NCBI RefSeq assembly: GCF_004833285.1
Contig: NZ_STFG01000002.1
Coordinates: 248,001 to 312,000, forward strand
Direction: 5' to 3'
Length of the DNA: 64,000 nt
From: Lampropedia puyangensis
Lineage (GTDB): Bacteria > Pseudomonadota > Gammaproteobacteria > Burkholderiales > Burkholderiaceae_C
Shown here: positions 1-64,000 of the stretch, piece after piece
Position numbering within the stretch: the stretch's first letter is position 1
Layout of the letters: the number at the start of each line of letters is the position of its first letter
The notes under the pieces: generated by a model
Databases searched by the model: none
Told to the model about the DNA's origin: nothing
The model's input: only the letters and a program-made list of their open reading frames with translations
Translations under genes and position numbers: made by a program

Positions 1-2
1 CT

Positions 3-1523
3 GTGGGGATTCGTGCCTTTCAACTGGCCAATCGCAATACTGCCAATATTGGTTATGGAATGTCTGGACCTCAAGCGACAACGCCTGATGGTGTTCTCAA
101 TCACACCACTGTCGTTCGGAATCCCTCGGGCACTTTCCCCGGTTTGCAGTTTGATGGCCGTTACGGCATGTTGGCTGCAGTCTTCTTAGATGCCAATGAG
201 GTACTTCCTGGGGCTGTGCAATCTCCCGTTTCCGTGAATGTGTATACGGCATCTGACATGAATGCGGCTGTTGTTGCTCAGTCCCTGCATCAACCCTTCT
301 TTGTGGGGGATGGGTCGGTGGTTGATTTTGCGCAGGCTGGCTCAGGCTTGCCGGATGGTACAGAGTTAAGGCAAACGTTTACAGTACCAGCGGGTGCTAC
401 CCGGATTGGTTTTGGATTGGCCGATGCACCAGGTATTAATGGTGATAACAGGTGCTATATGGACAATCGCGGCGCCATCAATGCCCAGATTGCAATGGCC
501 GTGACTGATGATGCAGGCACAGTAAGCGCTGGTGTTGATAGTGTTGCTATTGCTGATGTACGTGCCAATGATTTTTTGGAAAATGGCCCGCCATCTGCAC
601 CACGTGCCACGTTGGCCACTGAGGGCAGTTGGCCTGCTGGTATCACGCTTGAACCAGCGACAGGGCAAGTCAAAGTGGCCGCTTCTGTAGCCCAAGGCGT
701 TTACCCAGCCCTGGAGTACAGCTTGTGTGACACCAATACGCAGCCAAGTGCCAGTTGTTTGGTGGCGCAGGTGAATGTGACGGTGACGGCGCAAGTGATC
801 AAGCTTATTTCGGTGCAACCCGATACGGGAACCGTTTCGACAGTAGGGGGAGGTACGGCTGTTGTCAATGTGAGAGCCAATGACACGTTGGATGGGGCGC
901 CTGCAACGGCCAGCACGACCACGCTGTCTCAGCAAAGTATCTGGCCCACTGGTATCGCGTTGAGCACAGTGTCAGGCGCAGTGACAGTAGCTGCAGGAAC
1001 ACCTGCAGGGATTTATCCCTTGAGCTATTTGTTGTGCGAAGCCGATACTGCAGGGCAAAGTACGAGTAACTGCCAAACTGGGCCGATTACAGTGACTGTG
1101 ACGCCAGCTGATGCGATGACTGTGGTTGCACAAGCTGATCCGGCTTCTGTCACTACGGAATTCACTGGTGAGGCGATTGCGAATGTACGTGCTAACGACT
1201 CCTTTGATGGCGCAACTGCGAATGCAAGCAACACTACGTTGGCTAAAGTGGGTAATTGGCCTGCTGGCCTTGATTTGGATGTGGACTCCGGAGCTGTTTC
1301 GATTGCCACTCCTTTGGCTGTAGGTGTTTACAGTGCGAATTACTTGCTGTGTGAGTCCGCGAATGATGTGAATTGCGTCTCTGCGACTGTGACCGTGCGC
1401 GTGACAACTCCACCGGCGGAGCCTGCGCAAGCCACTCCCGTTCCTGTGGATAGCAAGTGGGCGCTATTAGGCATGGGGTTGGGGTGTGCTCTGCTTGCAG
1501 GATTACGCCGTCGCAAGCGCTGA
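3..1523 (+). CDS. Repeat-containing exported surface protein with C-terminal sorting-type tail (5' partial)
   Basis: The frame is open to the window edge, so the true start lies upstream; the GTG at 3 is only the first possible codon. The visible 506 residues contain three related repeats of about 95 residues (roughly 174-262, 273-370 and 379-467). Each has a 'VRAND' motif, a 'WP.G' motif and a 'YxLC' motif, as in bacterial cadherin/Ig-like surface modules. The C terminus is a short linker, a hydrophobic helix and a basic end (LLAGLRRRKR), resembling IPTL/PEP-CTERM-type anchors. It is probably exported and processed at the cell surface. Its ligand is unknown. Confidence 0.7.
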   Translation: MGIRAFQLANRNTANIGYGMSGPQATTPDGVLNHTTVVRNPSGTFPGLQFDGRYGMLAAVFLDANEVLPGAVQSPVSVNVYTASDMNAAVVAQSLHQPFFVGDGSVVDFAQAGSGLPDGTELRQTFTVPAGATRIGFGLADAPGINGDNRCYMDNRGAINAQIAMAVTDDAGTVSAGVDSVAIADVRANDFLENGPPSAPRATLATEGSWPAGITLEPATGQVKVAASVAQGVYPALEYSLCDTNTQPSASCLVAQVNVTVTAQVIKLISVQPDTGTVSTVGGGTAVVNVRANDTLDGAPATASTTTLSQQSIWPTGIALSTVSGAVTVAAGTPAGIYPLSYLLCEADTAGQSTSNCQTGPITVTVTPADAMTVVAQADPASVTTEFTGEAIANVRANDSFDGATANASNTTLAKVGNWPAGLDLDVDSGAVSIATPLAVGVYSANYLLCESANDVNCVSATVTVRVTTPPAEPAQATPVPVDSKWALLGMGLGCALLAGLRRRKR

Positions 1524-1708
1524 GCAAACAAGAGCACAGAGACATAACGAACATGGGCGCCAGATGGCGCCCATGGCGTTGATAGGGGGGCGATTGCAAG
1601 CCATCATGAGATGTCTGATCCAAATATCAGACGGCGCGGGTGCCTGAGCTTGGAGTGCTTTGTCCGGGCATAGTGCAGAGTCTCAGTAACTAGAGGTATC
1701 AGATGCGC

Positions 1709-2698
1709 TTATGAGGGCAATTGCATGTGCTGCATGCGCCAACCTGGATCTGTGCATTCGCGTCGTACGGTGCGTATGCGCTGCCCATCGCGGCGCAGGA
1801 CATAGCGGTCTAGCACCTCCAAGCCTTCTAAGCGAAGTTTGCCGTTTACCAAGAAGAAATCGCTGGCTACGCTGAACAACTCGCTGCTGAGGGCATCGCC
1901 CTCCAATAACGCGCTAGCGTCTGCCACGCTTGTGAAGGGGGTTAGGTTACGCACGGCGGCCAAGCGGGCTGCAGCGGTTTGGGTTTCGTTGCCAGGTAGT
2001 ACCGCGGCCAACACGCGCTCACTGGCTGTATTGAGGTTGATGCGGGTGCGTTGCGGCAAGACCGTGATGTAAGGCTCAAGCAAGTGAATTTGCTGCGTAC
2101 TCAAACCTAGCCAGGTCAATTCTTGCGTGCACGTTGGGCTAAGGGCGACGTCGGCATCCAAAGCGCTACGGGTGGATTCGAGGTATTTTTGCGCCATGTC
2201 TTTAGCCAGTTCGGGTGCCAAACCCAGAGACGCAAAGAGGTGTTCAAATATTTCCAGCGTGGCGGTATCGACGGTATTGTTTTTCACCAGATTGGTGACA
2301 TTGAGGCGGCCATTAAGGTCTTGCATGCCACCAGAGAAAAACGCATCGGCTAAGTCGGTGTTGGCGTTCTGGGCCACATTGTTTTCTGCATTGAGAAAGG
2401 TACCAAGCTTGGCTTCCTCCAAGGGAACAGACCAAGGTTCATTCAAGTGATCGGTGTTTCCCGCTCGTGCATCCAGATGCAAGATGATTTTGCTCCAGTC
2501 CAGTGCGCCGGCTATCAACCAGCGTGCCTGCACTTGTGCGCGTTCATCGGTCTCTGCTTGCACGCTGTGGTATTGCTGCCAAGTGGCTGCTGCAGCCAAG
2601 CTCGCCACCAATGCCACCACGAGCATGGCCAGCAGTAAGGCCGCCCCTCGTTGGCGGTGGCGTTGGTGCGGCATGTTGTGGACAGCGAGGGTGTTCAT
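1709..2698 (-). CDS. gspK: Type II secretion minor pseudopilin GspK
   Basis: Predicted minor pseudopilin at the tip of the type II secretion pseudopilus, 329 residues, the usual size. A basic leader ending in QRG precedes a long hydrophobic helix (about residues 19-42), the type IV prepilin pattern. A helix-hairpin-helix-like stretch 'INLNTASERVLAAVLPG' near residues 215-235 is typical of GspK, and the gene has the family's large alpha-domain insertion. Its start overlaps the gspJ stop by 4 bp, indicating translational coupling as last gene of gspGHIJK. No gspL or gspM follows; the next gene is convergent. Confidence 0.9.
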   Translation of the reverse strand: MNTLAVHNMPHQRHRQRGAALLLAMLVVALVASLAAAATWQQYHSVQAETDERAQVQARWLIAGALDWSKIILHLDARAGNTDHLNEPWSVPLEEAKLGTFLNAENNVAQNANTDLADAFFSGGMQDLNGRLNVTNLVKNNTVDTATLEIFEHLFASLGLAPELAKDMAQKYLESTRSALDADVALSPTCTQELTWLGLSTQQIHLLEPYITVLPQRTRINLNTASERVLAAVLPGNETQTAAARLAAVRNLTPFTSVADASALLEGDALSSELFSVASDFFLVNGKLRLEGLEVLDRYVLRRDGQRIRTVRRECTDPGWRMQHMQLPS

Positions 2699-3477
2699 CG
2701 TGTCATTCCGAAGGTGGGCACGAGCCAGTCTCTTGTTAACGGGCCACTGAACGCCTGGCCAGAAGCCAAATCGATTTGAAGACGAATGCCATCAGGCAAG
2801 GCGAACAAGGCGTTTGGCGCGGTGTATTGCGATGCTTGGGGCTGTTGGTTGTCCTGATCGTTTTCGTTTTGATCATTGAAGGACGGAGGTCCCGTATCTG
2901 GCTTTTCTGTGCTTGAGAGTGGATTGCTCCAATGGCCGCCTCGCGCGTAGTACAGCTGCCACTGGATGATGGGTAGAAGAGCAATTTCCTGTCCTTGTGT
3001 GCTGCCGCCTTGTCCTTGTGACCACAGCTGTGCAGCGGCCCAAGCTTGGCGCCATTGTGCGCGACTGGCAATGGGGGCCGATTGCCAGCGCAGCCAATAT
3101 TTCTGGTCATTGACCAAACGGTCTGACCAAGCGACTACCACGACACTTGGCGCATCCGTGGGGTGAATTCGGGTGCTTTCGCGGGTGATCCGAAACACTT
3201 TGCCATCCCAGTCCATCGGGGTGAGGGCCAGAATATTGCTCATGTGCTCCAAGTCGTTTTGCCATTGCATCATGCTGGTTTGCAGCACGGATTGTTCGGT
3301 GGCTTGGCGTTGTGTGTAGCTTTGCGCGCGTACCAAAGCATCAATGCCGCGCCAGCTGACAGCGGCCATCACCGCCATCAGTGCTATGGCCACCATGACT
3401 TCAATGAGGGTAAAGCCATGATTGGTTGGGCGCTGTGCCAACGTTGTGCCGTTGCGGTTTAGGGGGATTGAGGCCAT
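2695..3477 (-). CDS. gspJ: Type II secretion minor pseudopilin GspJ
   Basis: Minor pseudopilin forming the tip complex with GspI and GspK. The N-terminal methylation motif G|FTLIEV at about residues 21-27 is followed by a hydrophobic helix, and the rest has the GspJ beta-rich fold length (260 residues). A polar, Q/N/D-rich stretch at about 195-220 is an unusual low-complexity loop. The gene lies 8 bp after gspI and overlaps gspK, so all are in one minus-strand transcript. The family is clear from the motif, size and neighbours. Confidence 0.88.
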   Translation of the reverse strand: MASIPLNRNGTTLAQRPTNHGFTLIEVMVAIALMAVMAAVSWRGIDALVRAQSYTQRQATEQSVLQTSMMQWQNDLEHMSNILALTPMDWDGKVFRITRESTRIHPTDAPSVVVVAWSDRLVNDQKYWLRWQSAPIASRAQWRQAWAAAQLWSQGQGGSTQGQEIALLPIIQWQLYYARGGHWSNPLSSTEKPDTGPPSFNDQNENDQDNQQPQASQYTAPNALFALPDGIRLQIDLASGQAFSGPLTRDWLVPTFGMTR

Positions 3478-3485
3478 ATCGCTGC

Positions 3486-3878
3486 TCAGAACCGTCCCAC
3501 CATCGTAGAGAGGGACAACACAAAGTATTGGTCCGTGCTCACCCGTGCATCTACGCGGCGTAACGAAGGGTTGGGCGTGCCACTGGTCACGACCTCCACT
3601 TGAAAGTGGCGTCCTGCTTGCTCACACGACACAGGGGTTGTTCCTATGGGGGGCAATTGCATCAGCATTCGGGCCTGGATGAGCGCATTTTCTGCGCACC
3701 ATTGGGCCAGCATGACGTCGCTGCGCCGGTCGGCATTGTGAATCAAGGCCCCTGCAGCGCGAGAGCCCGCAGCCAGTGCTACGGCCACAATGGCTAGTGC
3801 AACCAGTACCTCAATCAGCGTAAAACCACGCTGCAGATGTGGCGCTGGTTGTGTGGTGGGGGGCGACAAGGGGGGCAT
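3486..3878 (-). CDS. gspI: Type II secretion minor pseudopilin GspI
   Basis: Small pseudopilin (130 residues) with the cleavage/methylation motif QRG|FTLIEVLVALAI at about residues 17-30 and a short globular domain. GspI nucleates the tip complex with GspJ and GspK. It lies between gspH and gspJ with short gaps and no visible terminator, so it is read as part of the gspGHIJK operon. The ATG at 3878 places the leader peptide at the usual length for GspI. Confidence 0.9.
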   Translation of the reverse strand: MPPLSPPTTQPAPHLQRGFTLIEVLVALAIVAVALAAGSRAAGALIHNADRRSDVMLAQWCAENALIQARMLMQLPPIGTTPVSCEQAGRHFQVEVVTSGTPNPSLRRVDARVSTDQYFVLSLSTMVGRF

Positions 3879-3923
3879 GGTTGCTTGGCGGGGGATGTAT
3901 TGAAGGCGGACAAGATAAACACG

Positions 3924-4385
3924 CTAACGGGTTTGGACGGCAAAGGGGTGTAGCCCATCAGTGGCCACACGCACGCGCAATTGTGGGTTGCCGCGCCAGC
4001 TCAGTACCACTGCTTGTGCAGGCAGCAGGGGTTGAGGGCCCAGTGTGACGGGGCGTTCTACAAGGGCCACAATGTTTGGGCTCTCCCATCGTGTTGGGCG
4101 GGCAGCAATCCATGATTTGTCAGGCCCCTCAAATGCAAAACCTTGCTCTGTCACACGCCACTGCAGTGGATTGCCACTGGCACGCGAATGCACACGAGCA
4201 GATTCCAGAATGGCGGCCAATCGTGTGCCTTCACGTTCTAGGGCGCGTAATTGGCTATCGGGCCATTGAATTGCCACTACAGCCGAACCAATTGCAATGA
4301 TGGCCACGACCACCATGATCTCCAGCAGCGTGAAACCACGGTGCTGGCGCGACTGTGCGGGTACTGCTGTACGGTGACCTTGCAT
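3924..4385 (-). CDS. gspH: Type II secretion minor pseudopilin GspH
   Basis: Minor pseudopilin of 153 residues with QHRG|FTLLEIMVVVAI (about residues 14-29) and a GspH-like domain ('RLAAILESARVHSRASGNPLQW'-type region near residue 60). It links the pseudopilus tip to the major pseudopilin filament. Its ATG immediately follows the gspG stop codon, so the two are tightly coupled. A 45-bp gap separates it from gspI. Confidence 0.88.
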   Translation of the reverse strand: MQGHRTAVPAQSRQHRGFTLLEIMVVVAIIAIGSAVVAIQWPDSQLRALEREGTRLAAILESARVHSRASGNPLQWRVTEQGFAFEGPDKSWIAARPTRWESPNIVALVERPVTLGPQPLLPAQAVVLSWRGNPQLRVRVATDGLHPFAVQTR

Positions 4386-4862
4386 TTATTGCCAGCTGCC
4401 AATGTCCGCATCGGCGCCTTCGCCACCAGGCTTTCCATCTGCGCCGTAGGACAGAATGTCGACCTCGCCATATACGCCAGGGAAAACGTAGACGTAAGGA
4501 TTACCCCAAGGGTCTTTAGGCAGTTTGGCGTTGTCCAAGTATGGGCGACTCCATTTGGTGGGCACAGGTTCAGTGGTTGGGCGTGCAACTAAAGCTTGTA
4601 GGCCTTGATCGCTGGTGGGGTAGCGCATGTTGTCTGTACGGTACAGTTTGAGCGCCGTCATGATGGTGCTGATATCGGCCCGCGCGGCGGTTTGTCGTGC
4701 TTCGTCAGTGCGGCCCAGAATGCTGGGGGCGACCAAAGCGGCAAGTACCCCAATGATGACCACAACCACCATGATTTCAATCAGCGTAAAGCCGCGCTGC
4801 ACGTGTTGCTCAAAGGAGGCGCGGGAAGAGGTTTGTGGGGATGTTGAGGGGGCAAGAAACAT
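4386..4862 (-). CDS. gspG: Type II secretion major pseudopilin GspG
   Basis: Major pseudopilin, 158 residues. The QRG|FTLIEIMVVVVIIGVLAAL motif begins near residue 22. It is followed by the conserved YRTDN.RYPTSDQGLQAL block and the C-terminal calcium-loop region 'SYGADGKPGGEGADADI'. It polymerises in the inner membrane to push substrates through the outer-membrane secretin. First gene of the minus-strand pseudopilin operon; no strong Shine-Dalgarno was seen before the ATG at 4862. The family assignment is secure. Confidence 0.95.
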   Translation of the reverse strand: MFLAPSTSPQTSSRASFEQHVQRGFTLIEIMVVVVIIGVLAALVAPSILGRTDEARQTAARADISTIMTALKLYRTDNMRYPTSDQGLQALVARPTTEPVPTKWSRPYLDNAKLPKDPWGNPYVYVFPGVYGEVDILSYGADGKPGGEGADADIGSWQ

Positions 4863-5140
4863 GGCAAGTTCAGTCGTGAAGGCAAAAAGAAAAGCAAGCC
4901 AAATGCAGCGGCTCGTGGCGAGTGATCTCTGTCAAACCTGTTGCAGCATTCGCACTGGAGGATGGGCGTTAGCAGGTTTTATGATGGGCGCGATTGAGTT
5001 AAGTTGCAGATAGGGCGATATACCGTAGTTGAGTGACAGTCTTGTGTCAAAGCGCATGCCAACAGTTCCACATGGGGTTTGGTCAGCCCAATCAGTACGC
5101 AACCGATAGTTCTACCAGATTTGTCAATCATAATCGCGGT

Positions 5141-5668
5141 ATGCACACTTCTTTGCTCCAAAACCGTTTGTTTCAAGGCCTACTCACCGCTGCTGCCTGG
5201 GCCTTGGCGGTCGGCTCTGCGGTCTATTGGGCGCTATCTATGCCCGTTGCAACCAATGGCGCAGATGCTGGTGCGGTGGCTACCAATGCCTTAGTTGCTG
5301 ACGCAAACGGCTTGCAGCGCTTGTTTGGCGCAGTCGATGCACCGGCGGCGACCGTAGCGGCAGCGCCAAAGCAGGTCACCCAACTGGCACTGGTTGGTGT
5401 GGTTGCAGGTGCCAGCAGCGGTCAAGGGGCGGCCTTGATTGCTGTCAACGGCCAGCCGGCGCGAACTGTCAGAGTGGGGCAGTCTGTGCAAGGCAGTGAT
5501 GGCCTTTATTTGCAGTCATTGCAAGGCCGTACTGCGCATTTGGGCGTAGAGCCCAATGGGGTCGCTACGTTGCAGCTTGAGTTGCCAGAGTTCACTCCCA
5601 AAGCAGGCAGTGGCGCAACCAAGTCGCCTCCATCACAGAGCGCCCAGTTGCGCCGCGCTAACGATTGA
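5141..5668 (+). CDS. gspC: Type II secretion inner-membrane protein GspC (HR domain)
   Basis: 175 residues from ATG 5141. This start puts a single transmembrane helix at about residues 10-32, as in GspC; upstream in-frame codons would add a non-conserved tail. The segment 'LVGVVAGASSGQGAALIAVNGQPARTVRVGQSV' resembles the homology-region domain that contacts the secretin GspD. The C terminus is short and shows no PDZ domain, as in several betaproteobacterial GspC proteins. It is divergent from gspG across a 278-bp region that must carry both promoters. Confidence 0.75.
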   Translation: MHTSLLQNRLFQGLLTAAAWALAVGSAVYWALSMPVATNGADAGAVATNALVADANGLQRLFGAVDAPAATVAAAPKQVTQLALVGVVAGASSGQGAALIAVNGQPARTVRVGQSVQGSDGLYLQSLQGRTAHLGVEPNGVATLQLELPEFTPKAGSGATKSPPSQSAQLRRAND

Positions 5669-5821
5669 CATGGTGCACATCTCCTCTAATGCAGTTTGCA
5701 AAACGCATGGATGAAGTGCTGTTGTGCCGCATTGTTGGAGATGCTTTATTAGCTTTTCTCCGTTATGGCTGCATGCCGCGTTGAACGCAAATATACGGGG
5801 CATTTCGAGGTACGAAATCAT

Positions 5822-5844
5822 GGCGCGTTAGGCGCCTTTTTTTT
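5822..5844 (+). terminator. Intrinsic terminator after gspC
   Basis: Stem GGCGC (5822-5826) and GCGCC (5832-5836) with a 5-nt loop, directly followed by eight T residues (5837-5844). Oriented to end the gspC transcript. Confidence 0.75.
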
Positions 5845-5951
5845 GCCTGCGTGTTTGCTGTCACCTCTGTGTCATCTACGGATGTTTTTCTGTTAAGGAC
5901 TTGGCTTCTTGACGAGTGCGTTATGCGGGATGAGGTCTTCGAGATACGGGG

Positions 5952-5973
5952 TGAACTTGCAATTGCAAGTTCA
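5952..5973. promoter_or_regulatory. 22-bp perfect palindrome, candidate operator
   Basis: The core GAACTTGCAATTGCAAGTTC at 5953-5972 is its own reverse complement, and one more base pair extends it on each side. There is no T-run and no loop, so it fits a dimeric repressor site better than a terminator. It lies 350 bp upstream of the binding-protein start at 6324 in a noncoding region. Confidence 0.45.
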
Positions 5974-6323
5974 ATGTGCTCCTTTGAAGGTGTTAATTGA
6001 TATTGTTTATGTAGATAAATTGTTCATTTTTTTGGTATTTATTGCGCTAATTGAAATCAATAAACTTCAGGCTATTCCTTCAGCATGGTGGTGCTTGGTA
6101 GGGCGGTTTCCTTATTCGACAACGCTCAAGGATGAGTAGGGAGCACCCCGCTATCTGCCTTCAGGTTGGGGCCTTACTGGTGCTGGCTATGGCTGGGAAT
6201 GGCGTTGGGTTGTATTGCAAACGGCTGGTTGTTGGTATTTTTTGGGGCTATGACGCTATTGCATTTCGCATGCAGAGCATGTATGGCACAGATCGCGTTA
6301 CTCGTTTTCACTTAAGGATAGAT

Positions 6324-7469
6324 ATGTCAGATCGGTTTTCGCCTCTTGAGGCTGTCTGGAGTCGTCGCAAACTGTTGGGTGCGGCGGCTACGCTTCCGGT
6401 TGCGATGGCCGCCAGTGGGCGGTTGCTTGCTGCTGAACCCGTGGCATCCGTTTCAGCCGATGCCGAGGAAGCAGAGTTGCAGGCGCTGTATGAAGCGGCC
6501 CTCAAAGATGGGGGCAAGCTCGTGGTGTATGCCGGTGGTGATACGCCGCAGCAACAAGATGCGACAAAATTGGCGTTTGCCAAGCGCTTTCCTGGGGTGG
6601 ATATTCAGATCACCGTTGACTACAGCAAGATCCATGATGTGCGCATTGACCATTTAATTGACACCCAGGGGCCTGTGCCCGACGTGGTGCAGCTCCAAAC
6701 CCTGCAGAATTTTCCCCGTTGGAAAAAGCAAGGCCACTTGCTGGATTTCAAACCAGTCAGTTTTCCCGGCATCCATTCCCAGTTTCGCGATGAAGATGGA
6801 GCATGGCTGGCCATCGGGGTATTGGCTTTTAGTTTGATGTTTGATGCATCGTTAGCGGCAGAGGCTCCGCGTTCACCGCAGGAGTTGGCGCATCCTAAGT
6901 GGAAGGGCAAGATTGCGTCGTCTTACCCGCAAGATGATGATGCAACGCTGTTTTTATACACCCAGTGTGTGCGCACTTATGGCTGGGATTGGCTCAATGC
7001 ATTGGCGCAGCAGCAAGTGCAGTTTGCGCGTGGCACGCATTCGGTGCGCGAGGCCATTGCCGCCAAACACGCCTTGATTGGAACCGGGGGCTCTGGCTCA
7101 TTAACCGCAACGGATGCCCCTGTTCGCTGGGCGGTTGCTGAGGGGCATCCATTCATGGCTTGGGGCCAGCGTGCAGCCATTCTTAAACAAGCCAAACATG
7201 CGAATGCGGCCAAGCTATATATGGCCTGGCAAGTTTCCAGGCAAAGGCAGGTAACGTACTACAACGGCTGGTCTGTCCGCACTGATGTTCAGCCTGCAGG
7301 TGGGCTTAAACCTATATGGGAGTATGCAAATGCCCATGTCACTGCGTTTCCAGAGTTCATGCAAGACAGGGCTTTGGTGGAGCATTGGCGCCAGACATTC
7401 GCACTGTATTTTGGCGATGTACAAGGCCCGCCAAGCCCTGGGGTACTGGGTCTCAGGCCGGGGCTGTAA
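6324..7469 (+). CDS. ABC-type extracellular solute-binding protein, Tat-type signal
   Basis: 381 residues from ATG 6324, which follows 'AAGGATAG' and begins a twin-arginine-like signal (SRRKLLG, hydrophobic stretch, cleavage near LLAAEP). The mature part resembles family 1 periplasmic binding proteins of the iron/spermidine type: 'GKLVVYAGGDTPQQQDATKLAFAKRF' near the start, and later 'HPKWKGKIASSYPQDDD' and 'GTGGSGSLTATDAPVRWAVAEGHPFMAWG'. No permease or ATPase gene is adjacent, so the transporter partner and substrate are unknown. It could bind iron or a small organic anion. An in-frame extension to 6132 lacks a recognisable signal and is not favoured. Confidence 0.7.
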   Translation: MSDRFSPLEAVWSRRKLLGAAATLPVAMAASGRLLAAEPVASVSADAEEAELQALYEAALKDGGKLVVYAGGDTPQQQDATKLAFAKRFPGVDIQITVDYSKIHDVRIDHLIDTQGPVPDVVQLQTLQNFPRWKKQGHLLDFKPVSFPGIHSQFRDEDGAWLAIGVLAFSLMFDASLAAEAPRSPQELAHPKWKGKIASSYPQDDDATLFLYTQCVRTYGWDWLNALAQQQVQFARGTHSVREAIAAKHALIGTGGSGSLTATDAPVRWAVAEGHPFMAWGQRAAILKQAKHANAAKLYMAWQVSRQRQVTYYNGWSVRTDVQPAGGLKPIWEYANAHVTAFPEFMQDRALVEHWRQTFALYFGDVQGPPSPGVLGLRPGL

Positions 7470-7479
7470 TAGCCGATTA

Positions 7480-7509
7480 CACCGCTCATGGCCAATCGGG
7501 TGAGCGGTG
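7480..7509 (+). terminator. Hairpin after the binding-protein gene
   Basis: CACCGCTCA (7480-7488) pairs with TGAGCGGTG (7501-7509) across a 12-nt loop, 11 bp past the stop codon. There is no T-tract, so it may be a processing or stability hairpin and not a classical terminator. Confidence 0.4.
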
Positions 7510-7686
7510 GTCGAAATAGCCTAGTTGCAGCGGCTATAGGGCATTGGCCACGTCGAAGCATTCAACTGTTTTTTTGAAAATGCGACCAAGGGTGATCACA
7601 TGTGTTCACTGCAGCGGGCATAACCATAGCAATGGGGTTTCTGTGCAAGTTTGTTGCCTGCAAGGGACTTCTTCGGAGTTCAAATC

Positions 7687-8264
7687 ATGAAAAGTAAATT
7701 CGACTTCAGCGTTTCTCGTGACAACCTCATTCTTCCGTTTATGGGGGATGTGTATGAAAAATTTGCCATGCCAGTGGGCTGGCTGGTTTTGCGTGTGCTA
7801 CTGGGGGGGGGATGCTCATTGAAGGCTGGCCCAAGCTGATGAGCCCTATGAGTCAAGTCGGGTTTGTTGAAATGATCGGTTTTCACCCCGGCTGGCTTTT
7901 TTCACCCTTATTGGCCGTGATGCAGGTGGTTGGAGGGTTCTCTCTCTTGTTTGGTCTTTTTACCCGCCCACTCGCATTGGCCAATACGATTATGTTGCTG
8001 GTAACGGTCTATTTCCACTTGCACTTTCCGTATGATGCTGCGCCGCTATTGACCAGTGCCGGGGTGGAGGCACTTAAGGCGAATCCAGACTGGGCAACCG
8101 CTGCTGGCGCAAAACGGTTGGCTGATGGTGGTGCATTTTTTGTTGAGCTGCTGCAGCACAAGGCATTAGAGCTGTCCAGTATCTGGGCTGCTGGCAATTT
8201 GTTTTTTGCTGCTTTCGGCGGAGGTTTCTTTTCGCTTGACCGTGTGATGAAAAAAACCTTCTGA
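7687..8264 (+). pseudogene. DoxX family membrane protein, frameshifted at a G9 tract
   Basis: Translation starts at ATG 7687 after a GGAG site. It reads MKSKFDFSVSRDNLILPF and so on through the first helix to 'VLRVLLGGG'. The second frame (7812-8264) continues with 'MLIEGWPKLMSPMSQVGFVEMIGFHPGW', two further helices and the C terminus. Together they form one DoxX-type four-helix protein of about 192 residues. The break is in nine G residues at 7803-7811; ten or seven would restore the frame. It may be an inactive allele, a phase-variable switch or a sequencing error. DoxX proteins are inner-membrane proteins linked to redox or thiosulfate-related processes; the exact role is unknown here. Confidence 0.75.
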
Positions 8265-8299
8265 GCCTGCGTCACTGTTGTGCATCAGGTTTGCGCGGG

Positions 8300-9070
8300 T
8301 CAGCCTTCGAATGGCGTACGTGCAAATACCAGCGCGTCGACCCTGCTCGCGCCTGCCGCCTGCAGGGTTTTGGCGAGTGCAAACAAGGTTGCTCCGGTGG
8401 TCATCACATCATCAACGAGCAGCACCCGGCGACCAGCCCACATGGTGCTGTTTCCGCTTGTCAGTGCAAACATCCGATGCATGCGTCGTAAGCGTTCCTG
8501 GCGCGATTGCTTGGCTTGTGTTTGCGGTACATGGTGCCGTGTGATGGCATAGGGCAAGCATTTTCCGGTTTGGTCGCACCGATGTGCCAATGCGCGGCAA
8601 AGTTCCCAAGCCTGGTTGTAGCCGCGCTCACGAAGGCGCTGGGCAGACAGAGGCACCGGCACAATCCAGTCGCAGTGCTCTACCAATACGTGGCAATCGG
8701 GTTGTGCCAGAAGCAATTGGCTCATCGCTTGGGCCCATGCGGGTTGTTGTGCGAACTTGAATGCCGCAACAGCCTGATGCCAAGGGTAGGCATAGTCTAC
8801 TGCTGCGATGCAGCGCTGTAAGGGGCTTGGCAATGCCGCGCAGGAAGGGCAGGGCATTTCTGGTGCTGGCAAAGCCAATGCACAGCACGTGCAGCGCGGA
8901 GTTTGGCGGGCATAACGCACCAGGCACGTTGCGCATATTCCGCCGGGCTGGTGCCAGACCGGCCATGCATGGCAGAAAGGGCACTGCGCAGGCAGCAGGT
9001 CACCAACACGCCACCCCCTGAGCTGCCGCGCCAGTCGGATGAACTGGTTGGTGTGCCGCACGCGGTTCAT
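8300..9070 (-). CDS. comF: ComF family phosphoribosyltransferase-like protein
   Basis: 256 residues. Four cysteine pairs in the N-terminal half (CPFC, CATC, CTCC, CPSC between about residues 29 and 75) form the zinc-ribbon region. The C-terminal half carries the PRPP-binding motif VLLVDDVMTTGAT near residues 216-228, plus 'PVPLSAQRLRERGYNQAWELC'. ComF proteins take part in natural DNA uptake in competent species; in betaproteobacteria the role is mostly inferred. It is divergent from the BioC-like gene, a common Comamonadaceae arrangement. No strong Shine-Dalgarno precedes the ATG. Confidence 0.88.
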   Translation of the reverse strand: MNRVRHTNQFIRLARQLRGWRVGDLLPAQCPFCHAWPVWHQPGGICATCLVRYARQTPRCTCCALALPAPEMPCPSCAALPSPLQRCIAAVDYAYPWHQAVAAFKFAQQPAWAQAMSQLLLAQPDCHVLVEHCDWIVPVPLSAQRLRERGYNQAWELCRALAHRCDQTGKCLPYAITRHHVPQTQAKQSRQERLRRMHRMFALTSGNSTMWAGRRVLLVDDVMTTGATLFALAKTLQAAGASRVDALVFARTPFEG

Positions 9071-9336
9071 GGTTGTAGATGTAAAGCAAGGTAGCGCATG
9101 GCCCTATGGTACGCAAAGCTCTTAGGTAATGCCTATACTTTCGCTCCTGACGGATGATGCGGTCACAATCGGGATGACGAATGCATTGTTGTGGCAGGGA
9201 ATGCAATTTGGCAGATAGGGGTTCTGGACTATCTCCAAACATCCTGGTGGCCTAGTCACATTTTTCTTTTAAAAGCATAAACCGGTGGCGGCCCATTGCA
9301 AACAGTTGCTAGTGCGACTGCCGCACGCATTTCACG

Positions 9337-10230
9337 ATGAGCCTTTCAGATTCTTCCTTGACGCCTCCGACCCTGGATGTACGTGCCTTGGCGCGTTGGA
9401 ACCACAGGGCGCCTGCGCAAAGCCCCTGGTTACACGAAGAGGTAGGCAGGCGTATGCAGGAGCGGCTGCAATGGATTGTCAAACCGCCCCAGACCTGGAT
9501 GGACTGGGAGCCGGTGCGCGGTGGTATGCAAGCCCATGATCTGGTGCAGCAACGGTTACCTAAAAGTCAAGCGTGGTTGGTGCATGCACAGGCACACCAT
9601 GCACAGGCGGCCAAGCAGCGCTGGCAAACTTCGGTTTGGTCCCGGTTGGCGGGGGCTAAAGCCGTGCAGTTTCAAGAGCCGCCGTTTGAGGTAGACATGG
9701 TGTGGGCCAACATGGGCTTGCATTGGGCTGTCAATCCGCCTGCGTTGATTCGGCAATGGGCTGAACACTTGCATGCGCAAGGCTTTGTCATGTTTTCCTG
9801 TTTTGGTCCTGATACGTTGGTGCAATTGCGTCGTTTGCATGCAAACATGGGCTGGCCTGCCCCTGCGCAAGAATTCACCGACATGCATGACCTTGGGGAT
9901 ATGTTGGTGGCACAAGGCTTTGCCGAGCCGGTCATGGATATGGAGCATATCCGCCTGCAATTTGCTACCGCTGAACGTGCGCAGCAGGAGTTGCGTGAGC
10001 TGGGGCGCAACCTGCATCCCGCACGTTTTGCCGGATTGCGTGGCCGTCAGTGGCATGTACAGTGGTTGCAGGCCGTACAAGGCTTGGCCAACAGTGAAGG
10101 CGCTATTGAGCTGAATTTTGAAATCATCTATGGTCACGCCTTCAAGGCACCGCCTAAGATGAAAGTGGCGCAAGAAACAGCCATTAGTCTCAAAGATATG
10201 CGCCAAGCTCTGCAAAAACCAGTGCCTTAG
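9337..10230 (+). CDS. BioC-like SAM-dependent methyltransferase with degenerate nucleotide motif
   Basis: 297 residues. The N-terminal 'ARWNHRAPAQSPWLHEEVGRRM' block and the middle 'FEVDMVWANMGLHWAVNPPALIRQWAEHLHAQGFVMFSCFGPDTLVQLRR' region match the biotin-synthesis BioC methyltransferase family. The usual glycine-rich SAM motif (DLGCGTG type) is replaced by 'WMDWEPVRGG' near residues 54-63, a feature I associate with the betaproteobacterial branch. BioC methylates malonyl-ACP to start pimelate synthesis; whether this branch does so is unproven. No other bio genes are adjacent. Confidence 0.65.
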   Translation: MSLSDSSLTPPTLDVRALARWNHRAPAQSPWLHEEVGRRMQERLQWIVKPPQTWMDWEPVRGGMQAHDLVQQRLPKSQAWLVHAQAHHAQAAKQRWQTSVWSRLAGAKAVQFQEPPFEVDMVWANMGLHWAVNPPALIRQWAEHLHAQGFVMFSCFGPDTLVQLRRLHANMGWPAPAQEFTDMHDLGDMLVAQGFAEPVMDMEHIRLQFATAERAQQELRELGRNLHPARFAGLRGRQWHVQWLQAVQGLANSEGAIELNFEIIYGHAFKAPPKMKVAQETAISLKDMRQALQKPVP

Positions 10231-10296
10231 CCATCCCGCTTACGGCCCGCTGTTGATGGGAGCGAACGGCTACAATGAGCCCCCTTTGCCGCAAGC

Positions 10297-10923
10297 ATGC
10301 ACAAAGCCACTGGGTTTCTCCTACAGGGGTGTCTATGTGGCTTGCAGTGCAACATGCAAGGCGCGTTCACGGTTTTTCCGCGCCGCAGTTTGGTGCATGT
10401 TGGTGACTTTTGTATGGGCGAAACCGCCATCATGTATTTTCTTAGCGCCCTTTTTGGTTCACAGATGAATTGCTCACACTCCACATTGCCAGGACGTATG
10501 TCATTGCTGGCTTTGCTCATGGCCGGTAGCCAGGTGTGGGCGCAATCGCACGAGGGCGTCCTGTGCGCTGGAAACCATGCATCTGATGCCATGACAGTTT
10601 CTGTGGGTTGGGGCTGGATGCAGTGGGCTTTGATGCTGTTGTGTTTGATCTTGCTCGTGGTGGCCTACAGCTTGATTTTTTTGTCCACCGTGCGCCACCG
10701 TCGCCGCAGTCCGCAGGCTAAACGCTGGCGCGACTCCCGTTTGGCCGATGTCGTGTGGACATTGGTTCCGTTGGTTTTTGTAGGGGCTTTGCTCTGGCCA
10801 ATGCTCAAACCGGTGTGGCAGGCAGAAAGTAGTGGAGACATTCGTTCGCAAGCCCTTGTGCACCGCGCGAGTGGTTCTGCAGACTGTGGTTTGATCGCGC
10901 CGGCTAATGCTGTGCCCGAGTGA
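10297..10923 (+). CDS. Membrane protein resembling the cytochrome c oxidase subunit II transmembrane domain, no CuA domain
   Basis: 208 residues from the first ATG. A signal-like segment (MSLLALLMAGSQVWAQ, ATG at 10498) and two later helices are the recognisable part, so the true start may be 10414, 10465 or 10498. 'WMQWALMLLCLILLVVAYSLIFL', then 'RDSRLADVVWTLVPLVFVGALLWPMLKPVW', follows the COX2 pattern (helix, loop, VEIIWT-like motif, helix). The usual CuA ligands C..E..C...H..M are absent, because the protein ends about 35 residues after the second helix. No coxA or coxC is nearby. It could be a truncated duplicate or a small assembly or decoy protein. Confidence 0.5.
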   Translation: MHKATGFLLQGCLCGLQCNMQGAFTVFPRRSLVHVGDFCMGETAIMYFLSALFGSQMNCSHSTLPGRMSLLALLMAGSQVWAQSHEGVLCAGNHASDAMTVSVGWGWMQWALMLLCLILLVVAYSLIFLSTVRHRRRSPQAKRWRDSRLADVVWTLVPLVFVGALLWPMLKPVWQAESSGDIRSQALVHRASGSADCGLIAPANAVPE

Positions 10924-10961
10924 TTGGGGACCAACACTGCGGGTAATTTGCGCCATGGCCG

Positions 10962-12257
10962 TTATTGGCCCTGCTGGTGAGGTACCGTAGGGTAACGCCA
11001 GCGCAATAACCAGAAAAGGACTGCGCCCAAAATCAGACTGGCGGCAGCTACGCTCAGCGCAATGGCAAACCCTTGCTGTTGCGTTTGGGCATGCCCTAGT
11101 AGCCATACCACCAAAGGTGGCCCCGCAATTTGTCCCATGCCATACAACGTGGTGAGCGCGCCAATGAATGGCGCCGCTTGCAAGGGACGCAGTCGACGCA
11201 CTTCTTGCATGGCAAACAAGGTTAGCGCCGTGAATGGCAGGCCTAGCAAGATACTTCCGAGAATAAACCCCATGCTATTGGCCAAGAACAGCGGCAGCAC
11301 CACTCCGCAAGCTTGCAAAAGATAACTGATGACTAACAGGGAGCGTCTGTCGCGCCACGGCGCAATCAGACGGGTACTGGCAGCGCCCACGGCAATCGAC
11401 AGGCCAAAAATAGGCCAAAACAGCGCAATCAGACTCGAGTCCGGCATCACGCTGTGCGCAATGACGGGCAAATACGTGGCCGTGATGATGTAACCAAAAC
11501 CGGCTAACCCGTATGCAATGGTCAGTAGTATGTGTTCTGCAGTCCATGGCGCGCCGTGTACGGTTTGCGCTGCCGTGCTGGAATGCGAGGATGTGCGCGC
11601 TGAAGGGGTTGCGCGTTCGTGCTGGCTGGCACGGCGCACGACATGGAGCACAAACGTGGTCAGAACCACCGCAGCGCAGCCCATCACTGCCCACACCACT
11701 TGTGCGTGGGCTTGCCATAGTGCCATTTTGGAGACCACGAGTCCCGATACCACGATACCAATTCCTGGCCCGGTGTAGATCAGGCCGCCTAGCTGGTTTG
11801 CGTTGCGAGCGGCCAATTGCTCTAGGCACCATGCGGTGGTATAGACAAATGCAAACGCTGAGACGATGCCTGCTGCAGTTCGCGCTAGCGCCCAGAGGGC
11901 GTGCCATGGCAGAGCCATGCAAAACAGCAGTGCAGTGGTGCCTAACAGGCCTGTAGTCATCAGGGGTAAGGTCAGTTGGCGCAGTTGTATGGGGGTGCGA
12001 TTGCGCAGGAGCAAAGGCAAAGCCATGCAGGCCAGTGCGCCTAGCAAGTAACCGATGTAGTTCAGGGTCGCCAGCCAGCTGCCCCCTGGAAGGTCTACCA
12101 AGCCATCGTGCACCATCAGTGGCAGCATGGGGGTGAAGGCAAATCGGCCCAATCCCATGGCGCAGGCCAGAGAGATAGCGCCGGTGATGGCAATGACAAA
12201 CGCCGATGGTGAGGCTTGTGGGCTGGGTGTTGATGAGGCGTTTGGGTGAGCTGTCAT
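10962..12257 (-). CDS. MFS transporter, YbfB/YjiJ type
   Basis: 431 residues with about 12 hydrophobic helices. 'ISLACAMGLGRFAFTPMLPLMVHDG' near residues 28-52 and 'GLIYTGPGIGIVVSGLVV' match the YbfB/YjiJ group of major facilitator transporters, whose substrates are mostly undetermined. It is convergent with the COX2-like gene and co-oriented with the LysR gene 86 bp upstream. The LysR protein could therefore influence it, but its divergent partner gcdH is the likelier target. Confidence 0.8.
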   Translation of the reverse strand: MTAHPNASSTPSPQASPSAFVIAITGAISLACAMGLGRFAFTPMLPLMVHDGLVDLPGGSWLATLNYIGYLLGALACMALPLLLRNRTPIQLRQLTLPLMTTGLLGTTALLFCMALPWHALWALARTAAGIVSAFAFVYTTAWCLEQLAARNANQLGGLIYTGPGIGIVVSGLVVSKMALWQAHAQVVWAVMGCAAVVLTTFVLHVVRRASQHERATPSARTSSHSSTAAQTVHGAPWTAEHILLTIAYGLAGFGYIITATYLPVIAHSVMPDSSLIALFWPIFGLSIAVGAASTRLIAPWRDRRSLLVISYLLQACGVVLPLFLANSMGFILGSILLGLPFTALTLFAMQEVRRLRPLQAAPFIGALTTLYGMGQIAGPPLVVWLLGHAQTQQQGFAIALSVAAASLILGAVLFWLLRWRYPTVPHQQGQ

Positions 12258-12343
12258 ATGGAATGCGTCGAGAGCGCACCAATAGGCGCGTTGGAACTCA
12301 AAAGCCTATGCTCTGTGGATGGCAAACGTCGATTGTGCGCTGT

Positions 12344-13258
12344 TTATGGCTTTTGTGCATGTTGCACAGTGGCTTCCAGCCATGTTCTGAATGCAGCTAA
12401 GGCAGGACGTTCGGCTTTGCGCTCAGGCACGATGAGCCAATAAGCGCGATCTGTGCTCAGAGGCTTCAGACAAGGGGTGATGAGCGCGCCAGAGGCCAGT
12501 TCTTGCTGAATTAAAAAGGGGGGTATAAGTGCCACCCCCATGCGGTCCATGGCTGCTTGGGCCAGCATGGAAAACAGCTCCAGGCGCATGCCAGACATGT
12601 CGTGTGCCACACGCAGCCCTTGGCTTTCAAACCATTGGCGCCAGTGGTAGGGGCGTGTGGCTTGCTGCAGCAAAGGCAGCTCAGCAATGGTTTGGGCCGG
12701 TAAATCACCCGCGTGGGCGATGGCAGGCAAGTTGGCCAGATGCGGACTGCACACCGGGACAGGGTATTCGTGCATCAAGAAGTGGGCCACTGTGCCGGGC
12801 CAACCTGCATCACCAAAGTAAATGGCCGCGTCGTACTCGGTTTGGTCAAACAGGAAAGGGCGCGTCTGGGTATTCATATGTACCAGTACGTCGGGGTGCT
12901 GGCGCTGAAAGTCAGGCAAGCGTGGCAGCAGCCAGCGGGTGGCAAAAGTGGGAACGACTGCCAGCTCCAGCTCTGTTCCTGTGCCCTTTTGCGCCATCAG
13001 GTTCAGCGTGTCGCGCGCCAGCGCATCCAGGCGTGGGGTAATTTGGCGGTAGTAGCTTTGACCTGCTTCCGTCAATTGCACGCCACGGCGCGTGCGGCGA
13101 AACAAAGCCACACCCAGATAGTCCTCGAGTGAAGCGATTTGCCTGCAAATGGCGCTTTGGGTGAGGGCCAGCTCATCGGCTGCACGGGTGAAGCTTTCAT
13201 GTCGGGCCGAGGCTTCAAAGGCCAACAAGCCGTGGGTGCTAGGGATTTTTCGACGCAT
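12344..13258 (-). CDS. LysR-type transcriptional regulator of the GcdR kind
   Basis: 304 residues. The N-terminal winged helix reads 'LLAFEASARHESFTRAADELALTQSAICRQIASLEDYLG' (about residues 11-50), followed by the LTTR linker and an effector domain with 'AVVPTFATRWLLPRLPDFQRQHPDV'. It is divergent from gcdH across 230 bp, the usual LTTR arrangement, and a TTAAAATGC-N7-GCATTTTAA operator candidate lies between them. It probably controls glutaryl-CoA degradation, perhaps in response to glutarate. That role is inferred from position. Confidence 0.85.
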   Translation of the reverse strand: MRRKIPSTHGLLAFEASARHESFTRAADELALTQSAICRQIASLEDYLGVALFRRTRRGVQLTEAGQSYYRQITPRLDALARDTLNLMAQKGTGTELELAVVPTFATRWLLPRLPDFQRQHPDVLVHMNTQTRPFLFDQTEYDAAIYFGDAGWPGTVAHFLMHEYPVPVCSPHLANLPAIAHAGDLPAQTIAELPLLQQATRPYHWRQWFESQGLRVAHDMSGMRLELFSMLAQAAMDRMGVALIPPFLIQQELASGALITPCLKPLSTDRAYWLIVPERKAERPALAAFRTWLEATVQHAQKP

Positions 13259-13334
13259 GGGAGATTATCTTTCGGAGTGCGTTTTTTGCACAATAGCATG
13301 TCAAAAAAGCGTTTGAAACTGCTTAAATGCCTTT

Positions 13335-13359
13335 TTAAAATGCCGATCATGCATTTTAA
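13335..13359. promoter_or_regulatory. LTTR operator candidate between lysR and gcdH
   Basis: A perfect 9-bp inverted repeat, TTAAAATGC (13335-13343) and GCATTTTAA (13351-13359), with a 7-bp spacer. It contains a T-N11-A core (13341-13353), the standard LysR-type box. It sits about 75 bp from the LysR start and 130 bp from the gcdH start. Confidence 0.55.
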
Positions 13360-13488
13360 GTGGCGCGCATTCAATGCCCTTGTACTGCATAGCCTGTGAT
13401 GATTTGAAGGCTATGCGCGCAGGTGCTCTGTATTCAATGTGCAGCCGTATCCCCTCTCGTTCCACGTGCGATCACTAGGAGACCTTAC

Positions 13489-14676
13489 ATGTCCGCATCC
13501 AAAGCTTTTTTCCATTGGGAAGACCCCCTGAACCTGGAAAGCCAGTTGACCGAAGACGAGCGCCAAGTGCGTGATGCCGCCCGTGCGTATTGCCAAGAAA
13601 AACTCAAGCCACGCGTGCAACTGGCTTTTCGCAATGAGTCCACCGATCCGACCATCTTCCGTGAAATGGGTGAATTGGGCTTGTTGGGGGCTACCATCCC
13701 TGAGCAATATGGCGGTGCGGGCCTTAACTATGTGTGCTACGGCCTCGTTGCCCGTGAGGTTGAGCGCGTGGACTCAGGCTACCGCTCCATGATGAGTGTG
13801 CAGTCTTCGTTGGTGATGGTGCCTATCAACGAATTTGGTAATGAAGCCACGAAGCAGAAATACCTGCCCAAGCTGGCGTCTGGGGAGTGGATTGGCTGTT
13901 TTGGTTTGACTGAACCCAACCACGGCTCTGACCCCGGCAGCATGATTACACGTGCTAAGAAGGTCGATGGAGGCTACAGCCTGACGGGCAGCAAAATGTG
14001 GATCACCAATAGCCCGATTGCCGATGTGTTTGTTGTATGGGCGAAAAATGACGAAGGTCAAATTCGTGGCTTTGTGCTGGAGAAGGGCTGGAAAGGCTTG
14101 TCGGCCCCTGCCATTCACGGCAAGGTTGGGTTGCGAGCATCCATTACTGGTGAGATCGTGATGGATGAGGTCTTTGTGCCAGAGGAAAATGCTTTTCCGG
14201 ATGTGCGTGGTTTGAAAGGGCCTTTCACTTGCCTGAACAGCGCCCGTTACGGTATTGCCTGGGGGGCTTTGGGCGCTGCTGAAGATTGTTTTGAAACAGC
14301 GCGCCAGTACACTCTTGATCGCCAGCAATTTGGCCGCCCGTTGGCCGCCAACCAGTTGGTGCAAAAGAAACTGGCCGACATGCTCACTGAAATCAACATC
14401 GGTTTGCAAGCCTGTTTGCAAGTGGGGCGCCTCAAAGATGCGGGTCAAGCCCCTGTGGAAATTACCTCCATTATCAAGCGCAATAGCTGCGGCAAGGCAC
14501 TGGATATTGCACGCCAGGCACGTGACATGCTCGGCGGTAATGGTATCAGTGATGAATTCGGTGTGGCCCGCCACTTGGTGAACTTGGAAGTCGTGAATAC
14601 CTATGAAGGGACACACGATGTGCATGCGCTGATTCTGGGGCGCGCCATCACAGGTATTGCCGCATTTGCTAACTGA
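13489..14676 (+). CDS. gcdH: Glutaryl-CoA dehydrogenase
   Basis: 395 residues from ATG 13489, preceded by AGGAGA at the right spacing; an upstream in-frame start at 13423 is not supported. It is an acyl-CoA dehydrogenase fold with FAD-binding '[15 protein letters not shown]' and '[16 protein letters not shown]', the GCDH-specific '[24 protein letters not shown]', and the C-terminal '[18 protein letters not shown]' holding the catalytic Glu. It oxidatively decarboxylates glutaryl-CoA to crotonyl-CoA in lysine and tryptophan breakdown. A LysR gene is divergent and a CoA-transferase follows, supporting a glutarate-to-crotonyl-CoA unit. Confidence 0.95.
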
Positions 14677-14975
14677 TAGCGGTACATCACTCCAAGACGT
14701 TCAGTAGCCCTATAGGTATAGGGCCACTGGTGGCTGCCGCAAGTCATGCACCTGGGGTGCATGGCGGTATGGAGCCGGGTCTTGGCATTGGGCAACCAAG
14801 GTTTTTTTATGGGGGACGCCCTTTGGGGCGCGGACCTTCACGATCGCACGTACATCGCATTCTGCTGGCTGCGTCCCCCGCCTTATAAGCGCTATGGCCG
14901 CCCTTTGAAGGGATAGGCCATCTGCCTATCGCTCTGTGTGACAGAGCATTTTTTCTCTCTCTTGATAGGGTGTTT
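14677..14975 (+). other. Multi-hairpin leader between gcdH and the CoA-transferase
   Basis: 299 bp rich in exact inverted repeats. GCCCTATA/TATAGGGC is at 14707-14724. CATGCACC/GGTGCATG is at 14745-14763. CTTGG/CCAAG is followed by seven T (14781-14808). GGGGGACGC (14811-14819) pairs with GCGTCCCCC (14871-14879). GATAGGC/GCCTATC is at 14912-14930. A terminator hairpin at 14931-14953 lies only about 22 bp before the CoA-transferase start. The first T-tract hairpin probably ends gcdH; the rest looks like a structured 5' leader. No known riboswitch consensus was recognised. Confidence 0.5.
14931..14956 (+). terminator. Terminator/attenuator hairpin just before the CoA-transferase start
   Basis: GCTCTGT (14931-14937) pairs with ACAGAGC (14941-14947) over a 3-nt loop, followed by ATTTTTT. 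It lies upstream of the AGGG ribosome site (14967-14970) and ATG 14976. There is no room for a promoter between it and the gene, so it is either attenuation or partial readthrough. Confidence 0.6.
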
Positions 14976-16199
14976 ATGTCTGGCGCACTTTCGCATATCC
15001 GAGTTCTTGATCTGTCGCGTATTCTGGCAGGCCCTTGGGCAGGGCAATTGCTCGCCGATATGGGCGCCGATGTGATCAAGGTCGAACGTCCGGGTGAAGG
15101 TGACGACACGCGGCGTTGGGGCCCACCTTGGGTGAAGGATGAGGCTGGCCACGACACCGACGTGGCATCGTATTTTCTGTGCGCTAACCGCAACAAACGC
15201 TCTATCACGGTAGATATCACCCAGCCTGAAGGCCAAGCGTTGATTCGGGAATTGGTCAAGCGCTCTGACGTGGTGCTGGAAAACTACAAGTTAGGCGGCT
15301 TGAAAAAGTATGGCCTCGATTACGCTGCGCTGGCTGAAGTTAATCCGCGTTTGGTGTATTGCTCCATCACCGGTTTTGGCCAGACAGGCCCTTACGCTCC
15401 ACGTGCGGGCTATGACTTTTTGATTCAGGGGTTGGGGGGCTTGATGAGCGTGACAGGCCTGCCTGATGGCGAGCCCGGTGCCGGCCCAATGAAGGTTGGT
15501 GTGGCGCTCACAGATATTTTGACCGGCTTGTACGCCAGTAATGCCGTGCTGGCGGCACTGGCTTGGCGCGAGAAAAGTGGTGGGCGCGGCCAGCATATCG
15601 ATATGGCCTTGCTGGACGTGCAAGTGGCTTGTCTGGCTAACCAAGCTTTGGGCTACCTGGCCACTGGCAACAACCCGCAGCGTTTGGGCAATTCACACCC
15701 CAGCATTGTGCCGTACCAAGACTTTCCAACGGCCGATGGCTACATGATCTTGGCCATTGGCAACGATGGACAGTTTCAGCGTTTTTGTGCAGAAGCAGGC
15801 CAGCCAGAATTGGCGCAGGACAGCCGCTTCTCCTCGAATGCCCAGCGTGTGCAGCACCGAGCAGCGCTGATTGCACTGTTGCGCCAAATCACGGTGCAGC
15901 GCACGACTGCGCAGTGGATTGAGGCGCTGGAAGCCAAAGCCGTGCCCTGTGGGCCAATCAACCAACTCTCAGACGTGTTTGCCGATCCTCACGTGCAAGC
16001 GCGCGGTATGCATTTCGAAATGTCGCATCCGGCAGCGACAAACGTGCCGCAAGTGGCATGCCCCATCAAGATGTCAGCCACACCTGTTGAGAATCGCCTG
16101 CCACCTCCTGCCGTGGGCCAGCACACTCAGGAAGTTTTGGCGGAGTTGGGTTTGTCTGCTGAAGTTGTGGCACAACTGCGCCACAGTCAGGTGATTTAA
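14976..16199 (+). CDS. Family III CoA-transferase (CaiB/BaiF), probable glutarate CoA-transferase
   Basis: 407 residues from ATG 14976 after AGGGTG. Typical class III motifs are present: 'VLDLSRILAGPWAGQLLADMGADVIKVERPGEGDDTR', 'NRNKRSITVDI', and the catalytic Asp region 'VGVALTDILTGLYASNAVLAAL' near residues 170-192. It transfers CoA between carboxylic acids. Its place after gcdH, with a LysR regulator, suggests succinyl-CoA:glutarate transfer feeding glutaryl-CoA to GcdH. That substrate is inferred. Start choice: GTG 14970 is also possible but has poorer spacing. Confidence 0.85.
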   Translation: MSGALSHIRVLDLSRILAGPWAGQLLADMGADVIKVERPGEGDDTRRWGPPWVKDEAGHDTDVASYFLCANRNKRSITVDITQPEGQALIRELVKRSDVVLENYKLGGLKKYGLDYAALAEVNPRLVYCSITGFGQTGPYAPRAGYDFLIQGLGGLMSVTGLPDGEPGAGPMKVGVALTDILTGLYASNAVLAALAWREKSGGRGQHIDMALLDVQVACLANQALGYLATGNNPQRLGNSHPSIVPYQDFPTADGYMILAIGNDGQFQRFCAEAGQPELAQDSRFSSNAQRVQHRAALIALLRQITVQRTTAQWIEALEAKAVPCGPINQLSDVFADPHVQARGMHFEMSHPAATNVPQVACPIKMSATPVENRLPPPAVGQHTQEVLAELGLSAEVVAQLRHSQVI

Positions 16200-16264
16200 G
16201 CGCCTATTGGCGATTGATGAAACGGGCTGGCATTGGGGCTTGATACCAGCGCAAGCATGCCTTT

Positions 16265-17335
16265 TTATCGCCCTTTTTCTGGATTGCGCAGCCCATAGTC
16301 TGCGTCTTTCCAGGCTTTGGGCATACCGGTATTGGTTACTGCTTGCATGAGCGAGGGCATCATGGTGTCACCATGGGTCAGGTCAGGCCACAGATGAAAC
16401 TGGGCCTTCAAGCTCGGCCATTGCAGGGCACTGAGTTCAGCAGCCATTTCACGTGCGCGGGTAATTTGCAGGCGAACCGTGTGGCGTTGCCCTGTTGTTG
16501 GGGCATTGGCTGGCCGTGCTTCGCTACTAGGTTCTTCTAATGAGCCTGCGTAGAGAAAGACGTTGGCATGGGCCACATCGGCTAAGTTGGCCTCCGTAGG
16601 TACTGCTGCATAGCGCTTGGCATATTGCTGCGTAAATGCTGCCTGTTCCTGCAGGAGGTAGGCATCGTTCCACCAGATGGATGGACTGGCTGCGTAGTAA
16701 TCGGTAAACAGTGCCGGGCGGGTAAATAGACTATGCAGAACAAACAAGCCACTGAGTGAGTGGCCAAACAATCCCATTTTGCTGCGGTTCAGTGGCAGGC
16801 GCTCAATCCAATCGGCCAGCAGCACGTGTTCGAGAAAATCCAGTAAATGCTCGGCTCCGCCTTCTGGTGCTTTTGCACCTGGGGCGGGTGGTGTGTAGTC
16901 GCGGTTGCGCTTGGCTGAGTCAAATAACGTGTCGCTGGGGTGCCCAATGCCAATGATGATGCTGGGTTCCCCGCGGACATAAGCTGGGCGTGTTTGTTGC
17001 AGTCTGGCCCATTGCGCTGCAAGCGGGAAAATGGCGTTGCCATCGAGAACCACCAAAGCGGGGTAGCCTTCGGCTGGAGGAGGGCTTTCGGGCATTTGCA
17101 GCCAGACGCGCCAGACATGCCCAGATTTTGGGTCTTCCCAATCAAGCCAGCCCGACAAGGGCATGCGTGTGTGGTGCATGGGGTGGTCTGCAATGCGAGG
17201 AGGGGTGTTGTTCATGGCAGTGGTGCAACCCGATAGCCAGAGCCCCGCACCGGCCAAGGCCATGCTTTGGTGCAGGAAATGGCGGCGTGATGCAGGCAAA
17301 AGACTTGGTGGCAATGGTAGAGAGCGAGTGGGCAT
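16265..17335 (-). CDS. Exported alpha/beta-hydrolase esterase, enterochelin-esterase-like, lipoprotein signal
   Basis: 356 residues. The N-terminal SRRHFLHQSMALAGAGLWLSGC carries a twin-arginine-like pair and a lipobox (LSGC), so the protein is probably a lipid-anchored periplasmic enzyme. The fold follows the esterase D/enterochelin esterase group: 'YPALVVLDGNAIFPLAAQWARL', nucleophile elbow GHSLSG (about residues 194-199), 'YYAASPSIWWND', and a C-terminal His in 'LTHGDTMMPSL'. It may hydrolyse siderophore or other ester bonds. No siderophore genes are nearby and the substrate is unknown. Confidence 0.75.
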   Translation of the reverse strand: MPTRSLPLPPSLLPASRRHFLHQSMALAGAGLWLSGCTTAMNNTPPRIADHPMHHTRMPLSGWLDWEDPKSGHVWRVWLQMPESPPPAEGYPALVVLDGNAIFPLAAQWARLQQTRPAYVRGEPSIIIGIGHPSDTLFDSAKRNRDYTPPAPGAKAPEGGAEHLLDFLEHVLLADWIERLPLNRSKMGLFGHSLSGLFVLHSLFTRPALFTDYYAASPSIWWNDAYLLQEQAAFTQQYAKRYAAVPTEANLADVAHANVFLYAGSLEEPSSEARPANAPTTGQRHTVRLQITRAREMAAELSALQWPSLKAQFHLWPDLTHGDTMMPSLMQAVTNTGMPKAWKDADYGLRNPEKGR

Positions 17336-17429
17336 GGCGAAATCATGGCAAGCAGCCTAGTGTCGTGTGTACCACGGTACAGGTTGTTACTGCAGACCGT
17401 GTGACGCAGGCGTTTGCGCTAAGGAATGA

Positions 17430-18251
17430 TTACAGTTGGAAGTCGTACCCGATCGTTAATGGTGCGTGATCGGAGAATTTCTCCCCTTTGTAGATGTGCT
17501 CGCTACGGGCCAATTGGGCGATGGCTGGCGTGGCCAGATGATAGTCCAAACGCCAGCCCACATTGTTGGCATAGGCTTGGCCCCGGTTGCTCCACCAGGT
17601 GTAGCAGGCATCGGTGGTATCTGGCTGCAAACTGCGGTACACATCCACTAGCGGTACTCTGGCATCTTGGGTGTCGTTGAGCAGTTGTGTCATCCATTCG
17701 CGCTCTTCTGGCAGAAAGCCGCTGTTTTTTTGGTTGCTGCGCCAGTTTTTCAAATCTGCTTGTTGGTGGGCGATATTGATGTCACCGCACAAAATGAATT
17801 CTCGCCCTTGCTGCAGCGCATTCAAGTAGGGGTAAAAACCTGCCAGGAAACGGAATTTGGCTGCCTGCCGCTCTTCCCCGGAAGAGCCACTGGGAAAGTA
17901 CGCACTAATGATTGAGCGTTTTTTGCTGGGGCTGTCAAAACGCAATTCAATATAGCGACCTTCGTCATCGAACTCGCCTTGATCCCAGCCGTACACCACA
18001 TCGGAAGGCGTGTGGCGTGTATAAATGCCTACCCCGGAGTAGCCTTTTTTCTGAGCCAGATGAAAATAGCCCTGCATACCGTCGAGTTGCGTCAGCTGGG
18101 CTTTTTCCAAATCCGGCAGTTGCGCTTTGACTTCTTGCACGCACATACAATCGGGCTTATTTTTTTCAAGCCAAGGCACCAGCCCTTTGTTGACTGCAGA
18201 ACGAATACCGTTGAGGTTGAGGCTGGTGAGGTGAAACAATGCTTTTTGCAT
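17430..18251 (-). CDS. xthA: Exodeoxyribonuclease III (AP endonuclease)
   Basis: 273 residues with the complete exonuclease III signature: '[16 protein letters not shown]' at the start, 'CVQEVKAQ' with the metal-binding Glu (about residue 40), 'YSGVGIYTR', '[15 protein letters not shown]', and the C-terminal '[12 protein letters not shown]'. It acts in base-excision repair as an AP endonuclease and 3'-5' exonuclease in the cytoplasm. Its start codon abuts and overlaps the pyrE region on the other strand, so both promoters lie inside the neighbouring gene starts. Confidence 0.93.
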
Positions 18252-18267
18252 GGAAAGAGTTTTTCAG

Positions 18268-18993
18268 ATGACTGCTCAAGAGGCTAACCGCACACATCCT
18301 GCTGCCGACGATTCATCAGCACAGGCTGCTCAGCAATTTGTGCAATTTGCCATAGAAAGTGGCGTGTTGAAGTTTGGTGAATTCACAACCAAGGCCGGTC
18401 GGCTGAGCCCTTACTTTTTCAACGCAGGCTTATTCAATGATGGCCAGAAGTTGTTGCGATTGGCCCAATTCTATGCAAATGCCATCGTCCGCAGTGGCAT
18501 CGAGTTCGATGTCATTTTTGGCCCCGCTTATAAAGGCATTGTGTTGGCAGCGGCCGTCTCGATGGAATTGGCGCGTTTAGGGCGTGCGGCGCCCTATGCG
18601 TACAACCGAAAAGAAGCCAAAGACCATGGCGAAGGCGGTATGTTGGTCGGTGCGCCGCTCAAAGGCCGCGTGTTGATTGTGGATGATGTGATCTCAGCTG
18701 GAACGGCGGTGCGCGAAGCCATGGCGATTATTCGTGCTGCTGGTGCCACTCCGCATGCGTTGGCAATTGCGCTAGACCGACAGGAAATGGCGACCGAAAA
18801 TGGCAAAGACGTCGCACATAGCGCCGTGCAGTTTGTGCAAAATCAATTGGGGTTGCAAGTATGCTCCATTGCCAATTTGGCGGCAATTCTGGATTATCTG
18901 GCCCAACCAGAGAGTGCTGACGGCGCAGCGTCTGCGCAACTGGAGCAATACCACAGCAAAGTGCAGGCCTACCGCGATCGTTACGGTGTGTAA
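18268..18993 (+). CDS. pyrE: Orotate phosphoribosyltransferase
   Basis: 241 residues from ATG 18268, chosen because GGAAAGAG lies about 8 bp upstream; ATG 18250 would overlap the xthA start. The PRPP-binding motif '[18 protein letters not shown]' (near residue 137) and '[21 protein letters not shown]' define PyrE. The enzyme makes orotidine monophosphate in pyrimidine synthesis. The N-terminal 15-20 residues are a non-conserved polar extension. Confidence 0.95.
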
Positions 18994-19108
18994 GATTTAC
19001 TGTCTTTCCGGTAGACTATTTCGGAAGATGGGGCGGTAAGCACTATGGGCATTGCCATAGAGCTATTGCATCGAAAAAATCACGATCACTTCTTCTTGTT
19101 AGGTTGTT

Positions 19109-19750
19109 ATGAAAATGGTCATGTATGTGGTGAGAAGACAGGTATGGCTATTGGGGGGCGCTTTGCTTGTGGCCTTCAATGGCTTGGCGCAGGCCCAGGA
19201 TCGGGCCAGAATTTATACCTGCGTGGATGCTACGGGCCGGACCTTGACTTCTGATCGTCCAATTCCCCAGTGCAATGACCGACCCCAGCGAATTCTGGAT
19301 GGGGTAACAGGGCACCAGCAAGGCATTAAAGAGCCTAGCTACACCCAAGCAGAGCGTGAAGCCATTGAGCGTGAGAAAAAACGCGAGCAGGATGTCCTTC
19401 GCGCAGCGAAGGACAAACGCCAACGAGAACGTGTGCTGCTCATGCGCTATCCGAATGAGGAAGCACACAACCAAGCCCGTGAAAGTGCCAAGGAGAGTTT
19501 GGTTACGGTGATCACTGCTGCGAATTTACGGCTTGCGCAAATTCGTGATGCCAAAATCAAGCTCGATAAAGAGTTGGAGTTTTACGACAACGACATAGCG
19601 AAGGCGCCCCCTGTCCTCAAACGGCAATTTGCTGACAACCAGCAGGACATGCAAGACCAGCAAACCTTCATTGATGGCAAGCAAGAAGAAGTTATGCGGG
19701 TTGATCGGCAGTTTGACCAAGAGCTGAATGAACTCAAGCAACTTTGGTAG
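19109..19750 (+). CDS. DUF4124-type exported coiled-coil protein
   Basis: 213 residues. A signal peptide (hydrophobic stretch 13-29, AQA cleavage) is followed by the DUF4124 block 'ARIYTCVDATGRTLTSDRPIPQCNDRPQRIL' at about residues 33-63. A highly charged helical region (E/K/R/Q rich, 80-213) then looks like a coiled coil. These proteins are periplasmic and of unknown function in betaproteobacteria. A bidirectional terminator follows. The start at 19109 puts the signal peptide correctly. Confidence 0.8.
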   Translation: MKMVMYVVRRQVWLLGGALLVAFNGLAQAQDRARIYTCVDATGRTLTSDRPIPQCNDRPQRILDGVTGHQQGIKEPSYTQAEREAIEREKKREQDVLRAAKDKRQRERVLLMRYPNEEAHNQARESAKESLVTVITAANLRLAQIRDAKIKLDKELEFYDNDIAKAPPVLKRQFADNQQDMQDQQTFIDGKQEEVMRVDRQFDQELNELKQLW

Positions 19751-19794
19751 ACGTCATTGCTTGCTAGCTGGATAGCATAAGAAGTTGAAGACAT

Positions 19795-19838
19795 AAAAAA
19801 AAGCGATGCAAAGTCTTTGTGCCTTGCATCGCTTTTTT
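19795..19838. terminator. Bidirectional terminator between the DUF4124 and proQ-like genes
   Basis: GCGATGCAA (19803-19811) pairs with TTGCATCGC (19824-19832), with an A-run before and a T6 run after. It serves both convergent genes. Confidence 0.85.
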
Positions 19839-19871
19839 CTCAACATGTCTAGCGCATGTTCACACGGCCAC

Positions 19872-20666
19872 TTAAGGGGTGTCGGGCTCCATGTTGGTTG
19901 ATTCTGACGATTCTGCATTTTGCGCTGTTGCATGCTCTGCTTCTTGGCGCTGCTGTTGGTGCAGCCGTGCACGGGCCAGCATCAAACCAGCTTCCTGCAC
20001 CGTCAAACCATACATTTCGGCGAATGCTGCTACGTTTGAGCCGCTGGCTTCGTATGCGCGCAACATGGCCTCATCGCGTGCTTGTTGCTCCGTAGCCGTC
20101 TGGACCACTTGCGTCAGAGTCGCCTGTACCACCGCATCGCGGGTATGCACGCTTTCTGCATAGGCAGAGGGGCGCAAGCCTGAATGCTCTACAGCCTTGG
20201 TAAGGCGATGTTCCAACCACTCTTGTGCTTGCGCGCGCAGTGGAGCTTGTTGGGATTCTTCGGCACGCTCTGCATGGCGCAGCTTGCGGCGAAACAGTTC
20301 CGTCAATGCGTGAAATGAATGCTCTACAGCCATCGGCTCAACGGCCTGGCCTTGCAAATCGTGGCGCGCACGGCCCATCGATACCGCTTGCAAGTAGCGG
20401 GTGGAGCGGGTGTGGATTGCCAAACCCTGTTTGAGATCTTCTGTGTCCCACTCTGGGTTGGCCGCAACAAGGTCTTCGAAAATCCCACGTTTGAGTGGCA
20501 GTGGTTGAGCGCCAAACAAGGCCGGGTACAACGGCGCCAAGCGCTCCAGTATAGGGTGCGCTGGTTTGAAGGGGGCTACAGGTCGGCGTGAAGCTGCTCG
20601 GCGGCCTTGGGACGCGTTGGGCTTGCGTGGCTTGTTGTGATCCGAGTTGGCTGGTGAATGAGACAT
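19872..20666 (-). CDS. ProQ/FinO-domain RNA-binding protein
   Basis: 264 residues from ATG 20666 (MSHSPANSD); the frame is open further upstream but without support. Residues about 30-130 form the ProQ/FinO domain: 'HPILERLAPLYPALFGAQPLPLKRGIFEDLVAANPEWDTEDLKQGLAIHTRSTRYLQAV'. The basic N-terminal stretch (KPRKPNASQGRRAASRRP) and long helical Q/E-rich C terminus are typical of betaproteobacterial forms. It is likely an RNA chaperone for small RNAs. No close neighbour suggests a specific target. Confidence 0.82.
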   Translation of the reverse strand: MSHSPANSDHNKPRKPNASQGRRAASRRPVAPFKPAHPILERLAPLYPALFGAQPLPLKRGIFEDLVAANPEWDTEDLKQGLAIHTRSTRYLQAVSMGRARHDLQGQAVEPMAVEHSFHALTELFRRKLRHAERAEESQQAPLRAQAQEWLEHRLTKAVEHSGLRPSAYAESVHTRDAVVQATLTQVVQTATEQQARDEAMLRAYEASGSNVAAFAEMYGLTVQEAGLMLARARLHQQQRQEAEHATAQNAESSESTNMEPDTP

Positions 20667-20899
20667 GAAAGAGACGAAACAAGTGAGAACGAATGTGTGC
20701 GCAGTGGCCGAGCATGAAAACAACCCAATTCGGGACGAGCCCTTCTATTCTATTGAGGGGATAGTCATCAGCAACACTGGCATTGGCGCGAAGGGCGCAT
20801 CATGCCATCGAAATTACAGCTTTGGCAAATTCAGTGGTCAAGCTAGTGTCTGCAGTGTTTTTCCGCAGAGCATTGGCGAAGTTTTAGGTGTGGACTAGG

Positions 20900-21739
20900 T
20901 CAGTCGTGCACAAGCGCGGCAAGTGCACGTTCAACAGGTATGGGAATAAGGCTTTTGGCCAATCCGTCTGCGCGGGTGAGCCCTTGGTTGATGATGACAA
21001 TTGGTTTGCCCAGCTGCGCAGCCAGCACTGCATACCGATAGCTCGATTGCACCATCAACGAAGTACCCAGCACCACAAGCCCACCAGCGAGTTGCAGGGC
21101 TGCGGTGGCCTGCTGGTGTCGCTCGACGGGAACATGCTCGCCATAAAACACCACATCAGGCTTGATGATACCGCCGCAGATTGGGCAGGGTACTACGCTA
21201 AATTGGCTGAAATTGACACCTTCTAGATCTGCGTCGCCATCAGGGGCTGATGCCGCCTTTGCAGCCAACCATTGCGGATTGCGTGCTTCAAGCATGGTTT
21301 GATAGGCCGGTCGTGCCATGCGGTGTCCGCACTGCATGCACCGCACCTGATCGAGCCTGCCGTGCAAATCAATGACGGCCGAACTCCCGGCTTTTTCGTG
21401 CAAACCGTCCACGTTTTGGGTAACGACCAATCCGAGTAAGCCTTGACGCTGCAACGTACACACAGCCACATGGGCGGCGTTGGGCTGCACGGTGCTGAAA
21501 AATCGCCATCCCACCATGCTGCGCGCCCAATACCGCGCCCGTACGGCTGCATCTGCCATGAAGGGTTGAAAGTAGATGGGGGCTGGCCGCTTCCATTGCC
21601 CACGGGCATCGCGGTAATCGGGAATGCCAGAGGCGGTGCTCATACCTGCCCCGGTCAGGGCCATCCACGCGGGGCCTTGGTGCAGCCATTCGTGCAACTG
21701 CGCCAAGGCAGCGATGTGTGCAGAATTGGTGTTAGTCAT
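20900..21739 (-). CDS. Sir2-type NAD-dependent protein deacylase
   Basis: 279 residues. NAD-binding 'LTGAGMSTASGIPDYRDARGQW' (about 29-50), 'TQNVDGLHEKAG', catalytic His in 'VIDLHGRLDQVRC', and two zinc cysteine pairs (CMQC, CPIC) give a full sirtuin. It removes acyl groups from protein lysines using NAD. It is slightly longer than CobB-type forms because of a segment between the zinc pairs (about 155-180). The minus strand continues toward ubiE, but a 219-bp gap with a structured element separates them. Confidence 0.9.
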   Translation of the reverse strand: MTNTNSAHIAALAQLHEWLHQGPAWMALTGAGMSTASGIPDYRDARGQWKRPAPIYFQPFMADAAVRARYWARSMVGWRFFSTVQPNAAHVAVCTLQRQGLLGLVVTQNVDGLHEKAGSSAVIDLHGRLDQVRCMQCGHRMARPAYQTMLEARNPQWLAAKAASAPDGDADLEGVNFSQFSVVPCPICGGIIKPDVVFYGEHVPVERHQQATAALQLAGGLVVLGTSLMVQSSYRYAVLAAQLGKPIVIINQGLTRADGLAKSLIPIPVERALAALVHD

Positions 21740-21778
21740 GCAGCCGCACTAAAAGATGATGGACACAACGACTGACTT

Positions 21779-21903
21779 AGAGCGACTAACACAACCCTTG
21801 ATACGTCGAAAGCAAAACCGTGTCGTACTACTCGTACTGCCTGCGGTTTTGCGCCTAGTCTCAACCGCAAACCTTCGGTTTGCTGGGTTGTGTTAGCCGC
21901 TCT
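21779..21903. repeat. 125-bp cloverleaf-like inverted-repeat element
   Basis: Outer arms of 19 nt (21779-21797 and 21885-21903) are reverse complements at 18 of 19 positions. Inside are two more stems: GCAAAACCG (21812-21820) with CGGTTTTGC (21844-21852), and GCAAACC-TTC-GGTTTGC (21867-21883). The three stems would fold as a three-way junction. It lies between the sirtuin gene and ubiE and looks like a non-autonomous repeat (REP/MITE-like) or a structured RNA. Confidence 0.6.
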
Positions 21904-21958
21904 TAAACCTTTAAAACTCTGCATGTGCAACGCTTGCTTGTCGCGCTTTTGTAATGCC

Positions 21959-22690
21959 TCAGCACTTGATGCCCACATGCAAGGCGGCAATGCCTGCAGT
22001 TAGGTTGTGGTAGTCCACATGGCCAAAACCGGCAGTGTGCATCATGCTTTTAAGCGATTCTTGGTCGGGGTGCATGCGAATCGATTCGGCCAGATACCGG
22101 TAGCTATCGGCATCGCCAGCAATCGCTTGGCCCAAGCGCGGCAAAATGTTGAAGGAATACCAGTCATAGGGCTTGCGCAGCGGTGGCGCTATTTGCGAAA
22201 ACTCCAGCACCAGTAACTTGCCTCTGGGTTTGAGTACGCGCTGCATCTCTGCCAGGGCTGCATCTTTGTGGGTCATGTTGCGCAGCCCAAATGCCACACT
22301 CACAACGTCAAAATAATTGTCTTGGAACGGGAGTTTTTCTGCATCGCAAACCATGGTGGGTAATACCAAGCCGTGATTGAGCAGGCGATTGCGCCCGGTG
22401 CGCAACATCGCTTCATTGATGTCTGTGTGGCACACCGTGCCAGTAGGGCCAACCTTTTTCGCAAACGCCTTGGCCAAATCTCCCGTGCCACCGGCAATAT
22501 CTAATGCCTTCTGGCCGGGGCGTAAATTGGCCACCAGCAACGTATACGCTTTCCAAGCGCGGTGCAAACCGGCAGACATCAAGTCGTTCATGATGTCGTA
22601 CTTCGGCGCGACAGAGTCAAACACCTGGCGAACCTTGCCAGCCTTGTCTTCTTCGTTGACGGTTTCAAAGCCAAAATGGGTTTTGTTCAT
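21959..22690 (-). CDS. ubiE: Ubiquinone/menaquinone biosynthesis C-methyltransferase UbiE
   Basis: 243 residues. '[37 protein letters not shown]' (about 10-46), SAM motif '[16 protein letters not shown]' (63-78), and '[32 protein letters not shown]' are diagnostic for UbiE. It methylates the demethyl quinone ring precursors of ubiquinone (and menaquinone where present) at the inner membrane. The length matches the family and the ATG at 22690 gives the conserved N terminus. Confidence 0.95.
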
Positions 22691-22810
22691 GGTGCGGATC
22701 TTTAGAGGGTCTAAAAGGCCAGGTGCCTATTAGAGATTCAATGTGTGCAAAGTAGTTCGGTCGGTCCAAGCCAGAAACAAGGCGGCTGTCACTGAACTAA
22801 ATATGGCGCT

Positions 22811-23869
22811 TTAGAAATGTTGCTTTAGTCGCAAAGCTGGTTTTTCTACGTAACGCCAAGAGAACATGGCAAAAGCGATCGTCAGGGGGATGGCAACCAA
22901 AGCCATTTTCCACCAAACATGCAATTGTGGGAAAGCGTACGCAAGCGTTTGCTGAATTGGGAAGCCGTATAGATAAATCCCATAGGAGTAGTCACCCCGT
23001 GAGAGAAAACCAAGTTTAGGCAAAGGCGTCATGCCCAGATAGACGGTGAGATACATCAGGGGAACCAGCGCTGCAATGGCCATGCCTGGCTTGAGGCACA
23101 TGAAGGCATAGGCTATTCCTGCGATCACAGCAAAATCTGGCCGAATTGGAATGTAGCGCGCTGCTTGAAAAAGCCAACTGCCAATCAGAAAGGAGATGAT
23201 CAGCGCATTGCCTGAATACGCATAAACAGGCTTGCCAAATTGGGTGATCCAATCTAGACCGATTAGGCCAATAATGGCTGCCCCCGCCAATGCAACATAC
23301 AGGCCGCGGTGATACACGACTTTGCATAGCATCAGCGCTCCAATCAGCAGGTAACTATAGTATTCAGGATGAAGAGTCCATAAATTACCGTTGACGGTTC
23401 CAGGATAAGGATTGTCTTTGAACACGCCTGGCAATTCAAAGTGAATGATGCCGATGATGTTGAGAAAGTACGACCAAAATCCGCTGCTTGTAAAGTATTC
23501 GCGCAGATTGAGTGTAGTGACCAATGCACCCAGTATGAGGGCAGAAAGAGATACTTCGACAACAAGCGCAGGAATGATGCGCAAAATGCGATTGGCAAAA
23601 AACTTCTTGAGCGACTGTAGCCGGACAGCGCTTCCCGTTACCAAGAAGCCGCTCAACCCGAAAAACATGGGCAAGATCGCTGCATAGGCCGGAAACCAGA
23701 ATGACTCATGAAACGCGTACCAGTAAAACCCGTGTGCAACAGGCACGCAGTGCAGCAGTATCACGCTTATGGCAAGCGCAATGCGCATGAAGTCAAACCC
23801 TGGGCCAATCCCTCTGCAATCTAGTAGTTTTTCATGCAGTGTTTGAGTTTTTATAAGGAAAAGGGGCAT
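22811..23869 (-). CDS. Acyltransferase family 3 (OafA/YrhL-like) membrane protein
   Basis: 352 residues with about 10 transmembrane helices. 'FDFMRIALAISVILLHCVPVAHGF' near residues 25-48 (R..A...V.LLH) is the acyltransferase-3 signature; 'FFGLSGFLVTGS' and 'GDYSYGIYLYGFPIQQ' are also typical. These enzymes O-acetylate or acylate exopolysaccharide or lipopolysaccharide sugars from the cytoplasmic side. No glycosyltransferases are adjacent, so the substrate is unknown. Divergent from a second acyltransferase-3 gene at 24189. Confidence 0.82.
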   Translation of the reverse strand: MPLFLIKTQTLHEKLLDCRGIGPGFDFMRIALAISVILLHCVPVAHGFYWYAFHESFWFPAYAAILPMFFGLSGFLVTGSAVRLQSLKKFFANRILRIIPALVVEVSLSALILGALVTTLNLREYFTSSGFWSYFLNIIGIIHFELPGVFKDNPYPGTVNGNLWTLHPEYYSYLLIGALMLCKVVYHRGLYVALAGAAIIGLIGLDWITQFGKPVYAYSGNALIISFLIGSWLFQAARYIPIRPDFAVIAGIAYAFMCLKPGMAIAALVPLMYLTVYLGMTPLPKLGFLSRGDYSYGIYLYGFPIQQTLAYAFPQLHVWWKMALVAIPLTIAFAMFSWRYVEKPALRLKQHF

Positions 23870-24188
23870 TGGATTCAGTCAACAGCCGATAAGGTCTGGC
23901 AATGGAGGGCACTCCATATCGCGGGAGTGTGAGGCTTGCTGAACATGCGACATGCCAGTGCTAGGCTTCAGAAGATTAATTATAAATTGAGCCGTTCGCT
24001 GCGAGGGGGTGGGGCTCTTTAGCGTGACTGCAACTAGCAGAAGTGGGTAGCACTTGCTTTTGGGTGAGCTTGGGCGATTGCGGCCATTGGCCTACGCATT
24101 GCCTTGTTCGGCCGGTAGCTTAATCAGGCAAAGCCTGCGCCTATACTCAAAAAGGTAATTTCTCACTCTAATCTTGATTGATGGCGCT
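23870..24188. other. Intergenic region between two divergent acyltransferase genes
   Basis: 319 bp without a supported gene. It carries the start regions of both divergent genes. No clear repeats, promoter pair or RNA gene stood out. Confidence 0.4.
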
Positions 24189-25199
24189 ATGACGCAACGA
24201 AATAAACATCTTGATGCCGCAAAAGGTGTGCTGGTTTTCCTTGTGTTGCTTGGACATGTGCTGCACTACAGCAGGCAGGTTCCCATTTTGGATGTGCTGT
24301 ATCGGTGGCTGTATTTATTTCATATGCCTGCATTTGTTTTTCTGTCTGGCATGGTCAGTAGCAGCATATTGGATTCGCGGCGCGCGCGCGCGCTGCTTTT
24401 TTCCGTGCTGCTTCCTTTTCTCGTGCATCAGGCGGTGCAGTCAGGGTTGTTGGCTTACCTTATACACAAGCCTTGGCAATGGGCGCTGAGCCAGCCAGTT
24501 TGGGCCATGTGGTACTTGAGTAGCTTGTTATGCTGGCGCCTAATGTTGCCTTTATTGGCGCAATTAAAGTATCCGTTGTTTGTGTCAGTTGCGATTGCAC
24601 TGTTGGCTGGACTTGACGCGGAAATCGGGACGGCGTGGTCCCTGTCGCGAACATTTGGTTTTTTGCCTTTTTTTGTTGCTGGCTATTTGTGGGGACAGCG
24701 ATCTGAGAAATTATCACTCCCTTCGTTGCACTGGGGTTGGGCTGTTATGGGGCTGTCTGCGCTTTTGCTTGTGGCTGTTTTGACACGCCATGCCAGTATT
24801 TCTTGGTGGTATTGGTTTGTAGGGTATTCAGCGTTGGGGGCTAGCGCAACTACGGGCATGTTGTACCGTGCGTTGCTGCTGCTGTGTGGTGCCGTGGGTG
24901 TTGTCAGCATCCTCAGTCTGGTTGGTGCGATCAAGGATGTTAATAGGCTGGCGGTGCTAGGTGCGGCGTCAATCACGCCTTATTTGCTGCATATGTATGT
25001 CATCGTAGTAGCTGATCATGTGGGAATGGGGGGCTGGATAGCATCGCTGCCTGCTGCGATAGGTGTGGCTGTGGTTGTTTGTTGCACGATGCTATTGACG
25101 TGGGTGTTAGCGCAAGTGGGAAGGAAGTTCCCCGGCTTTTGTGACTTTTCTTGGCTTGAGCGGCATGCCGTAACGCAGGTTTTTTTTCGTATGCGTTGA
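24189..25199 (+). CDS. Acyltransferase family 3-like membrane protein
   Basis: 336 residues from ATG 24189 (MTQRNKHLDAAKG); a TTG 5 codons upstream is also possible. 'LDAAKGVLVFLVLLGHVLHY' and 'FHMPAFVFLSGMVSS' match acyltransferase-3 of the polysaccharide-modifying type. About 10 hydrophobic helices follow. The substrate is unknown. With the divergent gene at 22811 it forms an unusual pair of envelope-modifying enzymes. The (GC)n run at 24379-24393 falls inside the gene. Confidence 0.75.
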   Translation: MTQRNKHLDAAKGVLVFLVLLGHVLHYSRQVPILDVLYRWLYLFHMPAFVFLSGMVSSSILDSRRARALLFSVLLPFLVHQAVQSGLLAYLIHKPWQWALSQPVWAMWYLSSLLCWRLMLPLLAQLKYPLFVSVAIALLAGLDAEIGTAWSLSRTFGFLPFFVAGYLWGQRSEKLSLPSLHWGWAVMGLSALLLVAVLTRHASISWWYWFVGYSALGASATTGMLYRALLLLCGAVGVVSILSLVGAIKDVNRLAVLGAASITPYLLHMYVIVVADHVGMGGWIASLPAAIGVAVVVCCTMLLTWVLAQVGRKFPGFCDFSWLERHAVTQVFFRMR

Positions 25200-25559
25200 T
25201 TTTGCGGCCTATGCGTATTCATTCGGAATTGCAATTCTTGATACACAAGCTTATAGAAGCATGCGCATAGGATCTGAGTTTCACTGTGGCTTGCTTAGAG
25301 CCGAAAAGCTACAAAAAAACTGCGCGAAAACTCTGCGGCGGCGTAATTGCGCTTGCGTATCTTGTGGCTTGCACCTAAACTTGCGACCAGAATGGCATAG
25401 GTTCTTGCGCACGGTTGAATGGTGTGTTGTTTTTTTGAAAAAACTACTAAATTCCGCTTGTGGAGCCATTTCGACGGCAGGTGTTCATGCTACGATGCCG
25501 CAGCGTGATTGAATCTTGGTCGTTACGCTTTCAAACCTCTTCATTTTTGGAGTTAACTC
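25200..25559 (+). promoter_or_regulatory. Long upstream region of the surface-protein gene
   Basis: 360 bp with no supported gene. GGAG (about 25547-25550) seven bases before ATG 25560 is a strong ribosome site. A weak -10-like TACGAT lies at 25491-25496, but no convincing -35 was seen, so the promoter is not assigned. Confidence 0.35.
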
Positions 25560-27089
25560 ATGAAAAAAAATGTTTTCGCATTGAGCGTTGCCGTTGCTCT
25601 GGCCTCTTTGGCTGGTGCGGCTAATGCCCAAGAAGTTCCTTTTATCCCGAATACTGGTGGTGATGCTGCTACCAAATTCGTGGTTAATCCTGGTGGCGTA
25701 GGTCACATTCAATTGTTGCCTTACTACTCTGTGCAAGGCAATAAAAACACATTGTTGAACATTGTCAACACTGATACCCAAAACGGTAAAGTGGTGAAAG
25801 TGCGTTTCCGTGGCGCACGTAACTCTGACGACGTGTTTGACTTCTACGTGTTCCTGTCCCCAGGCGACGTATGGCGTTCACGTGTTTACCGCGATGGCGG
25901 CGAACAAACTTTCCTGCAAGCAGTAGATAATTCTTGCACATGGCCTAACAAGGCATTGCTGGAATCCACTCCATTCCAAACAACTCGCGTTTTCAACGAG
26001 TTGGAATCTGAAGTGCGCGAAGGTTACGCTGAACTGTTGACGGCTGCTGACATTCGTCCTGAGTCTGATTTCTACAAAGCCATCAAGCATGACAGCAAAG
26101 GTCAAGTGGCTTGCACTGAAACAGCTATTGCTGATGCATTGAAGCCTCTGACAACAGAAGCCAATGCTAAAACTGCTGGTTTGGACTTCCCAACAACAGG
26201 TTTGATCGCTCACTGGGCTATCACTGATGTGGTGAATACAAGCACTGTTAGCGCAAATGCAACAACATTGTTGGCTGTTGATGGTGATGGCGTTGCCGCT
26301 GAAGGTAATATCGTTGTTGCTCCTCAGCAAGATGTTGATGCGCCAACTACATGGCGTACAACAGGTACTGCAGATCCATTGTTGGCAAAAGGTGCAGTCG
26401 CAGGTATTTCTTACTTTGACTTCCCTGATCTGTCTACACCATACGTTGGTGGTACTATCACACCAGCTCAGCAAGCTAACGTGGTGTCTAATGCTTTGGC
26501 CGTGTCTGAACTCATTAACGAGTTTACAACTGGCGCAGGCGTGAATTTCAAAACTGACTGGGTGTTCTCTTTGCCAACACGTCGTTATGGTGTGGCTATT
26601 GATTATGCGGCCAATGCAGGCAAAGGCGCGGCAGTTTACAATACCAGCAGCGCGTTCTTCGATGCTAATAATGCTCAATTTACAAGCGTTGAAGGCGTCC
26701 CATCTGTTAGTATTGGTTTGAATGCTACTTATTGGGACAATGAAGAAGGTAGCGGTATTAACGCTACTGTGTCCCCAGGCGGCGGCCGTGCTCGTATCAC
26801 TGGTGAAGTGAACGTGTTCTCCTTCAACAGCGATCCTGCTGAGTCTGTATTGGGCGCACAAATTTCTGCATTCAACGTGACTCCACGCGTGAACGGCAAT
26901 GTGGTGGAATCCGGTTGGGCTAAAGTTGCTTTGACTAATGCTGCAGTTACTAATGCTGCGCAATGGCCATCGACTTTCACTGATGCTCAGATTAACGGTC
27001 TGCCAGTGGTGGGATATGCAGCTTTGACAGTGCCATCCAACTCCATGTCCTTCACATGGCCACACCGTTTCAACCGTTTCACCAAGTAA
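25560..27089 (+). CDS. Abundant exported surface protein (S-layer-like candidate)
   Basis: 509 residues with a clean signal peptide (MKKNVFALSVAVALASLAGAANA|QE). The N-terminal mature block 'VNPGGVGHIQLLPYYSVQGNKNTLLNIVNTDTQNGKVVKVRFRGARNSDDVFDFYVFLSPGDVW' is one I associate with cell-surface/S-layer-type proteins of Burkholderiales. Codon use is notably biased, the ribosome site is strong and two hairpins follow the gene, all consistent with high expression. A parvulin gene follows. Location at the surface is inferred; no sorting tail or LPXTG-like motif was seen. Confidence 0.65.
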   Translation: MKKNVFALSVAVALASLAGAANAQEVPFIPNTGGDAATKFVVNPGGVGHIQLLPYYSVQGNKNTLLNIVNTDTQNGKVVKVRFRGARNSDDVFDFYVFLSPGDVWRSRVYRDGGEQTFLQAVDNSCTWPNKALLESTPFQTTRVFNELESEVREGYAELLTAADIRPESDFYKAIKHDSKGQVACTETAIADALKPLTTEANAKTAGLDFPTTGLIAHWAITDVVNTSTVSANATTLLAVDGDGVAAEGNIVVAPQQDVDAPTTWRTTGTADPLLAKGAVAGISYFDFPDLSTPYVGGTITPAQQANVVSNALAVSELINEFTTGAGVNFKTDWVFSLPTRRYGVAIDYAANAGKGAAVYNTSSAFFDANNAQFTSVEGVPSVSIGLNATYWDNEEGSGINATVSPGGGRARITGEVNVFSFNSDPAESVLGAQISAFNVTPRVNGNVVESGWAKVALTNAAVTNAAQWPSTFTDAQINGLPVVGYAALTVPSNSMSFTWPHRFNRFTK

Positions 27090-27098
27090 TTGGTTTGG

Positions 27099-27178
27099 AG
27101 TGATGTTTTAGTTCGCTGAAACATCACTTGGTTGAGACTGTAAAGTCAAAAAAGCAGGCGCAAGCCTGCTTTTTTTTT
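27099..27178 (+). terminator. Double hairpin terminator after the surface protein
   Basis: A 10-bp stem AGTGATGTTT/AAACATCACT (27099-27128) is followed by AGCAGGC-GCAA-GCCTGCT (27153-27170) and eight T (27171-27178). The second is a classical intrinsic terminator. Confidence 0.85.
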
Positions 27179-27284
27179 GACTAATGGGGCTGAACTAACG
27201 ATCCTGAAGATGCTCTGAATGAAGGCGAATGGGGCTGTATATTGAGCCGCAAAATCCATTCTTAAACTATTCTGAAGGTGTAAA

Positions 27285-28223
27285 TTGAAAACGCTTATGA
27301 AGAAAAGCCATACAAATTTGAATAAATCTAGTGCTGCAGCATTGTGTGTGGCGCTGGTTGGTGTGTGTTTGGTGGGGGGGGCTCAGGCGCAAGTGGTTGT
27401 GCGTGGTAAAGATGTGCCAGTTGAAATCACAGTGACTGATATTGAGGCAGATGCTGCCGTATTGGCCCCAGAGGTGCGGCACCATGCCTTGTCTGACTCT
27501 CTCAAAATACAAGCAGCAGCCCAAGGTTTGTATGTCCGCGCAGCGTTGGCTGAGGAGGCGAAGAAGCAAAATTTGGCGCAATCGCCAATTGCTCAGGCAC
27601 GTCTGAAACAGGCCGAGCAAAAAGTATTGATGGACTTGTTGTTGGAAAATGTGGAAAAAACCAAGGCCCCGACTGAGGCGGACTTGCTCAAGTACGCGCA
27701 AACAGAATACAAGCTCAATCCGGAGCGTTTCAAGGTGCCCGCCGAGAAAGAGGCGAGTCACATTCTGATTTTGGGGGATACGCCAGAGGCGCAAAAACGC
27801 ATTAATGAACTTTATCAAGAGCTTGAGAAGGGTGCTGATTTTGGTGAGTTGGCGTTTGCTAATTCACAAGACCAACGCAGCGCAGCGCGCTATGGTTCCT
27901 TGGGGTATTTTGCTAAAGGAAAAATGGTTCCGGAGTTTGAAGAGGCGCTGGATGCCTTGAAGGATAAGGGCGCTTATTCGAAGCCCTTTAAAACACCATT
28001 TGGGTGGCATATCGTTCGCCTTGATGATGTACGCGAAGCGGGGAAGTTGCCTTTTGATGAGGTAAAGACCGATTTAATGGAGGCAGGTAAAGTGGCAGCC
28101 ATTAAGGATTTGCGCGATAACTTGATTCAAAAAGCTGCGCAGGCCAATACGCCTGATGAGGCTGCAATTGAGGCGCTTGCCGCTGAAAACAAGAAGCTGG
28201 CTGATCAAGGTCGCCAGAAGTAA
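27285..28223 (+). CDS. Exported parvulin-type peptidyl-prolyl isomerase
   Basis: 312 residues from TTG 27285, favoured because GAAGGTG ends 7 bp upstream; ATG 27297 would be too far from it. A signal peptide (VALVGVCLVGGAQA) precedes a SurA/PpiC-like N-terminal helical region. The rotamase domain is at about 155-255: 'ASHILILGDTPEAQKRINELYQELEKGADFGELAFANSQDQRSAARYGSLGYFAKGKMVPEFEEAL' and 'PFKTPFGWHIVRLDDV'. It likely folds envelope proteins, plausibly the surface protein directly upstream. An eight-G tract lies in the signal peptide codons (27372-27379). Confidence 0.85.
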   Translation: MKTLMKKSHTNLNKSSAAALCVALVGVCLVGGAQAQVVVRGKDVPVEITVTDIEADAAVLAPEVRHHALSDSLKIQAAAQGLYVRAALAEEAKKQNLAQSPIAQARLKQAEQKVLMDLLLENVEKTKAPTEADLLKYAQTEYKLNPERFKVPAEKEASHILILGDTPEAQKRINELYQELEKGADFGELAFANSQDQRSAARYGSLGYFAKGKMVPEFEEALDALKDKGAYSKPFKTPFGWHIVRLDDVREAGKLPFDEVKTDLMEAGKVAAIKDLRDNLIQKAAQANTPDEAAIEALAAENKKLADQGRQK

Positions 28224-28284
28224 TTACGTGGGCCTGGCTCAGTACAGTCGTGCTGAGTCATTTGTATTGGGGTTACGTAAAAAT

Positions 28285-28317
28285 AAAAAAAGCCGCTGTT
28301 TTCAGCGGCTTTTTTTT
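28285..28317. terminator. Terminator shared by the PPIase gene and a tRNA-Leu gene
   Basis: AGCCGCTG (28291-28298) and CAGCGGCT (28303-28310) with a TTTT loop, an A-run before and seven T after. It works in both directions, ending the PPIase gene on + and the tRNA on -. Confidence 0.85.
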
Positions 28318-28335
28318 ATCGAATACATGTGAACG

Positions 28336-28422
28336 TGGTGCCCAGGAGAGGACTCGAACCTCCACGGAGTTGCCCCCGCTAGCACCTGAAGCTAGTGCGT
28401 CTACCAATTTCGCCACCTGGGC
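28336..28422 (-). tRNA. tRNA-Leu (anticodon CAG), downstream copy
   Basis: The minus strand folds as an 87-nt tRNA. The acceptor stem GCCCAGG/CCTGGGC is followed by A and an encoded CCA. The D-arm contains GGTAGACGC. The anticodon stem CTAGC/GCTAG holds loop TTCAGGT (anticodon CAG). There is a long class II variable arm, and the T-arm holds GTTCGAGTCC. The sequence is identical to the copy at 28572-28658. Confidence 0.97.
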
Positions 28423-28532
28423 ACTTCAGTGCAAGCGCAAATTGTAGCGTACAAAAAGATGTTGTGGCTCAGGCCAAATGCAGGCGCTGCAAATAAAGAG
28501 GCTAAAAGCGCTTGTTTGCAGCGTTGAAAAAC

Positions 28533-28556
28533 AAAAAAGCCACTCAAATGAGTGAC
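28533..28556 (-). terminator. Terminator between the two tRNA-Leu genes
   Basis: On the minus strand GTCACTC-ATTT-GAGTGGC is followed by six T, ending the transcript of the upstream tRNA copy. Confidence 0.75.
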
Positions 28557-28571
28557 TTTTGTCGTTAAACT

Positions 28572-28658
28572 TGGTGCCCAGGAGAGGACTCGAACCTCCA
28601 CGGAGTTGCCCCCGCTAGCACCTGAAGCTAGTGCGTCTACCAATTTCGCCACCTGGGC
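28572..28658 (-). tRNA. tRNA-Leu (anticodon CAG), upstream copy
   Basis: Same 87-nt sequence as the copy at 28336-28422, with the CCA end encoded. Each copy has its own terminator. The 5' end lies only 45 bp from the divergent rnr start at 28704. Confidence 0.97.
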
Positions 28659-28703
28659 ACTTCAGGAAAGACAGCGATTGTAATCCAAAATAACGGATCT
28701 GTT

Positions 28704-31022
28704 TTGAATAAATCACATTTAATGCAAGAAATTGTCGGCGTTGTCCAAGGCCGACGTGAAGGACATGGGTTCGTGACCCCCGAAACCGGTGGTGACGACG
28801 TTTATCTTCCTCCAGAAGAAATGCGCCACTTGGTGCACCGCGATAGAGTTAGTGTGCGTGTGGTACGCATGGACCGCAAAGGCCGTGCTGAAGGCCATGT
28901 GCTTGATATTCTGGAGCGACCCACTAAAACCATCATTGGACGCTTGCTGCAGGAAAGTGGTACTTGGTTAGTGGCGCCGGAAGACCGGCGTTATGGGCAA
29001 GACATCATCGTGCCCGATGCGGCCACAGCCCACGCCAAGACGGGCCAAGTAGTCGTGGTGGAGCTGACAGAGCCACCAACCTTGCATGGCCAGCCTGTGG
29101 GGCGCATTACTGAAGTGCTGGGCGACGCCGATGATGCTGGTATGGAAATCGATATTGCCGTGCGCAAATACGATGTGCCACATGCGTTCTCAGAGGCGTG
29201 CCAAAAAGCGGCTGCGAAACTGCCCAGTACGGTGCGCCCAACGGATCGCAAGGGGCGTATTGACTTGCGCGATGTACCGCTGGTGACGATTGATGGGGAA
29301 GATGCACGCGATTTTGATGATGCCGTGTATTGCGAACCTGCTAAGGTGGGACGCGGCAAGGGCTGGCGGTTATTGGTCGCGATTGCTGACGTAAGCCATT
29401 ACGTCAAGTCAGGAGAGGCCATTGATGTGGACGCTTTTGAGCGTGCCACCAGCATTTACTTTCCACGCCGGGTGATTCCCATGCTGCCGGAAAAACTCTC
29501 CAACGGTTTGTGCTCGCTCAACCCTGGGGTGGACCGTTTGTGCATGGTGTGTGACATGCTGGTCAATGCCAAAGGTGAGGTGCAGGCCTACCAGTTTTAC
29601 CCTGCCGTGATGCACAGCCATGCGCGCATGACGTACATGCAAGTAGCCGATATTCTGGCCAACACCCGAGGGCCCTTGGCGCAGCAGTACGAAGCGCTAT
29701 TGCCTGAATTCTTGAATTTGAATGCGGTGTACCAAGCGTTGCTGGCTGCGCGCAAGTTGCGTGGAGCGGTTGACTTTGAAACGACAGAGACCCAAATTCT
29801 GTGTGATGACAATGGTCGGATTGCTCAAATTGTGCCGCGAACCCGCACGGAAGCACACCGCTTGATTGAGGAAGCCATGCTGGCCGCTAACGTGTGCGCG
29901 GCGGATTTTCTGCACAACAGCGGGCATGTGGGCATTTACCGTGTGCATGAGGGCCCCACCCCTGAGCGCCAGAACGTGCTGCGTGCCTATTTGAAAGCTT
30001 TGGGCATTGGTATAACGATTGGCGACGACCCCAAGCCGCAAGACTTTCAGGCCATTGCTGAGGCGACCAAGGACCGTGCGGATGCTCAGCAAATTCATAC
30101 GATGCTGCTGCGCTCGATGCAGCAGGCCATTTACACGCCACACAATAGCGGGCATTTTGGCTTGGCGTTTGACGCGTATACGCATTTCACCAGCCCCATT
30201 CGCCGCTACCCAGATTTGCTTGTGCACCGGGTGATCAAGGCTATTTTGACCAATGGCCAGTACCGCCTGCCAAGCATTCCGGTCGCGAATGCTTCGACCG
30301 ACCCATTCCGTAAGAAGCTGGCAGCGAAAGTGGCGCCACCTGAGCGTGCCTTGGCTGCGCAGCAGGGCGCATCAGCCAAGAAACGCAGCAAGCAGTTGCA
30401 GCCTGATTTTGAGGAAGTGCAAGCGTGGGAAGCAGCAGGCTTGCATTGCAGTGCGAATGAGCGCCGTGCTGATGAAGCCAGCCGCGACGTGGAGTCGTGG
30501 CTCAAATGCCAATACATGCGCGAGCATTTGGGCGAGGTGTTTGCGGGCACCGTGACGGCGGTAACGACGTTTGGCCTGTTTGTGACTTTGGATGCGATGT
30601 ATGTGGAAGGGTTGGTGCACATCACCGAGCTGGGCGGCGAGTATTTCCGTTACGACGAAGCGCGGCAGGAGCTGCGCGGTGAGCGCACAGGCACACGTTA
30701 TGCGGTGGGCACGCGGATGCGCATTCAAGTCAGCAGGGTAGATTTGGATGCCCGTAAGATCGATTTTGTACCTGCACAGGATGACATGGCGTTTAAGGGG
30801 GCTGCTGCGAATGGCCATGCCAAAGCAGTGCGTAAAAATGCCAAGCCCAACGGTCAGTGGTCTGAACGCTTGGATACCGGGGCAGATGCAGGCAACAGAC
30901 CTGGCAAAAACAAAGGGCGCCAAGGCGGGCGTGGCGGCAGTAGCCATCCTTCTGGCGGCGTTGCTAAAGCCTCGGCAAAAACGCCGCGCAAATCGGGCGC
31001 GCGCAAAAGTCGTAAACGCTGA
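28704..31022 (+). CDS. rnr: Ribonuclease R lacking the N-terminal helix-turn-helix domain
   Basis: 772 residues from TTG 28704. The protein begins directly in the first cold-shock/OB domain ('GVVQGRREGHGFVTPETGGDDVYLPPEEM'). A second OB domain follows, then the RNB catalytic domain ('VTIDGEDARDFDDAVYCEPA', 'SNGLCSLNPGVDRLCMVC', 'HFTSPIRRYPDLLVHR'), an S1 domain (about 610-690, 'FAGTVTAVTTFGLFVTLDAMYVEGLVH') and a Lys/Arg/Gly-rich tail. The enterobacterial HTH region is absent; upstream the frame runs into the tRNA gene. It degrades structured RNA 3'-5'. Confidence 0.93.
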   Translation: MNKSHLMQEIVGVVQGRREGHGFVTPETGGDDVYLPPEEMRHLVHRDRVSVRVVRMDRKGRAEGHVLDILERPTKTIIGRLLQESGTWLVAPEDRRYGQDIIVPDAATAHAKTGQVVVVELTEPPTLHGQPVGRITEVLGDADDAGMEIDIAVRKYDVPHAFSEACQKAAAKLPSTVRPTDRKGRIDLRDVPLVTIDGEDARDFDDAVYCEPAKVGRGKGWRLLVAIADVSHYVKSGEAIDVDAFERATSIYFPRRVIPMLPEKLSNGLCSLNPGVDRLCMVCDMLVNAKGEVQAYQFYPAVMHSHARMTYMQVADILANTRGPLAQQYEALLPEFLNLNAVYQALLAARKLRGAVDFETTETQILCDDNGRIAQIVPRTRTEAHRLIEEAMLAANVCAADFLHNSGHVGIYRVHEGPTPERQNVLRAYLKALGIGITIGDDPKPQDFQAIAEATKDRADAQQIHTMLLRSMQQAIYTPHNSGHFGLAFDAYTHFTSPIRRYPDLLVHRVIKAILTNGQYRLPSIPVANASTDPFRKKLAAKVAPPERALAAQQGASAKKRSKQLQPDFEEVQAWEAAGLHCSANERRADEASRDVESWLKCQYMREHLGEVFAGTVTAVTTFGLFVTLDAMYVEGLVHITELGGEYFRYDEARQELRGERTGTRYAVGTRMRIQVSRVDLDARKIDFVPAQDDMAFKGAAANGHAKAVRKNAKPNGQWSERLDTGADAGNRPGKNKGRQGGRGGSSHPSGGVAKASAKTPRKSGARKSRKR

Positions 31023-31074
31023 TGTGATGGGCTTTGAGTCGCTAAACCGTTGGGTTTAGCCGCTTTACTATCGC

Positions 31075-31115
31075 AAAAAAACAAGGCGCACTCCACAGTG
31101 CGCCTTGTTTTTTTT
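31075..31115. terminator. Bidirectional terminator between rnr and trkH
   Basis: A perfect 12-bp stem ACAAGGCGCACT (31081-31092) and AGTGCGCCTTGT (31097-31108) with a CCAC loop, flanked by A- and T-runs. Confidence 0.9.
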
Positions 31116-31185
31116 CGGCGATACCAACGCGCTTATGCGCACTGACGACTGGATATGCAATGCCAGCGAAAGATTTGACAGGCAT

Positions 31186-32700
31186 TTAACGCCGCCAGAA
31201 AGAGGGTAGCAAGAGCACCATGACGCTGAGAATTTCAAGACGGCCCAGCAACATAGCGAAAGAGCAAATAGAGAGCTGGAAATCGGTCATGAAGCTGTAG
31301 TTGCCTGAAGGCCCCACATCGGCTAAACCGATGCCGGCGCAGTTGATACTGGCCAGAATGGCAGAGAAGGCGGTCACGGGCTCAATGCCTGTCATGATCA
31401 GCAGCATGCTCAGCACAATGATGGAGCAGGTATAAAAAAGAATGAACGCCAAGATGGAAAAGATGACTTTGTTGTCCACCATATCGCCATTCATGCGCAC
31501 AGGGTTCATAACACGCGGGTGCACTAACCGAATCAATTCACGCTTGGCCTGCTGCAGCAAAATCAAGGCGCGGATCATTTTGATGCCGCCGCCCGTGGAG
31601 CCAGCACTGGAAGCGACGGAGGACAGCAACAACATCAACATGGGGGCGAAAATGGGCCAGTGCATATAGTCTGCCGTGGCGTAGCCGGTTGTGGTGGCCA
31701 GTGAAATGGTATTGAACATGCCGTAACGCAAGGCTTCGGGTAAGGCGTAAATGTTCTTCCACCATAGAAAAAGGCTGATGATGAGACCTCCTATAACCAG
31801 CGTGCCAATCGTGGCACGTACCTCCGCTTCGCGCCAAAATCCGCGCAAACTGCGCTTGCGCATGGCCACAAAATATAAGGCGAAGTTGCAACTGGCAATG
31901 AGCATGATGAGCGTAGAGATGGTTTCCAGTAGCGCGGAGTCGAAGTGCCCAAAGCTGCTGTCGTAAGAAGACAGGCCGCCTAAACTGACGGTGGTAAACA
32001 TGTGCATGAGGGCATCGACTGCGGGCATGCCTGCGACCCAATAGGCCAAGAAGCACAAGATAGACAAGCCCAGGTAAACCGACCATAAGCCTTTGGCGGT
32101 TTGGGTGATGCGCGGGGTGAGTTTGGTGTCTTTGATTGGGCCAGCGACTTCAGACTTGAAGACCTGACTGCCCCCGACTCCCAGCATTGGCAAAACGGCA
32201 ACGGCCAGAATCAGAATGCCCATGCCGCCTTGCCATTGCATGAAGGTGCGCCACATGTTGAGCGATAGTGGCAGCGTGTCCAGGCTTGTCAATACGGTGG
32301 CGCCACTGGTGCTCAGGCCTGAAACAGCTTCAAAATACGCGGGTGCTATGCCAATGGGGGCATTGATCTGGTGGGAAATCAACCAGATCGGGATAGCGGC
32401 AAATGCGGGCAGTAAAAACCAGACCGAGGTGACCAGCATAATGCCGTGGCGCGGCTGCAGTTCTTGGCGGCAATGGCGCAGGCGGTAAAAGCCCAAGGCA
32501 CCAGCAAACATGCCGATCAGCATGGGGAGGGCGTAGTCAGCCCAGAGTTGTTCTTTGCCCAATATGGATGTAGCCAGTGGCACGCAAAGTGTTGCTGAGA
32601 AGATGCCAAGCAGCCCACACAGCAGGCGCAGAACAGGCAGAAAGTCTTGCATGGTTGATGACGCGGTTGTGTAAATGCTGGTAGTGCCAGCATTTACCAT
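31186..32700 (-). CDS. trkH: Potassium uptake protein TrkH
   Basis: 504 residues if ATG 32700 is used, where ATG overlaps the trkA stop (TGATG) for coupling. ATG 32652 (MQDFLPVLRLL) gives the more usual N terminus. The four pore-loop repeats are visible in pieces such as 'FEAVSGLSTSGATVLTSLDTL', 'HMFTTVSLGGLSSYDSSFGHFDS', 'FNTISLATTTGYATADYMHWP' and 'ASINCAGIGLADVGPSGNYSFMTDFQ'. Inner-membrane K+ translocation subunit that works with TrkA encoded just upstream. Confidence 0.95.
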   Translation of the reverse strand: MVNAGTTSIYTTASSTMQDFLPVLRLLCGLLGIFSATLCVPLATSILGKEQLWADYALPMLIGMFAGALGFYRLRHCRQELQPRHGIMLVTSVWFLLPAFAAIPIWLISHQINAPIGIAPAYFEAVSGLSTSGATVLTSLDTLPLSLNMWRTFMQWQGGMGILILAVAVLPMLGVGGSQVFKSEVAGPIKDTKLTPRITQTAKGLWSVYLGLSILCFLAYWVAGMPAVDALMHMFTTVSLGGLSSYDSSFGHFDSALLETISTLIMLIASCNFALYFVAMRKRSLRGFWREAEVRATIGTLVIGGLIISLFLWWKNIYALPEALRYGMFNTISLATTTGYATADYMHWPIFAPMLMLLLSSVASSAGSTGGGIKMIRALILLQQAKRELIRLVHPRVMNPVRMNGDMVDNKVIFSILAFILFYTCSIIVLSMLLIMTGIEPVTAFSAILASINCAGIGLADVGPSGNYSFMTDFQLSICSFAMLLGRLEILSVMVLLLPSFWRR

Positions 32701-34259
32701 CAGAAAAATGTGGGTTTGACGCTGAAGGCTTTTTCCACTTCACGGACCAGCCGTTTGTGGGGCAGGAAAAAGACGATATGGTCGCCGGTTTCAATCACGG
32801 TATGGCGATTGGGGAAAATCACTTGCGGTTCGGCTGTTGCTGCTTGGTTGCTGCTTGTTTCTTCTGTGGATGGGGCACTTGGTGGCAAAGAGGTGTTGGG
32901 CGTCAATTCTGCCGTTGGGCTGGCATGCTCGTCAGGAGGGTCTTGCGCTGGTGGTGGCTCGCAAGCTTCCATTCCGCGTACGATCAAGCCCATGTGTACA
33001 TCACGAGGGAGTTTGAGCTCAGAGACTTTTTTGCCCACAACTTGGGATGTTTTTCGGTCGCCACGCACGACGATTTCCAGCGCTTCGGCTACGCCGCGGC
33101 GCAAGCTGTGCACGGCTTGAACGTCGCCATGGCGCACATAGGTAAAAAGTTCGCCGAGCATGGCCTGCGCGGGGGTCAGTGCGATATCAATTTGTGTGCC
33201 ATGCATCAAGTCGGCATAGCTGCGCTGGTTGATCAAGGCCAATACCCGCTTGGCGCCCATGCGCTTGGCCAGAAGGCAGGTCATGATGTTGTTTTCATCG
33301 TCCTCGGAAAGGGCCAGCAGCAGATCAATCTCTTCAATGCTTTCTTGTTCCAGAAAGTCCTCATCAGTGGCCTCAGCATGAAATGAAAGCACGTCGTCAG
33401 GGAGCTTGGCAGACAATGCCAGACTGCTATCGCGGTTGCGTTCAACCACTTTGATGCGGTAGTAGCCTTTGCGATGCTGGCTGAGTAGTTGGGCCAGTTT
33501 GAGCGCCACAATGCCCCCATCCACAATCATGATGCGGCGCACACTGGCTGCTGGTGCTTCGATGGGCTTGGTCAGTAGGGGCAATACCTCGGCGGCACTT
33601 TGACTGGTGGTGAGGATAAACACTTCATCATCTGGCTCAATGCGGGTAGAGCCTTCGCTGGCGACAAAACGGTCAGGCTGGTCAGCAAAACGACGGTAAA
33701 TGGCCACAATGCGCATTGGCAAATGCGGGTGCAGCGCACGAATTTCGGCGATGGTGCGACTGGTCATAGGGGCTGCAGCGCGTGCCCGAGCGGCTGTGAG
33801 GACGGCGCGGCCTTCGGCAAATTCCCGCACCTGCAGGGCTTGGGGGAATTCCACTAACTTGCTCAGATAGCGCGTCAACGAGTCTTCAGGGCGCAGACAT
33901 TGGTCAACCGCAAAGCCTTCAGGGCCAAGCAATTGACTGTCCTCCATCCAGGCGCCAGAGCGTACCCGTGCAATGCGGGCAGGAATGCGGAACACCATAT
34001 GGGCAATTTTGCAGCAAGCCAAGTTGGTTTCATCGGTGGAGGCGCAGGCGATGAGCAGGTCGGTGTCGTTGGCGCCGGCTTCTGCCAGCACAGCAGGGTC
34101 AATGCCATTGCCAGCCACGCCGCGCAAGTCAAAGCGCGATTCGAGTTCATGCAGCAGTGCGACATTGGTATCGATCACGGTGATGTCATTGCGCTCAAGC
34201 ACAAGGCTTTCGGCCACGGCCTGGCCAATGCGGCCGGCACCTAGAATAATGATTTTCAT
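32700..34259 (-). CDS. trkA: Trk system K+ regulatory protein TrkA with a low-complexity insertion
   Basis: 519 residues versus about 458 usual. Two RCK repeats each begin with a Rossmann motif ('MKIIILGAGRIGQAVAESL' at residue 1; 'IMIVDGGIVALKLAQLL' near 243). Between the RCK-C part ('VGKKVSELKLPRDVHMGLIVRGMEA') and 'VIFPNRHTVIETGDHIVFFLPHKRL' lies a Pro/Ser/Thr/Glu-rich insert of about 45 residues (around 425-470). TrkA binds NAD(H) and gates TrkH. The gene overlaps trkH, forming a two-gene unit. Confidence 0.93.
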   Translation of the reverse strand: MKIIILGAGRIGQAVAESLVLERNDITVIDTNVALLHELESRFDLRGVAGNGIDPAVLAEAGANDTDLLIACASTDETNLACCKIAHMVFRIPARIARVRSGAWMEDSQLLGPEGFAVDQCLRPEDSLTRYLSKLVEFPQALQVREFAEGRAVLTAARARAAAPMTSRTIAEIRALHPHLPMRIVAIYRRFADQPDRFVASEGSTRIEPDDEVFILTTSQSAAEVLPLLTKPIEAPAASVRRIMIVDGGIVALKLAQLLSQHRKGYYRIKVVERNRDSSLALSAKLPDDVLSFHAEATDEDFLEQESIEEIDLLLALSEDDENNIMTCLLAKRMGAKRVLALINQRSYADLMHGTQIDIALTPAQAMLGELFTYVRHGDVQAVHSLRRGVAEALEIVVRGDRKTSQVVGKKVSELKLPRDVHMGLIVRGMEACEPPPAQDPPDEHASPTAELTPNTSLPPSAPSTEETSSNQAATAEPQVIFPNRHTVIETGDHIVFFLPHKRLVREVEKAFSVKPTFF

Positions 34260-34427
34260 AGCAATAATGCTGCGCTGATGGAAATGGTCGGCATCATACT
34301 GAATGGATCGGCAGGGTGCTCTGCACAGGCTCTTGCATGTTTGCTAAGCCACAATTCCTGCACCCATATTGCGATTGTGGCGTATTCAGTGTTTTTCCCA
34401 TAGTGCGGCAACTTCAAGGAGCAGCGC

Positions 34428-35603
34428 ATGCGCACTTATACCGGTGTATTGGATGTGCCCGCAGGCTTGCCTGTTAGTGAGTTGGACACGCCAACGTTAG
34501 TGATTGATTTGGATGCGATGGAGCGCAATGTGGAGCAGATGGCTGCATTTGCTGCGGCACATGGTGTGCTATGGCGGCCACACGCGAAGATGCACAAGTG
34601 CGCGGCATTAGCCCGGCATTTGATTGAGGCCGGCGCGAGTGGTTGCTGTGTGCAGAAAGTGGCTGAAGCACAGGCCATGGCCGCTGGCGGTGTGACAGAT
34701 ATTTATATCAGCAATGAAGTGTTGGCCCACAGCAAACTCAAGCGTTTGGTGGCATTGGCGGCACAACTGCACGCTAGTGGCGGCCGTTTGGCTGTGGCAG
34801 CGGACAGTGTGCTGGCGGTAGAGGCATTGGCTGGGCATGTGCGCCAGCATGAGCAGTACCAAGGCCCCGCACCCGTAGATGTGTTGGTGGAATTCAATAT
34901 TGGGCAAAATCGCGCAGGGGTTCAAACTGCTAGCGAAGTGCTGATGTTGGCGCAGACGGTATCTGATGTGCCATCACTGCGTTTTGCGGGGCTGCATGCC
35001 TACCACGGTGGTGCTCAGCACATAGAGTCTGCTGTCGAACGCCACGCTGTCATGCAGCAGGCGTACGCTAAAGTGCACGAGGTGGTGCAGGTGTTGCGCG
35101 CGCACGGCTTGGATGTTGTGACGGTAACTGGCGCAGGAACAGGAACCTTTGCACTGGAGGCCGCCAGTGGCCTTTATACAGAACTGCAACCTGGCTCTTT
35201 TTTGCTGATGGATGCGCACTACGCATGCGTGCAGCCGGCTGCACAGCAACCGGTGTTTGAGCAGGCCTTATTTGTGAAAACGCAAGTGGTCTCGCGCGCA
35301 ACGCACCATGCCGTGGTCGATGCAGGCCATAAAAGCCATGCCATTGATTCGGGCCTGCCAATGGTCTGGAACGGCGGCGCACAGGTGCAGTACGGTTTTG
35401 GCAATGGAGGAGATGAGCATGGCCTTATTACCGCATTGGCAGGGGCAGAGCTGCCTGCATTGGGGGATGTTTTGTGGTTGGTGCCAGGCCATTGCGATCC
35501 AACGATCAATCTGCATGATGCGATGGTAGGCCTACGCGGTGGCTTGCTGCATGGCGTGGTCGAGCGTGTTTTCCAGGTCGATGCGCGTGGCGCTTTGTGG
35601 TGA
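34428..35603 (+). CDS. DSD1-type PLP enzyme (D-threonine aldolase / D-hydroxyaspartate dehydratase-like)
   Basis: 391 residues. 'LDTPTLVIDLDAMERNVEQMAAFA' and 'WRPHAKMHKCAALARHLIEAGASGCCVQKVAEAQAMA' with the PLP lysine (about residue 50) define the alanine-racemase-like fold III family acting on D-threonine or D-3-hydroxyaspartate. A metal site is suggested by 'WLVPGHCDPTINLHD' (His and Cys). A ribosome site AAGGAG precedes ATG 34428. It is transcribed away from trkA. Exact substrate unknown. Confidence 0.82.
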   Translation: MRTYTGVLDVPAGLPVSELDTPTLVIDLDAMERNVEQMAAFAAAHGVLWRPHAKMHKCAALARHLIEAGASGCCVQKVAEAQAMAAGGVTDIYISNEVLAHSKLKRLVALAAQLHASGGRLAVAADSVLAVEALAGHVRQHEQYQGPAPVDVLVEFNIGQNRAGVQTASEVLMLAQTVSDVPSLRFAGLHAYHGGAQHIESAVERHAVMQQAYAKVHEVVQVLRAHGLDVVTVTGAGTGTFALEAASGLYTELQPGSFLLMDAHYACVQPAAQQPVFEQALFVKTQVVSRATHHAVVDAGHKSHAIDSGLPMVWNGGAQVQYGFGNGGDEHGLITALAGAELPALGDVLWLVPGHCDPTINLHDAMVGLRGGLLHGVVERVFQVDARGALW

Positions 35604-35901
35604 GGCATGCGCAAGTCGCACACGCGGTGTAAGGTTCTGCGTTTAGTAACGTTCGCCACAAAAGGATGAAGGCGGTGTGTGGGACTCTGGTATAAACGCT
35701 GCTTTTGATGGGGCCAGCAGCATAGGCTTGCGACAAGTCTGAATGGGCGACGCATTCAAACAGTCCGCTGTGAGTCCGCAGTGGCAGACGTTTGCCAAGG
35801 CTTGTCTGCACTGGCTCAAGGAACGCTGGCAGATGGCTTTTGAGTTCTATCTACCTGCGGGTAGGTCCATCGTACGAATTATTTTTTTGAAGGTAGCACC
35901 A

Positions 35902-37311
35902 GTGACAGCACTATGGCGCTTGTGGATGAGCGCAACTTTGGCTTTGGTAGTGGCAGGTTGTTCTTCTTTAGGGGCGCCACAAAGCGCATCAGTCACGCCA
36001 GATATCCCTTCCGGGGCATTGGCGCCTATTCAGCGCACCACTCTTACTGGGCTTGCAGTGCAAAGCCAAGCTCCGGCACCAGATTTATGGACGCGCATGC
36101 GCGCTGGTTTCTCGATGCCGGACTTGGACTCTGGCTTGGTGCAGGACCGCGAACAATGGTATGCCAGCCGCCCCGATGCATTGTGGCGTATGACTGAACG
36201 CTCAAGCAAATACCTGTTCCATATTGTTGAGGAGTTGGAGCGCAGGGGCATGCCTACCGAATTGGCCTTGTTGCCGTTTGTGGAGAGTGCCTACAATCCC
36301 GCCGCGGTCTCCAGTGCCAAAGCTGCTGGTATGTGGCAGTTCATGCCAGCGACAGGTACTTATTTTGAGCTCACGCAAAATGCGTTTCGCGATGACCGCC
36401 GCGATGTACTTGCCTCTACGCGAGCGGCGTTGGATTATTTGCAAAAGCTGCATGACATGTTTGGTGATTGGCAGTTGGCGTTGGCAGCCTACAACTGGGG
36501 CGAGGGGAGTGTGGGGCGAGCCATTGCCAAGAACGAAAACTTGGGATTGGGCACACGTTATACAGACTTGACGATGCCCGACGAGACGCGCTGGTATGTG
36601 CCTAAGCTGCAGGCCCTCAAGAACATCGTCAGTAACCCTAAAGCTTATGGCGTTGAGCTGGCTGATATTGGCAACCATGATTATTTTGAGACTGTGGCCA
36701 TCACGCGCGATATGGATGTGGCCTTGGTGGCCCAATTAGCAGGCGTGAGTGAGAGCGACTTTCGCTTGCTCAATCCTGCTTACAAAGGCCCCACCATTTT
36801 TGCTGCAGCTACGCCAGAAGTGTTGTTGCCCTGGGATAACGCGCAGACTTTCAAGGCGAACTTAAGCCAGCAACGCGATGGCCGTTTGGCGAGCTGGACG
36901 GTGTGGACTGCACCTCAGAAAATGGCGGTTTCTGAGGTGGCGAAGAAAGTCGGGGTTGAAGAGAAGGTGTTGCTTTCTGTGAACACCATTCCGCGTGGCA
37001 TGCTCGTGGATGCAGGGGCTGCCTTGCTGGTGCCGCGAACTGCATCGCTGTTGACGGACGTGGCTGCGGATATTGCTCATAACGGCCAGTTGAAACTGGC
37101 AGCGGCAAAAAGCCAGTCGACTACACGGCGGGTGACGGTGGTGGCGCGCAAAGGAGAAACCGTGGCAACGTTGGCGCGCCGCTACAAGGTGGCTGCTGCT
37201 GATGTGGCCAAATGGAATAAAGTCGGGCGCAATGCCCAATTCCGTACAGGTCAGCGCTTGGTGGTTTACCAAGCAATCAAGTCAGCAAAGCAACAATCTG
37301 CACGAAAGTGA
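35902..37311 (+). CDS. mltD: Membrane-bound lytic murein transglycosylase D
   Basis: 469 residues from GTG 35902, chosen because GAAGGT lies 7 bp upstream and the lipobox (VAGC, about Cys 18) then sits correctly. An in-frame extension to 35743 has no lipoprotein logic. The SLT domain holds the catalytic Glu in 'LPFVESAYNPAAVSSAKAAGMWQFMPATG' and 'LQKLHDMFGDWQLALAAYNWGEGSV'. A LysM-like domain (about 405-455, 'RKGETVATLARRYKVAAADVAKWNKV') ends the protein. It cleaves peptidoglycan from the outer membrane. Confidence 0.93.
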   Translation: MTALWRLWMSATLALVVAGCSSLGAPQSASVTPDIPSGALAPIQRTTLTGLAVQSQAPAPDLWTRMRAGFSMPDLDSGLVQDREQWYASRPDALWRMTERSSKYLFHIVEELERRGMPTELALLPFVESAYNPAAVSSAKAAGMWQFMPATGTYFELTQNAFRDDRRDVLASTRAALDYLQKLHDMFGDWQLALAAYNWGEGSVGRAIAKNENLGLGTRYTDLTMPDETRWYVPKLQALKNIVSNPKAYGVELADIGNHDYFETVAITRDMDVALVAQLAGVSESDFRLLNPAYKGPTIFAAATPEVLLPWDNAQTFKANLSQQRDGRLASWTVWTAPQKMAVSEVAKKVGVEEKVLLSVNTIPRGMLVDAGAALLVPRTASLLTDVAADIAHNGQLKLAAAKSQSTTRRVTVVARKGETVATLARRYKVAAADVAKWNKVGRNAQFRTGQRLVVYQAIKSAKQQSARK

Positions 37312-37365
37312 TTCGGGCCTGATAAACCATGAGGTTTTAGGTGCCAGTGACTTGGTTGCAGGACA

Positions 37366-37396
37366 ACAAAAAAGAGCCGTTGAGGCTCTTTTTTGT
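37366..37396. terminator. Bidirectional terminator between mltD and ftnA
   Basis: A perfect 13-bp stem ACAAAAAAGAGCC (37366-37378) and GGCTCTTTTTTGT (37384-37396) with a 5-nt loop. Confidence 0.88.
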
Positions 37397-37536
37397 TACG
37401 GAAGGTCCACTTTGTGGTTGAGGCTTTTGTATGCACTGCCTTTATCCGTATCGGCAGTGGCTGTTTTTGCGCTGGGCTGCAGCCATTCTGCGGGCCAAGC
37501 GCGCGCTTCGTGGGGCGCTGTAAAGGTGGGAGTGGC

Positions 37537-38004
37537 TTATGCCATTTGAGACTGGAGGTAGTTTTCCAAGCCCATTTTCTGGATGAGCCCCAACTGCTGT
37601 TCCAGCCAGTAGGCGTGGTCTTCCTCTGTATCGCGCAGCTGTTTGAGCAGCATATCGCGTGAGACGTAATCACCTTCAGCTTCGCACAAACGCATGGCGG
37701 CACGCAGGCGGTCACGCACTTCAATTTCTGTGTCTAGATCTTTTTGCAGCATCTCAGGCACTGAGTCGCCTGGTGTGAACTCCAGCGGACGCATATCAGG
37801 CTTGCCTTCGATCATGAACAAGCGGCGCATGATGTCATCAGCATGCTGCGTTTCTTCTTCCATTTCGTGGTTCAGGCGTACATAAAGCTTGTTCAACCCC
37901 AAGTCTTCATAGCGGCGTGAGTGGTAGAAATACTGGTCGCGCGCAGCCAATTCACCGCGCAGCAAATGCACGAGTGTTTCAATGACTTTTGGGTTGCCTT
38001 GCAT
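37537..38004 (-). CDS. ftnA: Ferritin of the FtnA/BfrA type without the heme Met
   Basis: 155 residues. '[23 protein letters not shown]', '[19 protein letters not shown]', '[42 protein letters not shown]' contain the ferroxidase Glu/His ligands. It is very like Pseudomonas FtnA (formerly called BfrA). The position that carries the heme-ligating Met in true bacterioferritin (DEMKHAD) here reads EETQHAD, so heme binding is unlikely. It stores iron in the cytoplasm. A 24-mer ferritin is inferred from the family. No bfd gene is adjacent. Confidence 0.88.
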
Positions 38005-38535
38005 CGGTGTGTTCTTTCGTTAAAACCTGAGCACGCTGCGCTGCTCCGGGATATCAGTTACGTCGAATCTAGACTTGGTTGGGCATGCACGGCTGTCGAT
38101 GATTCGCTCAAGGCTGAAGTATGTCGTGTCTACTGCATTTTGTGAATCCAAGTCCCTGCAATGCTGGTCGATATGCAGATAGGTATGGAAAGGCGCTTAA
38201 TAAGCGTTCTTATTGCCAGTTGCAGACACGCTTACCATGCAGCAAATATTAAAGTGGTCAATTCGCCAAACAGGCCAATTCACTTGTGTGTTGAGCGCGT
38301 GCATTGCATGTCTGCGCTCGTTGGATTTTTGCCGCACATTGGACCCAAGTCCATATTGATCGCAAAGGCTGCTTGCCATACTGTGCAGACGAACCTCCCT
38401 ATAATACTTTTTGCTGCTGCCTCAAACGTTTGAGGGTGTGTGCCAGCGCCGTATGGCAATGCCCTCAAGTGGGCTGTATGGTGGATTTTCACCGCCTCAT
38501 CGGGTGTGTTTTCTTCGTTTTTTGCAAGTGATTCA
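38005..38535 (+). promoter_or_regulatory. Upstream region of ispB with TATAAT and a perfect palindrome
   Basis: 531 bp with no supported gene. TATAAT lies at 38400-38405; the nearest -35-like TTGCCA (38373-38378) is 21 bp away, longer than ideal. Just downstream, CCTCAAACGTTTGAGG (38420-38435) is a perfect 16-bp palindrome around the predicted transcript start, as for a repressor site. Confidence 0.5.
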
Positions 38536-39507
38536 ATGACAAGCAGTAATCAAGGGTTGACGCTGGTAGCTTCAGATATGGGAGCGGTCGATGCCGTCAT
38601 TGCCTCTCGCTTGACGACCAATGTGCCCCTCATTGGACAGGTGGCACGTTACATCATTTCCGCCGGCGGCAAGCGCTTGCGTCCGGCTATGTTGCTGTTG
38701 GTTGCGAATGCATTGGGCTACCAAGGCCGTTTTCACCATGAAATGGCCGCGGTGATGGAGTTTATTCATACGGCAACACTGCTACACGACGATGTGGTTG
38801 ATGAGTCCACCATGCGCCGTGGTCGGCCAACCGCCAACGAGAGTTTTGGCAATCCTGCCAGTGTTTTGGTGGGCGATTTTTTGCATTCCCGCGCGTTTGA
38901 GATGATGGTGGAGACTGGCAATATCGGCGTTATGCAAGTGGTTGCCGCTGCCACCAACATCATTGCAGAGGGTGAAGTGCAGCAATTGCTAAATATGCAC
39001 GATGCTTCCTTGGATGAGGCAGGGTACTTGCAGGTCATTCGTTCTAAAACAGCCAAGCTGTTTGAGGCCAGCACCCAAGTAGGGGCGATTCTGGCTGGTG
39101 TGCCTGAAGCACTGGAGCAAGCCGCTGCCACCTATGGACAAGCCTTAGGGACTGCTTTTCAAATCATTGATGATGTGCTTGACTACGACGGCAGTGCTGG
39201 CGAGATGGGTAAGAACGTTGGTGATGATTTGCGTGAAGGCAAATCCACGCTGCCGTTGATCGTGGCCATGCAGCGTGGCACGCCTGAGCAGGCGCAAACG
39301 GTGCGAACGGCCATTGAAGAGGGCTCCACTGAGCAACTGGGCGACATCATTGCCATTGTGCGCAGCACTGGTGCAATTGATGTGGCACGACAGGCCGCGC
39401 ATGATGAGGCGCACCGCGCCTTGTCAGCATTGGCAGGCTTTCCTGAGAATGCTTACACAGCCGCTTTGCGGGAATTGCCCGAGCAGCTGTTGGCGCGCCG
39501 TAGTTGA
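38536..39507 (+). CDS. ispB: Octaprenyl/polyprenyl diphosphate synthase
   Basis: 323 residues from ATG 38536. The two aspartate-rich motifs are clear: 'TATLLHDDVVDESTMRRGRPT' (about 84-104) and 'AFQIIDDVLDYDGSAGEMGKNVGDDLREGKSTLPLI' (about 211-246). The enzyme makes the isoprenoid side chain of ubiquinone in the cytoplasm. Together with ubiE at 22 kb it supports a ubiquinone-based respiratory chain. A long hairpin overlaps its stop. Confidence 0.94.
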   Translation: MTSSNQGLTLVASDMGAVDAVIASRLTTNVPLIGQVARYIISAGGKRLRPAMLLLVANALGYQGRFHHEMAAVMEFIHTATLLHDDVVDESTMRRGRPTANESFGNPASVLVGDFLHSRAFEMMVETGNIGVMQVVAAATNIIAEGEVQQLLNMHDASLDEAGYLQVIRSKTAKLFEASTQVGAILAGVPEALEQAAATYGQALGTAFQIIDDVLDYDGSAGEMGKNVGDDLREGKSTLPLIVAMQRGTPEQAQTVRTAIEEGSTEQLGDIIAIVRSTGAIDVARQAAHDEAHRALSALAGFPENAYTAALRELPEQLLARRS

Positions 39508-39544
39508 ACCTCAACACAGCACTTAACAGTGCTGTGTTGAGGTT
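39507..39544 (+). terminator. Perfect 17-bp hairpin at the ispB stop codon
   Basis: AACCTCAACACAGCACT (39507-39523) and its exact complement (39528-39544) with a TAAC loop, starting in the stop codon. It has no T-tract, so Rho-independent termination is weak; it may protect the 3' end. Confidence 0.55.
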
Positions 39545-39584
39545 GAATGGATTTGCCTGGTTCACCTAGGTGATGGAGACATGT

Positions 39585-40241
39585 ATGGACTTGTATAACT
39601 ACTTCTACAGTTCAACCTCTTACCGCGCTCGCATTGCGCTGGCGCTTAAAGGGCTTGATTTCAATTACATTGCCGTGAATTTGCGCACACTGGAGCAGCG
39701 CTCAGAGGCTTTCTTGCAGCGTAACCGTGCAGGGGGCGTGCCTTTGTTGGTGGATGGTGATTTCTCTCTGAGCCAATCGTTGGCGATTTTGGATTACTTG
39801 GAGCAAACGCACCCCGCGCCAGCCCTGCTACCGCAAGACCCCGCGGCGCGCGCGCGCGTATTGGAGCTCAGCTACGCCGTGGCTTGCGACATCCACCCTG
39901 TGAATAACCAACGCGTATTGCGCTATTTGCAGACCGTGCTGAATGTGACCGAGGAGCAAAAACAAGATTGGTACACCCACTGGATTGCAGAAGGCTTAGC
40001 CGCTGTAGAGCAACTGTTGGTCAACGAAAAGGATCGTGGCGGCACGGGGCCTTATGCGTTTGGAGCACAGCCCACATGGGCCGATTGCTGTTTGGTGCCG
40101 CAAGTGGCCAATGCCCTGCGCATGAAGTGCGATATCAGCGCTTATCCGCTTGCCCATGCGGTCTATACCCATTGCATTGCACAGCCTGCGTTTGCCAAAG
40201 CAGCGCCATTCGCGCAGCCAGATGCGCCTGCCAAGCCCTAA
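39585..40241 (+). CDS. maiA: Maleylacetoacetate isomerase (zeta-class GST)
   Basis: 218 residues from ATG 39585, preceded by GGAG at 6 bp; GTG 39570 or ATG 39573 are less likely. 'YNYFYSSTSYRARIALALKGLDFNYIAVNL' with the Ser-Ser-x-Cys-like active motif (here SSTSYR) and 'DGDFSLSQSLAILDYLEQTHPAP' are typical for the zeta GST. It converts maleyl- to fumarylacetoacetate, in tyrosine or gentisate breakdown, using glutathione. No hmgA or fahA is adjacent, so it may be a maleylpyruvate-type variant. Confidence 0.85.
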   Translation: MDLYNYFYSSTSYRARIALALKGLDFNYIAVNLRTLEQRSEAFLQRNRAGGVPLLVDGDFSLSQSLAILDYLEQTHPAPALLPQDPAARARVLELSYAVACDIHPVNNQRVLRYLQTVLNVTEEQKQDWYTHWIAEGLAAVEQLLVNEKDRGGTGPYAFGAQPTWADCCLVPQVANALRMKCDISAYPLAHAVYTHCIAQPAFAKAAPFAQPDAPAKP

Positions 40242-40300
40242 GACGTTCTAAAGGACGGGGTTTACCTTGGCCTAGTTCTGTCACAGTGTTGCGCGTTGAG

Positions 40301-40342
40301 AATAAAGAAATCGACTTCACAGTAGAAGTCGATTTCTTTATT
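40301..40342. terminator. Bidirectional terminator between maiA and ansB
   Basis: A perfect 18-bp stem AATAAAGAAATCGACTTC (40301-40318) and its complement (40325-40342), loop ACAGTA. Confidence 0.8.
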
Positions 40343-40384
40343 TGTAAGTGGCCGCAGCACTTTTTGCTTCTGCGGCCGCAGGCA

Positions 40385-41812
<1,428 letters not shown>

Positions 41813-42301
41813 TTAGTTCAATGTTTTTTGCCAGTAACCCAAATCAATCCACTGCCCAAATTTGTGCCCTACCTGTGCCAGGTGGCCGACTTGGGTGAAG
41901 CCGAATGCCTCATGCAAGCGAACGCTGCCCGCATTCGGTAATGCAATAGCGGAGATGATGGTGTGGCAATCGGTGTGTGCCAGTTGTGAAAGCAGTTCGG
42001 CGTAGAGTGCGTGGCCTATGCCGCGTCCATGAAAATCCTGATGGACATATACGCTGGGCTCGACTGTGTGGCGGAAGGCGTCTCGCGAATGGTACTGGCT
42101 GGCATAGCAGTAGCCGACAATCTGCTCATCCAACAGATATACCAGCCAAGGATAGGATTTTGTGTATTTTTCAATGCGCTCTTGCATTTGTCCGGCAGAT
42201 AAAGGCTCCACTTCAAAGGTTGCGCTTGAGTGCAAAATATAGTGGTTGTAAATGCGGCTGATGGCGACTTCGTCGCCCATTTGGTAGGGTCGGATGGACA
42301 T
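41813..42301 (-). CDS. GNAT acetyltransferase, phosphinothricin/methionine-sulfoximine type
   Basis: 162 residues. 'IRPYQMGDEVAISRIYNHYILHSSATFEVEPLS' (start) and the acetyl-CoA binding loop 'QDFHGRGIGHALYAELLSQL' (about 91-110) fit the Pat/MnaT branch, which acetylates the amino group of phosphinothricin-like or methionine-derivative compounds. The substrate is uncertain. Monocistronic, divergent from rluE, with the start at ATG 42301. Confidence 0.82.
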   Translation of the reverse strand: MSIRPYQMGDEVAISRIYNHYILHSSATFEVEPLSAGQMQERIEKYTKSYPWLVYLLDEQIVGYCYASQYHSRDAFRHTVEPSVYVHQDFHGRGIGHALYAELLSQLAHTDCHTIISAIALPNAGSVRLHEAFGFTQVGHLAQVGHKFGQWIDLGYWQKTLN

Positions 42302-42474
42302 GCAAATCCTTTCAGAAGGTTCGAATTATCCGCTTGCCATGCCGTATTGCTGCGCATATTTGTGTGTTTTGCTGTCGATAAACGGCCCTCGTTTAACGCG
42401 CTTCGAATCCTAATTCTTAACGGTTATTGAATGGCGCTATCTTTCTCTATTTGTTTGGCCGACCGAGGCGTGTG

Positions 42475-43125
42475 ATGCGTAAATCTTTCTATTCTGCTGG
42501 CGCAGCGCGTCGTCCTGTGGTGCGACGCTCATCTAAGGTGCGCAGCCCCATGTCCATGGTGGAGCCTCCGCGATTGCTGTTGTTCAACAAGCCTTGGGGC
42601 GTGCTGACGCAGTTCACTGACACCGAAGGCCGTGCCACTTTGGCTGATTATGTGAATGTGCCCGGAATGTATCCTGCAGGCCGTTTGGATCGCGATAGCG
42701 AAGGTTTGTTGTTGTTGACCAATGATGGGCAGCTGCAGGCACGCATTGCGCATCCTGACCACAAGATGGAGAAAACCTATTGGGCGCAAGTGGAGGGGGT
42801 GGTGACTGAAGCTCAACTTGCCAAGTTGCGCCAGGGCGTGGAGTTGAAGGACGGAATCAGCCTGCCTGCCCAAGCGCATCGGTTGCCAGACGATGCGCAA
42901 ACACAGCTGTGGCCGCGCAATCCGCCAGTGCGGTTTCGCCAGGCGATTCCCACCAGTTGGCTGGCCTTGACGATCACGGAAGGACGTAACCGCCAAGTAC
43001 GCCGAATGACAGCGGCGGTAGGCTTGCCTACTTTGCGCTTGGTGCGTGTGCGTATTGGGCCTTGGACCTTGGATGGATTGCCGCAAGGTGCATGGCGCGA
43101 GGAGGCGGTGCCTCCCATTTTTTAA
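42475..43125 (+). CDS. rluE: 23S rRNA pseudouridine synthase, RluE type
   Basis: 216 residues from ATG 42475 (preceded by GAGG at 42465-42468); the TTG 16 codons upstream is not favoured. The short N terminus without an S4 domain, 'LLLFNKPWGVLTQFTDTEGRATLADYV', catalytic Asp in 'AGRLDRDSEGLLLLTNDG' and 'EGRNRQVRRMTAAVGLPTLRLVRVRIGPWTL' fit RsuA/RluE. It modifies a uridine in 23S rRNA, in the cytoplasm during ribosome assembly. Confidence 0.86.
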   Translation: MRKSFYSAGAARRPVVRRSSKVRSPMSMVEPPRLLLFNKPWGVLTQFTDTEGRATLADYVNVPGMYPAGRLDRDSEGLLLLTNDGQLQARIAHPDHKMEKTYWAQVEGVVTEAQLAKLRQGVELKDGISLPAQAHRLPDDAQTQLWPRNPPVRFRQAIPTSWLALTITEGRNRQVRRMTAAVGLPTLRLVRVRIGPWTLDGLPQGAWREEAVPPIF

Positions 43126-43196
43126 TGACTTGCCTAGTTGGGTGTTCTGGCGAGAACTGTAGGCATGACGCATGACAACAAGTATGGCTTACAAAT

Positions 43197-43230
43197 AAAA
43201 AAGCCGCTTTCCATAAGAAGGCGGCTTTTT
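43197..43230. terminator. Bidirectional terminator between rluE and yidC
   Basis: AAGCCGC (43201-43207) and GCGGCTT (43221-43227), extended by TTTC/GAAG inside the loop, with flanking A- and T-runs. Confidence 0.85.
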
Positions 43231-43248
43231 GCTGTCATGGGCACAGAG

Positions 43249-44955
43249 TTACTTGAACTTAGGCAAATTGAATTGGGGAGGAACCCCCATGCGGGTATTG
43301 ATGACCCACTGTTGTGCGATCGACAGCACGTTGTTTGTAAACCAATACAACACCAGACCTGCCGGGAAGAAGAAGAACATCACGCTGAACGCAAAAGGCA
43401 TGATCCACATCATCTTGGCTTGCAGTGGGTCTGGTGGTTGCGGATTCAGTGCCACTTGCAGCAAGGATGAAAGCATCATCAGCAATGGCAATACAAAGAA
43501 TGGGTCTGGCACTGACAGATCATGAATCCAGCCAATCCAAGGCGCCTGGCGCATTTCCACGCTGGAGAGCAGCACCCAGTACAACGCAATGAAAAATGGC
43601 ATTTGAATCACGATAGGTAAGCATCCGCCCAGTGGATTGACTTTTTCTTCGCGGTAGATGCGCATCATCTCTTGCTGCATTTGCTGCGGATTGTCTTTAT
43701 AACGCTCGCGCAGTTGCATTACACGCGGGTTGATTGCCTTCATCTTGGCCATGCTGGAATAGGCCTTGGCATTGAGCCAGTAGAAAGCAATTTTCAGCAG
43801 CACCACCAAGGCAACAATCGACCAGCCCCAGTTGCCGATAAATTCGTGGAGCTTATCGAGCAGCCAGTACAGTGGCTTAGCCAGTACTTTGACCATGCCG
43901 TAGTCTTTCACCAACTCCAGGCCTGGAGTGATGTTTTGCATTTCTTTTTCGATCTGAGGACCGGCAAAAAATGTGGATTCAAGTGCTTGGCTCGCGCCGG
44001 CTGCGATCGTGCCAAATGGTGCAATGGAGCCCACCGAATACAGACCGTTGCCTGGGCGGCGCACAAAGTTCTCCCGAGCAACTCCTTCAGGCAAGATCCA
44101 GGCGGAAGCAAAATAATGCTGCACCATGGCTACGTAGCCTGTGTCGCTGTTTTTCTGGAACTTTGTGCTGCCTTTGTCGATGTCTTTAAAGGTGACCTTC
44201 TGGAATTTTTCCTCGTCACTGTAGACAGCCGGACCTGTGAATGTGCCCGCGAACATGACGCCGCTGCTGATTTCTCCGCCATCGCGTACCAGTTGCTCAT
44301 ACACCTGTGGGGTGATGCTGGCGCCGCTCTGGTTGATCACTTCATGGCGAACGGCAATGTCGTAGCGGCCACGTTGAAGTGTCCATGTCTTGACCAGCTG
44401 CACGCCATCTTGGACGGGCGATTCAAAGCGAATAGTCAGGCTGTCCTGTCCATCAGCCATCGTGCGTGGGCCATCCACCACTTTCATGATGGTTTTGTGG
44501 TTGGGGAAATTGCCCCCCAGCAAACCTGTCTGTGCGACGTAGGCACGTGTGGCGCTTTGGTCGAGCAACACCTCATGTCCATTTTTCTGGTCGTTCTGGT
44601 ATTGCAGCAGTTCCACGCGGTTCAGTGAGCCCCCTTCGGTGCTGAACGTCAGTTTGAACACATCAGAGGTGACGACCACATTTTCAGCCGCTTCAGCGAC
44701 AGCCGCTTGTGTGGCTGCGGGTACATCTGAGGAGGATGCGTTGGCTAATGCATTGCTGGCAGCGGGAATTTCTGGTGAGGCGTTAGCACTGTTGAGCGTA
44801 CCAGGCACCTGTGCCTGCGAAGAAGCATCAGCAGTTTGTGTTGGCTGCGGAAAGAATAGGGCTTTATTGCCGTTATGGATTTGCCAACGATCCCACAGCA
44901 GAATCAGGGAGAACGCGAAGATCACCCAAAGGATGGAGCGGCGAATATCGTTCAT
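43249..44955 (-). CDS. yidC: Membrane protein insertase YidC
   Basis: 568 residues from ATG 44955 (MNDIRRSILWVIFAFSL). The first helix is followed by a large periplasmic domain (about 60-350) with an Ala/Ser-rich linker. The conserved C-terminal insertase core contains 'NWGWSIVALVVLLKIAFYWLNAKAYSSMAKMKAINPRV', 'VNPLGGCLPIVIQMPFFIALYWVLLSSVEMR' and 'PAGLVLYWFTNNVLSIAQQWVIN'. It inserts membrane proteins alone or with Sec. Its start overlaps yidD by 4 bp, in the rpmH-rnpA-yidD-yidC operon. Confidence 0.96.
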   Translation of the reverse strand: MNDIRRSILWVIFAFSLILLWDRWQIHNGNKALFFPQPTQTADASSQAQVPGTLNSANASPEIPAASNALANASSSDVPAATQAAVAEAAENVVVTSDVFKLTFSTEGGSLNRVELLQYQNDQKNGHEVLLDQSATRAYVAQTGLLGGNFPNHKTIMKVVDGPRTMADGQDSLTIRFESPVQDGVQLVKTWTLQRGRYDIAVRHEVINQSGASITPQVYEQLVRDGGEISSGVMFAGTFTGPAVYSDEEKFQKVTFKDIDKGSTKFQKNSDTGYVAMVQHYFASAWILPEGVARENFVRRPGNGLYSVGSIAPFGTIAAGASQALESTFFAGPQIEKEMQNITPGLELVKDYGMVKVLAKPLYWLLDKLHEFIGNWGWSIVALVVLLKIAFYWLNAKAYSSMAKMKAINPRVMQLRERYKDNPQQMQQEMMRIYREEKVNPLGGCLPIVIQMPFFIALYWVLLSSVEMRQAPWIGWIHDLSVPDPFFVLPLLMMLSSLLQVALNPQPPDPLQAKMMWIMPFAFSVMFFFFPAGLVLYWFTNNVLSIAQQWVINTRMGVPPQFNLPKFK

Positions 44956-45230
44956 GAGGACTTCTTGGACGAAGAGGGGGAAGAAGAAAGCAAGCGTGAA
45001 AAAATGCCTGAGGAGCAATCCTGAGGCACTGGATCATGCCCGCCCTTGCACCAAGGGTGGCAGCGAGCAAGACGACACACAGTCAGCCATGATCCGCATA
45101 CAGCGCCATGGCGCTGCAGTGCCATGATGGCATATTGTGAACATGTAGGCTCAAACCGGCACGCACTGCCCAGCCAAGGACTCAGCAGGAGGCGGTACAG
45201 TTTAACCAATCCCACAAGGAGCTCACGCAT
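44952..45230 (-). CDS. yidD: Membrane protein insertion efficiency factor YidD
   Basis: 92 residues. 'LVKLYRLLLSPWLGSACRFEPTCSQYAIMALQRHG' and 'CRLARCHPWCKGGHDPVP' are the YidD cysteine-rich signatures. It has a short Ser-rich tail. It overlaps rnpA (8 bp) and yidC (4 bp), so all are coupled. It helps YidC-dependent insertion. Confidence 0.93.
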   Translation of the reverse strand: MRELLVGLVKLYRLLLSPWLGSACRFEPTCSQYAIMALQRHGAVCGSWLTVCRLARCHPWCKGGHDPVPQDCSSGIFSRLLSSSPSSSKKSS

Positions 45231-45849
45231 CGTGCCCCACCTTTTGTGTCAGCAGGGGGTGAGGAGATGGTGGCGACTGAGTGAGGGCAGACTGCTGTGG
45301 CGTCATAGGCTGCTGCTGCAATTGCAATGCAGCGCGCTCAAACAATTTGACCAGTTGGGCCCGTACACGTGCCGCCAACAATGGAGAGGAAGCGCTTTTG
45401 GCGAGCACTGCTTCCGTTTGACCCTGCTGATTAGCACTCTTGGTAGCGTAAGGCTGGTGGCGCGACACTTTTGATCCCTTGGATGGCGACTTCGCATTAC
45501 CGGGATGAAAGCTCAATCGCAAGCGAATCAATAGCGCGTGTGAATCAGGGGCAAACATCTGCGGAGCGCGACTGTACTCCAGCGCAAGGGCATACACCTG
45601 CCTGCGAATCAAATTGCGGGTAACGGCCCGCTTGGCCCAGCGTTTAGGCAGCAACGCACCTACCCACCATGACGACTCACCAATACTGGCAAGATCAGGT
45701 GGGGAGGCAAACAGCAAGGCGCCATCCTTTGCGTCAAACAATGCCTGTGCCGACACTTGGTGTAAGCAAAAATGGCTTGTTTTAGCAATAGGCGGATGGG
45801 CCAGCATGCTCTGGAACTGTTTGCGGGTTTTGAGATGGCGAATGCTCAT
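45223..45849 (-). CDS. rnpA: Ribonuclease P protein component with a long insertion
   Basis: 208 residues, well above the usual 115-150. The RnpA core is present ('WVGALLPKRWAKRAVTRNLIRRQVYALALEYS', then 'HALLIRLRLSF'). A charged, K/S/Q-rich stretch of about 45 residues (about 113-160) separates this from the last helix 'LLAARVRAQLVKLFERAAL'. A Pro/Gln-rich C-terminal tail follows. It binds RNase P RNA for tRNA 5' processing. The tail overlaps the yidD start. Confidence 0.88.
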   Translation of the reverse strand: MSIRHLKTRKQFQSMLAHPPIAKTSHFCLHQVSAQALFDAKDGALLFASPPDLASIGESSWWVGALLPKRWAKRAVTRNLIRRQVYALALEYSRAPQMFAPDSHALLIRLRLSFHPGNAKSPSKGSKVSRHQPYATKSANQQGQTEAVLAKSASSPLLAARVRAQLVKLFERAALQLQQQPMTPQQSALTQSPPSPHPLLTQKVGHDA

Positions 45850-45922
45850 GTGCCGCAGCTTGCGCGCAAAACCGTGCTTGTGACCGAGAGGTTAGAGCAA
45901 GCAGGCTTTGTGCGCATCATGC

Positions 45923-46060
45923 TCAGGACAGAGCCAGACGCTTACGGCCTTTGGCACGGCGTGCGTTGATTACGGCGCGACCGCCGCGTGTTTTCATGCG
46001 CACCAGAAAACCGTGGGTGCGTGCGCGACGAATTTTGGATGGTTGGTATGTACGTTTCAT
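45923..46060 (-). CDS. rpmH: 50S ribosomal protein L34
   Basis: 45 codons: [20 protein letters not shown], then [20 protein letters not shown] and RLALS, the standard L34 with one extra serine. First gene of the rpmH-rnpA-yidD-yidC transcript, 73 bp before rnpA. It is a very basic small ribosomal protein of the large subunit. Confidence 0.97.
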
Positions 46061-46742
46061 GATGATTCACCTCTGAACTGATGGAATGCGACGCTTTGGA
46101 CTCGGAAACTTCTGCCCGTGCTTGTCTTTACGCCAACAAGGCATTCGCAAAAGCCTTATCAGCGCCTGTTTTGACATCAAGCCACTCATCGATAACCGCA
46201 AGCGGCTACTGCACCCTCTTATCGCTAGGAGGTGGGTTTCTGTGGAGTGTGCTCTTGGTTTTTCCTGTTACCGTATGCATTGACCCTTAAATGTTTAAGA
46301 GCAATAAAAGCCTAAAAGGCCCTCACAGTAATAAAAAAAACGAAGTCAGCAACCTCACTAAAACCCACCATTTCTTAATCAAAGGCTCCACAAAAGGCGC
46401 TGCCAATGGTTTTGAAATGAATGCAAATAACCGGCTCAGTCAAAGCAAACCGTAGATTATCTCATGGCTTGGGTTTGGCGCCAAGGAAAAGTGTTGATCA
46501 ATTGGTGATGTGTGTGAAAAAAGGCTGTGGATAACTTTTTGTCAGGGGTGGCATGGGCCTATAATTGAGCTCTTTTTCTCCTTGGTTTTGCCGTCTGTTT
46601 GGCGTACTTGAATTGGTGTGGTTTGTTTTTTTTAAGTGTTTGATTTTTAATTTATTTCTTTGTTTTTTTTTTGGGCTTTTAAAGTTTGCGTGACTGCTGT
46701 GGTGACGGTTTGGCTGTGTCTTGCGGTCGGGAGAATGTTTGT
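46061..46742 (+). other. Probable oriC: region between rpmH and dnaA
   Basis: 682 bp without a gene, between the rpmH and dnaA genes as at many bacterial origins. It contains one exact DnaA box (TGTGGATAA, 46526-46534) and weaker relatives near 46156 and 46242. A T-rich unwinding-type stretch covers about 46620-46680. The TATAAT of dnaA is at 46560-46565. A full set of DnaA boxes was not found by eye. Confidence 0.65.
46539..46565 (+). promoter_or_regulatory. Probable dnaA promoter, DnaA box beside the -35
   Basis: -10 TATAAT at 46560-46565 with TTGTCA at 46539-46544 (15-bp spacer) or TTTTTG at 46536-46541 (18 bp). The DnaA box at 46526-46534 lies 4 bp upstream of the -35, which suits autorepression. 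Confidence 0.55.
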
Positions 46743-48377
46743 GTGGCAAAAGTAATGGATCAAGAGTTTCAACAAGGTCAGGCGAATGCGGCAGATGATG
46801 GTCTATGGCAGGAATGCTTGGATCGGCTGGCCGTGGAAGTGCCGTCCCAGCAGTTTGGGGCTTGGCTTAAGCCTTTGCGTGCGCAATATATGCCAGCCAG
46901 TGCTACGGTGCAGCTATTAGTGCCTAATCGCATCGCGCTGGATTACATTCGCGGGCGGTATTTGGAGCGCATTGTTGGGCTGTTGAATGAGCTCAGTGGG
47001 CGCGAGTTGCGTATTGAACTGGGTGTGGCTGCCCGAGGTGGCGCGGTGGCTGGTGCTGCCGGGCGTGTTGTGCGACGCCCGGCACGTGTGGCGCCACCAC
47101 CTGCAGCGGCAGCGGGTGCCGATATGGAGAGTTTGGTTAACCGGGTGCAGGCAGATTTATTGGCGCAGCTTGATCAGCCGCCAGGGTCTGAACAAGCCCA
47201 TCGAGCGACGCAAGCAATGCGTTATGCAGATCACGATGGCGAAGTGACTGCACCAGTTGTGCGTTCGAATGGCTTTGAATCGGACGACATGCAAGATGGT
47301 CGTGCTCATGGTCAGGGTGTTTCCGCAGGGCAGGATGGTAGTGCTGCCAAGCCTGTTCCTTCTCGCCTAAATCCGCAGTTGACCTTTGAGAATTTGATTG
47401 AAGGTTCGGCCAACCGCATGGCGCGTGCTGCTGCTTTGCATGTGGCCCATGCGCCGGGCCAACTGTACAACCCTCTGTTTATCTATGGGGGTGTTGGTTT
47501 GGGTAAGACCCACTTAATGCACGCCGTGGGAAATCAGGTGCTGCGTGATCAACCGCAGGCCAAGGTGTTGTATATCCATGCGGAGCAGTTCGTGACCGAT
47601 GTGGTCAAGTCCTACCAGCGCAAGACGTTTGATGCTCTCAAGCAGCGCTACCACTCGTTGGATTTGCTGTTAATTGATGATGTGCAGTTCATTGCGGGTA
47701 AAGAGCGTACTCAGGAAGAGTTCTTTAACGCATTTGAGGCGCTGCTATCGAAGAAGTCGCACATTGTGATGACAAGCGATACCTACCCCAAGGGCTTGAC
47801 GGATATCCATGAGCGCTTGGTTTCGCGTTTTGATGCAGGCCTGACAGTGGCTATTGAGCCGCCTGAGTTGGAGATGCGAGTAGCGATTTTGATCAACAAA
47901 GCCAAGGCTGAAGGCATTGCCTTGTCTGAGGATGTGGCCTTTTTTGTCGCGAAAAATGTGCGTTCCAACGTTCGCGAGTTGGAAGGTGCCTTGCGCAAAG
48001 TGCTAGCGTATGCCCGTTTCAACAGCAAAGACATTTCTATCCCTGTGGCGCGTGAGGCGTTGCGGGATTTGCTTTCAATTCAGAATCGCCAGATCAGTGT
48101 GGAGAATATTCAAAAAACGGTGGCTGATTTTTACAAAATCAAGGTGGCCGACATGTACAGCAAGAAACGGCCAGCCAGTATTGCGCGGCCTCGCCAGATT
48201 GCGATGTATCTCTCAAAAGAGTTGACGCAAAAGAGCTTGCCAGAAATTGGAGAGCTGTTTGGTGGGCGCGACCACACGACGGTGTTGCATGCAGTGCGCA
48301 AAATTGCACAAGAGCGTCAGCAGCAAATTGAGTTGAATCAACAACTTCACGTACTTGAACAAACGCTTAAGCGTTGA
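46743..48377 (+). CDS. dnaA: Chromosomal replication initiator DnaA
   Basis: 544 residues from GTG 46743 (GGGAG 9 bp upstream); ATG 46755 (MDQEFQQ) is an alternative. Domain I includes '[28 protein letters not shown]'. The variable domain II is long. AAA+ domain III has Walker A '[18 protein letters not shown]' and Walker B '[21 protein letters not shown]'. Domain IV has the DNA-binding signature '[15 protein letters not shown]'. It opens the replication origin and controls its own gene. Leads into dnaN across 264 bp. Confidence 0.97.
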
Positions 48378-48641
48378 TGTGCGCGGCTTAAGTCACATTT
48401 GACTGATAAGGCCGCTATGTGCGGGACTTTTCGCCGTCATAATGTTCTATTAAGAGATAGTGCAATAGATTGTTTTTTTAGGGGAAAATAGCATTTTTCC
48501 TGTTGCAGCCTCAGGCCATGCTCAACGAGAGGCGCTGCATGCGGCAAATGTTGTTTTTGTACCCAACTATCGAGCGCGGTGTTCAAAACTGCGCTGCGTT
48601 TTCTCAATAGGCCCAACCCCTTTCATTCATGGAGAGACAAG

Positions 48642-49778
48642 GTGATTGTTTTTAAAGCCCCTCAGGACAAAGTGCTATCGGTTCTGCAATCGATCGCGGG
48701 CATCGTAGAGCGCAGGCACACACTGCCGATCCTTGCCAATGTGCTGCTGCGCAAAACAGGCAATACCTTGCAATTGACCACCAGTGATCTGGAGGTGCAA
48801 ATTCGCACCACAGCAGATCTTGGTGGTGATGCAGCAACTGATTTTTCAACCAGCATCGGTGCCCGCAAGCTGATTGAGATTTTGCGCACGTTTTCAGCCG
48901 ACCAGACAGTGACACTTGAAGCCTCTCAAGACCGTTTCGTATTGAAAGGGGGCAAGAGCCGTTTTACATTGCAGTCATTGCCTGCGAACGATTTCCCGTT
49001 GGTGCAAGAGTCACCCAACTATGGGCCTGCTTTTTCTGTGCCGCAGGCGGTGTTGAAAAACTTGCTCAGCCAAGTCTCTTTTGCCATGGCTGTGCAGGAT
49101 ATTCGCTACTACCTGAATGGGATTTTGTTTGTTGCAGAAGGCCGTACATTGAGCTTGGTGGCTACTGATGGCCACCGTTTGGCGTTTGCATCGGCAACGC
49201 TGGATGCGGATGTGCCCAAGCAAGAAGTGATTTTGCCGCGCAAAACAGTGATGGAATTGCAGCGTTTGCTGCGTGATGCTAAGCCGAGCGACGATAAAGA
49301 CGCGCCACCGGCGATGATTCAATTCCAGTTCGCCAACAACCAGGCCAAACTGAGCTTCAATGGTCTGGAGTTCGTGACCAAGCTGGTTGAAGGCAAGTTT
49401 CCAGATTACAACCGTGTGATTCCTGTGGGCTACAGCAATGTGGTTACTTTGGGGCGTCAGGCTTTGCAGGCCAGTTTGCAGCGCATGACCATCATGACTA
49501 CCGACAAGTTCAAAGGTGTACGCCTGAATTTTGAGCCAGGTGTGCTGCGCATCACCTCGGCCAATGCCGAGCAGGAAGAGGCCCAGGACGAGTTGGAAAT
49601 CGACTATGGTGGCCAGCAGGTCGAGTCGGGCTTTAATGTCAGCTACCTGCTCGATGTGCTCTCGAATATCCAGCAAGACATGGTCAACCTGTCGTTTGAG
49701 GATGGCAGCAGTTCTGCCTTGATCAGCATTCCAGGGGATGCCAACTTCAAGTACGTGGTGATGCCGATGCGCATTTAA
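48642..49778 (+). CDS. dnaN: DNA polymerase III beta sliding clamp
   Basis: 378 residues from GTG 48642 (GGAGAG 6 bp upstream; VIVFKAPQDKVLSVLQSIAGIVERRHTLPILANVLL). It carries three clamp domains; 'LPANDFPLVQE', 'LVATDGHRLAF' and the C-terminal 'YVVMPMRI' are conserved. It keeps the polymerase on the template. The upstream in-frame start at 48579 is not supported by a ribosome site. Confidence 0.96.
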   Translation: MIVFKAPQDKVLSVLQSIAGIVERRHTLPILANVLLRKTGNTLQLTTSDLEVQIRTTADLGGDAATDFSTSIGARKLIEILRTFSADQTVTLEASQDRFVLKGGKSRFTLQSLPANDFPLVQESPNYGPAFSVPQAVLKNLLSQVSFAMAVQDIRYYLNGILFVAEGRTLSLVATDGHRLAFASATLDADVPKQEVILPRKTVMELQRLLRDAKPSDDKDAPPAMIQFQFANNQAKLSFNGLEFVTKLVEGKFPDYNRVIPVGYSNVVTLGRQALQASLQRMTIMTTDKFKGVRLNFEPGVLRITSANAEQEEAQDELEIDYGGQQVESGFNVSYLLDVLSNIQQDMVNLSFEDGSSSALISIPGDANFKYVVMPMRI

Positions 49779-52729
<2,951 letters not shown>

Positions 52730-52786
52730 TGATGTAGGTTCTCATTGATCTTGCAAATATTCTCAGTATTTGCAAATCGCGCTTAG

Positions 52787-52820
52787 CGAAACGCCCGCAC
52801 ATGCCGGGCGTTTCGTTTTT
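52787..52820 (+). terminator. Terminator after gyrB
   Basis: CGAAACGCCCG (52787-52797) and CGGGCGTTTCG (52805-52815) with a 7-nt loop, then five T. A further hairpin TTGCAAATA/TATTTGCAA (52751-52776) precedes it. Confidence 0.88.
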
Positions 52821-53208
52821 GGTCAGGTTAATTAAGTATTACCACACTCTGACGCCAACTTCCACTCAAACAGGCCAATTTTGACTTTTAGCCGATTGTT
52901 CGATTTCGCTATTGCAAACAAAGACCATCTGGCTAACAAAGCTAGCTCATCAATCCTTGGGTGGTCACGAGAGAGACCGTTTTACCAGCTCTAACAGCTT
53001 GGCGGGATTTGCCGTTAACAAAAAACGCACCACTTTGATCGAGTGTTTCAGCTGGATCATCTCAAGCGCTGTCTCTGTGAGCGGTGCGTTGAATTCAGCA
53101 AGCTTTTCAGCGCTCGGCGGGTTGACTTGTGTTCAGATCGAACCAGTTTTTGTGCCATGGTGCATTAACTCTGTGGCTCTTCTCTGGAAGAACATAGCAA
53201 GCCTAGCC
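52821..53208. other. Gap after gyrB with only short open frames
   Basis: 388 bp. On the minus strand a 31-codon frame (52965-53060) starts MIQLKHSIKVVRFLLTANPA and continues upstream without ATG; another overlapping 33-codon frame starts nearby. The coding-like look may mean a decayed gene. Nothing else stood out. Confidence 0.3.
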
Positions 53209-53661
53209 TTAAGTTGCAGCGACTTGCCAAAGAGTTCCCCCCTTTATTATGTTCTCTATCGTCAGACCGTCTGCGGGGTCGGCAAAGGAACCTTGATCTG
53301 TATCGCATCCCCAGCCTGTGAGACTTGGATCATCCTGATCGCAGCATTCCCACAAGGACATACATCTCGCCATTTCAGGCAGATGTGATGCTGTCATTGC
53401 AGGCGGCACAATGACAAAGACGGTAGCGTTTTCCCATGGATTCTCTTGCAAAATCCCCGCTGCCAGTCCTGCTTTTGTGGCAATGAAGTGCGTGCGGCGA
53501 CGATAGATACTGCCGTCAAGCTCCTTGACTGGTAGCACCCCATGGATATGCCAAACAGGTTGCCCCACCAGTACTTCTGCAATCGGGTAGTGCCGAATTG
53601 GTGGCTCTTGATCGGCGAAGGCCATCATGGGTTGCTCGAAGCGCTTTTCTAATTGAAGCAT
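53209..53661 (-). CDS. Hypothetical protein of an accessory three-gene unit
   Basis: 150 residues from ATG 53661, preceded by GAAAGGG at 8 bp (TTG 53676 is an alternative). It is soluble, with no signal peptide or helix. Cysteine-rich near the C terminus ('SLWECCDQDDPSLTGWGCDTDQG'). I do not recognise a family. It lies 206 bp downstream of the membrane protein gene on the same strand and may be the last gene of the regulator-controlled unit. Confidence 0.55.
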   Translation of the reverse strand: MLQLEKRFEQPMMAFADQEPPIRHYPIAEVLVGQPVWHIHGVLPVKELDGSIYRRRTHFIATKAGLAAGILQENPWENATVFVIVPPAMTASHLPEMARCMSLWECCDQDDPSLTGWGCDTDQGSFADPADGLTIENIIKGGTLWQVAAT

Positions 53662-53867
53662 TGATGGCCCTTTCAAAGGCAGAGCAGGTTTTTGATCGGT
53701 AAGCAGGTAACAGTCGACTCATACCTTGCGCAGTTGTGAAATTTTCTTCGACTACTTCCATGCGAAAGCTACCGGAGAACAGCGAGAGCAAAAGGTTGAG
53801 GGTTGAGATGGCCGTGAATCATGACGAGCAACGCGCTTTTGCGAGTACCCGAAAAATGTGAGCTTAA

Positions 53868-54323
53868 TTATTTTTGAAACAGCCAATTCACGGTTAAAGC
53901 AAAAGCAAACCATGAGGCCGCAATTGCTGCCGGTAGCAATAGGATTGTTCGCCAATAGCGCTGCACGCGCAGTAACTGCAGTACAGCCATAAAAGCACCT
54001 ATCAACATTGGAATACCCACTAAACCGTACGCCGTGACAGCCAAACCACCAAGCACATAATTGAGATTCTTGTATCCAGTCAGGCTGGATGCATAGGACC
54101 AAATTGGTCCAAACCATTGCAATGGTTTCATGACCAGGTAGTAGTAATAGGCCGCAATGTATTTGAAGGGATGTGGCAGAGTTTGCCATTGCGGCAACGT
54201 ATCCCACAAGAACCAACCCATGCCCACCAGCAAGGCAAGAATGGTGATTCTTCCTTGAGGAATATCCGGCAGTGCAGTGATCGAGCCTTTGTAATTCCCG
54301 TTTTCGTCGTAGAGGTAAGCCAT
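53868..54323 (-). CDS. Hypothetical multi-pass membrane protein
   Basis: 151 residues with about three to four hydrophobic helices (residues 27-45, about 60-75 with a YYYYL run, 95-120 and 130-148). It has a polar N-terminal 25 residues (MAYLYDENGNYKGSITALPDI) and no recognised family. It lies 84 bp after the lipoprotein gene on the same strand. It is probably inner-membrane and partners the lipoprotein in an unknown envelope function. Confidence 0.55.
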   Translation of the reverse strand: MAYLYDENGNYKGSITALPDIPQGRITILALLVGMGWFLWDTLPQWQTLPHPFKYIAAYYYYLVMKPLQWFGPIWSYASSLTGYKNLNYVLGGLAVTAYGLVGIPMLIGAFMAVLQLLRVQRYWRTILLLPAAIAASWFAFALTVNWLFQK

Positions 54324-54407
54324 GGCGAGTGCCTATTGCAAATGTTTGGATATGACCAGCGTAAAGTCATTGATCAAGATATTTCAATGCTGGACTGGTC
54401 AAGCGGC

Positions 54408-55151
54408 TCATTTGAGATTTTTGATCCAGAAGCGCCGCTCATCGATTGTGAAGTTGGGGTCGTAGCCCACCACCGTAAGCAGCGAACCCACGTAGTACAG
54501 GCCGAACTGATTCAGCAACCACTGCTCCATGGCCTGATCGCTCGGCAATTTGTTGTATAGCGGTGTTGGACCGTCTCCTCGGACTTGCCCGGTGGTCTTG
54601 CCTGGAACAGGGAAACTTTTCCATGTCACCACGAAGTCATTGGACTGCCTTGGCAATTCCTTGGCGCAAAGCGATAAGCCGGAAAACCGCTCCACTCGCT
54701 TGGCATCACGCCACAACACAGCGTCAAAGTTGATGCACTCAGATGCCTTCAGCGAAAGGCTACGAGCCATCGTCATCTGACCATCAGGGATTTGCAGGTT
54801 GGTAATCACAACCTTTGGCCACTCAGGAGCGCGACCATCTGTCGAGAGGTTGCTCTTCAGGACATTGCGCAAGGGGGTGCTTAGCACGCTGTTGCTGCTT
54901 TGGGCAGTAGAAGAGCCGCCTATGCTCTGGCTGAGTTCACTTGAAATCGTTTGCCCCAGATTGCTCAAGGAACCGAATGCATCTTGGACGCCTGTCGTTG
55001 CGCACCCTGTTAGCAAGATAGGCACAAGCACCGCACACCAGGGTGCAACATGAGGCAATTCCTTTCGACGCGAAATAGCAAGGGCATCCCGTTCTGCACA
55101 CGGGTGTTTGCCTGCTTGCGCGGTTACTTTATTCTCCTGAACCCTATACAT
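54408..55151 (-). CDS. Hypothetical lipoprotein under a divergent regulator
   Basis: 247 residues from ATG 55151, preceded by GGAGGGG at 5 bp, an excellent ribosome site. The N-terminal 50 residues end in a lipobox (LLTGC, Cys 50); the leader is long and basic. The mature part is Ser/Gly-rich then globular, with a Trp-rich end. No known family was recognised. Its promoter (-35 GTGACA, 17 bp, -10 TAAAAT) carries two 18-bp repeats that look like XRE regulator boxes. Confidence 0.6.
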   Translation of the reverse strand: MYRVQENKVTAQAGKHPCAERDALAISRRKELPHVAPWCAVLVPILLTGCATTGVQDAFGSLSNLGQTISSELSQSIGGSSTAQSSNSVLSTPLRNVLKSNLSTDGRAPEWPKVVITNLQIPDGQMTMARSLSLKASECINFDAVLWRDAKRVERFSGLSLCAKELPRQSNDFVVTWKSFPVPGKTTGQVRGDGPTPLYNKLPSDQAMEQWLLNQFGLYYVGSLLTVVGYDPNFTIDERRFWIKNLK

Positions 55152-55160
55152 AACCCCTCC

Positions 55161-55218
55161 AAAATGTCACTCATAGAGTCCATTTTAGATCGATATCCAT
55201 AAAATGTCACTTATAGAG
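55161..55218. promoter_or_regulatory. Two 18-bp direct repeats over the lipoprotein promoter (controller-type boxes)
   Basis: AAAATGTCACTCATAGAG (55161-55178) and AAAATGTCACTTATAGAG (55201-55218), 40 bp apart. The core ACTYATAGAG is partly palindromic (ACTCATAGAGT in the first copy) and resembles C-protein boxes of restriction-modification controllers. The right copy covers the -35 of the minus-strand lipoprotein promoter; the left copy covers its expected start point. Confidence 0.6.
55182..55210 (-). promoter_or_regulatory. Minus-strand promoter of the lipoprotein unit
   Basis: -35 GTGACA (55210-55205), 17-bp spacer, -10 TAAAAT (55187-55182), one mismatch each from consensus. The lipoprotein ATG is 31 bp downstream. 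Confidence 0.65.
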
Positions 55219-55286
55219 CGGGAACTTATTGGGCGTGGCCTTAAATAAGGGGTACCCATAGCATCCTTTCCTTTTAGGAGAGAAGG

Positions 55287-55532
55287 ATGCCGACGGATCC
55301 CAAAAGGCTTTTTGGCTTGAGATTGATAGAGCTGAGGAAGGCCAAAGGATGGTCACAGGAACGTTTGGCTCTGGAGAGTGGCCTAGCACGCAGCTACCTT
55401 GGCGGTGTGGAGCGCGGGCACCGGAACATCGCACTGCTCAACATCGTCAAGTTGGCAGAGACGCTGGAGGTCGCCGCCCCAGCTTTGCTTGAGTTGCCTG
55501 CGGAGGCTGTAGGCCCTGACAATATTAAGTAG
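55287..55532 (+). CDS. XRE-family regulator of the restriction-modification controller type
   Basis: 81 residues, a single HTH domain: 'LFGLRLIELRKAKGWSQERLALESGLARSYLGGVERGHRNIALLNIVKLAETLEVAAPALLEL'. The size and 'YLGGVERGHRN' recognition region match C-type controllers (for example C.AhdI-like) of restriction-modification systems, but no methyltransferase or endonuclease is adjacent. Ribosome site AGGAG ends 6 bp before ATG. GCATCCTT (55261-55268) can pair with AAGGATGC (55283-55290), which covers the start codon. Confidence 0.85.
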   Translation: MPTDPKRLFGLRLIELRKAKGWSQERLALESGLARSYLGGVERGHRNIALLNIVKLAETLEVAAPALLELPAEAVGPDNIK

Positions 55533-55928
55533 CGTGTTGCGCCTACTATTGCTGGTTCCTATTGCAGGATGCCATAGATCCAGCGAGGGATTCGTGCTGT
55601 TGGAAAGAGTTCTTCAGACACTGGAGTGAATTTGCTCATCCGGGATTTTCCGCAGATTCCTCCGAGTACAACAAGCGGACACACGATTTTTGCAGCATCC
55701 AAAGTCAGCGCTTTTTTTGATTCGACTCAAAAAGTTGCACTCACTTAAATTAGAGGTTCGATGCTATTTATAGCAGGTCGAAGCACATTGTAAAATAATG
55801 TGCAATTTCCGCTTTCGGCCAAAAGCGGAAGTTCGCTTGACCACTAGCTCAATAAAAAAACTCGACAAGCTGATCCTTTGGGCAGGGAGTCCAAAAATGA
55901 AAATTTTATTGATTAAGAGGGATACGTG
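55533..55928 (+). other. Leader region before the Qat genes
   Basis: 396 bp without a recognised gene. Two hairpins sit close together: GCACATT/AATGTGC (55783-55803) and TTCCGCTTT/AAAGCGGAA (55807-55830). AGAGGG precedes the qatA ATG at 55929. The promoter of the Qat operon is probably here but no clear -35/-10 pair was identified. Confidence 0.45.
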
Positions 55929-57884
55929 ATGATCCTGCCAGACAACGAGACGAAAGTTGACCTACTTAACAATGAAGCCATCGCTAAGACGATCATCGCG
56001 CTACTGAGGGAGCGCCCTGAAAGTCCTGTGACGATAGGCGTGCACGGTGACTGGGGCGCCGGCAAGTCGAGCGTTCTGGAGATGGTCGAGGCGCAACTCG
56101 AGAAGGACGAGAAGGTCCTCTGTCTCAAGTTCAATGGCTGGCGGTTTCAAGGCTTCGAAGACGCCAAGATCGCCCTCATCGACGGAATCGTTGATGGCCT
56201 GTTGGAGCAGCGGCCCGCACTAAGAAAGGCCACCGGGGCCCTCAAAGAAGTCGCAAAGAGTATCGACCTTCTCAAGGTCGCCAAGAAGGCCGGCGGGCTG
56301 GCATGGACAGCATTCACAGGTATTCCGACACCAGACCAAGTCGCGGGCATAGTTTCGACTTTGCAAAGCTGGCTTTCCGACCCCGCGGCCTTGGCGACCA
56401 AAGAGAACATCGACGGTGCGATCGAAGGCGTGAAGTCTGTAATGACGCCTCGAGAATCCAAGAGCGTTCCTCGCGAGGTCGAAGCGTTCCGTGAAGCATT
56501 TGACAAGCTGCTGGTCGAAGCAGAAGTCGACCAGTTGATCGTCCTGATCGATGACTTAGACCGCTGTCTTCCTGACGTCGCGATTGAAACCCTCGAAGCA
56601 ATACGGCTGCTCGTTTTCACATCACGCACCGCCTTCGTGGTGGCAGCGGATGAAGCGATGGTTGAATATGCCGTTCGCAAGCATTTTCCTGACCTTCCTG
56701 AAACGACAGGACCACGCGACTACGCGCGGAACTACCTTGAAAAACTCATTCAGGTCCCATTCCGGATTCCCGCGCTGGGTGAGACGGAAACCCGCATCTA
56801 TGTCGCACTGCTGCTGGCCGGCGCGGAGTTGGGGGAAGACGACGCCAGTTTTGGGCAACTGATCGAAGTCGCCAGAGAGCGCCTGAAGCGCCCGTGGGAA
56901 AGTACGGCCCTCGACTCTGACACAGTGAAGAAGGCCTTGGGTGACAAGGCGGAGAAGACGCACAACGCATTGATGCTCAGCGACCAGATTGGCCCCATAC
57001 TCGCAAGCGGTGCAAAGGGCAATCCCCGTCAGATCAAGCGGTTCCTGAACACGCTGCTGCTCAGAGAAAAGACCGCTGCGGCGCGCGGCTTTGGAGCAGA
57101 CATCAAGCTGCCGGTGCTGGCCAAACTCATGCTGCTGGAACGCTTCACCCCTCGGCTTTTTGACCAGATTGCGTCGGTCGCTGCAGTCCATCCGAAAGGA
57201 CATTGCCAAGACCTCGCCAGCCTCGAAGCCTTCGCCAGCGCAGATCAGGCACCGCCTGCACCCATCCCTGCGGCCGATGCAAAAACGAGCAAAACGGCAG
57301 ATGCTGGAAAGGCCGTCAAGGAAGACTCGGCTGCACTCCAGGAGTGGAAGGCCACTGAGGCAATGTGCTCTTGGGCCCGGGTGCAGCCAGCGATCGGCAG
57401 TCTTGACCTCCGGCCTTACCTTTTCGTGACACGCGACAAGAAGGACTTCTTCGGCCCCATCTCAACACTCGGACACCTCTCCGCAGTTGCCGACAAGTTG
57501 TTTGGCCCCAGGCTGGTTGTGCTGGGATACCTCGAAGAGCTCAAGCAGTTGAAGCCTGCAGAAGCAGACAAGGTGTTTGAGGCGATACGCAGCAGAATTG
57601 TAGGAGCGGACACGTTCGACCTAGCGCCTGAAGGCATCGCAGGGCTCAAGGTCCTAGTTCAAGCGCAGCCGCTGTTGCAGGCACGCCTGGTCGACTTTCT
57701 CGAGGCGCTGCCGAAGTCGCGCTGTGGCGCCTGGGTTGTCAGCGGATGGCAAGGCGTCATCACCGAAGGTTCGTGCATCACGCGTTTTGAAGTGCTTCTG
57801 GACTCGTGGAGCAAAGCTCCGAGCAGCCAGGAGTTGAGAGCTGCGGCACAAGCGGTTGCCAAACAGCCGAAAGGCAAAAACTAA
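55929..57884 (+). CDS. qatA: QatA, KAP-family P-loop ATPase of the Qat anti-phage system
   Basis: 651 residues from ATG 55929 (GTG 55926 also possible; AGAGGG is upstream). Walker A 'GDWGAGKSSVLEMV' starts at residue 40; Walker B 'IVLIDDLDRCLPDVAIETLEAIRL' is near 200-224. Regions 'KGNPRQIKRFLNTLLL' and 'FGPISTLGHLSAVADKLFG' fit the KAP NTPase group. First of four adjacent genes qatA-D, which together were shown to protect against phage in Escherichia (established knowledge of the family). Its base composition is clearly richer in G+C than the host core. Confidence 0.92.
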   Translation: MILPDNETKVDLLNNEAIAKTIIALLRERPESPVTIGVHGDWGAGKSSVLEMVEAQLEKDEKVLCLKFNGWRFQGFEDAKIALIDGIVDGLLEQRPALRKATGALKEVAKSIDLLKVAKKAGGLAWTAFTGIPTPDQVAGIVSTLQSWLSDPAALATKENIDGAIEGVKSVMTPRESKSVPREVEAFREAFDKLLVEAEVDQLIVLIDDLDRCLPDVAIETLEAIRLLVFTSRTAFVVAADEAMVEYAVRKHFPDLPETTGPRDYARNYLEKLIQVPFRIPALGETETRIYVALLLAGAELGEDDASFGQLIEVARERLKRPWESTALDSDTVKKALGDKAEKTHNALMLSDQIGPILASGAKGNPRQIKRFLNTLLLREKTAAARGFGADIKLPVLAKLMLLERFTPRLFDQIASVAAVHPKGHCQDLASLEAFASADQAPPAPIPAADAKTSKTADAGKAVKEDSAALQEWKATEAMCSWARVQPAIGSLDLRPYLFVTRDKKDFFGPISTLGHLSAVADKLFGPRLVVLGYLEELKQLKPAEADKVFEAIRSRIVGADTFDLAPEGIAGLKVLVQAQPLLQARLVDFLEALPKSRCGAWVVSGWQGVITEGSCITRFEVLLDSWSKAPSSQELRAAAQAVAKQPKGKN

Positions 57885-58781
57885 ATGGGAACCTCAACAG
57901 CTTACGGCGGCCCAGGAGGCGACACGCCACTCGTGCCTTCTTGGCTTGGTGATGACGGTGGCGGGAACCCGCCTGGACCTGCCTCTCCAACGCCAAGTCC
58001 CACTCCTCCTAACAATCCTCCCCCGCCGAACCCACCAATCACGCCACCGCGGACGCCGCCGAGGCAGCCGATCCCACCAGCGGCCGATCCCCATCGTTAC
58101 ACAGCGCCGCGCGGGAATTTCACCCGATTCGCACGGTCGGGGGGCAGTGATCGGGCGAGTCTAGGCAGAGCAGTCTCTCAGTACGTCTCCTCCGCTTCGG
58201 GCGGCTCTCGCCAAGCCGCTCAGCGTATGGGTGCATCGCGTGTAGCTGGCGCCCGACTGGTCAGCTTCCTCGCCGACGCACAGGCGCGCGGCCCTCAAGC
58301 GGCACTGCGCACGCTGAACCTAGAGTCACTCGCCGGGAGACCGTTGCCTGAGATTCTGGTTGGCTTGGCTGACCATGTTTGCCCGGGCGCGGGAACTGTC
58401 GACGAGGGCATCGCACGCGAAGCCTATGTAGAAACAATCGTCGAACTGACCTCCGCTGGCATTACAGATCTCGACGCGCTCACAGCCGACCAGATGTTGA
58501 CGGTCTTCGAGATCTACGCGACGCACGCCATCGAAGCGCGCATCTGCAACGACATTGGCACCAAAGCCATCACGATGCCGGCCGATGCGCAGGCAGCGAT
58601 CCGTGTAGAGGCGCAGCTGCGCGATTTCATCCGTAATGGGGTGAGCGACGCTTTGGCAGATGCCCGTGGCCCCAGTGCTGCCCCACTGAGCTCAAACCGG
58701 GTCCAGAGCTTTGTGGATCAGGTTTACGAAGACGCCTTCAGGTTCTTGCATGCCCGGGGCGAAGCGGAGAGCGACCAATGA
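57885..58781 (+). CDS. qatB: QatB, hypothetical protein of the Qat system
   Basis: 298 residues. It starts directly after the qatA stop and overlaps qatC by 4 bp. A Pro/Gly/Ser/Thr-rich N-terminal third (about 20-65) with PxP repeats is followed by a helical domain ('ARSGGSDRASLGRAVSQYVSSASGGSRQAAQRMGASRVAGARL' about 85-125). Fits the QatB component of Qat: unknown function, required for defence. The call rests on gene order and size. Confidence 0.8.
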   Translation: MGTSTAYGGPGGDTPLVPSWLGDDGGGNPPGPASPTPSPTPPNNPPPPNPPITPPRTPPRQPIPPAADPHRYTAPRGNFTRFARSGGSDRASLGRAVSQYVSSASGGSRQAAQRMGASRVAGARLVSFLADAQARGPQAALRTLNLESLAGRPLPEILVGLADHVCPGAGTVDEGIAREAYVETIVELTSAGITDLDALTADQMLTVFEIYATHAIEARICNDIGTKAITMPADAQAAIRVEAQLRDFIRNGVSDALADARGPSAAPLSSNRVQSFVDQVYEDAFRFLHARGEAESDQ

Positions 58782-60154
58782 AGAGACACGTAATTGCCGG
58801 CCGCTACGGCCCAGAGGACCGTACGCCGATCCAAGTCAACGACGACGAGCAACTGACCGACCTACAGCTGATCATCGGTGATCGGACGCTTGATCACGGC
58901 ATCGGCGCAGCTCTGACCAGCCTCAAGGCGCTAGGTGCCCATCCTTCAGAGATGGGGATTGATCTCGCGGTTGTTGCGGCCCACGTCCACGCGGCAGACA
59001 CGCGCATCTCAAGGGCCCACGAATCTCAAGACTCATGGACCCGAGAAGTTCGTTTGGTGATCCCGGTTCACGACCCGGACACGTGGTCCGCAGCGACTGG
59101 GACGCTGACCACGCTACTGAACTTCTTAACCGGGGACCGCTGGGCACTCCAGTTCCGTGAGCGCTCTGAGCGATTCGCGACGCTTGTTCCGGCGAACGCA
59201 GCCTCTCTGCTTCCACCTCCATTCACAGCGCTCAGCTTGTTCTCTGGTGGTCTGGACAGCCTCATTGGCGCCATTGATCTGCTCGAGCGTCAAGCCGAGC
59301 CTCTGCTGGTCAGCCATTTCGGCGAGAGCGCAACAAGTGACGCTCAGAACAAACTGTTCAACTTCTTGAAGAAGCGCTACCCGAACCGGCCGTTTGACCG
59401 TCTACGTGTCGATATGGTGTTTCCAGTTGGCCTGGTGAAAGATGTGCAGTCCGAGAACAGTACGAGAGGACGCTCCTTCCTCTTCATAGCCCTCGGAGCT
59501 TTGGCTGGTACTGGCCTCGCTGACGGCTTCACGCTCCGGGTTCCCGAGAATGGCCTCATCGCGCTGAACGTACCTCTTGACCCGTTGCGTCTGGGATCCA
59601 ACAGCACAAGGACGACCCACCCCTTTTACTTGGCTCGTTGGAATGACCTTCTTGCCCAACTCGGTGTCGCAGGCCGTGTCGAGAACCCATACTGGAGCTT
59701 GACGAAAGGAGAGATGGTTCGTGGGTGCGAGAACGAAGCTGCCTTGCGCGAGATCGCGTCATCGTCTCTTTCTTGCGCACACCCCGCCAGCGCGCGATGG
59801 CAGGGGCTGCAGGGTAGAGGCATTGAGCATTGCGGCTACTGCCTTCCTTGCCTGATCCGGCGCGCTGCGTTGGAGCACGCGTGGGGCCGAGGCGGCGACA
59901 ATACGAGCTATACCGAAGCTGACCTGCACGCCCACATCCTGGACACGAGCCAATCGATCGGACAGCAAGTTCGCTCGTTCCAATATGCAATCGCGCGGAT
60001 TCAGGCCAATCCCGACATCGCCCGGCTGTTGGTACACAAGCCAGGATCACTGGTTGATGTGATGGCAGACGAAGAGCAATGGGCAGCGGTGTATCGCCGG
60101 GGCCTCAGCGAAGTCGGCGACCTAATTGCCGGTGTTCGTACCGCTCCAGTCTAG
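58778..60154 (+). CDS. qatC: QatC, QueC-like enzyme of the Qat system
   Basis: 458 residues. PP-loop 'LSLFSGGLDSLIGAIDLLERQAEPLLVSHFGESA' near 150-185 and zinc-type 'CAHPASARW' with 'HCGYCLPCLIRRAALEHAWG' (about 335-370) are QueC features. The N-terminal 130 residues are an added domain absent from housekeeping QueC. QueC makes the deazapurine precursor preQ0; Qat is described as using a QueC-like component in anti-phage defence. The gene overlaps qatB. Confidence 0.88.
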   Translation: MKRHVIAGRYGPEDRTPIQVNDDEQLTDLQLIIGDRTLDHGIGAALTSLKALGAHPSEMGIDLAVVAAHVHAADTRISRAHESQDSWTREVRLVIPVHDPDTWSAATGTLTTLLNFLTGDRWALQFRERSERFATLVPANAASLLPPPFTALSLFSGGLDSLIGAIDLLERQAEPLLVSHFGESATSDAQNKLFNFLKKRYPNRPFDRLRVDMVFPVGLVKDVQSENSTRGRSFLFIALGALAGTGLADGFTLRVPENGLIALNVPLDPLRLGSNSTRTTHPFYLARWNDLLAQLGVAGRVENPYWSLTKGEMVRGCENEAALREIASSSLSCAHPASARWQGLQGRGIEHCGYCLPCLIRRAALEHAWGRGGDNTSYTEADLHAHILDTSQSIGQQVRSFQYAIARIQANPDIARLLVHKPGSLVDVMADEEQWAAVYRRGLSEVGDLIAGVRTAPV

Positions 60155-60166
60155 AGGGTGTCAGCC

Positions 60167-60925
60167 ATGCTTCCGATCCAAGGCCTCATCGACTTTCACT
60201 GTCATCTCGATCTCTATCCCGACCATGCCGCCGCTATTCATGAAGCAGAGGCCGCCGGCGTGTTCACTCTCGCGGTTACAACCACCCCAAAAGCGTGGCC
60301 CCGCAATCACGAGCTAACACGAAAGACTAAGCACGTCAGGGCGGCCTTGGGATTGCATCCCCAGTTGGTGAGCAGCCGAGCGGCTGAAATAGCTTTGTGG
60401 GAGTCGTTGTTACCACAGACTCGGTTCGTCGGAGAGGTTGGCCTAGACGCTGGCCCTCGGTTCTACAAGTCGTTGGATGCCCAAAAAGCGGTCTTCACTC
60501 AAGTGCTGAAAGCGTGTGCGGCAGCAGGAGGGAAGATCATCAGTGTGCATAGTGTGCGCACCGCTACCGCGGTGCTTGATCACATCGAAGAACACCTGCC
60601 GCCAGGATCCAATCGAGTCATTCTGCACTGGTTTAACGGCTCCAAGTCGGAGGCGGCTCGTGCTATCGAAATGGGGTGCTACTTTTCAGTTAACAGTAAT
60701 ATGCTAAAGAGCGAGAGGGCCACAGCTCTTATAAAGACGTTGCCATTCAGCCGGCTACTTACTGAAACCGATGGGCCCTTCACCGAAACTGCTGGTCGGC
60801 AATCAAAACCCACTGATGTTGCAGAAACAGTGCAGCTGCTAGCTGAATTACACAACACTCCTGTCTCGACGTTAATTAAGAAAATGAATCAAAATCTCCG
60901 CGAGTTGCTTGAACAGAGCAGATGA
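60167..60925 (+). CDS. qatD: QatD, TatD-like metal-dependent nuclease of the Qat system
   Basis: 252 residues from ATG 60167 (AGAGGG 8 bp upstream; GTG 60158 possible). The TatD fold shows metal ligands in 'IDFHCHLD' (His 11, His 13), 'VGEVGLDAGP' (Glu), 'IISVHS' (His), 'LHWFNG' (His) and 'LLTETDGPF' (Asp). TatD proteins are 3'-5' DNases. Gene order completes Qat. It lies 12 bp after the qatC stop, in the same transcript. Confidence 0.9.
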   Translation: MLPIQGLIDFHCHLDLYPDHAAAIHEAEAAGVFTLAVTTTPKAWPRNHELTRKTKHVRAALGLHPQLVSSRAAEIALWESLLPQTRFVGEVGLDAGPRFYKSLDAQKAVFTQVLKACAAAGGKIISVHSVRTATAVLDHIEEHLPPGSNRVILHWFNGSKSEAARAIEMGCYFSVNSNMLKSERATALIKTLPFSRLLTETDGPFTETAGRQSKPTDVAETVQLLAELHNTPVSTLIKKMNQNLRELLEQSR

Positions 60926-61236
60926 CTTGGAAATCGTAATCGACCTGTTTTTCTGGTGATCTTCAGTTGGCTCTGCAGCCATCTGCATTTCAACTTTAAG
61001 GGTTAATCAGGAAAAGAACATAAAGGGCAGTTGCTGCTGCGAAGCAGTATCTAGAGAATTACCCCAGTCGAACTAGCACTTTGTGTCGACTGTTGGTATT
61101 TAGAGTTGGTCACCACAGTGATGCCTGCACAGACCAGCTTAAAAGGAGCCGAACTAAGATGTTGAAAAGTGTCTAGGAAATACTGGACGATTCAGCCTGT
61201 TGTTTGCATATCGTCTAATTTAGTTATTACCCTCAA
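60926..61236. other. AT-rich gap after the Qat genes
   Basis: 311 bp, visibly lower in G+C than the Qat genes. A small hairpin CTGCT-GCGA-AGCAG lies near 61035-61048. No gene or strong repeat was found; there is no ribosome site before the next ATG. Confidence 0.4.
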
Positions 61237-61992
61237 ATGGCAACCAAGCATTTCGAATATATCGCGAACAAGATTGCTGCCGCAAAACACAATGCAGATA
61301 GCTTGTGTTCGAACATAGGTCACCGTGGCATGGAAGGAGAGATTCGCGAACTCGCAGTGAGAGAGTGTGTTGAACCATTCCTAACTCAAAGCTTTTCGTG
61401 TGGAACAGGAAAAGTCATCGACACATATCAATCCATATCAGATCAGATTGACTTGGTCGTGTACCATCGTAAGGTCGCACCGCCCATCCTCATAAGCAAA
61501 GATCTTGGCCTGTTCCCAGTTGAATGCGTTAGATATGTTTTCGAAATCAAATCAACGCTAACTGCAACAGAGCTAAAAGATGCGAACAAAAAATTTCGTT
61601 CCATTCGGAACTTGAAATCGTTTCCCAAAGTAGATGCAAAAGGAAACAAAACGAACGGAGGGCTTCCGGCAACAGTCTTATTCGCTTTTGGCTCAGACAT
61701 CGATGGGTCTGAAGTAGAGCGGTATATGAAACATACGAAAGACGACTGGCCACCTTGTACGGTCTTGTGCGTAATTGGCAAAGGGTATTGGGTCTTTGAT
61801 ACACCAACGCAGAAGTGGCACGGTGTCGATACGTCAAACTCGACCATCGAGAATGTTGAGTTCTCCATGTTCATCACTGGTTTTATGAACACTTTGGCAG
61901 CCGAGGAAACATCAATCCGGCCGTTTTATCCCGGGGCATATGTCAATTCTCAAGAAGTGTATTTTAAGGGTGTTGACGCTCCAGATGGCTAA
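61237..61992 (+). CDS. DUF6602-like PD-(D/E)XK nuclease-like protein
   Basis: 251 residues. 'GHRGMEGEIRELAVRECVEPFLTQSFSCGTG' then 'SDQIDLVVYHRK' (Asp 72) and 'CVRYVFEIKSTL' (Glu 103, Lys 105) give a D...E-x-K pattern on a beta-strand core, the signature of the PD-(D/E)XK nuclease fold; I relate it to DUF6602. Its G+C is lower than neighbours, a sign of separate transfer. Position directly behind Qat suggests a defence-island accessory. Function unproven. Confidence 0.6.
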   Translation: MATKHFEYIANKIAAAKHNADSLCSNIGHRGMEGEIRELAVRECVEPFLTQSFSCGTGKVIDTYQSISDQIDLVVYHRKVAPPILISKDLGLFPVECVRYVFEIKSTLTATELKDANKKFRSIRNLKSFPKVDAKGNKTNGGLPATVLFAFGSDIDGSEVERYMKHTKDDWPPCTVLCVIGKGYWVFDTPTQKWHGVDTSNSTIENVEFSMFITGFMNTLAAEETSIRPFYPGAYVNSQEVYFKGVDAPDG

Positions 61993-62453
61993 CTTAGCTT
62001 TCTTGGGAAAATCCCCCTGCAAGCATAGAAATACACCTGATGCCACAAGCTAGAGTTTTTACGGTCTGTGTAGGGTCGAAAATCGCCATTTGTATTGCCT
62101 GAAATGGGCCAGAATCAGTCCTAACATGCATCCCGGTAGGCGGCCACCACTTCAGGCTATTTACGGTAATGCAGCTGCGACGACTTTCCGACTCCTCTGC
62201 AGCGGGTAAAAAGTTCTGAAGGCTACAAAGAGGTCTCACACAGATTCGTAGCGAATGAGTGCAGACAGCGTGTTCGCGACATCTGCGCAACTCCTGCTCA
62301 GCTTCGGTATCGCTTCTAGCCAGAAGCAGATGGGTGCAAAGCAGCGGGGCAACGTGACCGGCTAATTTTCGACACCAACGCGCCAAGGTCACTTACAGTG
62401 GCCTAGAGACACGAGATACTCCCAATCAATTGACACAAGCTAAGAGGCTAAAG
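61993..62453. other. Gap between the nuclease-like and Ntn-hydrolase genes
   Basis: 461 bp with low G+C. A minus-strand frame near 61994-62392 is poorly supported and looks like chance. Nothing with repeats or RNA structure stood out. Confidence 0.35.
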
Positions 62454-62695
62454 ATGACTCTAGTAATTGCTGGCTATATGTTTGACGACCCAACTGCTGG
62501 CTACGTTTGGCCAAGCAGCATCGCCAAGCGCGAATCGAACGCAGCAGAGACCGCCGAGCCCAGCGGCATCTTCATCGCCGCAGATAGTACTATTTCTAGC
62601 AATACACCCCTCCCGAAGACGCTGCTCAGCGGCTTCCGGAAAATCTACGAAGTACGAGCAACTTTGTGGCGTCCATATTTCATCGGTGGGTACCT
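62454..62695 (+). pseudogene. Proteasome/HslV-like Ntn-hydrolase, 5' part interrupted by IS3
   Basis: N-terminal 80 residues from ATG 62454, preceded by AAGAGG at 6 bp. After Met removal the protein would start with Thr (TLVIAGYMFDD). 'GIFIAADSTISS' and 'LLSGFRKIYEV' place an Asp and a Lys as in proteasome beta/HslV active sites (Thr1, Asp17, Lys33 pattern). Reading breaks at the insertion element at 62696, after 'WRPYFIGGY'. Possible further fragment at 63970. It is therefore a truncated Ntn-hydrolase peptidase. Confidence 0.55.
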
Positions 62696-62735
62696 TGTAG
62701 TGGTCAAGTAATTTCGGACACGGCGATAAGAATTT

Positions 62736-63605
62736 TCAGGTTGGTTGCTGTGTTTGTCTGAATTTGCGCTCATACATCGCAGGCGAGCAGTAGCCCAGCG
62801 TTGAATGCAGTCGCACACGGTTGTAGAAGTTCACGATGTAGTCAGCAATATCGCAGCGCGCTTCTTGGTGATTGGCGTATGTTTTGCGCCATGTGCGCTC
62901 CATCTTGAGGTTCAAGAAGAATCGCTCCATGACTGCGTTGTCCCAGCAATTGCCTTTGCGGCTCATGCTGGCAATGAGCTGGTGCTTGGCCAAGAGCTGG
63001 CTGTACTGCGCACTGGCGTATTGACTGCCACGATCGGAATGCACAATCAGCCCCGGCTTTGGGTTGCGGCTGTTGATGGCCATCTGCAAAGCACAGCCAA
63101 CGAGCTGTGCATGCATGCTCGATGCCATTGCCCAGCCCACAATGCGGCGCGCATAAAGATCCATGACGGCAGCCAGATACAGCCAGCCGCTGCCTGTGCG
63201 GATGTAGGTGATGTCGCATACCCACGCCGTGTCGGGTGCTGTCGGCGTGAATTGGCGTGCGAGCACATTGCCAGCTATGAGCAAGTGGTGGTGGCTGTCA
63301 GTGGTGTGTACGAACTTTCTCTTCCACCTGGCTCGCAAACTGTGTTTTTGCATCAAGGTACGCGCACGGTGACGCCCTATGCGAAGCCCTTGCGCTTGCA
63401 AGGCCTGACTGATGCGCCGGCTGCCATAGGTTTGATCGCTCGCCTCAAACGTCGCCTTGACGCGCACAGCGTCAGCGCAAATCTGGTTTGCTCGGTTTTG
63501 CCGCGTGCGCCGTGCGTAAAGGCCCGATCGGCTCACGCCCAGCAGCGCACACAGTTTTGTAAGGGGTGCCTTCTTTGCCAACTCGGTGATGAGCTTGTCC
63601 ATCAC
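62736..63605 (-). CDS. IS3-family transposase OrfB (DDE integrase core)
   Basis: 289 residues. An HTH_21-type N-terminal region ('LCALLGVSRSGLYARRTRQNR') precedes the rve integrase core with acidic residues in 'DTAWVCDITYIRTGSGWLYLAAVMDLYARRIVGWA' (Asp), 'LIVHSDRGSQYAS' (Asp) and 'NAVMERFFLNLKME' (Glu). It ends with the IS3 pattern 'YNRVRLHSTLGYCSPAMYE'. The ATG overlaps the orfA stop by 4 bp (ATGA); no A6G slippery run is present. Confidence 0.95.
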   Translation of the reverse strand: MMDKLITELAKKAPLTKLCALLGVSRSGLYARRTRQNRANQICADAVRVKATFEASDQTYGSRRISQALQAQGLRIGRHRARTLMQKHSLRARWKRKFVHTTDSHHHLLIAGNVLARQFTPTAPDTAWVCDITYIRTGSGWLYLAAVMDLYARRIVGWAMASSMHAQLVGCALQMAINSRNPKPGLIVHSDRGSQYASAQYSQLLAKHQLIASMSRKGNCWDNAVMERFFLNLKMERTWRKTYANHQEARCDIADYIVNFYNRVRLHSTLGYCSPAMYERKFRQTQQPT

Positions 63606-63904
63606 TTGATTTGCCGGGCAAAGAAGGCAGATGCTTTTTTTAGCAAGGCATTGTCTGATTCGAGTTCTCGCAGCTGTTTCTCCAACTCACGGATGCGCAG
63701 CTGCTCTGGCGTAATCGGTTTGCCTGGGCCGGTGCGGCCCATCTTTTCTTGGCGCAATTGATTGACCCAGCGGCTCACCGCGGATCGGCTCAAGTCCATG
63801 TCTTGGCACACTTGCGATTGACTCAGGCCTTGCTCGACCACCATCGTGGCCACTTGAAGCCGAAAGGCATCATCAAAGTCTCTTCTTGCTCTTCTTTTGG
63901 TCAT
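63602..63904 (-). CDS. IS3-family transposase OrfA (HTH_Tnp_1)
   Basis: 100 residues: 'KRRARRDFDDAFRLQVATMVVEQGLSQSQVCQDMDLSRSAVSRWVNQLRQE' is the Tnp_1 helix-turn-helix. 'LRIRELEKQLRELESDNALLKKASAFFA' forms the leucine-zipper part. It is coupled with orfB through ATGA. Confidence 0.95.
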   Translation of the reverse strand: MTKRRARRDFDDAFRLQVATMVVEQGLSQSQVCQDMDLSRSAVSRWVNQLRQEKMGRTGPGKPITPEQLRIRELEKQLRELESDNALLKKASAFFARQIK

Positions 63905-63969
63905 CTTCTTGGTCCTCGGCTGGGTTACGTTTCCCTATTAAGGTGTCCGTTTGAATTAGACCAGCACAC

Positions 63970-64000
63970 TTCAGGGGCTATCAAACTGAGCACTCATCCT
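63970..64000 (+). pseudogene. Possible 3' continuation of the interrupted Ntn-hydrolase gene (window edge)
   Basis: Reading from 63970, TTC AGG GGC TAT CAA ACT gives FRGYQT without a stop to the window end. It could continue the reading 'FIGGY' across the insertion. If the CTT target duplication is real the frame differs and ends soon after (TGA), so this is uncertain. Confidence 0.3.

Follow-up and report, generated by a model that had tools for sequence, protein, structure and literature searches.

The stretch of DNA that we analysed, 64,000 nucleotides from Lampropedia puyangensis (hereafter the window), contains a complete qatABCD anti-phage operon at positions 55926–60925, a member of the already known Qat system. 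Its host shows no detectable enzymes for the synthesis of 7-carboxy-7-deazaguanine (CDG), the proposed donor for QatC. Judged from sequence, the locus is likely to be a complete, probably working, horizontally acquired qatABCD operon whose QatC modifies QatB, using a donor that is unlikely to be CDG made by the host.

The operon consists of four intact, contiguous open reading frames, all on the + strand, in the published gene order and at the place where the original prediction had put them. As predicted, the genes overlap or nearly touch: qatA and qatB abut, qatB and qatC share a 4-base overlap, and a gap of 3 bases separates qatC from qatD. Profile searches placed all four proteins above their curated NCBIfam equivalog cut-offs, QatB and QatC far above, and the suggested PADLOC profiles gave E-values of 1e-303 (QatA), 3.1e-131 (QatB), 1.5e-199 (QatC) and 1.3e-120 (QatD).

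55929–57884, + strand: qatA, KAP-family P-loop ATPase (NF041923, 904.2 bits, cut-off 600; KAP_NTPase PF07693, 2.2e-45)
57885–58781, + strand: qatB, Pro-rich N-terminal tail, probable QatC substrate (NF041924, 237.5 bits, cut-off 100; PDB QatB 9zee, 1.1e-46, residues 1–290)
57885–57896, + strand: N-terminal MGTS motif of QatB, Gly2 the presumed acceptor (from sequence; aligned with MGTS of the PDB QatB)
58778–60154, + strand: qatC, QueC-like PP-loop enzyme with additional regions at both termini (NF041925, 524.6 bits, cut-off 280; PDB QatC 9vlk, 1.4e-124, residues 1–457)
59243–59260, + strand: SGGLDS pyrophosphate loop of QatC, residues 156–161 (S156, G157, G158, D160 and S161 identical in 89/89 QatC sequences)
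59606–59614, + strand: T277-R278-T279 of QatC (T277 and T279 identical in 89/89)
59774–59851 (first to last), + strand: zinc-site cysteines C333, C352, C355 and C358 of QatC (identical in 89/89; C334/C354/C357/C360 in P. aeruginosa)
60158–60925, + strand: qatD, TatD-family nuclease (NF041926, 352.2 bits, cut-off 230; PF01026, 1.5e-49; PDB 3gg7, 6.3e-62)

The start of qatA may be ATG 55929 or the in-frame GTG 55926, and that of qatD GTG 60158 or the in-frame ATG 60167. QatA contains GDWGAGKSS and LIVLIDDLDR, which we take to be a Walker A and a Walker B-like motif, respectively, and QatD aligned with PDB 3gg7 at HxH, E, H, H and D positions that presumably serve as metal ligands. These matches and residues agree with the predicted KAP-type ATPase, QueC-like PP-loop enzyme with a cysteine zinc site, and TatD-like nuclease. 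QatB begins with MGTS and continues into a long tail; 79 of 88 Qat loci have this MGTS, or have GTS where the start codon is GTG. The QatC residues T277 and T279 correspond to T278 and T280 of the P. aeruginosa protein and stand in place of the Tyr and Asp of QueC and Cap9, the role of this Thr pair being taken from PMC13279940. All 89 QatC sequences had the same residues at the ATP-loop, R/F, Thr and Zn positions, including 9 sequences from hosts without detectable QueC, QueD and QueE (hereafter CDG-negative hosts).

The published qatABCD operons of Pseudomonas aeruginosa and Escherichia coli (PMC13279940; PDB 9zee/9zef and 9vlk/9vll for QatB-QatC) have the same gene order, the same four families above cut-offs, and the QatB MGTS start, QatC SGGxDS motif, zinc cysteines and Thr pair in common with the operon described here. 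The latter differs in its organism, in its site downstream of gyrB and in its host, which lacks detectable QueC, QueD and QueE.

Composition sets the operon apart from its surroundings, as had been proposed. Its G+C content (58.8%) exceeded that of every one of the 510 sliding 5-kb segments that do not overlap it (maximum 57.2%), compared with 53.4% in the window outside the operon, and its tetranucleotide deviation was 0.324, where the mean is 0.151 (sd 0.016), a value reached by 0 out of 102 segments off the operon; qatD alone (53.3% G+C) is not unusual. QatC was found in 0 out of 9 congeners, and QatC-like matches occurred in 117 plasmid records, 34 of them predicted to be conjugative. The best plasmid match, 65% identical in QatC, belongs to a qatABCD operon of the same gene order on Delftia acidovorans NZ_CP065697.1, a predicted conjugative plasmid; there the operon lies beside genes partly annotated as restriction- or toxin-like, whereas here it lies beside gyrB on a 313-kb contig. 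No plasmid gave a near DNA match to 55100–62700. A phage-borne origin was rejected, with QatC matching just 2 Listeria phage records, weakly. Given the foreign composition, the absence of QatC from the congeners and the plasmid-borne matches, the operon was probably acquired horizontally, in keeping with the predicted transfer, into a variable site beside gyrB.

Downstream of gyrB, none of the 12 window proteins matched the corresponding stretches of the seven congeners examined out of nine (tblastn, 1e-3), although the end of gyrB itself matched in all seven, so the original prediction did not founder on conserved housekeeping neighbours. The nearest congener carries a different predicted defence cassette after gyrB. 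Comparing the congener stretches by tblastx revealed long matches of more than 90% between G005 and G007 only; every other pair showed nothing longer than short pieces of 21–37% identity, which we take for noise. The region beside gyrB has the look of a local hotspot for defence genes. The operon lies near insertion sequences at the contig end; because the contig ends 1164 bases past the window, the right end of the island is out of reach.

Two neighbours on the same strand, adjacent to the operon, were considered as functional parts of Qat within a broader defence island: an HTH regulator (55287–55532), which matches restriction-modification control proteins, and a DUF6602 gene (61237–61992), whose product resembles NucC. 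The latter is the AT-richer gene that had been noted after the operon; its G+C content (45.1%) differs sharply from that of the operon. Among 88 Qat loci, each searched as far as it reaches, up to 6–8 kb on each side, DUF6602 occurred in none and the HTH protein in two, weakly. Both candidates were therefore rejected as Qat parts, and these counts largely refute the broader-island reading, which we regard as very improbable.

The role of QatB and the QueC-like chemistry had been described as poorly explained. For QatB this is partly out of date: structures with QatC are available, and QatB is now regarded as the protein on which QatC acts as its substrate (PMC13279940). For the exact chemistry the description still applies. 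Published work reports that QatBC alone defends against lambda-vir, that S156A/S161A, T278A/T280A and QatB G2D each abolish defence, and that attempts to reconstitute the QatC reaction were unsuccessful, and it treats the identity of the group that QatC adds to QatB as the central question about Qat (PMC13279940). On this basis, QatB and QatC would form a complex, as shown for P. aeruginosa Qat and as the sequence conservation suggests here, with the QatB tail in the QatC active site, where published models and structures place it. After removal of Met1, ATP bound at the SGGLDS loop would activate a carboxylate-bearing small molecule, which QatC would join to Gly2 of QatB, and the modified QatB would then restrict phage growth. 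QatA, which binds DNA and is a predicted ATPase, and QatD, predicted to be a TatD nuclease, may widen the phage range or regulate this core.

Two known QueC-fold enzymes offer comparisons for this chemistry. Canonical QueC shares the PP-loop fold, SGGxDS and zinc site with QatC, but QatC scored 19.3 bits against PF06508, below the cut-off of 22, and an E. coli strain without queC did not regain queuosine when given E. coli QatC (PMC13329287). Cap9 of type IV CBASS modifies its partner protein at the N-terminal glycine (PMC13279940), but QatC carries additional terminal regions, and Thr/Thr takes the place of the CDG-binding Tyr/Asp. No CD-NTase was matched among the open reading frames scanned from 53209 to 63904. 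The PADLOC QueC model PDLC00911 revealed no distinct Cap9 in 396 genomes (best score 85.7 bits, against 83.9 for a canonical QueC), which leaves Cap9 hosts out as a yardstick for CDG dependence.

The host genome is 99.57% complete, the only genome in the Qat-host set with a completeness figure. Searches of this genome gave no QueC above the cut-off, the sole TIGR00364 match at E 0.001 being protein C45 (21.4 bits), which is not QatC; no QueD at 1e-6; and no QueE at 1e-6, nor at 1e-4 with an E. coli-type QueE model. TGT was present. QueC exceeded the cut-off in eight of nine congeners and gave a partial match in the ninth. In the nearest congener (G006), queC, queE and queD lie together in a single cluster of roughly 1.8 kb. 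Having scored 40 of 102 candidate places, we found the left flank of this cluster inside a 705-kb contig of the host, followed by genes unmatched in the G006 stretch; thus the que cluster is absent from the equivalent place, and a gap elsewhere is possible. Position alone decides little, since queC is all that the queC neighbourhoods of G006 and another congener, G003, have in common (tblastn).

In total, 9 of 49 Qat hosts, this one included, lacked QueC, QueD and QueE in profile searches of mostly draft genomes; five of the other eight are titled MAG. They are spread across the QatC tree (9 changes, of which at least 5 are forced; shuffled mean 8.5). Neither model found a QueE in four genomes with QueC (G069, G074, G093 and G095), and QueD was not found in seven genomes with QueC; either the models miss some members or these hosts lack a step too. 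QueC was also missing from 3 of 18 family members without QatC, indicating that Qat hosts are not alone in having lost it. With CDG-making enzymes undetected in this host and in several further Qat hosts, host-made CDG would be an unlikely donor; the pattern favours, but does not prove, a QatC that is independent of it.

The operon might instead be an idle recent passenger, intact in a host that lacks the donor. The missing Que enzymes, set against QueC above the cut-off in eight of nine congeners and a partial match in the ninth, fit this, as do the foreign composition and the position near insertion sequences at a contig end. Against it, all reading frames and checked residues are intact here, and the operon is intact in seven of the other eight CDG-negative hosts (qatA and qatB are fragmented in L076/G077) and in 35 of the remaining 40. 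QatC dN/dS between three CDG-negative hosts was 0.05–0.10, although two of the three pairs are almost saturated at synonymous sites and other hosts may have been the setting for much of this evolution. We consider an idle operon improbable.

Alternatively, QatC may use CDG as Cap9 does, with CDG-negative hosts acquiring CDG, or a 7-deazaguanine that can stand in for it, through salvage or from cells nearby, which we hold to be possible but rather unlikely. TGT is kept in eight of nine CDG-negative hosts, this one included, so they probably salvage some deazaguanine base, but G098 lacks TGT too, and we know of no uptake of CDG itself, which counts against salvage. Cap9 attaches CDG to a glycine at the N terminus of a protein, and the QatB tail and glycine are comparable (PMC13279940); PMC13329287 describes the QatC reaction as a proposed carboxydeazaguanylation. 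However, the CDG-recognising Tyr/Asp is Thr/Thr in all 89 QatC sequences. Published work reports that defence was lost when Tyr/Asp replaced the Thr pair, and that crystals grown with CDG did not show it (PMC13279940).

Returning to a donor other than host-made CDG, we give about even chances to the more specific proposal that QatC performs no CDG deazaguanylation and instead attaches to Gly2 of QatB another carboxylate metabolite, one that is more universal; if true, this would explain why Qat persists in hosts unable to make CDG. A natural host with an intact operon and no detectable CDG synthesis, together with eight scattered others, bears on the open donor question of Qat, in which the alternatives at stake for QatC chemistry are the CDG model and a new protein modification.

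Each protein of the predicted four-gene Qat operon scored above the curated NCBIfam cut-off of its Qat family, and searching the four proteins against PADLOC Qat models, the check proposed in the original prediction, returned matches for all of them. QatC and QatB aligned over nearly their whole length with the solved QatC chain (1.4e-124) and QatB chain (1.1e-46), respectively, and TatD-family structures aligned with QatD. The genome (3.97 Mb, 76 contigs, completeness 99.57%) has one QatC copy. The operon and its two closest neighbors are as follows.

55926-60925, + strand: qatABCD, four contiguous genes with NCBIfam and PADLOC matches
55287-55532, + strand: small HTH protein resembling restriction-modification control proteins, about 400 bases upstream of qatA
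61237-61992, + strand: DUF6602 protein, NucC-like (PDB NucC, 3.4e-11; PADLOC PD_DExK, 2.5e-33)

We rejected both neighbors as parts of Qat: the HTH gene had two weak matches in 88 other Qat loci and the DUF6602 gene none, as far as each locus extends. No restriction-modification gene was present among the ORFs scanned near the HTH gene. Judging from its matches, the DUF6602 protein is possibly an independent defense nuclease, separate from Qat. In a Bradyrhizobium plasmid (L041, 8001-10130), a single open frame of about 710 aa spans QatC and QatD, which suggests that the two might be produced as a fused protein.

The expected composition was borne out: the operon is rich in G+C and deviant in tetranucleotides, and the DUF6602 gene after it is AT-rich. 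QatC scored above the cut-off in 2 of 60 genomes searched, our genome included, and in none of nine congeners. We compared the stretches following gyrB in seven of the nine (five stretches of 15 kb and, limited by contig ends, two of 4.0 and 4.5 kb; G004 and G008 left out). The end of GyrB was matched in all seven, and none of 12 window proteins (53209-63904) was (tblastn, 1e-3), in agreement with the absence of conserved housekeeping neighbors. Two genomes, G005 and G007, have genes downstream of gyrB in common. In G006, the congener closest to our genome (91% in the C-terminal part of GyrB), the place occupied by Qat in the window, directly downstream of gyrB, holds genes for predicted ABC-three-component conflict proteins (L027, 900-3878) followed by a transposase; CTD9 and MC5 were above their cut-offs, and the third protein gave AAA matches below cut-off only. 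Thus, the gyrB-adjacent site is variable, with predicted defense genes there in two species. To the right of the operon (62430-62711 and 62736-63904 in the window; 1013-1381 and 1461-2162 in stretch L026), an IS3-family element sits between two ORF pieces that match no Pfam family and resemble one interrupted gene, and the contig end falls within another transposase gene, an rve-type one.

Near-identical Qat regions occur across genera: a Delftia plasmid (L034) matched Stenotrophomonas L054 (100% over 10.3 kb), a Variovorax MAG (L055; 100% over 10.1 kb) and locus L057 (99.99% over 13.3 kb), and Luteimonas L085 matched Roseateles L086 (99.92% over 12.6 kb). This shows that Qat is mobile in general. 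QatC relatives were found in 117 plasmid records, 34 of them predicted conjugative. The window copy is not among the near-identical regions (best QatC identity, 69%), and its transfer is argued from its own composition and from congeners lacking it.

A 1:1 complex of QatB and QatC is enough for lambda-vir defense, which requires the QatC ATP site, the QatC Thr pair and a QatB glycine; QatA binds DNA, and QatA and QatD influence phage range (PMC13279940). Positions reported important in P. aeruginosa QatC are S156, D160, S161, R233, F237, T278, T280 and four Zn cysteines (PMC13279940). We compared 89 QatC sequences (the window, 80 genome loci and eight plasmid loci), and the window counterparts (S156, D160, S161, R232, F236, T277, T279, C333, C352, C355 and C358) were identical in all of them. 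K310 was likewise the same in all 89, and D62 was conserved in 87 of the 88 sequences that reach it (L121 stops short). The window QatB starts with MGTSTAYGGPGGDTPLVPSWL. This MGTS start was found in 71 of 88 loci, and the same motif followed a GTG start in eight. QatB was unmatched by blastp in four loci, two of them cut by contig ends and two (L037 and L039) with a QatB that does start MGTS. Two further loci had internal MGTS look-alikes only, in ORFs cut by contig ends, and the motif was absent in three (L060, L076 and L083).

The proposed donor for QatC is 7-carboxy-7-deazaguanine (CDG), built via QueD and QueE. The QatC reaction has not been reconstituted, and crystals grown with CDG revealed none (PMC13279940). 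PMC13329287 labels the reaction proposed carboxydeazaguanylation and reports that QatC did not restore queuosine in E. coli without queC. In the literature searched, whose coverage left out some relevant papers, no study of Qat in a queD or queE deletion strain came up; either name has 0 occurrences in PMC13279940 (main text).

If QatC depends on host-made CDG, its hosts are expected to have QueD and QueE. We searched 49 Qat hosts (50 of 81 possible, our own plus 80 loci, picked for named isolates and diversity, minus L109). Canonical QueC was above cut-off in 38, QueE was matched in 35 (TIGR03365, 1e-6) and PTPS/QueD in 33 (PF01242, 1e-6). All three were undetected in 9 out of 49, our own genome among them. 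The other eight CDG-negative hosts are:

G073: Devosia MAG
G076: Mesorhizobium ephedrae
G077: Anaerolineales MAG
G089: Verrucomicrobia MAG
G094: uncultured Jannaschia
G097: Chloroflexi MAG
G098: Saccharibacteria MAG
G106: Haematobacter missouriensis

Two further hosts were partial cases: G075 had a PTPS match without QueC or QueE, and G099 had QueE and PTPS without QueC. Some of the que-less hosts could be accounted for by salvage, by missed genes or by idle operons. Regarding idle operons, Qat was intact (coverage of 85% or more for each window protein, plus the MGTS or GTG form) in 7 out of 8 of the other CDG-negative hosts and in 35 out of 40 remaining hosts, two of the five failures lying at contig ends. 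TGT was found in 8 out of 9 CDG-negative hosts; G098, a 1.1-Mb MAG, had no match for TGT, QueC, QueD or QueE. Its locus (L110) is a full Qat operon in this small genome, with MAG contamination possible.

Regarding missed genes, all nine hosts were also negative for QueE with another model (TIGR04322, 1e-4), run on 17 genomes. Since G006 QueE scored 53.9 bits (TIGR03365) and 68.9 bits (TIGR04322) and its QueD 94.5 bits (PF01242), similar genes in our genome should be detectable. Partial sets occurred in other hosts: QueC with neither QueE nor PTPS (G069 and G074), QueC and PTPS but no QueE with either of the two models (G093 and G095), and QueC and QueE without PTPS in five Sphingomonas and kin (G080, G081, G087, G092 and G105). 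Therefore, each model misses some members or such hosts lack a step, and the evidence to weigh is the joint absence of all three. This absence is specific to our lineage, since QueC was above cut-off in 8 out of 9 congeners and G008 (77% complete) reached 144.7 bits against a cut-off of 150.3. Among 18 other members of the family that lack QatC, QueC was undetected in 3, so pathway loss occurs outside Qat hosts too. In G006 (L157), a left flank precedes queC-queE-queD and urease genes; at about 65800 of our contig C1 (L169), the matching flank precedes different genes.

On a quick QatC tree with several long branches, the window's included, the nine CDG-negative hosts amounted to nine changes, at least five forced by supported branches (eight changes without partial cases L074 and L111). 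This was no fewer than with shuffled labels (mean 8.5 changes; 500 out of 500 as low). In another class, that of G072 (record title, Actinomycetes), 8 out of 311 genomes had QatC-like matches (1e-20), two above cut-off; QueC was missing in 5 out of 8 of these versus 6 out of 20 tested, QatC-less listed genomes, with QueD and QueE checked in G072 alone. G072 may be contaminated, because its Qat region (L070) is 99.99% identical to that of a Comamonas MAG (L059) over 8.3 kb. Genome content thus weakens the case for QatC depending on host-made CDG, a result that fits the replaced CDG-binding residues in QatC.
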